A stretch of 36,093 nt of DNA from the IMG/VR virus record IMGVR_UViG_3300043420_001884, positions 1-36,093 of that record, one strand, 5' to 3'. A model generated the notes under the pieces. That model searched no databases and was not told where the DNA came from. It saw nothing but the letters and a program-made list of their open reading frames with translations. Within the stretch, counting starts at the first letter, position 1; every line of letters begins with the position of its first letter. Positions 1 to 36,093 of the stretch are shown here, piece after piece. The stretch is from a virus. The position numbers and the translations under genes are program-made.

Positions 1-1
1 T

Positions 2-9
2 TATTTAGA
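2..9 (-). promoter_or_regulatory. Possible late promoter for the next gene, beyond the window
   Basis: The minus strand reads TCTAAATA just after the terminator T-tract. It differs at one position from the T4 late-promoter octamer TATAAATA. Placement right after a terminator fits a new transcript for the next gene, but that gene is outside the window, so the call is weak. Confidence 0.25.
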
Positions 10-10
10 T

Positions 11-35
11 AAAAAAAGAGGGTCCGAAGACCCTC
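11..35 (-). terminator. Rho-independent terminator after gene 23
   Basis: Read on the minus strand, this is a 7-bp perfect GC-rich stem (GAGGGTC/GACCCTC) closed by a C(UUCG)G tetraloop and followed at once by seven T residues. That is the standard form of an intrinsic terminator, and T4-like phages often use UUCG loops. It starts about 24 nt past the gene 23 stop codon, so it should end the head-gene transcript here and set the 3' end of the abundant capsid mRNA. Confidence 0.93.
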
Positions 36-59
36 CTGAAAAATCTGTAATCTAAATGA

Positions 60-1475
60 TCACATGAGGTTTTGTACTCTAACTCTTCTGTAGTATACGT
101 TAGAGTTAGTGAGAAGCTTACCCTCACCAACCTCAGCACCAGCAGCGAATGGGTTAGCAACCATGCCGTAGCGGGTCTTAAAGCCAATCTTTGGTTGGAA
201 GGTATTCTCACCAACTGCACGTACCATCTGGAGAGGTACATATGGGCAGTAGAAGAGGCCTGCATCATATGCAGAAGAACCCTTATAACCAATAACGTAA
301 TACTGAGTATCAGCTACGTTTGCTGAATATGGGTCAATATAGACCTTGTACTTACCTTGGAGAGTACCAGCAAAGGTGTTGCCAGTATCGTCTACATTAA
401 GGTTTGCGTTGAGTGCTGGGGTGTAATCAAGAACACCTGCCATGGTTAGAGCTGAAGCAACGTCAGCAGAGCAGATGATCATGTTACCCTTTCCTCTACG
501 AGTTTGCTGTGCAATTGCGTTTGCATCACGCTCGATTTGGAAAAGAAGACCTTTGAACTTCTCAACTGACCAACGACCGTTGGAGTCAACGTCGAGGTCG
601 AAAGTACCAGCAGTTGCTACGTTTGCTTGAGCACCAGGCTTAGCAACCTTATAGACAGTACGAACAACTTCACGGTTAATTTCAGCAAGAATCTCAGTTG
701 ACAAGATGTTTGCCAACTCAGCTTCTGCATTTAGACCGTGAATTGCCTTAAGGTCTTGAGCAAGCTCAAGGCTGTACTCTGCTTTCAAGGCACGGGACTT
801 AGCAGTTACAGTGACCTTCTCGATTGAGAATGCCATCTGGTTGAACTGGTTGTTGCCGTTTCCGAGGTCTTCAGACTGGGCAGTACCCATTGCCTGACCA
901 ACGTTATACTGGTTATTGCCAGCAGCAGCGTTAGCTGATTGGTTGCTTGGATCTAGAATTGATGGATTAGAACCGCCTTGAGCAGTAGAACCCATACCTA
1001 CCGCAGCATCGGTTTCATATCCGGTCAAGCTGCGAGCAGCATTCTGTCCTGAGAATGCTGAATCTACTTCATCATAGAAGGTTTCTGGACCATTCTGATC
1101 ATCTTTGCGTGAACGCATTGCGAAAATAAGACCAGTTGGACCGTTCATTGGCTGAACACCACAGATATCATATGCCATTAGATTTGGCATAGAACGTCTG
1201 ATAAGTGAAATCAGCACTGGGTCAAAACCTGCTGTTGGACCAGCGTTAAAACCTTGTCCGCTACCACCAAAACCAGCACTACCCACAGATGAGTGTGTGT
1301 GTACAGTTGGAGTTTCGCTGAGGAACTCAGCAGCCTCACGCATTTCTCTTTCTTGGTTCTCTAGCAGGATAGCGGTTACTGCTCTACGATGTGAATCTTT
1401 GATTCCATCAAGCCCTTGATAATCAAGGATGGGAGCCCACTTCTCCTGCAGATATTCTGCATTGTGCATCTGCAT
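60..1475 (-). CDS. 23: Major capsid protein gp23
   Basis: This 471-aa protein is the T4-family major capsid subunit, which forms the hexamers of the shell. The conserved block VQPMNGPTGLIFAMR (residues 107-121), preceded by SLIRRSMPNLMAYDICG, is a gp23 signature. T4 gp23 loses about 65 N-terminal residues to the gp21 protease. Here a candidate cleavage site is FLSE|T at residues 51-55, followed by a Gly-rich stretch; this assignment is inference. The start at 1475 has a good Shine-Dalgarno AGAGGT about 8 nt upstream; a second Met is at residue 3. The gene lies last in the head block, ends just before a strong terminator, and looks more GC-rich than the tail genes, as expected of the most highly expressed gene. 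Confidence 0.97.
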   Translation of the reverse strand: MQMHNAEYLQEKWAPILDYQGLDGIKDSHRRAVTAILLENQEREMREAAEFLSETPTVHTHSSVGSAGFGGSGQGFNAGPTAGFDPVLISLIRRSMPNLMAYDICGVQPMNGPTGLIFAMRSRKDDQNGPETFYDEVDSAFSGQNAARSLTGYETDAAVGMGSTAQGGSNPSILDPSNQSANAAAGNNQYNVGQAMGTAQSEDLGNGNNQFNQMAFSIEKVTVTAKSRALKAEYSLELAQDLKAIHGLNAEAELANILSTEILAEINREVVRTVYKVAKPGAQANVATAGTFDLDVDSNGRWSVEKFKGLLFQIERDANAIAQQTRRGKGNMIICSADVASALTMAGVLDYTPALNANLNVDDTGNTFAGTLQGKYKVYIDPYSANVADTQYYVIGYKGSSAYDAGLFYCPYVPLQMVRAVGENTFQPKIGFKTRYGMVANPFAAGAEVGEGKLLTNSNVYYRRVRVQNLM

Positions 1476-1509
1476 TTGATTTTACCTCTTTTAAAAAATT
1501 TTAGTTTGA

Positions 1510-1517
1510 TTTTTATA
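1510..1517 (-). promoter_or_regulatory. Candidate late promoter of gene 23 (TATAAAAA)
   Basis: The minus strand reads TATAAAAA in the 51-nt gap between genes 22 and 23, 35 nt upstream of the gene 23 ATG. It has one mismatch to the T4 late octamer TATAAATA. The spacing matches the better octamers upstream of genes 22, 20 and 18. T4 gene 23 has its own strong late promoter, which makes a promoter here likely in principle. Confidence 0.45.
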
Positions 1518-1526
1518 ATTTAAAGT

Positions 1527-2639
1527 TCACTTTTTTGAAACTTTACCGAGTGCTGTGAGATATGCTGCCATTCTTGGAGATACTTCTTCAGTAGACTCGT
1601 AAATGTCTGCACTCTCAGTTAAATTTTCGGCAATAATTTCTTGAGCACTGGACTTTGTTGGGAAATATGATTCCCTCAGGGTTACCAGTTTCTCACGATA
1701 GTTGTCTTCACCATCAAACTCAACATTTTCTGCAAGAGAAGCGAGTTTGTCTTTCTGAGAAAGTGCTAGACCCTCAGCGACATCAGCAAAAATACCATCA
1801 GCTTTTGACTCTGCTAATCTTTGATTAAGAGCAACATTGGTTCTAATTTGCTCGTTGAGTTTTTCTTCCATTTCATCAAGTTTATCCGCCATACCCAAGA
1901 CTACATCATATTTATCTTCAGGAATTGAAACATAATGATCTTCAAAAAGACCTCTCATTCCATGTAAGAATGATTCAGTCATTTCAGTTTTAAGTCCGGT
2001 TTCTACGGCAAGTGCATTTTCTTTAATCCACTCTTCAGCAACATACTCTAGGTATGCATCGACTCTCTCTTCAAGATTTTCCTTGATTTGAGCAATCTCT
2101 TCAACTAAGATATCTTGATATCTCTCTTCAAGAGATTCTTTGATTTCTTCTACCTTAGAGTTAATTGCGGCTTCAAAAATAACTCTTGCCTTTTCTTGGA
2201 ATTCTTCAGAAAGTTCTTCACCACCAAGAAGAGCTTCAATATCCTCATCAATATCATACTCAATTGATTCTGAATCTTCTACAATTTCTTCAGTATCTTC
2301 TGCTTCTTCGCTGTACTCATCTTCGATTAATTCATCTTCAACTTCAGACTCTTCTTTTCTTACCCCAGATTGCCCTGGAGTTGAATGTGAGAGCTTTGGC
2401 ATTGGGTCCGCACCCTTTGCCTTACTGTTTACAACATCAGAAACTGTTTTGACTGAAGGCTCTTTTAATTTTGCGGAATTATCATCGGTACGATAATTCT
2501 CTGGAGTAGGACCGCCGAGATCTTCCCAAGCACCAGATTGCCCTGGAGTTGAATGTGAGAGCTTTGGCATTGGGTCTGCGGATTTTGCTCCTTTGGTTAC
2601 TACATTTTCCATTTCTTGTAAATTCTTACCAACGGACAT
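1527..2639 (-). CDS. 22: Prohead core scaffold protein gp22
   Basis: This 370-aa protein is the main internal scaffold of the prohead in T4-like phages and is normally degraded by gp21 after assembly. It is strongly acidic around residues 96-148 (runs of E and D). It then turns into long charged helices (about 150-300) likely to form coiled coils, and includes the block ALLGGEELSEEFQEKARVIF. Genes 21 and 23 flank it, the expected order. The N-terminal part has an exact duplication of DPMPKLSHSTPGQSG at residues 22-36 and 78-92, encoded by a 44-bp perfect DNA repeat. No clear Shine-Dalgarno precedes the ATG, but a perfect late-promoter octamer lies 32 nt upstream. Confidence 0.93.
   Translation of the reverse strand: MSVGKNLQEMENVVTKGAKSADPMPKLSHSTPGQSGAWEDLGGPTPENYRTDDNSAKLKEPSVKTVSDVVNSKAKGADPMPKLSHSTPGQSGVRKEESEVEDELIEDEYSEEAEDTEEIVEDSESIEYDIDEDIEALLGGEELSEEFQEKARVIFEAAINSKVEEIKESLEERYQDILVEEIAQIKENLEERVDAYLEYVAEEWIKENALAVETGLKTEMTESFLHGMRGLFEDHYVSIPEDKYDVVLGMADKLDEMEEKLNEQIRTNVALNQRLAESKADGIFADVAEGLALSQKDKLASLAENVEFDGEDNYREKLVTLRESYFPTKSSAQEIIAENLTESADIYESTEEVSPRMAAYLTALGKVSKK
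2365..2408. repeat. 44-bp direct repeat in gene 22, copy B (promoter-distal)
   Basis: These 44 bases are identical to 2533-2576. The two copies are 168 bp apart start to start, exactly 56 codons, and lie in the same reading frame. They encode the repeated DPMPKLSHSTPGQSG stretch of gp22. Confidence 0.9.
2533..2576. repeat. 44-bp direct repeat in gene 22, copy A (promoter-proximal)
   Basis: This is a perfect match to 2365-2408. The 124-bp spacer between the copies encodes a Pro/Asp-rich linker containing LGGPTPENYRTDD. Recombination between the copies would remove 56 codons without changing the frame. Confidence 0.9.
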
Positions 2640-2670
2640 TTTTTTAGATATATGTGTTATAATCTATATT

Positions 2671-2678
2671 TATTTATA
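2671..2678 (-). promoter_or_regulatory. Late promoter of gene 22 (TATAAATA)
   Basis: This is a perfect match to the T4 late-promoter octamer on the minus strand. It starts 3 nt after the gene 21 stop codon and 32 nt upstream of the gene 22 ATG. Late octamers are read by the phage gp55-type sigma factor with gp33 and the clamp; those genes are not in the window. Confidence 0.7.
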
Positions 2679-2680
2679 AT

Positions 2681-3331
2681 TTATAAATTTGAGAGAAAAT
2701 TTTGGAAGAGGTTTAGCTTATGCTCTTCTAACATTTTTCTTGATACTAGAGTATTAATTCTTCTCTTTGTTTGTTCTGCAAGTTTTTCACGAAGAATACC
2801 TCCTTCCCAAACCCACTCTTTACCTTCCATAATTCCCTGAACAAATGCATCAGGTGCAGAAGGATCTGCTACAATATCTGCAGCAGTTGCGAGCATAAAG
2901 TCTTCACCAACAATTTTGTGCCCTTCATTACTCATTTGTAATGAGCCAACACCACGGGAAGACACTCCAAGAGTTACTCCTTCACTAATTAGTGATTTTG
3001 CAATCTTACCCATTGGAGTTTCAAGAAGCTGTGCCTTACCTTTAAAGTTTAATCCTTCTTGGGTTAGTGATACAATCTTGTGCGACACCCTATCAAGATT
3101 TACAGTTGGTCCATCTGGATGTCCTAATTCTCCAAGGGCACGACCCTTTGCAATGAAATTTTCATTGTATCTTTTTACCTCACGGGCAAGAGTTTGCATT
3201 GGATACATTCTTCCATTACGATTGCAAATATCTCCCTGAAGAAAAACACCTTCAATATAGAGTTTTTTATCGTTGCCTGTACCTTCAGTAATAAATTTAA
3301 CTTCCGATACTTCTTCTGTAATTAGTTTCAT
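2681..3331 (-). CDS. 21: Prohead maturation protease gp21
   Basis: This is the serine protease that cleaves scaffold and capsid proteins during prohead maturation (T4 gp21, herpesvirus-assemblin-like fold). I start it at the ATG at 3331 (MKLITEEVSEV), giving 216 aa, because the longer frame to 3406 overlaps the upstream small gene. Counted from this start, LYIEGVFLQGDICNRNGRMYP covers about residues 24-44. The active-site candidates are His71 in GELGHPDG and Ser125 in GVSSRGVGSL, which align with T4 His85 and Ser140. No good Shine-Dalgarno lies close to this ATG; a GAGGAA sits about 20 nt upstream inside the preceding gene's end. Confidence 0.92.
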   Translation of the reverse strand: MKLITEEVSEVKFITEGTGNDKKLYIEGVFLQGDICNRNGRMYPMQTLAREVKRYNENFIAKGRALGELGHPDGPTVNLDRVSHKIVSLTQEGLNFKGKAQLLETPMGKIAKSLISEGVTLGVSSRGVGSLQMSNEGHKIVGEDFMLATAADIVADPSAPDAFVQGIMEGKEWVWEGGILREKLAEQTKRRINTLVSRKMLEEHKLNLFQNFLSNL

Positions 3332-3350
3332 TTTTGTCTTTTGTATTAAT

Positions 3351-3524
3351 TTATTCCTCACTATCTTCATGATATTCAATATTTTGACCAAATAAAGATG
3401 CTGCAACTTCCGGCTTAATCATTTCAATATTTTCTGCACTTTTTGCAAAAAGTGCAGTTTTAATGGCATCAGAAATATCTGATGGTGAAGCATCTGCCGC
3501 AATCAAATCTACAATATTTTCCAT
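3351..3524 (-). CDS. Small prohead core protein, gp67-like
   Basis: This 57-aa ORF begins MENIVDLIAADASPSDISDA and ends in an acidic tail, EYHEDSEE. Its position between genes 20 and 21 is where T4 has genes 67 and 68, small prohead-core proteins that shape the scaffold. The start MENIVDLI and acidic C-terminus resemble T4 gp67 (MEDLIEAIK and an acidic tail), but the match is short. A perfect late octamer lies 28 nt upstream of the ATG. A 24-bp perfect palindrome lies within the gene. Identity as a core component is inferred from size, charge and position. Confidence 0.8.
   Translation of the reverse strand: MENIVDLIAADASPSDISDAIKTALFAKSAENIEMIKPEVAASLFGQNIEYHEDSEE
3434..3457. repeat. 24-bp perfect palindrome inside the gp67-like gene
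   Basis: The half-site CTGCACTTTTTG is followed directly by its exact reverse complement. In RNA it would fold as a 10-bp stem with a 4-nt loop. It lies in the middle of the 57-aa gene, over codons for TALFAKSAE. There is no T-tract, so it does not look like an intrinsic terminator. Confidence 0.9.
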
Positions 3525-3551
3525 TTTAAGTATAATATTTGACTATAAAGG

Positions 3552-3559
3552 TATTTATA
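3552..3559 (-). promoter_or_regulatory. Late promoter upstream of the gp67-like gene (TATAAATA)
   Basis: This is a perfect late octamer on the minus strand. It overlaps the stop codon of gene 20 (3555-3557) and lies 28 nt upstream of the 57-aa gene's ATG. It could supply scaffold and protease transcripts at higher levels than the portal gene. Confidence 0.7.
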
Positions 3560-5237
3560 TTTTGCCACCTTTTGGCTCTGGAATTTCAGGTGCTTGCATA
3601 CCTGTAGTTTCTATTCCAGGTTCTTGTGGTATTTCACCCATTGCGTTAGGGTCCATATCTCCACCTTCTGGTTGTGCAATTGGATTTCCATTTTCATCAA
3701 CAGGTGCATTTGGATCAGGAAGAATTCCTTTTTGTATCTCGTCATCAATTTGCATATCAATCTCAATAATTTCCAAATCAGTTTGACGTAGAATTCTCTT
3801 TCTAACATATTCTGTTGAAAAATATTTGCCAATATATGGCTCAATAGTAGCAAGAAGATTTAGTCTTCCTGAAAGCATTTCTGTCTCTTTTAATTCTGCA
3901 AATTGATTATCATACAGAAAATCATATTGAATATGATCTTCCATTTTTTTCCAATCTTCAGGTGATACAATATTTTTTAAAAGTAATTGTGTTCTTAAGA
4001 TATCATTAAACAGTCTTGAAAATCTTTTTCTAAGTCTACCTACAAATTTTGAAAACTTAAGTTCATCTCTTAAAATTTCTGAAGATCTGCCAAGATTAAA
4101 TCCATCTCCACCACCAGCAATTCTTGTTTCCGGTACTCCAAGTGATCTGTAAAGTTTCTTTTGAAAGTACTCGATATCGGAAAGTTCTCCAAGATTTTGG
4201 CCACCAGGAAGGGTAGTAATTTCTGTCCCTCTACCACCCTCTCTACGAGGTAACCAGAAATCTTCAAGCATACTCATAAACTTTCTATCATCACGCACTT
4301 CACCAGTATTTGCATCATATACTAGTTTATTGCGATAGCGAGACATAACCTCCTTAAGGTATTGCTCAGCTTTTACTTTTGGTAAATTGCCTACATCAAT
4401 ATAAAAAATTCTTCTTTCTGGTGCTCTTGATAGACGATAAATTACAAGAGAATCCTCAATCATTCTTAACTGATTGAGTGCCTTAATTGCTTTATGAAGA
4501 TAAGAAAGGCAAGTCCCATTATTTCTATCAAATAGTCCTGAGGTTACATAAGTAACTGAATCTTTTGCAATCTTGATAGATGCTTTAGGTCCTTTTCCAA
4601 ATCCACCCATTGATGGACCTTTCATTGTGTAGATAAAATATTCGTTAATCTCCGGAAAATTAAATTGCTCTTTATCTTGACCTCGCAATAAAGGATTTCC
4701 CATAGTTTTTGCATCTTTAGGATCCTTCTTTTCTTCACGAACAAATTTCATTTTCATTGGATCAATATAGCGTAATTCCTGAATTCCATCCTCAGGCTTT
4801 TTTAAATCAATTACTTTAAGATAATACAGTCTTCCATCAACATACCAACTTCTAAAAATTTCATGACTTTTTTTATCAAAATCAAGTAATTCTTTTACAT
4901 ATTTAAATTCTTCTCTAATAATTGATTTTAATTTATCACTAGCATTTAAGTTTGATAATTCAATCTCAACAGGAGAATCATACAAGTCACTAACGATAGC
5001 CTCATTCACAACATCTTCAATTGCACCATCACACTCTGGGTGCAAAGACATTTCTCTATATCTACGAATTAAATCGTACTCAGTTCTATATACACCCTCA
5101 ATATCAACATATTGACCATAAAATCCACTTTGAATATAATAGTCAACCCCGTCCTCATTATTTTGAGGAACGGGGGAAACTATTGATTTGGATTTTTTTT
5201 CACTGTCCTCAATTGAAAAACCAAAGAGTTTTGCCAT
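3555..5237 (-). CDS. 20: Portal vertex protein gp20
   Basis: This 560-aa protein (T4 gp20 is 524 aa) forms the dodecameric portal at one vertex of the head. DNA passes through it during packaging by gp17, and the gp13/gp14 neck docks on it. Family-type segments include DYYIQSGFYGQYVDIEGVYR, RYREMSLHPECDGAIEDVVNEA, a central RLSRAPERRIFYIDVGNLPK, and FWLPRREGGRGTEITTLPGG with LGVPETRI. The C-terminal 60 residues are rich in Pro, Gly and acidic residues and probably flexible. A near-consensus late octamer is 30 nt upstream. No strong Shine-Dalgarno is visible. Confidence 0.97.
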   Translation of the reverse strand: MAKLFGFSIEDSEKKSKSIVSPVPQNNEDGVDYYIQSGFYGQYVDIEGVYRTEYDLIRRYREMSLHPECDGAIEDVVNEAIVSDLYDSPVEIELSNLNASDKLKSIIREEFKYVKELLDFDKKSHEIFRSWYVDGRLYYLKVIDLKKPEDGIQELRYIDPMKMKFVREEKKDPKDAKTMGNPLLRGQDKEQFNFPEINEYFIYTMKGPSMGGFGKGPKASIKIAKDSVTYVTSGLFDRNNGTCLSYLHKAIKALNQLRMIEDSLVIYRLSRAPERRIFYIDVGNLPKVKAEQYLKEVMSRYRNKLVYDANTGEVRDDRKFMSMLEDFWLPRREGGRGTEITTLPGGQNLGELSDIEYFQKKLYRSLGVPETRIAGGGDGFNLGRSSEILRDELKFSKFVGRLRKRFSRLFNDILRTQLLLKNIVSPEDWKKMEDHIQYDFLYDNQFAELKETEMLSGRLNLLATIEPYIGKYFSTEYVRKRILRQTDLEIIEIDMQIDDEIQKGILPDPNAPVDENGNPIAQPEGGDMDPNAMGEIPQEPGIETTGMQAPEIPEPKGGKI

Positions 5238-5266
5238 TTTATAAATTTAACCGTTTACTGTTCTTT

Positions 5267-5274
5267 TATTTATT
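5267..5274 (-). promoter_or_regulatory. Candidate late promoter of gene 20 (AATAAATA)
   Basis: The octamer has one mismatch to TATAAATA. It overlaps the gene 19 stop codon (5270-5272) and lies 30 nt upstream of the gene 20 ATG, the same geometry as the octamers before genes 22 and 18. Confidence 0.5.
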
Positions 5275-5884
5275 CAACATCAGAAACGATATCTTGATTT
5301 CCAAGATTTGCTGTTGTTTCAGAGTCACCAGCAGCAGCTTCCCAATAAAGAACTTGCATTTCTACTGTAAATTCTTGAACTGAATCTGTTCCATAATCTA
5401 AATCAATTTTAGAAACTGAAGTTGGATATACGTCATAGAATTTATAATATCTAAGTGTATCTCCGTTTCTATCTAATTGATAGACAAATGCATTTGCCAT
5501 GTAATTTGTTGGGTTAGTTTCACCTCTGTTACTAGCAACATTATTAATATAATTCATCCATCTCTCAAATGCTGTACGAAGTTTGAAATCAGTATCGTTA
5601 ATAATTGTAATGGTCCATGTTTCAAATGTTCTATCGCCAGCAACATTTAATACCCTGCCTCTAAATTGCACAGGTAATGCAGTAACATTTGATGCAGGAA
5701 GTGCTGCAGATTTAATTAAAAATTTGCCAGTATTTACAATATCATTTACTGCAGCAATGGGTGCATTAATTGGGAAACTTAATTCAACTTCAAAAAGATT
5801 GCTTCTAGCACCACCGCCAGTTAGAAAACTTTTAAACTGGCTAATTGTCTTAACTGTTGGAAAATTTGGTCTTGTTTCTGCCAT
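5270..5884 (-). CDS. 19: Tail tube protein gp19
   Basis: This 204-aa protein (T4 gp19 is 163 aa) forms the stacked hexameric inner tube that crosses the host envelope when the sheath contracts. The order directly after the sheath gene is the T4 order. Tube-family segments include SNLFEVELSFP (28-38), FLIKSAALPASNV, and AFERWMNYINN followed by YKFYDVYPTSVSKIDLDY near residue 150. Those are the central helix and the conserved beta-hairpin region. The start has a clear AGAGGT Shine-Dalgarno about 8 nt upstream. The extra C-terminal residues after VLYWEAA are acidic and may be a short tail on the tube. Confidence 0.95.
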   Translation of the reverse strand: MAETRPNFPTVKTISQFKSFLTGGGARSNLFEVELSFPINAPIAAVNDIVNTGKFLIKSAALPASNVTALPVQFRGRVLNVAGDRTFETWTITIINDTDFKLRTAFERWMNYINNVASNRGETNPTNYMANAFVYQLDRNGDTLRYYKFYDVYPTSVSKIDLDYGTDSVQEFTVEMQVLYWEAAAGDSETTANLGNQDIVSDVE

Positions 5885-5928
5885 TGTGTTTTACCTCTAG
5901 AATTGAAATAATTTGTTTAATAATATTC

Positions 5929-8364
5929 TTAGAAAGTTCCAATAATTTCTTCAAAGTTAACGCCAGTTTTAGTAGCGATAAAGGTCAATCCAATAAAGTT
6001 AATAGATCTTGTTGGCTTGATATAAATGTCAGCAATAAACTCATTGTTATCAATAACTGCTGGAGTATTGTTTCTTTCGTCACAAACTACCAGGAAGTCA
6101 AAGATTCCTCTCTTAGCTTTTACATCACGAAGGAAAGGTTCAACAGTATTAATAAAGTTTTGTCTTGTCAATGTGTCATTGAATTCAAAGAGAACGTCCT
6201 TAGCACTACGTTCAATGGCTCTTTCAAGATAGATAAACAGTCTTCTAACATTAATTCTATCGAATGCAGAAGCTTTGGCATAACCAGTTTTGTCTCCAAA
6301 TAGCACTACACCGGCACCTGGAGAGAAAATAATTGAATTAACTCTGTTTTGATATAGTCTATCTCTTTGCAATCTTCCTGGATTATATGGCAATTTAACT
6401 GCATTTAGAATTGCACCTCTTGCAGTTCCTGCTGGTGAGTACCATGGGAATTGATTAATATCAGTTCTTGCACAGAGACCAGCAATATCTCCATTTAATG
6501 GAACATATCTAAATGTATTATTAAATCTATCAAACATGTATTTGTAACCACTATCAAATACTGCATATGTTGTAGATGCAACTGATGCATAGAAACTAAC
6601 TATGTTATCAGTAATTGTTTCAGAATCTCTAATATTTGCTCCAGTTTGGGATGAGGTATCTGCGATTGCAGCACCTCTATATGGTGAAATAAATGCTACA
6701 GCATCTTTTCTCAGTTCAGCAATTGAGATTAATTTATTTGCAAGTGATTGTGCATCTTCTTTTGGATAAGCTGCGGATCCCATCAATAGAAAATCTATTT
6801 GTATTTCATCATTTTCAAATGAATCGTATCCAGAAGCAATGTCGCCAACATTTACCTTAAGTGCTCCAGGTTCAGTAATATCTGATTTTCCATCATAATT
6901 TTTGCCACCTGATAAAATATATGTTCTAGAACCTATTGCACCAAATGGAATTCCATCTGCATCTTGATCCCAATCAATATCAGTTTCTTTTTCGTAAGCT
7001 TCACCAAATCCTGTAGTAACAATTCCTCTCGGTCCAGAAAGTCCAAAAATATACTTTGAATTTGTAGTCAAATATTGTCTCCAATAGGATGGACTTCCTA
7101 CTGAAAATACAGCTTTAGTTGCTTTTGAAAGGCCAATATGCTTTTCAATAATAGAACCTGCATTGCCAGTAATGGCACCAGTTCCATCAATAACTAATAA
7201 GTGGAATTCATCAAATCTTCCCCCTCTATCTGCAGCCCATTCTGTAGTTCCTGGTCTGTAAGTAATTCCGTCCCATCCAATACTTACTGACGTTGTAATT
7301 GCAACAGTCTGCTGCTCAAACCAATCGAATTTAGTTTGAACATCCGTGGTAGCAACTGAAACACCAGAATTATTGATAATAGTTATTGGTGATGTGGTTT
7401 CAAATTCATAAGTTCCATTTTCTTCATAATCAACATTTGTTTCTACTCCATTTGAATTAACATAACTTAGAACTTTTACTGCAATATTGTCAGTTCCAAC
7501 TTCAGTAATAATACCTTTTAAATAACCATTCAATGCCGAAGTACTTCCCGCTCCTGCAGAGATTTTTCCAACCATACTCTGAGTAACTCCATATCCTACA
7601 AGAATTGGATCTGAAGTATTTTCAGTAACTGTTTGGCCAAAATTAAATATACCATTTACAGTTGAGGTTTGTATATTTGCATTTGAAATTTGAATATATC
7701 CTACAAAAATATTTGTTACTGTTGTTCCTGATGGAAGTACGTTTATTGTTGTAGTCTTAACTTCTTGTCCAATTTCAATTCCTAGTGTTGAAATTCCTAT
7801 AGTTGATGCCGATCCAACTATAGTACCAGAAACTGGGCCTGTTGCAATATTGAATACATCTTCTTGTGTTAGTGTAGTAATTCCACTTAGTACTTGATCT
7901 GCAAAAGAGTCAATAATTGCAACTCTAATACCATTTGACCAGGAGCCTGGGTTCTGTGCTGATACAAAAGTAGTTCCTAATGTATTAAGATCATAACCAA
8001 GTTCATTATAGTGATCTAAGCTCTTGATTTTTACACCATCAGTAACACCACCACTAGTACCACCAACTGAAACATGGGAATTTTTTAGGCTTGCATCATC
8101 TGCACGAACAATTCGTAAATTTCCTCCATATGAAAGATATGATGATGCTGTTAACCAATGCTCATAATGATTGTCTACACCATAAGGCTCACCAAAAATA
8201 TTTAAAAGATCGTTCTCCGTATCAATTAAAGTTTGAACTTCTACTGGCCCCTTTGCAAAAGGTGCTACCATTGCACCAGTAATTGCTTCTGTTGGTCTTA
8301 CAGCCCCAGTAGTTAAATCAACCTCTCTTACTAAAATTCCAGGAGATGCTAAATTAAGTGGCAT
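5929..8364 (-). CDS. 18: Contractile tail sheath protein gp18
   Basis: This 811-aa protein is the sheath subunit that contracts and drives the tube through the envelope. The N-terminus, LASPGILVREVDLTTG and VAPFAKGPVEVQTLI, and the C-terminus, NTVEPFLRDVKAKRGIFDFL and VCDERNNTPAVIDNNEF, are typical sheath ends. The latter form the inner core domain that packs on the tube. It is about 150 residues longer than T4 gp18 (659 aa). The extra length appears to lie around residues 165-300, a Gly/Thr/Ile-rich beta region with INVLPSGTTVTNIFVGYIQ, likely an exposed surface domain. The Shine-Dalgarno AGGAGA is good, and a perfect late octamer lies 36 nt upstream. Confidence 0.96.
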   Translation of the reverse strand: MPLNLASPGILVREVDLTTGAVRPTEAITGAMVAPFAKGPVEVQTLIDTENDLLNIFGEPYGVDNHYEHWLTASSYLSYGGNLRIVRADDASLKNSHVSVGGTSGGVTDGVKIKSLDHYNELGYDLNTLGTTFVSAQNPGSWSNGIRVAIIDSFADQVLSGITTLTQEDVFNIATGPVSGTIVGSASTIGISTLGIEIGQEVKTTTINVLPSGTTVTNIFVGYIQISNANIQTSTVNGIFNFGQTVTENTSDPILVGYGVTQSMVGKISAGAGSTSALNGYLKGIITEVGTDNIAVKVLSYVNSNGVETNVDYEENGTYEFETTSPITIINNSGVSVATTDVQTKFDWFEQQTVAITTSVSIGWDGITYRPGTTEWAADRGGRFDEFHLLVIDGTGAITGNAGSIIEKHIGLSKATKAVFSVGSPSYWRQYLTTNSKYIFGLSGPRGIVTTGFGEAYEKETDIDWDQDADGIPFGAIGSRTYILSGGKNYDGKSDITEPGALKVNVGDIASGYDSFENDEIQIDFLLMGSAAYPKEDAQSLANKLISIAELRKDAVAFISPYRGAAIADTSSQTGANIRDSETITDNIVSFYASVASTTYAVFDSGYKYMFDRFNNTFRYVPLNGDIAGLCARTDINQFPWYSPAGTARGAILNAVKLPYNPGRLQRDRLYQNRVNSIIFSPGAGVVLFGDKTGYAKASAFDRINVRRLFIYLERAIERSAKDVLFEFNDTLTRQNFINTVEPFLRDVKAKRGIFDFLVVCDERNNTPAVIDNNEFIADIYIKPTRSINFIGLTFIATKTGVNFEEIIGTF

Positions 8365-8399
8365 CTTTTTTTCTCCTACAAATCCAGAATATCTAAAAA

Positions 8400-8407
8400 T
8401 ATTTATA
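8400..8407 (-). promoter_or_regulatory. Late promoter of gene 18 (TATAAATA)
   Basis: This is a perfect late octamer on the minus strand in the 54-nt gap between the gene 17 stop (8419) and the gene 18 ATG (8364). It is 36 nt from the ATG and has a good AGGAGA ribosome-binding site downstream. It fits a dedicated transcript for the abundant sheath and tube proteins. Confidence 0.75.
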
Positions 8408-8418
8408 AATTATGACCT

Positions 8419-10119
8419 TTACAAATAGTCCCACATAAAACTCCTATCACCATATTCATCAACATTCCAAATTTCCAATGTCTCTTGCTTATTGTTTTCA
8501 TTAGCAATTAGCCATCTATCGCCGTTATAATTATCTACTACAACACTTTCATCCAATCCATCGTCAATAAAACCAAAAGGTGCCATATCCTGTTCAATTT
8601 GATTTTTTTGCTCATCATAAATCCGTTTACGAACATCATTATCCGTCATTTCCTTGAAGTAAGGTTGTGCTACCAACCAGGAAAAAATGACTAAGCACAT
8701 CGCCAAATCATCATTGCAGCCTTCTTCTGCTTCAAATGAATTGTGCTTTTGAATAAAAGTAGTAAGTTCACTAATAATATCATAATCGTTAATTACCAAT
8801 TTATCGTCCTCAATTAATGTTTTTAAGTTGGAGCATCCAAGTTTTTTAACCGCTGAAGTCATTCTGACACCGAGTTGCGATTTCTTCCCACTAAATCCAG
8901 AACCAACAAGTTGTCCTGCCCTACCCCTCATAGAACACATAAGTACATTGTCATATTCCAAATCAAAATGCAATATATTTGCTACTTGATCTCCAATATC
9001 ATTAACCTCAATTAATACCCAAGCATGGTTGTAAACTTTTGCAATTTGATCTATAATGCTTGGGAATAGCATTGGCTTTATTTCATTATTTTTATATTTT
9101 GCAACCTGCCTATACGGGAAATTTGTAATATCAAAAACAATAAAAGTTGAATAATCATTGCCAATACCTCTGGCAACATCAACGGTCACCATGTAATTAT
9201 GGTCTTTAATTGGATTAACATAAACATCTAATCCCTTGTCTCTTCTAAGTGGGTCTTCATAAACTAAAGTTTTTAGTTTAGTAACACTAATAAGTGTATC
9301 AAGAGAACCTAAAAATTCACATTCAAACTCAACTTTAAATTGCTGCTCTGAGGTATTGGCAATGGTTTGTGCCTTCCATTTTTCATCTCTTCCAGGAACT
9401 TCAGACCAATGAACATCAGTCGTAACATATTCATTTCTATCTCTTTCTGCATCGTGCCACATTCGATAGAAATGATTCATACCGTGTGGGGTAGAAACTA
9501 TAATAACTTTAGTCGATTTACCTGAAGTGATTGTTGGATATACTGATGCAAAGAATGAGTCTGCAATATGATTTGGTACGAAAGCAAATTCGTCCAAGAA
9601 AATAATATTGAATGACATTCCTCGGACGGCAGATGCTGATGTAGATGCTGCAAGAATCTTTGAACCATTTTCAAGTTCAATAGAACCTTTGTTCCAAGAA
9701 ATAACTCCTTGTTGCATCCATTTTGGTAGATTTTCATATGCAGTTGCCAATCTACCTAGAAGTTCTCTAGCAGTTGCCGCCTTATTTGCTAGAATACCAA
9801 TATTTACACTATCATTAAAAATTAGATAGTATAAAAGATAAGCTATTACAGTTGTAGACTTTCCAGTCTGTCTGGGCATCTTGCAGATATTGAATCTGTA
9901 TCTATGAAAATTATTAATTAATTTTTCTTGGAAATCATATGGTTTGAATTGAACTAATCCTTCATCAAGAGAAACAATTTTTACATAATTATTTGCAAGG
10001 TAAATAGGGTCTTCTTTACATCTTAAGAACTCAAGAATTTGTTCTTCAGTAAATTCAATAGTGGTATTTATTTTTTTTAAATTTGGATTGCCTAAGTATA
10101 CATTAGCATCTGCAGCCAT
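8419..10119 (-). CDS. 17: Terminase large subunit gp17
   Basis: This 566-aa DNA-packaging motor has an N-terminal ATPase and a C-terminal nuclease that cuts concatemers at headfuls. The Walker A motif is PRQTGKST (82-89). Walker B is IIFLDEF (172-178) with catalytic Glu177, and the coupling motif is STPHG (209-213). The RNase-H-like nuclease acidic triad is visible as Asp314 in MVTVDVARG, Glu371 in LIEVND and Asp471 in CNDDLAM, parallel to T4 Asp401, Glu458 and Asp542. The start has a GGAGA ribosome-binding site. Unlike T4, where gene 16 abuts gene 17, four other genes separate the two subunits here. Confidence 0.97.
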   Translation of the reverse strand: MAADANVYLGNPNLKKINTTIEFTEEQILEFLRCKEDPIYLANNYVKIVSLDEGLVQFKPYDFQEKLINNFHRYRFNICKMPRQTGKSTTVIAYLLYYLIFNDSVNIGILANKAATARELLGRLATAYENLPKWMQQGVISWNKGSIELENGSKILAASTSASAVRGMSFNIIFLDEFAFVPNHIADSFFASVYPTITSGKSTKVIIVSTPHGMNHFYRMWHDAERDRNEYVTTDVHWSEVPGRDEKWKAQTIANTSEQQFKVEFECEFLGSLDTLISVTKLKTLVYEDPLRRDKGLDVYVNPIKDHNYMVTVDVARGIGNDYSTFIVFDITNFPYRQVAKYKNNEIKPMLFPSIIDQIAKVYNHAWVLIEVNDIGDQVANILHFDLEYDNVLMCSMRGRAGQLVGSGFSGKKSQLGVRMTSAVKKLGCSNLKTLIEDDKLVINDYDIISELTTFIQKHNSFEAEEGCNDDLAMCLVIFSWLVAQPYFKEMTDNDVRKRIYDEQKNQIEQDMAPFGFIDDGLDESVVVDNYNGDRWLIANENNKQETLEIWNVDEYGDRSFMWDYL

Positions 10120-10134
10120 TATAAATCTCCAATA

Positions 10135-10392
10135 TTATAGTATCACTGGATTATTATTTTTATCATACCTTTGATAAGTGCCGATACCAATAGGACTGTT
10201 ATTTTTATCGTGTCTTACATATGATGAAACAATTCCTGGACTGTTATTCATATCATGTCTCACATAGTCAACATTAAAATCTTCATAATAAATTGAAGAC
10301 CATCCTTCAGTTCCAGTAAAAACACCTACAGTAGTAAACCCTGGTTGAGAAACTACTGGATTATTATTCTTGTCGTGTCTAATGTAAACCAT
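10135..10392 (-). CDS. 85-aa protein with four RHDKNNNP-type repeats
   Basis: I do not recognise this family. The protein is built from four copies of a 10-residue unit, Y-x-R-[HY]-D-[KM]-N-N-[NS]-P, at residues 3-12, 43-52, 58-67 and 73-82. The last three are spaced by exactly 15 residues. Between copies 1 and 2 is a non-repetitive, aromatic-rich insert including TGTEGWSSIYYEDF. It has no signal peptide or membrane segment. It ends 15 nt before gene 17 and follows the 244-aa gene, so it is probably co-transcribed with late head and packaging genes. No clear Shine-Dalgarno is seen. It could be a small decoration or fibre element; that is a guess. Confidence 0.75.
   Translation of the reverse strand: MVYIRHDKNNNPVVSQPGFTTVGVFTGTEGWSSIYYEDFNVDYVRHDMNNSPGIVSSYVRHDKNNSPIGIGTYQRYDKNNNPVIL
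10174..10386. repeat. Degenerate tandem 45-bp repeats in the 85-aa gene
   Basis: The DNA encoding the YxRHDxNN(N/S)P units recurs with a 45-bp period over the three promoter-distal copies, plus one copy at the 5' end of the gene. On the plus strand the recurrent core resembles GGACTGTTATTTTTATCGTG. Copies differ at several bases, so this is an older or selected repeat rather than a fresh duplication. The coordinates are approximate and do not reach the fourth, most distal unit near 10145. Confidence 0.6.
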
Positions 10393-10419
10393 ATGAATAC
10401 TTAGTAATACTATTATATA

Positions 10420-11154
10420 TTAAGATAACTCATTATCTATTAATAAAATATCAAAAGCTGCTGTGTATCTTCCATTATTGGTTCTTGTAGCAACTCTCAC
10501 ATCAATATCAGATTTTTCTGGTATTTCAATAGGGAATGTGAACTTATAACTATACTGACCACCAACTCCAGCAACTTCAAATGAATGTCCGATTCTGAAT
10601 GCTAATTGACCAAAATATCTCACAAACATATTCCCTGTTCCATCAGCAGATGCTTGAGCAGTACATACACCCTGATAAAGGTATCCAGTCTTACCAGCAG
10701 GAATAGTATAAATTGCCATAAGAGTCTGACCTTTGGTGGCAGTAATCCTCAATACATCCGTTCCATTTTTAGTAAAATTCACATCACCAACATTATTGTC
10801 TCCTGATGAAATATATGCCCTGTATACACGACGAAATTGTGTAGTTCCTGCTACTGTTTGTGTACTTGATAGCGTAAAAGTATCTGATGCTGGATTAAAA
10901 TCGTTATCCAAACCAAGAACTGTTACAACTTTTCCAGCATCAGATACATTGGCAATTGAAGCAGTGATTATGCCAGAAGTAGTCCAAACACTCCAAGGAT
11001 ATAATGTATCATTTTTATCCCAAATAGTTCCAGTGGTATTTTGAGACATCGCTGGTACAGCACCAAACTTGTGAATAATTGATGCTCCACGAACTTTTCC
11101 TCTGGAAACATTTAAATCAAATTGTTCATCCCAAATATAACTTTTAAAAGGCAT
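10420..11154 (-). CDS. Beta-rich 244-aa virion-associated protein of unknown function
   Basis: I recall similar proteins of unknown function in T4-like cyanophages, with the start SYIWDEQFDLNVSRGKVRGA followed by IHKFGAVPAMS, but assign no function. The sequence alternates short beta-like strands with Gly/Thr turns. Recognisable segments are GTIWDKNDTLYPW (about 43-55), TTQFRRVYRAYISSGDNNVG, TATKGQTLMAIYTIPAGKTGYLY and a C-terminal FPIEIPEKSDIDVRV. There is no signal peptide or membrane segment. A soluble beta-sandwich or jelly-roll virion component is plausible, for example a capsid decoration or an internal head protein. The gene lies 3 nt after the 105-aa gene, so the two are probably translated from the same message. 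Confidence 0.85.
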   Translation of the reverse strand: MPFKSYIWDEQFDLNVSRGKVRGASIIHKFGAVPAMSQNTTGTIWDKNDTLYPWSVWTTSGIITASIANVSDAGKVVTVLGLDNDFNPASDTFTLSSTQTVAGTTQFRRVYRAYISSGDNNVGDVNFTKNGTDVLRITATKGQTLMAIYTIPAGKTGYLYQGVCTAQASADGTGNMFVRYFGQLAFRIGHSFEVAGVGGQYSYKFTFPIEIPEKSDIDVRVATRTNNGRYTAAFDILLIDNELS

Positions 11155-11157
11155 AAT

Positions 11158-11475
11158 TTAAATCCACTCTAATTTTGCGGGATGATATCTTTTTGAGTTT
11201 GAAATGTTTAAATTTGATTTTGGTGTTGCTGGATATATGTTATGTACGATTGCACCCGGATATTCCCCTTGCAATTGCTCTGCAAGACCTTGTTTTGAAG
11301 GAATTCCTTCAGAAACTAATTCCAGTCTATAAATGCTACCCATCCAAGTTATATCTGCAACATAACTCTCACCAACTTGTTGTTGTGTTGGTTCAGAACT
11401 GTTGATATAAAGATTTCCGTTGAAATCACCTTGTATATTTACCGCTTCTGATAGGAACTGTTTAAAGGATTTCAT
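11158..11475 (-). CDS. Small protein with capsid-targeting-like N-terminus
   Basis: I start this at the ATG at 11475 (105 aa) rather than the GTG at 11487, because the protein then begins MKSFKQFLSEA. T4 internal head proteins begin with a 10-residue capsid-targeting sequence, MKTYQEFIAE, which gp21 removes by cutting after the Glu and before Ala. The first 11 residues here match that pattern in length, charge and cleavage residues (FLSE|A). The rest is a compact alpha/beta domain with SYVADITWMGSIYRLELVSE and LAEQLQGEYPGAIVHNIYP. The inferred role is a protein packaged in the head; its activity is unknown. The start lies 5 nt after the preceding gene's stop codon. Confidence 0.82.
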   Translation of the reverse strand: MKSFKQFLSEAVNIQGDFNGNLYINSSEPTQQQVGESYVADITWMGSIYRLELVSEGIPSKQGLAEQLQGEYPGAIVHNIYPATPKSNLNISNSKRYHPAKLEWI

Positions 11476-11480
11476 TCTAA

Positions 11481-12563
11481 TCACCACTTAACTTCGTTGG
11501 CCCAGTATGCTGGGAACATTTTACCCTTAGCAATATTCTCAGCATGTCTTTCTTTAAATCCATTTCTTCTATTTGCATCTGCTTCAGATTCTCCTTCTTT
11601 TTTAGGAGAACCCTTCACACCAACCTGCCCGAAACGAATAATCTTTTCCTCCCCACCTTCACACGCTTTAACAACATGAGACTTTCCTTGCTCACCAGAA
11701 CCATGTGCTTGTGCTTTAGGGGAGTTGCATTTCATTGAGGACTTATCAATCGCTTCTTGCATGAATTGTCCAAAAGTTTTAAAATCATAATGTGCCAGAT
11801 CAGTTTTGTTTTTTCTTTTTACCAATGGCAATTTTGGTCCAGTTTTGTTTAAAAATGTTTCTTTTTCATATGGATTTGTGGTTTCTTTTCCTTTATTGTA
11901 TATTTTTTGAATTTTCTGCACATTTTTATGTCCGGGTCCAATATCAAAACTAATACCTTCATTATGCATTTCACCACTGTCAGCGTAGTCTGCTGCAGTG
12001 TCGATATAATCTGCTGCCCTTGTAATCTTTGATTGTACCCAAGCGGGAAGATTACCTTCCCCCTTGACTTTTCCTTTTAGTCTCTTTGCTGCAGAAATAA
12101 TTTTTGAAATTTCTGCCCTTGCCATTGAGTGCTCATGATCCCTTTCTTCCTTCATAGCACGTAGTCTCCTTCTTTCCTCATCTTGGCGTGCAATCTGGGC
12201 GTCAATTAATTTTTTTGCTTGTTCTTTAGTCTTTTTAGAAGAAACCCATCTATCATCGGCATTTGGCTTAGGTCTACGCCTTCTCTTATGTGGCAAAAGT
12301 AAAAATATTTCATCAATTGAAGATTCTTCATCAACACAATTTGGAACTTCTTTTCCACCCTCCATTTTAGTAGATGGGTTTCCAATTTTTTTGTTTTTCC
12401 AACACTTACTAGCACCTACGTTTTTTCTTGCTTGCGTAAGTCCTTCTCCAATATCTAAAGTTTCTGGATATCCTTTTTCTCCTGGACGGGAAGCTCTTTC
12501 TCCACGTCTTCTTTTTGCATGAATATTATCCCACAAACCTTTTTTCTTTCCCTCAGTAATCAT
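11481..12563 (-). CDS. Modular basic protein, possible packaged internal protein
   Basis: This protein is about 360 aa; residue numbers here count from the alternative GTG at 12572. I prefer the ATG at 12563, though neither start has a clear ribosome-binding site. Four segments are visible. Residues 9-40 hold KKGLWDNIHAKRRRGER and RPGEKGYPETL. Residues 54-83 hold CWKNKKIGNPSTKMEGGKEVPNCV with two Cys. Residues 96-170 are a very basic, charged helix. Residues 174-200 hold NLPAWVQSKITRAADYIDTA. The C-terminal domain (279-363) has SMKCNSPK, KACEGGEEKIIRFGQVGVKG and KMFPAYWANEVKW. These pieces recur separately in marine T4-like phage proteins as I remember them. Just before the C-terminal domain, FKTFGQFMQEA (264-274) resembles a capsid-targeting sequence. 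The strong positive charge suggests DNA contact; the function is unknown. Confidence 0.82.
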   Translation of the reverse strand: MITEGKKKGLWDNIHAKRRRGERASRPGEKGYPETLDIGEGLTQARKNVGASKCWKNKKIGNPSTKMEGGKEVPNCVDEESSIDEIFLLLPHKRRRRPKPNADDRWVSSKKTKEQAKKLIDAQIARQDEERRRLRAMKEERDHEHSMARAEISKIISAAKRLKGKVKGEGNLPAWVQSKITRAADYIDTAADYADSGEMHNEGISFDIGPGHKNVQKIQKIYNKGKETTNPYEKETFLNKTGPKLPLVKRKNKTDLAHYDFKTFGQFMQEAIDKSSMKCNSPKAQAHGSGEQGKSHVVKACEGGEEKIIRFGQVGVKGSPKKEGESEADANRRNGFKERHAENIAKGKMFPAYWANEVKW

Positions 12564-12586
12564 CTTCGCCACAGTCGAAACTACTT

Positions 12587-13018
12587 TTACTCTTTATTAT
12601 TTAGAAAATTTGTTTTAAGATTTTTAAGAAGTTCTGATGTTGATCCAATAAAAACTGCATTATTTGTGACAGAATTTGGTCCTTTTTGAGTTCTATCTTC
12701 ATCAAGGTCTTTCATTTTCTTTTGAAGATCTACTAGTTTATCTGTAACGTCACCAATATTTTTAATTAACTGTCCAGCAACTTCATATGCCCTAGGGCTA
12801 TCACCTTCTCCAGCAAGTTCTAAAATGCCATTGACTGCTTCTTGACCCTTTTCAATAAGAGAATATAAATTTGCTCTTGTATACTCATAATCTTTTTTTA
12901 TATCAATTTCAATTTGTGTTGATTCAATTTTTTTTATTTCTGTTTGTGAAGATTCTATTTCAACAATAGAAGATTCTATGTTTAGGGCTTTATCGATAGG
13001 ATCATAATTTTTTGTCAT
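12587..13018 (-). CDS. 16: Terminase small subunit gp16
   Basis: This 143-aa protein regulates the packaging motor and recognises DNA before gp17 takes over. The pattern matches T4 gp16: a helical centre with GDSPRAYEVAGQLIKNIGDV (T4 has DSPRHMEVFATLM), then LQKKMKDL, and a C-terminus NNAVFIGSTSELLKNLK (T4 has NATVFMGSPTELMDEI). The N-terminal 45 residues carry repeated I-E-S-x-Q-x-E-I units and probably form a helix of low complexity. Gene 15 ends 6 nt upstream. T4 gp16 is 164 aa, so the length fits. Confidence 0.9.
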   Translation of the reverse strand: MTKNYDPIDKALNIESSIVEIESSQTEIKKIESTQIEIDIKKDYEYTRANLYSLIEKGQEAVNGILELAGEGDSPRAYEVAGQLIKNIGDVTDKLVDLQKKMKDLDEDRTQKGPNSVTNNAVFIGSTSELLKNLKTNFLNNKE

Positions 13019-13024
13019 AATTTA

Positions 13025-13825
13025 TTATATATCTTTTTGTTGTGTTGGACTGTATGATCTTCCATCAAATAGAAGTTCTAAAGATTCATTAAACCCATAA
13101 TCATCATCTGGATTTGCATCAATTGGATCTGGTGTGACTGTATATCGCAATTCCCTTCTAGCTATTGATGTATCAGTTGTATTATATACATCAACTTGGG
13201 CTTTACGGATAATTGAATCTGTAGAATCTTCTAGAGGACCGAATAGGTATGTTTTTGCAGTAAAATTAAATGTATATAGTAAAGATCTTCTGGTAGAAAA
13301 ATCACCTTCATAATCATCTTGAAAATCTATTGAGTCTAATACAATAGGAACATCTCTTTTTTCACCAATAGAATCAATTAGATCAATTGTAATATTGAAT
13401 GAAGGTTGAAAATTTGGAAGTATTTGCTCTACTATTTGCAAAGCATCATCATTCAATTTTGAAAGAACTGTCAATTGGAACCCAATATTATATGGAACCG
13501 GCAAATAAACTTTACTAATACTTCCATTAGTCCCAACTGCCTTAAATGTTTGAGTTATTGATGCTTTTCTAGAACCATCGTATTTTATGGATGTCATTTC
13601 AAATGACATTCTTGGTAGTGTTATAGCAACTGGCTGACGAAGCTCTTCCTGCTGCTGCAACTTTGCTAAGAACTTCTGTATTGGGCCATATGCTATTGGA
13701 ACTTTAATATCAGAAATATAATTATCTTCACTATTTTTGTGTTTGATGTGAATATCATTAAATAATGTACCGAACCCAAAAATAGTTTTTCTTATTATTT
13801 GATGATAATAATATTTTCCTAGCAT
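13025..13825 (-). CDS. 15: Tail sheath stabiliser and tail terminator gp15
   Basis: This 266-aa protein (T4 gp15 is 272 aa) forms the hexameric ring that caps the tail and docks it to the neck. The match to T4 is good. The N-terminus MLGKYYYHQIIRKTIFGFG reads like T4 MFGYFYNSSFRRYATLMGD. VPIAYGPIQKFLAKL parallels T4 VPITYASKEHFMMKL. DDALQIVEQILPNFQPSFN nearly repeats T4 DDMFQIVEQILPYFQPHFN. Its ATG overlaps the gene 14 stop in a TAATG junction, so translation is probably coupled. Confidence 0.95.
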   Translation of the reverse strand: MLGKYYYHQIIRKTIFGFGTLFNDIHIKHKNSEDNYISDIKVPIAYGPIQKFLAKLQQQEELRQPVAITLPRMSFEMTSIKYDGSRKASITQTFKAVGTNGSISKVYLPVPYNIGFQLTVLSKLNDDALQIVEQILPNFQPSFNITIDLIDSIGEKRDVPIVLDSIDFQDDYEGDFSTRRSLLYTFNFTAKTYLFGPLEDSTDSIIRKAQVDVYNTTDTSIARRELRYTVTPDPIDANPDDDYGFNESLELLFDGRSYSPTQQKDI

Positions 13826-15237
13826 TAATAGTATCCAAATGGGTTTTTCTCTGTCGTATCTAAAACTTTTTCAGACTCAATCTGAAAATCTTCATTTTGA
13901 TTATATTTATCAAAACTATTATACTCATTATAAGATTTAATAGAATACCTTGCTGATGAGGAAGACCCAACAACAGATTCACCTGGCAAAAATGTTCCAA
14001 CAATATTTGATATAGCCAAAATTTTGTCCTTATAATCGAATTGATTTGTCCAATTTTTAACTATTGCAGTTGCACCACTCTTTTGCCCAATAACTTTTTC
14101 GCCAGAAATAAATGTGCCAATTCCAAGTTGTATTGGATCAGAAATAGTTATAATCGGAGCTTCAGTATATCCAAATCCCGCATTAACAATATAAATATTG
14201 CTCACTTTCCCATTAGCATCAATTTCTGCTTTTGCTGTGGCAGTTATTCCTCCACCAACTGGAGCTGATATAGTAACTTCAGGCTCATCATAATAGCTTG
14301 AACCCTGTGAAATAAGTTCAATTTTGTAGATACAACTAGTGCCTATTGAACATGTTGCTGCCGCTCCAGCCCCTCCACCTCCAGTAATACTAATATTTGG
14401 AATGGATTGATAATTAGTACCACCATTTGAAATTAAAATATCAGTTAATGCAAAAAATGTTCCACCAATTCTTCTTGTTTGTGCAACAGCAGATGCTGAA
14501 ATCGCACCAAAGCCAAATTGATTTGTTGGAGCAGGATCTATAATTACTGATGGTCTTGATGTATACCCAAATCCATCATTATTTAAATATATTTTATTGA
14601 TCGTTCCATATTCAGAAACAAATGCTTCAGCATAAGCTGTAGAACCTAAGCTGACCATGATAAGTTCTGATATATGCCCCTTCTCTTCCATCTTTTCCTG
14701 TAAATTTTCAATATCTGTATTGATAATTTCATCTTCATATTCAAACAACTCACACTTCAATTCATAAACATAATTTTCTCCAAGTTGGTAAAATGGATTT
14801 TCAAATATTACTTGTTTTATTTCAAATAATCTTTCACCTAAAGGAAAGTAAATTAAATCACCCTCTCTAGGTCTGGATGAATCTACTTTATCTTCTTGAT
14901 TTGCATCAACAATTCCTTTTACTAATGGTGAAATGTATATCTCATATCTTTCCTTAGAAATTGTTAAAGAAATTTCATTTTTTAATGTTATTCCAAACTT
15001 TGACATTATATCAGCACCACCAGCATATCCTTCATAGTTATTTAAATATGCTTCAATAACAAAGGATCTTTCAAAGTATGAAGATTGAACTTCTTTAATT
15101 ATATTATCTGTCCTTAAACTTATTCTTGGTATATAATATACGTCAATACCATACATTTTAATTTGCTCATTTACTAAGCTTTGAATAAGACCTTGCTCGG
15201 ACTTAGTTCCGTTTAAAAAGAAGGGATTTAATGCCAT
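13825..15237 (-). CDS. 14: Neck protein gp14, enlarged by repeat modules
   Basis: gp14 joins gp13 and the portal to the tail. The N-terminal 190 residues resemble the family: MALNPFFLNGTKSEQGLIQS, MYGIDVYYIPR and GDLIYFPLGERLFEIKQV, then a helix ending near 190. At 470 aa it is far longer than T4 gp14 (256 aa). The extra part (about 195-435) is four repeats of a GxGY...P.I.I type at about 221, 271, 311 and 353, then two repeats of GEKVIGQKSGATAIV type at 379 and 419. The C-terminal 20 residues, ending EKNPFGYY, look like the original end. The gene overlaps genes 13 and 15 by single TAATG junctions. Confidence 0.93.
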   Translation of the reverse strand: MALNPFFLNGTKSEQGLIQSLVNEQIKMYGIDVYYIPRISLRTDNIIKEVQSSYFERSFVIEAYLNNYEGYAGGADIMSKFGITLKNEISLTISKERYEIYISPLVKGIVDANQEDKVDSSRPREGDLIYFPLGERLFEIKQVIFENPFYQLGENYVYELKCELFEYEDEIINTDIENLQEKMEEKGHISELIMVSLGSTAYAEAFVSEYGTINKIYLNNDGFGYTSRPSVIIDPAPTNQFGFGAISASAVAQTRRIGGTFFALTDILISNGGTNYQSIPNISITGGGGAGAAATCSIGTSCIYKIELISQGSSYYDEPEVTISAPVGGGITATAKAEIDANGKVSNIYIVNAGFGYTEAPIITISDPIQLGIGTFISGEKVIGQKSGATAIVKNWTNQFDYKDKILAISNIVGTFLPGESVVGSSSSARYSIKSYNEYNSFDKYNQNEDFQIESEKVLDTTEKNPFGYY

Positions 15238-16076
15238 TATCCAATAAAGTCGTATGGTGGTAGTTCATATTCTGAGGCCATTCTTTGTTTAATATCACTT
15301 AGTTCTTTCTCTGCATCATCATATAACTCTCTTCCATTAAATTCAACACCACCTGGAAGTTTTGTTCCCCTAAATTTCATTAAATTTTGTCCCCATTGTC
15401 TTTTAATTAGGGCAGTAAGATACATCTTTAAAAATGAATCATTATAAACTCTTGTAAAACTGTCTGGATCTAAAATTCTATAACAATCAAGCACTATAAA
15501 TGTGTCTAGACTTTGTGATCCCCAGTCAATATCCAAATATAATCTGTCTTGATTTTTGTTGAACCTAACTTGCTTATCTGTAGTCAAAAGAAAATCAATA
15601 TCTTCTAGATATCTTTTAGTCATTGCATATTGCAATAATTCAACGGAATTAAAATAATATAAATCATTTAAAAATAATTGATATTTGATACTAAACATTC
15701 CTCCAGAAATTGAGCTAGTATCAAATTTAAATACTTTTTCTATACCTATTACAGAATCTGGAACCTGTATATAATTAGATGTCTCATAAAAATTAAAAGT
15801 AGTTGGCTGCCCATCTATAGTAGATGTGCCAGAAGTTGTAACTATTCCTACACCGGAAGTACCTTTTGCCTTTCCCCTATCAATATCATCTTGAGAAATT
15901 TTATATTTAAGATACATTCTTTCCACACCATCAAAATGCCTTTCATAAAAATATTGAAGAGCATCATCAACTAAATCATCAATCTGTTCCTCGGCAACAT
16001 TAATTTCTAATACGGGAGCACCAAGCCTTCTTAGACAATAATCAATTAAACCTTGTCTACTTGATGGTTTTGCCAT
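15237..16076 (-). CDS. 13: Neck protein gp13
   Basis: This 279-aa head-completion protein (T4 gp13 is 309 aa) binds the portal after packaging and holds DNA in the head. Family-like features are the N-terminal helix SRQGLIDYCLRRLGAPVLEI, VDDALQYFYERHFDGVERMY (31-53), and a C-terminal region with LTALIKRQWGQNLMKFRGTKLPGG and NGRELYDDAEKEL. It is followed by gp14 with a TAATG overlap. The Shine-Dalgarno AGGAGT is good. A perfect late octamer sits 47 nt upstream, so genes 13-16 may form a transcription unit of their own. Confidence 0.95.
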   Translation of the reverse strand: MAKPSSRQGLIDYCLRRLGAPVLEINVAEEQIDDLVDDALQYFYERHFDGVERMYLKYKISQDDIDRGKAKGTSGVGIVTTSGTSTIDGQPTTFNFYETSNYIQVPDSVIGIEKVFKFDTSSISGGMFSIKYQLFLNDLYYFNSVELLQYAMTKRYLEDIDFLLTTDKQVRFNKNQDRLYLDIDWGSQSLDTFIVLDCYRILDPDSFTRVYNDSFLKMYLTALIKRQWGQNLMKFRGTKLPGGVEFNGRELYDDAEKELSDIKQRMASEYELPPYDFIG

Positions 16077-16122
16077 TATAGATTACTCCTGCAGTATTGT
16101 TAATTATATGAGGACTTATTTT

Positions 16123-16130
16123 TATTTATA
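16123..16130 (-). promoter_or_regulatory. Late promoter upstream of gene 13 (TATAAATA)
   Basis: This is a perfect late octamer on the minus strand, overlapping the stop codon (16126-16128) of the 58-aa gene and 47 nt upstream of the gene 13 ATG. The 50-nt gap here is one of the longer intergenic stretches in the window, which favours a real promoter. Confidence 0.65.
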
Positions 16131-16302
16131 TGCCATTATCTTGAAAATAAGCTAAAACTTCTTGCTGTTTTAGATACAATTTACAATATACTTTTGAAAA
16201 ATTTTTCAATTCACTAAAAGACATTTCATCGATGAATCTTGAATGTTTTTCATATTCAAACATTTTATCAATGCTAGTTAGTTCTATCTCGTCTGGATTC
16301 AT
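16126..16302 (-). CDS. Conserved small helical protein, 58 aa
   Basis: This short ORF encodes MNPDEIELTSIDKMFEYEKH followed by SRFIDEMSFSELKNFSKVYC and KLYLKQQEVLAYFQDNGI. I recall small proteins starting this way in T4-like cyanophages next to gene 13, with no known function. It is predicted to be all helix and soluble. Its ATG lies inside the end of the preceding 77-aa gene (29-nt overlap), so translation is likely coupled. Without it, about 200 nt before gene 13 would be non-coding. Confidence 0.75.
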   Translation of the reverse strand: MNPDEIELTSIDKMFEYEKHSRFIDEMSFSELKNFSKVYCKLYLKQQEVLAYFQDNGI

Positions 16303-16507
16303 TTAATAACTCCATAAGTAAAGATTTAATTTCAGTTACTTCATTTCTTAAATTTTCAATTTCTTCTTTTTGGCTTAGTTTATACTTTAATTTATTTTTT
16401 CTGGATAAAATATATTGCTCATATGATGCAGAGTCTTTATTAATAATTGCTCCAGTAGTTTCATCCCGATATAGATTTGTGTATCCTTCAACTCTAATAT
16501 GCTCCAT
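16274..16507 (-). CDS. Small coiled-coil protein, 77 aa
   Basis: I start at the ATG at 16507 (MEHIRVEGYTNLYRDETTGA), which begins 1 nt after the stop codon of the 2517-aa gene; the longer frame to 16522 would overlap that gene. The first half (VEGYTNLYRDETTGAIINKD) resembles small uncharacterised proteins of T4-like cyanophages. The second half (about 40-70), YKLSQKEEIENLRNEVTEIK, has heptad-like spacing of Leu, Ile and Val and is a likely coiled coil. The function is unknown. It could be a small chaperone or structural accessory for the large protein it follows. Confidence 0.8.
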   Translation of the reverse strand: MEHIRVEGYTNLYRDETTGAIINKDSASYEQYILSRKNKLKYKLSQKEEIENLRNEVTEIKSLLMELLNESRRDRTN

Positions 16508-16508
16508 A

Positions 16509-19500
16509 TTATGCCAATGCAATAGATCTTACTGTACTGATAATTGGGGGTTCACACTGATTTGTTCCAGACATTACAACTTTAATTGCATAGCCAACAA
16601 ATTCTGGTAGATTTGCTGCAGTGTATTCGTATTCACGGAATTGATTATTTTCACTTGGAGAAACAAATTTATCAGGAAGGCCACTGTTTAATGATGGATT
16701 AATTATATCTAAAAATCCATCTTGGTCATTATCAATAGTTAAATTCTCATATCCTGGGAATAAAGTAAATGATTGATCAACTTCAAAAGAATCTGCCCTA
16801 ATCAATGCATAAAGTACTCTGAAATCTGCAGATGCATGTCTATAAGCACTTATAATAACTTTTAATGATGTTGATGGTTGTTCAAGTTGAACTACATTAG
16901 AAACATATGTTGCATCATGAGAACTGTCATATATTTCATTAGATTTTCTATCTGTTATGTAATTAGATACTGGCTTATTCAATCTTGGAATTGAGAAGTT
17001 AGTTACACTATTATCAATAAAAATTTGTGGTGACAAATTAGGATTTTTTGTTTGCAAAGTTATTCTTGTTGTAAATGATTTAGAATTTGGGAGGCCATTT
17101 AGATATGCCAATTCATTAGCCCTTGAGCAAACCATTCTTGGTGTAGTAAATGTATTTGTTCTATTTAATTGAACTGCAGTATATCCTGTATCCAAGAATG
17201 AAGTCTCGTTTCCACTTACGCTAGTGGAAGTTATAGTTCTTACTGCAGCAGAAACTGAGACACTTTGACCTCCCGGTGCATAAACATCATAAGATGGAAC
17301 AATTTCATTGAACATTAAGTTCTTTGAGGCTGAAACTGTATCTCCACCAATATAATCTTGCTTTGAGAATGATAATTGTGGTGCTCCTGTAGGAACATTA
17401 TCTGATGATCTATTTACACCAGATGTTCTATCAAACTCAATATAATAATTATCCATATCTGGTTGTATGTCTGCAATATTAAAAGTTGTATTTAATCTTC
17501 TTAGTGAAACACCACTAATTTCATACTTATAAATTAATTGCCCAGTTATGTATGATGCAGTTTTTGTAGAATCTATACCTCTTGTTATTCCAGTTAAAGA
17601 ATTGCCGCTAGTGCCACTATAAGAGATTATTTCATTTAGTATTTTAACATAACCGGGATTATTTGCAGAAACTGCAATACCTTCAAAGGTTTGGAAAATA
17701 TTTATATTGCTTACTGGTATTGCGGTAGATCTTGAAGTTATATCAGCTGTTATTTTTTCTGGAGCATAGTCACTTCTAATATTAGCTATAGAAACATTAT
17801 TTGCAGTTGAATACATTCCATGGCTAAGATGATTTACTTTTGCAACGTTTCCCTTGTAAATTGTATTTGGAATTGATGAAGACTGAATTGTTAACGTTGT
17901 TGACTGAACACCACCATTAAAATAGGTTAGATTTGCAGTTGGAGTAAAAGATTCTCCTTGAACATTAGTTAAAAATACAGTATCATAATTCGTTACCGTT
18001 GTTATTGTTATTTCTGCAGCAAAACCACTTCCGCCAGCAGTTGATGTTACAATACCAACAGTATCCCCCACCTTATAACCACTTCCAGCCGAGTTTATTG
18101 CAACGGATGTAATCTCTCCAGATGTAGTAGTTATATTTAATGTTAATCCACTACCAGTACCACTTATATTAAATGTTTCTACAGCAGTTTGATCAGTATA
18201 GTTAAATCCTGGTGTAGTAATAGATGGAGTTCCTGCAACAGGACCACCAAAATCCTCAATAAAACCATAGTTATAGGTTTTAATACTTTCTGAAACTTTT
18301 CTTCCAATTGTTAAATTATTAAATATAGCATCATTAGTCGCAATTGGGGTGAATGTTACCGATATCTTTTTGGGATAAATTTCAATTGGATCAGTCGCCA
18401 ATTTTCCAAATTGATTTCTTACAGTATTTTCATTTATTGTTGGGTTATAAAATACTGCAGTACCTACGTTAGAAAATTGTGCTTTATACAAGTCAAATTT
18501 TAGATCTTGATTTTGATCTGCTGACCATATTGATCCATTTTGAGATTTAAATAAACTTCCAATTGCAAATTGCTTAGAGTATTTTACTCTTTCTGCTTCA
18601 GGAAGACCTAACAAAGCCCTTTCATTTAATGAACTCTCATTCATTTCAGCTATAAACATTTCATACCCAACACTTTCTGGAGCCAAAAGAACTAATGCAT
18701 ATTCATCATCTGGTGGCAAATAAATTGGGTATGGGAATCTAACTAAAACTGCTATAGAAGCATCTTCAGTAACACATTCCCTTAATGGTCGAATAATCAT
18801 TTCATCCGGATTGGATGTATTATATGACATAACTATGCTATTTGGATTTAATGTCACAGATTCCCCAATTTGAGTCAATGTTGGGGTTCCTAACTCCATA
18901 GTTCTAATTTGTATAGTTATTGGAGCATTTCCAGAATCAACACTTGCGAAATATAAACCAACTTTTGTTAAAAATGCACCTTCACTATCAGATACTTTAT
19001 CTAGCTTTGAATCCGCTTGAATACTAGAAGAGCTTTGTGACGTTCTCCCAACTTCAAATGATTGTGCCAGTGGATCAAATCTTTCAAGTGTTTGAACTCT
19101 TCTTGTAGTTGTAGTTGTTATTGTTGTAGTATTAACTCTTGTAATATTATTAGTTTCAAGAATTGTTGTAGATTCTGTAGTTTCATCTTGGAATGTATTT
19201 ACCAATCCAGTAGCTCTGTAATTTACCTCAGCTTTAGAAATATCAGTACTTCCAGGTAAAGCTGATGCATTATTAATACTACTAGTTAAGATATAAGTTT
19301 TTGTTCCTGTTGGAATTTTTACAGATGCGTTAGAATTTGGATCATCAATAAAGAAGCATCCCTTTAGATCTCCATAAGCATCAGTAATTAAAGAGTTACT
19401 TACCAAATAACCTTCTGCACCAGAAGTTTGGCCAACAAATTTTACATATGTTGTTAAATAGCCACTATACTGACCTTCAGCTAAAGAAGATAAGCTTTCA

Positions 19501-22500
19501 ATGTCGATGTTTAAATAATTTAAAGTTGTACTATATTTTGAAGGTAAAATAGTAGATTTGTCATATGGACATCCACCATAAATTGATGATGGATTTGTTA
19601 TTGGGCCAGTTTTATGATTTGGTGCTGCCAATTTAAATCTAATACATTCTTCAGTAGCTGGTCCAATTCCTTGAGAATTTGGTTCCTGAATGATATACCC
19701 AATAACATCTTCCCCTTGCTTAAAGGCACCTGAGGTAAGATTAATTTTTATAATCTTTGATATAAATTTTAAATTAGTGATATTGTCTAAAAATTGATAA
19801 TGTATTGTAAACGGTTTTAAGTTTACCGCATCAAATTCAACGTTTCTTGAGCGAATATATATTTCATCACCAACACTTATCAGTCTTCTTACAGTAGATG
19901 AAACCGTATCTTTAGATGTTGTTATATTAGATCTTTCTGAAGTCAACTCTGTAGATGAAGATGTTCTTACAGTAGTTGTAACAACTCGTCTAGTATCTCC
20001 GTTTACTGCACCTGGCCCAAAACGTGCATCAAATGCTGCAGCACCAAGAAGTCTTACACCAGCATCTATAGTTACAGTAGCATTTGCAGTTCTAATTTGA
20101 TTTATGGTATTTACATTAGTACTTCTTAAAGTAGTAGTCTTTGTAATAAGTTTTGCAGGTAATAGAAGTTCTGTTCTAACCCATCTATCTTCAGGAGGAT
20201 TAAGTGTTAAATTTCCAACATACTCTATCACATGGAAAGGATTTACATTTTCTACTCTAGTTGCAATTGGCTGTGAAATCCATTTTACATCAGTGTAATC
20301 TAGAGTTAATGATGTTGGCAATTGACCTTTTGAAGTTGAAAATCTTATGCCGTTATCATTACTAGTATAAATTTCACCATAACGAGAAACATTATTTTCT
20401 GACAAAGTTTTTACATACTCATATCTCGCTAATTTATATTCTGGAACATTTGATAATGTATTTTCAATTTTAAATGAACTAATTTGATTTTCGCCAACTT
20501 CAACATTTGAAAGTTGCAAATTAATTGATGAACTATCACTAAAATTATCAACAAAAAATCCAGTTTTAAATTGATTTAGCCCATCAGCGTCTCTAATTTG
20601 TAACGCCTCAGTATTAACCTCCAATAATGAAAGAGTTGTTGTTCTTTCAAGATTAGTAATCCGGGTATCAAGTTTGCCAATGTCTTTCATTGTATATCTT
20701 TTATTATTTTCCAAAGATATCAATGCAGATTTTGCATTATCTAGATATGGGGGATATATTAATGTTGCTAACAACATTGAGTCACCAATTTTTTCCGGAG
20801 GCTTGGGATTTACATCGGAGACACCTTTTCTAACTACAAATTCACCATTTCTATTTAAATACAATCTATCAATCCTACCCAAATATCGTTCAATTCCTAA
20901 TATACAAACTTCATCTGGTGCTAAAATAACACTAGGATCATTGGCATGGAAATTTCTTGATGAAAATTCAAATGGTGAATTAGTTAAAGTATCAGTATTT
21001 TCAATAGGCGAAACTCTTGGCCTAAAGTCTAAAATATCATATGCCGGAACTTCATTACGCCCAATTCTAGGAATTAACTCCTGATATTGATCTTTTGAAT
21101 AACTTAAAGCCGTAAATGCATCACCATTATCATTACTTGGAACAGAATAATAATCAAATATGGCAATTACTTTTTTAGTTGGTTCTGGTTCTCCAGATTT
21201 TCTAAGCAATCTTGAATAATCGTAATATTGACTTTTCTGCCCCTTATCCAGTAAAAATCTATTAGTTATATTTTTATATGCTCCAAAGGTAATCGAATCA
21301 ATATTGGCAGTAATTCCAGATTCGGAAAATTTTACAACTTCATCTGAAATAAATTTTTCCCCATTTAAATAGACAAACTCTAGACTATTTGGAAATCCTA
21401 CAGGTTTTCTTATAACCTGACATACTGCACCAGATGTTTGACCAATAATCTTTTCACCTATAATTGCATTAGATGAAACATTAACCAAAGAGCTAAAACT
21501 TAAACGATCTAAAGAAGGTTCTAATTCATCTAAGGATTCATAGACTGCAATTATTTTTGCAACATCTGGATAATTTAAACAAAGAGCTTCATCTTGAATT
21601 CTTACACCATAAATTGAACTATAACTCAAGCCATCAGAAATGCTAGATTCTGAATTTGTTCCAGAAATTTTGTATTTTGATTTTGTAAAATTAACAATTT
21701 TACTCTTATTATATATTTTTACCTTACTATTAATTCCACGCTTAATTAATGTTGCAAAGACAGTATCTACTGATTTTGATTGTGCAATATTACTAAAACT
21801 AATTTGATTTTGCTCAATATCCAAAGAAAATTTATCTGATGTTAATGATTCTACCGTTTTATCATCATAATGAATACTATAATTTTCCTCATCAAATCCC
21901 TGGAATGATGATGTAGTTATTCCTGCTGGCAAATCAAAATAACTAGAATCTAGAGTCAATGAACCCAATGCTGTAGTTGTACTTGGGTTCTTTGTTTGTG
22001 CTTTGAAAGTTAAAGTTGAATTTGATAAGTTTAAAGATGCAGTATTGGTTGATGGTAAAAATGCATATAAAGAGCCATCATTATATGAAATTATATTTGG
22101 CACCCTTAATGATAAATTTAATTGTGTTGTGACTGAAACTCCAATGGTGCCATTAGCAACTCCTGTTACTGAATTTATTGCACCCAAAACCATAGATGTT
22201 CCATCAGCAGACACTGATACTACTTCATTGTAATGAATATCATTATCGCCAATATATGAAATAATACTTCCTACTTTAATATTGGAAAAATATTTTCCGG
22301 GAGAAGTTACTGTGTTTGTTGCAGGGTTTAAAATAAATCTATCTGAAGATGAAAAACCCGGAATATTTGATTTTAATAGAACTGTATCTGCAGAAAAATG
22401 TGTAAAGTCTGTAGTAGAATTTCTAAAAACGGATTTTATATCTTTAATATCATACTCCCTTACATCAGATATTGATCTTGAGATGTCCTGAACACCATTT

Positions 22501-24062
22501 ATGATTAAAGCTTCACCTTTAGTAAAATTGCCAGATGTTTCTCTAATGTAAATTATTGTTGATGCTGCACCAGCAGAAACTGCAAATCCTGTTGCACCAC
22601 TACTTTTTCCTTTAATATGTGCAGATTTTGGTAATTCTGCACTACTTACAGGTTGATTTAGAGTTAATTTTGTATATGTTTGGATATCATATAGATACAA
22701 ATCCCATGATGATGATGGTCCAGAATATCTTTCATCAGTTAGACTGATATTATATAATCTAGCTTCTCCAATTTTTGTACCAGATCCGACAGTATTTGAT
22801 GTTTTTCTTGAATCATATAAATCAATTACATCCCTAAAAGATGGCGATCCTTCAACATTATTAACTCTCAAGTAATTTCCCATTCTAAAAACAGTAGAAA
22901 CATCATTTAATTTTTCAGTTTCTCTTGGTTTTTCAACATCTATAACAGTTGTATTAGTTTTTACGACATCATATCCCCCAACGTATGCAATTCCAGGTGA
23001 AATTTTTATTGATATAATGTCATCTGATGGAGTATTTCCTTGATCAGTTTTTTCTCCCTCAAAGAATGCCCCATTATTACCAATTCTATCATTTAAAGAT
23101 TCTGTAATAGATATTTTAAAAGGATCTACAGAGTAGTTTCCGGACTCATCATATGTTCTTTTTGCAAGATAATCTCTGATTAAACTATATTGAGTAGTTG
23201 TTTGCTCCTTTTTCACTTCTCCATTATCAGTCCTCATTAATTCTATAAAGTTTGGATCACCTTCATCATCAATTGGCCTTTTATCAAGCTTTAATGAGAT
23301 TGAGAATCTATCTGCACCAGGAGCTGCATAATTTGTGAATCCTTTTGCATTATCATATAAGCTATTATCGTCTTTTGCTGTCAATATTTTCTCATTAACA
23401 GTAAACCCAATTTTATATGTTGGTAAATTATTATAGTAATCTAATATTATAGTTTGCTTTAAAACTTCTACAAAAAATCCTCTGATAAAATATACACCTC
23501 TATTAATATTTGCAGATGATCCTATTGCAGTGCCATCATTTTCAATAATTGTTGCAAAAGCTGTTTCTGCTGGAATAGTTGTATTCCCATAAGTTGTATC
23601 AGTTTCTGCATATAATGATTCGCCATTATAAAATTGTGATATTTTATTATCTTTTCCTGAATCAATATATTTTACATATAAAGTAATATAATCAACTTCA
23701 TCACTATCTGAAGGTAATGCAATATAATTAACTACCGCCCCTATACCGGAAGATCTACCAAAAATTTTCTTCCCAATAAAACTTTTAACATAAATCCCAA
23801 CATCAACTCCAAATTGAAGTTGATTGACTTTTACGGCATAAAATCTAGAATCATATGTAATTCCCCCAGGAATTACCATTGAACCATCCTTAAAAATATG
23901 ACTACCAAATTTTTCGATTTGATACTGTAATTGTGATTGTAATGTATTTAATTCTCTCGCTTGTATGGCCCTACTAGGAGAAAATAAAATTTTATAGTAT
24001 TGTTTGGATGAATCAAAATCATCAAAATATGGACTTACATTTAAATTTGTTTTTTGAGCCAT
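16509..24062 (-). CDS. DUF4815-type giant baseplate protein, gp10-like
   Basis: At 2517 aa this is the longest complete gene. The N-terminus (NLNVSPYFDDFDSSKQYYKI, ARELNTLQSQLQYQIEKFG, DGSMVIPGG) and a block near 1010-1190 (LDFRPRVSP, then YLGRIDRLYLNRNGEFVVRK, IYPPY, MKDIGKLDTRITNLERTT) are the DUF4815 pattern of marine T4-like phages. Near 1660, FDPLAQSFEV opens a further beta domain. Thr-rich linkers lie at about 1350-1400 and 1640-1660, and two GxGY repeats near 1950-1995. Its place after gp8 is where T4 has genes 9-12, and such proteins are often annotated gp10; the exact equivalence is inference. It should be a baseplate rim or fibre-attachment protein. It starts 3 nt after gp8. Confidence 0.85.
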   Translation of the reverse strand: MAQKTNLNVSPYFDDFDSSKQYYKILFSPSRAIQARELNTLQSQLQYQIEKFGSHIFKDGSMVIPGGITYDSRFYAVKVNQLQFGVDVGIYVKSFIGKKIFGRSSGIGAVVNYIALPSDSDEVDYITLYVKYIDSGKDNKISQFYNGESLYAETDTTYGNTTIPAETAFATIIENDGTAIGSSANINRGVYFIRGFFVEVLKQTIILDYYNNLPTYKIGFTVNEKILTAKDDNSLYDNAKGFTNYAAPGADRFSISLKLDKRPIDDEGDPNFIELMRTDNGEVKKEQTTTQYSLIRDYLAKRTYDESGNYSVDPFKISITESLNDRIGNNGAFFEGEKTDQGNTPSDDIISIKISPGIAYVGGYDVVKTNTTVIDVEKPRETEKLNDVSTVFRMGNYLRVNNVEGSPSFRDVIDLYDSRKTSNTVGSGTKIGEARLYNISLTDERYSGPSSSWDLYLYDIQTYTKLTLNQPVSSAELPKSAHIKGKSSGATGFAVSAGAASTIIYIRETSGNFTKGEALIINGVQDISRSISDVREYDIKDIKSVFRNSTTDFTHFSADTVLLKSNIPGFSSSDRFILNPATNTVTSPGKYFSNIKVGSIISYIGDNDIHYNEVVSVSADGTSMVLGAINSVTGVANGTIGVSVTTQLNLSLRVPNIISYNDGSLYAFLPSTNTASLNLSNSTLTFKAQTKNPSTTTALGSLTLDSSYFDLPAGITTSSFQGFDEENYSIHYDDKTVESLTSDKFSLDIEQNQISFSNIAQSKSVDTVFATLIKRGINSKVKIYNKSKIVNFTKSKYKISGTNSESSISDGLSYSSIYGVRIQDEALCLNYPDVAKIIAVYESLDELEPSLDRLSFSSLVNVSSNAIIGEKIIGQTSGAVCQVIRKPVGFPNSLEFVYLNGEKFISDEVVKFSESGITANIDSITFGAYKNITNRFLLDKGQKSQYYDYSRLLRKSGEPEPTKKVIAIFDYYSVPSNDNGDAFTALSYSKDQYQELIPRIGRNEVPAYDILDFRPRVSPIENTDTLTNSPFEFSSRNFHANDPSVILAPDEVCILGIERYLGRIDRLYLNRNGEFVVRKGVSDVNPKPPEKIGDSMLLATLIYPPYLDNAKSALISLENNKRYTMKDIGKLDTRITNLERTTTLSLLEVNTEALQIRDADGLNQFKTGFFVDNFSDSSSINLQLSNVEVGENQISSFKIENTLSNVPEYKLARYEYVKTLSENNVSRYGEIYTSNDNGIRFSTSKGQLPTSLTLDYTDVKWISQPIATRVENVNPFHVIEYVGNLTLNPPEDRWVRTELLLPAKLITKTTTLRSTNVNTINQIRTANATVTIDAGVRLLGAAAFDARFGPGAVNGDTRRVVTTTVRTSSSTELTSERSNITTSKDTVSSTVRRLISVGDEIYIRSRNVEFDAVNLKPFTIHYQFLDNITNLKFISKIIKINLTSGAFKQGEDVIGYIIQEPNSQGIGPATEECIRFKLAAPNHKTGPITNPSSIYGGCPYDKSTILPSKYSTTLNYLNIDIESLSSLAEGQYSGYLTTYVKFVGQTSGAEGYLVSNSLITDAYGDLKGCFFIDDPNSNASVKIPTGTKTYILTSSINNASALPGSTDISKAEVNYRATGLVNTFQDETTESTTILETNNITRVNTTTITTTTTRRVQTLERFDPLAQSFEVGRTSQSSSSIQADSKLDKVSDSEGAFLTKVGLYFASVDSGNAPITIQIRTMELGTPTLTQIGESVTLNPNSIVMSYNTSNPDEMIIRPLRECVTEDASIAVLVRFPYPIYLPPDDEYALVLLAPESVGYEMFIAEMNESSLNERALLGLPEAERVKYSKQFAIGSLFKSQNGSIWSADQNQDLKFDLYKAQFSNVGTAVFYNPTINENTVRNQFGKLATDPIEIYPKKISVTFTPIATNDAIFNNLTIGRKVSESIKTYNYGFIEDFGGPVAGTPSITTPGFNYTDQTAVETFNISGTGSGLTLNITTTSGEITSVAINSAGSGYKVGDTVGIVTSTAGGSGFAAEITITTVTNYDTVFLTNVQGESFTPTANLTYFNGGVQSTTLTIQSSSIPNTIYKGNVAKVNHLSHGMYSTANNVSIANIRSDYAPEKITADITSRSTAIPVSNINIFQTFEGIAVSANNPGYVKILNEIISYSGTSGNSLTGITRGIDSTKTASYITGQLIYKYEISGVSLRRLNTTFNIADIQPDMDNYYIEFDRTSGVNRSSDNVPTGAPQLSFSKQDYIGGDTVSASKNLMFNEIVPSYDVYAPGGQSVSVSAAVRTITSTSVSGNETSFLDTGYTAVQLNRTNTFTTPRMVCSRANELAYLNGLPNSKSFTTRITLQTKNPNLSPQIFIDNSVTNFSIPRLNKPVSNYITDRKSNEIYDSSHDATYVSNVVQLEQPSTSLKVIISAYRHASADFRVLYALIRADSFEVDQSFTLFPGYENLTIDNDQDGFLDIINPSLNSGLPDKFVSPSENNQFREYEYTAANLPEFVGYAIKVVMSGTNQCEPPIISTVRSIALA

Positions 24063-24065
24063 TTC

Positions 24066-25640
24066 TTAGAATTCCAAGATAATTTTTACGTCTTCCTTTT
24101 GTCGGGGGTTTCTACCAACCAGAGGTCTATTATCAATATAAATGATATCACCCGTAGAGTTATTTATCTCCGGACTTGAGAGTCCATTTGTAAACTGAGA
24201 TGCTAAATTAATTATCTGACCATTTATAGTTGTGCTGATTCCACTAAAGTTTAAATCAATAGTTCCCGTAAATCCACTTGGAGTTGTTATTGGGTCTGTT
24301 GTTGGAGCAATTTCAATTACTTCGTTTCCTTTTTTAGAAATATTAATATAATCGGTTTCATCGATTCCGCTAGAAAAATATAATGATCTATCTTTAAAAT
24401 ATTTTAATACTTTAGTAGTTGTATCATAAGATGCAACGTATCCTACAGCTTCATATCCTGTAGAAGTTATTTGTTGAGTTAATTTTTCACCAAGAGTAGG
24501 AGTTCCATTGGTATCTAGAAATTTAATTGAATATAAATTTGAAAATTGATTTTCTGAATAAATCTCACTTGAGGAAAATTTTGTTGGATTTTTTAAAATT
24601 CCAATTTGAGAAAACTGAGTATTTGTTGGAAAATCTCTAGTTGAATCATCAAATCTTGCATAAAATAAAACTCTATCGGCACCAAGTTCTTTATATAAAT
24701 CATAACCATGACCAAATGATGGTGGAATTATGGGGATTAATTTTGCGGGATTTGGAATACTATTTGCAGGCTGTAAAGATCCAAGATCAACTAAACCATA
24801 TGTGTAACCACTGCCACCAGATGTTACTGTAGCTGATATTATATTTCCAGATGAATTCACTTCAATGTATACTTTAGCACCAGTTCCATCTCCAATTATA
24901 TTTACTTCACCCGAAATATACCCAGATCCAGAATTTTCAATATATACTTTTTTTATTTGATTATTATTTTCTCTAGAATCTGCATTTTCTCTCATTGCAA
25001 CAATTTGAGAATCTGTAGATGTTTCCCAATTATTGGGCAAAGTTATATATTCAGTTGAATCAAACTTTACAATGTCACTTGGGGGGATTGTAAATAGATA
25101 TTTCCAAATATAGCCATCACCACTTTCCCCAGCTTTGGATGGTTCTAAATCTGTAAAAGACGGTTCATCTTGAGAAGCATTTCCAGATGGATTCAATCCT
25201 GAAGAACCATTATCTAAGCATAGATAGACTTGATACTCAGAATTTACAACATAATAGTTTGCATCATATAAACGTGATTTTTTTGTAACTGGTGTTAAAT
25301 TTATGCTACTATAATCATGCCTATAAAAATCATATTTTACACCTCTCTTCCAATTCACTCTTCTAACAGCTCTTCTCACATTAGATAATGAAACTCTTTT
25401 CCCAAAGAGAATGGTATCTTTATAGTGATTAGAATATGCATCATTATCTATAGGATTTGGAACAATAGTTCCAATAGATCCTGGTAAATTTGTTTGCCAT
25501 TCAGAATCTCTACCAAAGAAATCTTTGTTAGGATTTACTAACCCAAGGAAAATATAGTAAGTATTGGAACTATCTTCAACGGAGCTAATAAAATTATTTG
25601 TATTGTTTATTCTAAATTGGTCGGTGATTATAGCAGACAT
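24066..25640 (-). CDS. 8: Baseplate wedge protein gp8
   Basis: In T4, gp8 dimers are part of each of the six baseplate wedges. This protein is 524 aa against 334 in T4. Two matches are convincing: GDGYIWKYLFTIPP (174-187; T4 GDGYVWEYLFEIPP) and the C-terminus YIDNRPLVGRNPRQKEDVKI, ending in ILEF (T4 YMENRPPIIMAMDQTEEINI, ending in LFTF). The extra residues include two GxGY beta repeats at about 237-290 (NSGSGYISGEVNIIGDGTGA and SGGSGYTYGLVDLG), inserted between the family's conserved ends. A perfect TATAAATA octamer lies only 19 nt upstream of the ATG. Confidence 0.93.
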   Translation of the reverse strand: MSAIITDQFRINNTNNFISSVEDSSNTYYIFLGLVNPNKDFFGRDSEWQTNLPGSIGTIVPNPIDNDAYSNHYKDTILFGKRVSLSNVRRAVRRVNWKRGVKYDFYRHDYSSINLTPVTKKSRLYDANYYVVNSEYQVYLCLDNGSSGLNPSGNASQDEPSFTDLEPSKAGESGDGYIWKYLFTIPPSDIVKFDSTEYITLPNNWETSTDSQIVAMRENADSRENNNQIKKVYIENSGSGYISGEVNIIGDGTGAKVYIEVNSSGNIISATVTSGGSGYTYGLVDLGSLQPANSIPNPAKLIPIIPPSFGHGYDLYKELGADRVLFYARFDDSTRDFPTNTQFSQIGILKNPTKFSSSEIYSENQFSNLYSIKFLDTNGTPTLGEKLTQQITSTGYEAVGYVASYDTTTKVLKYFKDRSLYFSSGIDETDYINISKKGNEVIEIAPTTDPITTPSGFTGTIDLNFSGISTTINGQIINLASQFTNGLSSPEINNSTGDIIYIDNRPLVGRNPRQKEDVKIILEF

Positions 25641-25658
25641 TATCCAAAGTTTTTTTTA

Positions 25659-25666
25659 TATTTATA
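25659..25666 (-). promoter_or_regulatory. Candidate late promoter of gene 8 (TATAAATA)
   Basis: This is a perfect octamer directly after the stop codon of the 1532-aa gene (25668-25670). It is only 19 nt from the gene 8 ATG, so the leader would be very short, about 10-15 nt. The match is exact and intergenic, but the spacing is tighter than for the others. Confidence 0.5.
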
Positions 25667-25667
25667 T

Positions 25668-28600
25668 TTAAATTATAGATCTTTTAATCGCACCACTATC
25701 CCTTAATCCATAGCCTCTTCTTTGGACGATTGGAAATGTTGATAAATCCCCAACTTCCATTCCTTTAACATTAAACGACAATTTATTATTTGAGGTCCTT
25801 GAAAATCCAGTAATTTTGCCCCAATTTAAATATCCAACGGGATATGTATAACTAAACGTTGATAATCCGGTAACATTTGTTGATGATAAAATGTTACAGA
25901 TAATTGTTCCAGAAATTGTATCAATTGAATGAATATAATATATATTGTTTAAGCCAATTGTTCCTATTCCAATAATATCATTATCTGATGTATCAATTGA
26001 CGTTATTCCATTTCCTATTGTAGTTCCGTTAATATATACTGGATAGCCAACTTGCAATAAAGAATACTCATTAAATTGCGATATATCCATATAAAATTTC
26101 ATCGCTAAGGGAACACCAATACCAGAAGTGGTAGATATTGAGGTTATTCCTATAGTTGATCCCAAAATATTTTTAGCATCACTTATTAACTCAGTATAAA
26201 ATTTTGGTGCTTCAATTATAATTTTTGGTGGGTCTGTACTAGTATACCCTAACCCAGGATTTAATAATGTAAATGGATAATTTACACTTCCATTTGTAAC
26301 AGATACTATTCCTACAGCAGTGATTTGCTCTATAGCTGAGTTAACTTCTTCTGAAGTTGAAAATTCAGTTATGCCAAGATCCAAATTTGTAATTCCTATT
26401 GATAATACATCTGGTTTGGAAAATTTGACATTGGCAAAAGTTCCTATATAACCACTTCCAAAATTATCTATAATTATTTCAAAAACTGTTCCATCACCAG
26501 AAACTAATGCAGTACCACCTGCAGAAATATATTCATTGTTCTCATCATAGATAATAAAATCAAAATTATTGTAGCTATTATTGTCAAATGAATTGTCATA
26601 TAAAAATAAACTAACATCATCTACAAATATTTCATTATCATAAATTGAAAAGTCTTTAATGACTCTTGATGTTGGATATATTTGCGTTTCTATAGAATCT
26701 CGACTTTTTGAAATAATACTGTTATTAATTATTAAATCTCTTTTTTGCTTTATCCAAGAAATTGGGCGATAATTTTTATCATCAATTCCAGTCCCAACAT
26801 ATATTGAGGTCTCAATTCTATCTGAGCCAGCTATATCTGTGATATATCTAGTATCTTGTTCATATGACTCAAAATAATTTGAATCTGAAGTCGATAAGTT
26901 ATTTCTAAGAACTTTAACACGATCTCCAATTTTTAAAGTTTCTGCTGCATTAACTATAGTGGAATCTACATTTGCTGTTCCAACATAAAAGAATACTGAT
27001 ATATTATCTTCAGGACTTGGTGGCTCACTAAAAGAAAATGATGTTCCGCCTGAAAATTCATAAGCTTCTCCTGGGGACTGTAAAACTCCATTTACAAATA
27101 TCAATAATAGTGATGCCATATCAATTAACTGGGAATCTTGTGATTCTTCATTAATTTGAAAGCTCAATAGTTGAGAATTATAAAATAATGGAAATCTAGT
27201 TCTAACACCGTCCTGGAAATTTTTTATACTATCAATATAGTTTAATTCCCCAAAATTCCATAATGCAAATGAATCATTAAATACATCAAGAACTGTCAAT
27301 TCAAATTCTTTTATAGGACTTGCCAACCCAGCTGCAGTTACCAATCCAACAGGTTTTATAATGTCACCTCTTCTAAATCCATATCCAGGTCTTGCTATTT
27401 TAAAATTTGATACTAAAAATGTTGTAGAGCCAATTCCTGAAGTATTACTTGGACTTAATTCAAGACTTACTAGTAGTCCATTTCCAGTTTCTGTTGTTTC
27501 ACCAATTCCAAGTCTAGATACCCCAATAACTGGAAGATTTTCATAAGATGGTGATGGTATAATAATCTTTGGAGAAGTGTAGCCACTTCCACCATCAATA
27601 ATATTAAATGCGAGTGATCCTCCAGCACCAACAGAAACCTGAATATCTGCATTATTGCCAGAATGACCACCTTCATCTACAATCTCAATAAAAATAGGCT
27701 CTCTATAACCAGATCCATAGGAGCCAAATTCAACTTCTGTTGTAATATCTATAATTTGTCCTCCACTAACAACTGCAGTTACTGCAGCACCAGCTAATGG
27801 TGCATATCCTAATCCATTTGTTGATCCCAAAGAAACAATTAGACCACCTCTTGGAAGTTGATTTTGATTTACATCAGACTCTGAAATTATTATTTGACCA
27901 TTTGAAGAAGTTATTCCAGTAAAGGAAATTGTAGTTATTCCAGATAATGAATCTTCTGTTATTTCAAAATTATTATTTGGATTATTTTCGGTAGTTGGAG
28001 TCTGAAATATGCCATTAATTAATAATAATCCATTTCCACCATCAGTACCCAATCCAACAGTATTTTGACCTAATGATGTTATTTTATAATCTGTATCCAA
28101 TCCATTAAAACTTTCTGATATATCGTCGAAAATTATATTTCCATCGTAATTATCTCTTAAAAATACTCTTCCAGAAAATTCTGATTTGGCACGTTCTAAA
28201 TTAGCAAAATCTTCATTTTCTGCCAATAAAGAACTTCCTCTTGGGGCAACAGAAAAGTAAATGGAATTTTCTACGATATTATATGATCCTCTATAAATCC
28301 TTGAGTTTGTTCCATCTAAATGGGAAGAAGCGATAGAGCCAACAGAACCCCTAATTACTTCAACTAAAGGAATATCACCACTAAATGATATTGGGCCAAT
28401 ATTAGTAGTCCCCAATCCAACGTTACTAATAAACATATATTCATCATCAATTTTTAGTAAATCTTTTGGATTTACACTAGCAATACCACTTAAAGAAAAT
28501 ATTGTAGTAGCTGCCCCAATTTGACCACCATTTCCTTCTAAATTATATTCAAGAGAAGTATATAAAATTGGATATTGGATCAAATCATTAACTGAAATTA

Positions 28601-30266
28601 TAGTTTTTTCATTTTTCTTATACATCTCAAGCTGATGAGAGTTTCCTTCTCCACTAGAAGTAAACGTTACATAAATTCCGGCTTGTGCATAATCTTTTCT
28701 TGTAGATAATCTAAATTGGTCTGGATTTATTTTTATTACATAAACTTCTTCTGGCAATTTATCAGTCACTATACCTACTGAATTTAAAGTTGCTCCAATA
28801 CCTAATGGCTGCTCTCCAACATTTGCAAAAGTAGATTTTGGTGTATATATTAATCTTTCATAATTACTAAAGAAATGGTTTTTAATTGTAAAGATGCCAC
28901 TTTCTTTATTTAAAATTATATTACTATTTGGATTAAATCTTTTTGAAAAAATTGAAACTCCATTATTATAAATTCCAAATTCAACTTTATCCACTTGAGA
29001 TGAATTAATTCCGTAATATATTGAACTTTTTATAGATTCTGAATTAGGGAAATATGATAAATTATCATATACATTAAAAAAGTCCGCCTCAGTGTAAATT
29101 TTTTCATTAAATGATAATACTTGTACTTGTCCCGTTACATCTGCGTTAGGATAAAAATATAAAGTTAAATCATTGCCAGAATATTGTCCAGAAAATGTTC
29201 CAATTCCGTTAGTACTTCCGATAGATAAAAATGGGTACTGGCTAACATTTACATTATTATTTCCCTGCACCGTAAGTAACTGGTGCATAGCCATACCTTC
29301 TGCAGAATCAATTTTTACAATAGATTTTACTGTTGTAAAATCATTTTTATTGATAGTAAATACTTCTATTGGATTTGGAGAAACCCCTAAAAATACTTGA
29401 GAGTCGTAAATTGCCGATCTCTCAGATCCCTCTGGTTGGTCGTCAGCTAAAAATCTATAAGTTCCTACTCCAACAGAGTCATCATTAAATAAAATATTTC
29501 TACATCTAATTGATATTGGATTACTTGAATTATTTTCATAATCAACTTTTAATTGATTATTATCAATATATGCACTAAATGATCCTATAAATCTTGAGTT
29601 AAAATTATCTAAATCATCAAAAAATAATTCTGTTATATATGCATCAGTACCATCATGGACAACATATAGTTCTACATAATTTTTCCATTCTAAAGTACTA
29701 TCAATTAAATTTACTGAAAGATGTAAAGAATTGGTAATGGTTTTATCTAAATTGACTATTGATAGTGTACTTCCAGAAGGAACATTACCATTAAAAGCAG
29801 ATAAATCCACAAATCCAATTGAAACTTTATTTGTAGATGATAATCTAGTCAAAAAGTTATTTTGAATTATTTTTATATTATAATCATAATCATATGGATT
29901 ATCTGGATAAAATTGCAAATACATACCACCAAAGCTATCAATTGTAGCTTCAATATTTGCAATTGGGGTATTATTTATAGACGTAATTGAATTTTTAATT
30001 AAATTAAAAATGTTAGATTGGTCATTTAAGGTTATAATTTCTGAAGCCTGAAAAAACTGACCAGTAGAATCAACAACCTGAACTAAAAATCTATTAAAAT
30101 TATTATTTGGATCTATAGAAATTGTGCTTACATACTCATCTCTATTAGACTCTGAGCTAGAAAATTCACCACTTATGTCGTCAATTGTTAATGCCCTATT
30201 AGTTAGCACTTCAACATAATCTGTCAATTTAGTATTTTTTAATTTTAAAAACTTTGATTTTGCCAT
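25668..30266 (-). CDS. Giant baseplate or tail structural protein, 1532 aa
   Basis: The gene sits immediately before gene 8, where T4 carries gene 7, so a wedge-associated role is inferred from position. The N-terminus, KFLKLKNTKLTDYVEVLTNR and LTIDDISGEFSSS, and the C-terminus, STFPIVQRRGYGLRDSGAIK, resemble large structural proteins of marine T4-like phages that I remember. The middle is almost all beta strand with at least five GxGY-type units, for example GGSGYTSPKIIIPSP and NPGLGYTSTDPPKIIIEAP. No enzymatic motif is visible. The start follows the upstream giant gene's stop by 17 nt, in another frame. The two may be halves of a protein that is one chain in relatives. Confidence 0.78.
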   Translation of the reverse strand: MAKSKFLKLKNTKLTDYVEVLTNRALTIDDISGEFSSSESNRDEYVSTISIDPNNNFNRFLVQVVDSTGQFFQASEIITLNDQSNIFNLIKNSITSINNTPIANIEATIDSFGGMYLQFYPDNPYDYDYNIKIIQNNFLTRLSSTNKVSIGFVDLSAFNGNVPSGSTLSIVNLDKTITNSLHLSVNLIDSTLEWKNYVELYVVHDGTDAYITELFFDDLDNFNSRFIGSFSAYIDNNQLKVDYENNSSNPISIRCRNILFNDDSVGVGTYRFLADDQPEGSERSAIYDSQVFLGVSPNPIEVFTINKNDFTTVKSIVKIDSAEGMAMHQLLTVQGNNNVNVSQYPFLSIGSTNGIGTFSGQYSGNDLTLYFYPNADVTGQVQVLSFNEKIYTEADFFNVYDNLSYFPNSESIKSSIYYGINSSQVDKVEFGIYNNGVSIFSKRFNPNSNIILNKESGIFTIKNHFFSNYERLIYTPKSTFANVGEQPLGIGATLNSVGIVTDKLPEEVYVIKINPDQFRLSTRKDYAQAGIYVTFTSSGEGNSHQLEMYKKNEKTIISVNDLIQYPILYTSLEYNLEGNGGQIGAATTIFSLSGIASVNPKDLLKIDDEYMFISNVGLGTTNIGPISFSGDIPLVEVIRGSVGSIASSHLDGTNSRIYRGSYNIVENSIYFSVAPRGSSLLAENEDFANLERAKSEFSGRVFLRDNYDGNIIFDDISESFNGLDTDYKITSLGQNTVGLGTDGGNGLLLINGIFQTPTTENNPNNNFEITEDSLSGITTISFTGITSSNGQIIISESDVNQNQLPRGGLIVSLGSTNGLGYAPLAGAAVTAVVSGGQIIDITTEVEFGSYGSGYREPIFIEIVDEGGHSGNNADIQVSVGAGGSLAFNIIDGGSGYTSPKIIIPSPSYENLPVIGVSRLGIGETTETGNGLLVSLELSPSNTSGIGSTTFLVSNFKIARPGYGFRRGDIIKPVGLVTAAGLASPIKEFELTVLDVFNDSFALWNFGELNYIDSIKNFQDGVRTRFPLFYNSQLLSFQINEESQDSQLIDMASLLLIFVNGVLQSPGEAYEFSGGTSFSFSEPPSPEDNISVFFYVGTANVDSTIVNAAETLKIGDRVKVLRNNLSTSDSNYFESYEQDTRYITDIAGSDRIETSIYVGTGIDDKNYRPISWIKQKRDLIINNSIISKSRDSIETQIYPTSRVIKDFSIYDNEIFVDDVSLFLYDNSFDNNSYNNFDFIIYDENNEYISAGGTALVSGDGTVFEIIIDNFGSGYIGTFANVKFSKPDVLSIGITNLDLGITEFSTSEEVNSAIEQITAVGIVSVTNGSVNYPFTLLNPGLGYTSTDPPKIIIEAPKFYTELISDAKNILGSTIGITSISTTSGIGVPLAMKFYMDISQFNEYSLLQVGYPVYINGTTIGNGITSIDTSDNDIIGIGTIGLNNIYYIHSIDTISGTIICNILSSTNVTGLSTFSYTYPVGYLNWGKITGFSRTSNNKLSFNVKGMEVGDLSTFPIVQRRGYGLRDSGAIKRSII

Positions 30267-30275
30267 TATTGTTAA

Positions 30276-30283
30276 ATTTTATA
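30276..30283 (-). promoter_or_regulatory. Possible weak late promoter before the 1532-aa gene (TATAAAAT)
   Basis: The minus strand reads TATAAAAT in the 17-nt gap between the two giant genes, with two mismatches to the late octamer. It lies only about 10 nt from the ATG, so it could easily be chance in AT-rich DNA. Confidence 0.2.
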
Positions 30284-33200
30284 TTAATTTGAAAGGATGT
30301 TGGCATCAACAACTAGATCAAAATAATTAATAGTATCAACCCTAACTTCATTTATATTATCATTTATAATACTCAATTGAGACTCTATTGCAGTACTTAT
30401 TCCACTACGATCTCTTACTTGAACCGATGTTATAAATTCAGTGTCTGCGAAATTTTTTAATCCACTTGTATGTAGCATATTATTGACAATAGATTCTATT
30501 GAATCCCATTCTTTAGTACTTTTTATGCTATATGAAAGATTTTGATAATAATCATTATCTGATATTACCTGAGTACTTTCATTTAACTTTCCAATATTAT
30601 CAAACCATCCAAGTCTTTCACTACTATAAGAAGATATATTAAATTTTTCATTAGAAACATTAAAATCACTTACAACACCTTCAATATACGATTCTTTTCC
30701 TCTGATAATTTCATTTTTGGAAAGTTCATATGTGCCACTTAACCGCAAAAATGTTCCAGATTCATATTTTACATTCAAATCTCTTTCTTCAAAGCCATAT
30801 CCAATATCAGTATATATTGATTCGCCAATGAAAAATTTGCCCGGTGTTTGAATAACTTCAAATCTTGGATAATCATCATAATTTATTATTGCAGCAAATG
30901 AGTCTTGAATTGTCTTTGCAATACCTGGATTATTTGTAAATGATGATATATCATATATAAGTTTTCCTGGGTTTGAACCCGATTCATAAAATGATACCTC
31001 AAAAAATTGATATCCATAGTCCGATGAATTAAATCCATCTCCACCAGATCCATATTTTTGTATTCCTTCTACAAAAATCTTATCACCAGTAGAAAATGGA
31101 TCGGTTGAGAAACCGGCTATTGGTGTTGTTAATATACATGTGACAATACCAGAATTAGAGGATTGAATTTCTGATATTGATATACCATTAGTATTATTAA
31201 TTGTTTTAATTGTGACTGGAGTTGATGGTAACTGCTTTGGTGATACATCTACATCAATACTTCCAATAGATAACCCGGACAAATTAGCAATTAAAATTCC
31301 AGTATCTATAGTTTCAAGTGTTTCCGTGTTTATAACTACTACATCTGGAGGATTTAAATATTTGTTTCCCCCATATATGACATTTATAGAGTTAATAGTT
31401 TCGGAATTCTTGAGTGTAATAATATATGGTATTGCTGCAGTAGGTCGTAAAGTTTTGTCTGAAGGATAATCAAACCCATTAGTTACAATTTTAATGTCTT
31501 TTGCAAGACCAATATCTTTAGACTGCGGAACTATATAAGCTCCAATTCCGTTAGAGGAAGAACTGACACCCGCAAAAGTTGGAATATAATCATATTCATT
31601 TCCACTAGAATATATTTTTATATTTTTAATTGATCCTTCAGAAGATTTTGAATTTGTTTTATATTCTAATAGATCACAATCATCTTTAGTATATGCCAAT
31701 ACTTCTGGTTTTTTGTAAAGAGATATACTAAATGATGTAGATCCTGCACCTAAAGTATTGTATACAGAATAAGAGCCATTATAATTACTATCAATAAATT
31801 CTATTTTAGAATAATCTGGATCAGTTTTATCCGCAATAATCCCAATTCCAAAACTATCTAAATTATAAAATAAATTTTTAGGAACATCATCAGAATATTT
31901 TAATGTTAAAGATGCATTAGGTGTAACACCCGGTATCCCAACCCGCAAAATATTAAAACTTGAATCCGCATCTATTAGTATAAATTGTTTATTAAAACTA
32001 TTATCATAATATAAATTTAATTCATATCCAGCCAATGATGGGTCTGATAAGTCAAATACTAAATTATTATTTTTAATAACACTCAATTTTGGATTAATTT
32101 CGCTGATAGTCTGTCCATTTCCACCAACAGTATTAATATTGACTGTATTTGGTTTATCTAAAAATGCATCATTATAAGTTTCACATAATTTGAAAGAATT
32201 ATCATCAATTTTTAAAATATAATAAATTCCAATGTTTAGTCCAGAAGCCACAGAATCGGAACTATCGTAATAAACTTTTTGGCCAGTTTTGTATCCATGA
32301 GAATTATATGATATAGTATTATTTGTTATGTTTATTCCTGAACTTATATTTCTTTCATTTAAAAGTATTAATTTATTTGAAATATTATATTTTACATAAA
32401 ATATCGTTGATGATGCACCGGAAGAGCTTGGTTTAATTGAAAGAGATATTTTATCATTCCGTGTTAAATTATGTTGAGTTTTTGTAACTACTTTTGATTT
32501 AAATCTTTCAATATTACAATACTCTTGTGTATAATCAGTTCTTAAATTATAGTAATAACTATCAAATCCTGAATAAGTAAAAAATAATCCTTTGGAGGTG
32601 GATGTTAAGCCAACATTAGTTACTATACCAATATAGTCTTTAGAATAATTTATTACATACAATTCTTGCTGGTCGCCACTAATTGGAATATTAAATGACG
32701 AATCACCAGGCGTATTTCTAACTGTAAATTTTCCGAAAGGACCTAAATTTGGAGGAACTGATAAAATTACTTTATCATTAGTTTTAAATGGGTGATTTGG
32801 TAAGAAAATTGCTTGTGTTGGGACATTTGCTTTATACTGAACATCATTAATATAATATAATATTGGTTTTGTAATTCCAGGAGTTGTTCCAACGCCTATA
32901 GTTTCTGTTGGATTAAAATAAACTATCTCATTTAATTTTGAATCAAAGAAATCACTTTCAAAATCTATTGTAAAGCTATTTGGGAAAAAATTGACTAAAG
33001 TAGAGCTAGTATGGGCAGCTCCAGAAATTACTCTGGATACTCTAAGAGCCGATAATGATTCATATACATTGAGGACACCAAAAATCTCATTTTCAATATT
33101 TAAGCTACTTCCTACAGATATATTTTCTGGAATATATGACAGAGATATTGTAGTAACAATCCCAGTTGTAGAAAAATCTCCAATATCTTTATTCAAATAT

Positions 33201-36093
33201 GAAAAATTAGATTGGACTCCAATTTTATGGGAACCATTTAACTTAAATAAATTTGTACTTAATCCCGATAAAATTACTGTATCATCATTTTCAAAGTCAT
33301 TTTCTGGGGGAATACTTATTTTTATTTTTTTAGAATCCTGCCAAGTTACAATAGAATTGTTATAAGTATTTTGAGTTGTGGTAATATCTAAAATTTCTTT
33401 ACCACCAATTTCAGATACCTTTGCTAATATATTTACATCAGGCTCATTAAATAAAATTTTGTCTCCAATTTTATAGTTAGCTCCTCCGTTTATAATATCA
33501 AAACTATCAATTTTTCCTGATTTTATAGACTCAATTAAAACCTTTTGTCTTAAAAGCTCATTAGATTCTACTATAAAATCATTACCAGCAAATTTATCAT
33601 TCACTTTATAAGGTAAAGTATTTCTTATTAAATTGCTTGAATTGAAATCATAATCTTGTGTTATCTGATATAAATCATTACTATTAAAATATGATCTATA
33701 TCTTGGTCCAATAAAATAAGGAAAACTACCAATAAAAGAGTCTGAATATGAATCTACTTTTATAGTTGCAAAATATGCATAAACTCCATTGGGGAATTCT
33801 GGTGTTTTGCAATATCTGCCATTATATTGATCAAGATCTCCACTATTATCAAAAATAAAATCGTCTAGGAAAAATTCATCATCAAAATTACTAGGTCTAT
33901 TGTAAACATTAGTTTTTTTATACCCAGAAATTAACTCTTTTGGGGGTGAATTTGAATCATCTGGATCGGAATATCCATAAGGGCCATAAATGGGATTGCC
34001 GTCAAATGCCCAACCGATTATTGGTGAATGGAAATTTCCAGAATCATTAAAAATATTTGCTAGTTTTGAAGAGTATGATGTTATTGCATACTGCAAACCA
34101 TTGTTACTTTTTGCAACTATTTCACTAGAAATTTTTCTGTAGAATTGATTTAATGTGTCGGTTTGTTCAAAGGTTCCAGTTTTATATGCATTATTAATTG
34201 TCAATGACCTAACAACTGCATTTAAATTTGCATTTATTCCAGCAGATTTTGGAACAATTGTAGTATTCTTGTCCTCATAACCACTACCAGAATTGAGGAC
34301 TTCAACATCAACAATTTTATTATTTAATAATATTGGCTTTAATACTACTCCCTTACCGCTACTGGAAAAGACCTCTAAATCTGGATATGAATAGTAATCA
34401 ACTCCTCCATATTGAACCTGTACATCTATAATTTCTCCTGAAGATATGATAGGCTTAAATTGAGCACTTTTTCCATTTTTAATATTAATTTTTGGTGGAT
34501 TTTTTAAATTAACTATAGTTGAACCGTAATCTTGACCACTTTCATAGACGTATACATCTACTATTTCCCCCCTAACAACTGGAGTTGCCTCTATAGTCCC
34601 AAAAAATGCAGTTGATCCAATTCCAGGAATTGAATATTCGATATTTAATTCAATATTTGGATATTTAAATACTTGATAACCACTTCCAGAGCTTCCAAAT
34701 TTTACTATTTTTCCTCGATTAAAATTCTCAATACTTGTTCCACCTATTCCAGCATCTACCAATTGGAATGAATTTTTATCTGAATTTAAAATATAGTAAT
34801 TATTCAATGTACTTAAGCCAACAATTCCGACTCCTATTTCAGATTCAGTATTTTCAAAAGAATAACTAATCAATTCCCCATCAGAAAATCCATGATTATC
34901 AAAATTTATAGTACTATTAAATGTTGATATATTGTCCGTAGAAACTATTAACTTTCTATTTGTATATCCAGAACCTGGATCTATAACAATAATTTCTGAT
35001 AATGTGTTGACTTCTTTAGTTTTAAACTTGTGTATTCCAGAGTTTCCAATTGTAGTTATTCCAATTGTATTAATTCCTGATACATAGTTATCCAATGATG
35101 GATACAGCTGTATAGTCTTATCATTTATCACTTTAATAAAATAGCTGGAATTAGTTACGAGTGTGTCTCCAGTATCTGCATTAGATACTTTAAACTCAGA
35201 TATTCCCAATTCCCTATTCCCATTACTATCATAAATTATTTCTTGTCCATTTGAAAAACTATGTGGCAATAAAAATGTAATTGTCTCCAAATCCACATCA
35301 ATACCACCACCATTTTGTATCAATCTTGCATCAAAATTAATTTCTCTCTGATATGGTTTAACAACTGGCTCCAAGATAGCACCAATACCATTTCCACCAG
35401 TTATAGATACTTTTACATCCTCCCCTATACTAAATTCTTGTTTAGAAACAAATACTTTTTCTACAGATCCAGATATAACTGGCTGTATTTTTGCATCGCC
35501 ATATGAAAATTCCAATACTGGTGGATTAATTACATCATAACCAAGACCACCATTAAATACTTGAACACTTTCAATAGGACCATAATAAATTTTATCATTT
35601 GTTTTATAACTAAGTATTTCTACACCATTTACTAACATCCCAACAGGGCCAACTGGTGTATTATAAGTGTCATTGATATTATCATCATTAAAATTTGTAT
35701 TAAATTTTCGTAAAAGCTTTTGTGGGGATATTTCTTGTTCTTTTTGTGAAAATAAAATTATATTGTGATTTCCAGATAGAGTATCAAATAGTGGATTGCC
35801 AAATTCATAATAATTGTTAGTGTTAATTAAAGGTAAAGATGTGTATAATCTAATACTTCTTTTATCTTCACTTATTACTTTAACGTAATAGACTGAAGTA
35901 GAATCTAAATCTTCAATAGCAGTTTCATCGAATATATATGAAACTGCATCACCGTCTAAAAATGATGCACTTTGGTCTAAAGTTAAGATAGAATACTTTT
36001 CTGTCTCTGAATTATATCCTTCAAGATGTGATATAGTATACTTGTATAAATTCGTTTCAATTTTATAATCTGGTAAAGAATTGGATGCAATAT
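30284..36093 (-). CDS. Giant YHYH-domain structural protein (5' end outside window)
   Basis: The frame stays open from its stop at 30284 to the window edge, so at least 1935 codons are present and the true start lies beyond 36093. The Met at 35638 is internal: the 151 codons before it continue the same kind of protein, ending NDTYNTPVGPVG just before it. At about 33695-34055 is a YHYH-type domain: HSPIIGWAFDGNPIYGPYG, then LDQYNGRYCKTPEFPNGVYA and FPYFIG. Around it are many GxGY beta units and at least four copies of a unit like HGYKTGQKVYYDSS...YYILKIDDNSFKL. The C-terminus ends with VDTINYFDLVVDANILSN. Position next to the wedge genes suggests a baseplate, fibre or spike role. Confidence 0.85.
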   Translation of the reverse strand, partial: IASNSLPDYKIETNLYKYTISHLEGYNSETEKYSILTLDQSASFLDGDAVSYIFDETAIEDLDSTSVYYVKVISEDKRSIRLYTSLPLINTNNYYEFGNPLFDTLSGNHNIILFSQKEQEISPQKLLRKFNTNFNDDNINDTYNTPVGPVGMLVNGVEILSYKTNDKIYYGPIESVQVFNGGLGYDVINPPVLEFSYGDAKIQPVISGSVEKVFVSKQEFSIGEDVKVSITGGNGIGAILEPVVKPYQREINFDARLIQNGGGIDVDLETITFLLPHSFSNGQEIIYDSNGNRELGISEFKVSNADTGDTLVTNSSYFIKVINDKTIQLYPSLDNYVSGINTIGITTIGNSGIHKFKTKEVNTLSEIIVIDPGSGYTNRKLIVSTDNISTFNSTINFDNHGFSDGELISYSFENTESEIGVGIVGLSTLNNYYILNSDKNSFQLVDAGIGGTSIENFNRGKIVKFGSSGSGYQVFKYPNIELNIEYSIPGIGSTAFFGTIEATPVVRGEIVDVYVYESGQDYGSTIVNLKNPPKINIKNGKSAQFKPIISSGEIIDVQVQYGGVDYYSYPDLEVFSSSGKGVVLKPILLNNKIVDVEVLNSGSGYEDKNTTIVPKSAGINANLNAVVRSLTINNAYKTGTFEQTDTLNQFYRKISSEIVAKSNNGLQYAITSYSSKLANIFNDSGNFHSPIIGWAFDGNPIYGPYGYSDPDDSNSPPKELISGYKKTNVYNRPSNFDDEFFLDDFIFDNSGDLDQYNGRYCKTPEFPNGVYAYFATIKVDSYSDSFIGSFPYFIGPRYRSYFNSNDLYQITQDYDFNSSNLIRNTLPYKVNDKFAGNDFIVESNELLRQKVLIESIKSGKIDSFDIINGGANYKIGDKILFNEPDVNILAKVSEIGGKEILDITTTQNTYNNSIVTWQDSKKIKISIPPENDFENDDTVILSGLSTNLFKLNGSHKIGVQSNFSYLNKDIGDFSTTGIVTTISLSYIPENISVGSSLNIENEIFGVLNVYESLSALRVSRVISGAAHTSSTLVNFFPNSFTIDFESDFFDSKLNEIVYFNPTETIGVGTTPGITKPILYYINDVQYKANVPTQAIFLPNHPFKTNDKVILSVPPNLGPFGKFTVRNTPGDSSFNIPISGDQQELYVINYSKDYIGIVTNVGLTSTSKGLFFTYSGFDSYYYNLRTDYTQEYCNIERFKSKVVTKTQHNLTRNDKISLSIKPSSSGASSTIFYVKYNISNKLILLNERNISSGINITNNTISYNSHGYKTGQKVYYDSSDSVASGLNIGIYYILKIDDNSFKLCETYNDAFLDKPNTVNINTVGGNGQTISEINPKLSVIKNNNLVFDLSDPSLAGYELNLYYDNSFNKQFILIDADSSFNILRVGIPGVTPNASLTLKYSDDVPKNLFYNLDSFGIGIIADKTDPDYSKIEFIDSNYNGSYSVYNTLGAGSTSFSISLYKKPEVLAYTKDDCDLLEYKTNSKSSEGSIKNIKIYSSGNEYDYIPTFAGVSSSSNGIGAYIVPQSKDIGLAKDIKIVTNGFDYPSDKTLRPTAAIPYIITLKNSETINSINVIYGGNKYLNPPDVVVINTETLETIDTGILIANLSGLSIGSIDVDVSPKQLPSTPVTIKTINNTNGISISEIQSSNSGIVTCILTTPIAGFSTDPFSTGDKIFVEGIQKYGSGGDGFNSSDYGYQFFEVSFYESGSNPGKLIYDISSFTNNPGIAKTIQDSFAAIINYDDYPRFEVIQTPGKFFIGESIYTDIGYGFEERDLNVKYESGTFLRLSGTYELSKNEIIRGKESYIEGVVSDFNVSNEKFNISSYSSERLGWFDNIGKLNESTQVISDNDYYQNLSYSIKSTKEWDSIESIVNNMLHTSGLKNFADTEFITSVQVRDRSGISTAIESQLSIINDNINEVRVDTINYFDLVVDANILSN
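32155..32330 (-). repeat. HGxxxGxxVxY...YYIxxxxxxSFKL unit (most C-terminal copy)
   Basis: This protein-level repeat unit reads NNTISYNSHGYKTGQKVYYD, then GIYYILKIDDNSFKLCET. Similar units lie at about 34757-34925 (NHGFSDGELISY, YYILNSDKNSFQL), 35095-35300 (PHSFSNGQEIIYD, YFIKVINDKTIQL) and 35845-36000 (SFLDGDAVSY, YYVKVISEDKRSIRL). The giant protein thus contains a string of related small beta domains. Confidence 0.65.
33695..34055 (-). other. YHYH-type domain within the giant protein
   Basis: The segment has HSPIIGWAFDGNPIYGPYG at its start, an acidic middle, and DQYNGRYCKTPEFPNGVYAY with FPYFIGPRYRS at its end. This is the layout of the YHYH family (PF14240), which also occurs in bacterial and eukaryotic proteins of unknown function. 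I recall the same domain in structural proteins of T4-like cyanophages. Confidence 0.8.

What the first reader, a model, noticed from the sequence alone, without database searches (positions are those of the whole stretch)
11158..11475. A small protein tagged like T4 internal head proteins may be packaged in the capsid
The protein begins MKSFKQFLSEA. T4 internal proteins IPI-IPIII carry the capsid-targeting sequence MKTYQEFIAE, cut by gp21 after the Glu. Length, residue classes and the FLSE|A junction all fit. The candidate gp23 cleavage site in this same phage is also FLSE (residues 51-54), so the local protease probably prefers this sequence. T4 internal proteins are injected with DNA and act on the host. 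This protein could therefore be an injected effector with an uncharacterised domain.
Basis: partly seen in the sequence, partly recalled or inferred. Interest (0 to 1): 0.72.

Follow-up and report, generated by a model that had tools for sequence, protein, structure and literature searches.

The report
Capsid-targeted small protein of cyanophages
This small protein of a T4-like virus of marine cyanobacteria starts with the same kind of ten-residue 'load me into the head' address label that phage T4 uses, and the label turns out to sit on dozens of unrelated proteins of ocean T4-like phages, so it offers a way to predict what these viruses may carry into their hosts.

Summary
The 105-aa ORF begins MKSFKQFLSE|A, and the tag is kept in every intact stand-alone homologue examined. 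T4-critical positions are near-fixed: 4 = F/Y, 7 = F, 8 = I/L/M, 10 = E.

The tag behaves as an exchangeable module. A permuted control pattern gave 33 hits in the whole collection, nearly all outside real ORFs. In coliphage T4 the same rule finds ipII, ipIII and 61.1. In cyanophage S-CREM2, five of six tagged CDSs (SAM hydrolase, kinase, cytidylyltransferase, two unknowns) are virion-detected by mass spectrometry; the virion-detected S-SCSM1 NMNAT carries it too.

Best reading: a capsid-targeted prohead-core/internal protein, cut by gp21 after Glu10 to leave a ~95-aa acidic protein with a beta-beta-alpha-beta domain. The same domain occurs inside neighbouring virion polyproteins of relatives.

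'Injected effector' is unproven: orthologues are not reported in the virion proteomes of S-SCSM1 and S-SZBM1; the gene is conserved and syntenic, and the mature protein is acidic, unlike T4's basic, variable internal proteins. New variant of a known kind.

The parts
11158..11475 (-). Target gene, 105 aa, PHROG 1742 family (unknown function)
   Evidence: phrog_1742 E 1.8e-42; 139 cyanophage records
11446..11475 (-). Capsid-targeting sequence MKSFKQFLSE (residues 1-10); predicted gp21 cut after Glu10
   Evidence: T4 CTS mutagenesis as reviewed in PMC9026906
11221..11379 (-). Predicted beta-beta-alpha-beta domain, about residues 33-85
   Evidence: AlphaFold2 model, high confidence over residues 41-80; same domain found embedded in virion polyproteins
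11481..12572 (-). Neighbouring modular protein (363 aa), adjacent upstream gene; candidate core polyprotein
11754..11780 (-). Internal tag-like site KTFGQFMQE|A before the C-terminal module (phrog_7595) of the neighbouring protein
2681..3334 (-). gp21 prohead protease (Peptidase_S77), with ALGELGHP and GVSSRG motifs aligned with T4 gp21
60..1475 (-). gp23 major capsid protein; candidate gp21 site FLSE at residues 51-54
1527..2639 (-). gp22 scaffold (core) protein, the presumed partner of the tag by analogy with T4

Best explanation
The protein is a capsid-targeted internal (prohead-core) protein of a T4-like cyanophage. Its first ten residues bind the assembling scaffold core and carry the protein into the prohead. 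gp21 then cuts after Glu10, leaving a ~95-aa acidic protein built around a small beta-beta-alpha-beta domain. Shown here: the tag, its conservation at the positions that matter in T4, its portability between unrelated proteins, its association with virion detection in S-CREM2, a gp21 in the same contig, and the same domain inside neighbouring virion polyproteins of relatives. Inferred: core binding, cleavage, and whether the mature domain stays in the head and enters the host or leaves during maturation. I put targeting to the prohead at about 0.85, cleavage after Glu10 at 0.8, retention in the mature virion at about 0.55, and an action inside the host at about 0.35.
For: Tag present in 83/83 first-scan sequences and in all 92 distinct sequences of two scans; tblastn alignments start at residue 1 in nearly all listed phage records without seed bias. 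Near-fixed positions 4, 7, 8 and 10 are those that control targeting (4, 7) and processing (8, 10) in T4 IPIII, where the first 10 residues suffice (PMC9026906). T4 positive control: ipII and ipIII recovered. S-CREM2: tagged gp6, gp13, gp14, gp136 and gp154 all virion-detected (Fisher p = 0.003 with the one tagged undetected CDS included). S-SCSM1 NMNAT is virion-detected and tagged; 47/47 of its relatives carry the tag. Embedded copies of the domain in modular virion proteins: hhalign probability 97.4, E 1.3e-11; SSCSM1_29 is labelled virion protein. gp21 present.
Against: SSCSM1_30 (S-SCSM1) is not labelled a virion protein although both neighbours are, and SSZBM1_191 is not among the 30 proteins detected in S-SZBM1 although six usable tryptic peptides are predicted; tagged SSZBM1_192 is not detected either. 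Mature pI is about 5.1, against 9.0-9.7 for T4 IPI-III. No cleavage or packaging data exist for this family. Serine rather than alanine follows Glu10 in most homologues.
Confidence: 0.8

Rival explanations
1. Injected effector: the mature domain stays in the head, enters the Synechococcus cell with the DNA and acts on a host target (for example a nuclease or the transcription machinery), as T4 IPI-III do.
For: Same leader as T4 IPs; tagged enzymes with plausible host action (SAM hydrolase, kinase, NMNAT/cytidylyltransferase) are virion-detected. T4 Ip1-3 share only the leader and inhibit GmrSD enzymes (PMC12373910). Family confined to cyanophages.
Against: Not reported in two virion proteomes; conserved and syntenic next to head genes rather than in a hypervariable locus; acidic, no recognised effector fold.
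Confidence: 0.35
2. Head-assembly (core) factor: targeted and processed, then mostly lost from the mature head like fragments of T4 gp22, gp67 and gp68, or kept at low copy number, acting on capsid assembly or DNA packaging rather than on the host.
For: Gene lies between gp16 and gp17 beside a modular virion protein: a DUF6321 module ends within 60 nt upstream in 54 loci, gp17 lies within 3 kb downstream in 51. Not reported in S-SCSM1 and S-SZBM1 virions. The domain recurs inside modular proteins of relatives, and module junctions of the neighbouring-gene type carry [LIVM]xE[AGS] in 33/36 contexts against 1.5 expected.
Against: T4 core proteins gp22, gp67 and gp68 are cut at multiple sites; the target has one site at the leader, as IPs do, plus one inside its predicted helix (LAE, residues 64-66).
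Confidence: 0.4
3. The N-terminus is a conserved helix with another role (regulation or protein interaction) and its likeness to the T4 leader is coincidental.
For: No direct packaging or cleavage data for this family; two negative proteomes.
Against: Permuted-rule and permuted-DNA controls; same tag on 37 unrelated groups, almost all in T4-like contexts; virion detection of tagged S-CREM2 proteins.
Confidence: 0.08
4. The domain is a host RNA-polymerase binder of the T7 Gp2 type.
For: Top structural neighbours include T7 Gp2 (Z 5.8, rmsd 2.5, 50 residues) and the RNAP-interacting protein YkzG (Z 4.5).
Against: Z under 8 is uninformative for a small beta-beta-alpha-beta fold; unrelated ribosomal proteins tie; no Foldseek PDB hit with E <= 0.001.
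Confidence: 0.04

Closest known systems
T4 internal proteins IPI, IPII, IPIII (Tevenvirinae IPs)
   Same: N-terminal ten-residue leader with aromatic residues at 4 and 7, hydrophobic residue at 8 and Glu at 10; small size; gp21 in the same phage; mature parts share nothing between families
   Different: Mature protein acidic rather than basic; gene conserved and syntenic beside gp17; domain also embedded in neighbouring virion polyproteins of relatives; not yet seen in a virion
PHROG 1742 (unknown function)
   Same: Full-length match, E 1.8e-42
   Different: No function was assigned; the capsid-targeting reading is new here
Virion-associated NMNAT/cytidylyltransferase of cyanophages (SSCSM1_91, SSZBM1_140, SCREM2_gp154)
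   Same: Carry the same kind of tag (MKSFLQFLKE|A, MRFRQFIIE|A, MKNFSSFLTE|A) and are virion-detected
   Different: Enzymes with a nucleotidyltransferase domain; unrelated mature sequence
DUF6321-type modular virion proteins (SSCSM1_29)
   Same: Contain a divergent copy of the target's domain, preceded by an [LI]xE site
   Different: Large multi-module proteins; the target is a single module with its own leader

Membership tests
T4-type CTS-bearing internal proteins | N-terminal ten-residue leader with F/Y at 4, F at 7, L/I at 8, E at 10 | tested here: met
   reference positions from PMC9026906
T4-type CTS-bearing internal proteins | Leader shared by otherwise unrelated proteins of the phage group | tested here: met
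   37 groups among 80 tagged proteins, with controls
T4-type CTS-bearing internal proteins | gp21 prohead protease encoded by the same phage | tested here: met
   Peptidase_S77 E 1.7e-35 and motif alignment with T4 gp21
T4-type CTS-bearing internal proteins | Leader removed by gp21 after Glu10 | not testable with these tools
   needs N-terminal proteomics
T4-type CTS-bearing internal proteins | Protein present in the mature virion | tested here: inconclusive
   Orthologue not labelled (S-SCSM1) or not listed (S-SZBM1) in published proteomes; few tryptic peptides expected in S-SCSM1
T4-type CTS-bearing internal proteins | Basic mature protein (typical of T4 IPs, not strictly defining) | tested here: not met
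   median pI 5.1 (4.5-6.2) against 9.0-9.7
T4-type CTS-bearing internal proteins | Injected with DNA and acting in the host | not testable with these tools
   needs an infection assay
PHROG 1742 | Profile match over the full length | tested here: met
   E 1.8e-42, residues 1-99
T4 gp67/gp68 core proteins | Position between gp20 and gp21 | tested here: not met
   target lies between gp16 and gp17; a different small gene (3351-3524) lies between gp20 and gp21
T7 Gp2-like RNAP inhibitors | Significant structural match to Gp2 | tested here: inconclusive
   Z 5.8, tied with unrelated folds

The most novel reading that the evidence does not exclude
The T4 capsid-targeting leader is a general cargo address in ocean T4-like phages. 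Scanning for MK[STN][FY]xx[FY][ILM]xE|[ASG] predicts a large head-borne cargo set (NMNAT, SAM hydrolase, kinases, GNAT, SET, methyltransferase-like, DUF6267 and many unknowns), of which PHROG 1742 is a conserved small member, and gp21 also releases modules of this cargo from core polyproteins.
Probability: 0.6. Interest if true: 0.82.

Novelty: new variant of a known kind. Interest (0 to 1): 0.68.

Why it matters
Which phage proteins enter a host with the DNA is largely unknown outside a few model phages. A short leader that can be read from sequence and is associated with virion detection would let cargo be predicted across a very abundant ocean virus group. It would also give a targeting mechanism for the puzzling metabolic enzymes (NMNAT, SAM hydrolase, kinases) found in cyanophage virions, and make the role of the conserved PHROG 1742 family directly testable.

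Tried and rejected
Pfam gave no domain for the target; PDB sequence search gave only a non-significant hit (E 0.53); PDB fold search had no match with E <= 0.001, and VIA-align Z values of 5-6 tie between T7 Gp2, ribosomal proteins and others, so I draw no function from fold. Chance likeness was rejected by permutation controls. The idea that all packaged S-CREM2 proteins carry the exact tag was rejected: many detected non-structural proteins do not, and the Cas9-like gp12 has only a displaced version (LRFASFMAE|A, residues 17-25; its Leu codon is CTG, so an alternative start there is doubtful). The exact T4 leader sequence does not occur in the text of the papers searched. S-CREM1 has an orthologue, but its record does not mark virion proteins, so it could not be used. 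A literature search for the leader in cyanophages found only the T4 review; the library is incomplete, so priority is not proved.

Full report
WHAT IS THERE. The window is a fragment of a T4-like cyanophage (its relatives are Kyanoviridae) with the virion operon on the minus strand: gp23, gp22, gp21, a small gene, gp20, gp19, gp18, gp17, two small or medium genes, the target, a 363-aa modular protein, gp16 and onwards. It belongs to PHROG 1742, unknown function (E 1.8e-42), has no Pfam domain, and is found in 139 public phage records, all cyanophages, and in at least 488 IMG/VR stretches.

IS THE TAG REAL. All 83 sequences of the first scan carry it, and the 92 distinct sequences of two scans show only small variation. 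Seeding with the peptide MKSFKQFL could bias those scans, but the unseeded tblastn against phage records also aligns from residue 1 in nearly every listed record. In 73 distinct 33-nt versions the codons vary freely while K2, F/Y4, F7, I/L/M8 and E10 stay; positions 5, 6 and 9 vary. This matches T4 IPIII mutagenesis, where ten residues suffice for packaging, residues 4 and 7 govern targeting, and residues 8 and 10 govern processing (review PMC9026906). gp21 cuts after L/I-x-E. The window encodes a gp21 with the ALGELGHP and GVSSRG motifs aligned with T4 gp21.

IS IT MORE THAN CHANCE, AND IS IT PORTABLE. A residue-class rule taken from the T4 leader was applied to every plausible start in four genomes. 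T4: ipII, ipIII and gene 61.1. S-SCSM1: the target's orthologue and the NMNAT, plus one unannotated frame. S-SZBM1: the orthologue and SSZBM1_192, plus two starts that are not annotated. S-CREM2: gp6, gp13, gp14, gp136, gp154 and gp175. Permuted rules average 0.13-0.19 per genome, maximum 2. With the leader removed, those 80 proteins fall into 37 unrelated groups, including cytidylyltransferase-like, Zeta-toxin/AAA-kinase, DUF6267, DUF5661, GNAT, SET and methyltransferase-like proteins. 75 of the 80 loci carry T4 or cyanophage homologues outside the tagged gene. A codon-permuted control pattern gave 33 matches in the whole collection, 30 of them in frames shorter than 42 aa.

DOES THE TAG PREDICT VIRION PRESENCE. 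S-CREM2 Table 3 (PMC10665884) lists 52 virion proteins. Five of six tagged CDSs are among them (gp6 SAM hydrolase, gp13, gp14 kinase, gp136, gp154 cytidylyltransferase), Fisher p = 0.003. Over the three proteomes, 6 of 10 strictly tagged CDSs are detected or labelled virion proteins, against about 17% of the rest, p = 0.003; the totals used there (127 of 719) are approximate. The S-SCSM1 NMNAT (MKSFLQFLKE|A) is virion-detected (PMC9602691), and 47/47 relatives keep the tag. S-SZBM1_140, a detected cytidylyltransferase, has a one-residue-shorter version, MRFRQFIIE|A. Against this, the orthologues of the target itself are not reported: SSCSM1_30 lacks the virion label its neighbours carry, and SSZBM1_191 is absent from the list of 30. 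Small proteins of 61-93 aa were labelled virion proteins in S-SCSM1, so high copy number there is unlikely, though SSCSM1_30 yields only two good tryptic peptides.

THE MATURE PROTEIN. An AlphaFold2 model from 40 sequences is confident over residues 41-80 (block means 85-93) and shows two strands, a helix and a third strand (36-44, 47-55, 61-71, 76-82); the leader and the linker are low confidence. PDB matches are weak. Among viral models the significant matches include cyanophage proteins such as the S-SCSM1 virion protein and DUF6321 proteins. Profile comparison confirms that the domain also lies inside modular proteins (hhalign 97.4%, E 1.3e-11): in SSCSM1_29, in S-B43, at the N-terminus of S-8S53 and S-PRM1 proteins (after MANLAE or MGLLSE), and at the C-terminus of polyproteins that themselves start with the tag (L114, L094, L156, L152). 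The mature target family is acidic (pI 4.5-6.2), unlike T4 IPs (9.0-9.7).

THE NEIGHBOUR. The adjacent upstream gene (11481-12572) has a tag-like internal site KTFGQFMQE|A before its last module. In 36 distinct fused contexts of that module, the junction holds [LIVM]xE[AGS] in 33, against 1.5 expected in random windows. Eight of the 36 contexts, the window's own type included, show the full KTF-type site. This supports a gp21-processed core polyprotein and places the target in a set of core-targeted modules.

JUDGEMENT. The leader is very probably a working capsid-targeting sequence and Glu10 a gp21 site (inference from T4 plus the statistics here). Whether the mature domain is injected or is a core or assembly factor is not settled. 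Conservation, synteny and the two negative proteomes lean slightly to a core or low-copy role, while the company of virion-detected tagged enzymes keeps injection open. The leader in T4 is known; its extent over ocean T4-like phages, its presence on virion-detected cyanophage enzymes, and the link to core polyprotein modules were not found in the papers searched.

Noticed in passing
window 11481-12572 (- strand): Modular protein whose last-module junction in relatives carries gp21-type sites ([LIVM]xE[AGS] in 33 of 36 contexts); looks like a core polyprotein cut into modules by gp21.
   Followed up: partly
L086:38819-40048 (S-SCSM1 NMNAT) and L319-L366: Virion-detected NMNAT/cytidylyltransferase carries the capsid-targeting leader in all 47 relatives checked; suggests NAD-related enzymes are targeted to the head.
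   Followed up: yes
L211 (S-CREM2) 3837-5081, 10310-10546, 10579-12846, 7704-10313: SAM hydrolase, a 78-aa unknown and an APH-like kinase start with the leader; the Cas9-like protein has a displaced version at residues 17-25. All four are virion-detected.
   Followed up: partly
L219:18966-19130 (phage T4 gene 61.1): T4 gene 61.1 begins MKTFKEFIKED, a leader-like sequence; possible further T4 internal protein.
   Followed up: no
window 10135-10392 (- strand): 85-aa protein (phrog_17325) with repeats of a YxRHDKNNNP-type unit, next to gp17.
   Followed up: no
L214:23252-25375 (S-SZBM1_194): Large modular protein with an internal FITYREFIAE|G, close to the T4 leader MKTYQEFIAE.
   Followed up: no
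window minus strand, e.g. 16131, 8408, 3560, 2679: TATAAATA sequences resembling T4-type late promoters lie near several gene starts of the virion operon.
   Followed up: no
L118:3078-3539 and L116:4149-4529: Leader found on a SET-domain protein and on a GNAT acetyltransferase-like protein in viral contigs: candidate head-borne enzymes.
   Followed up: no
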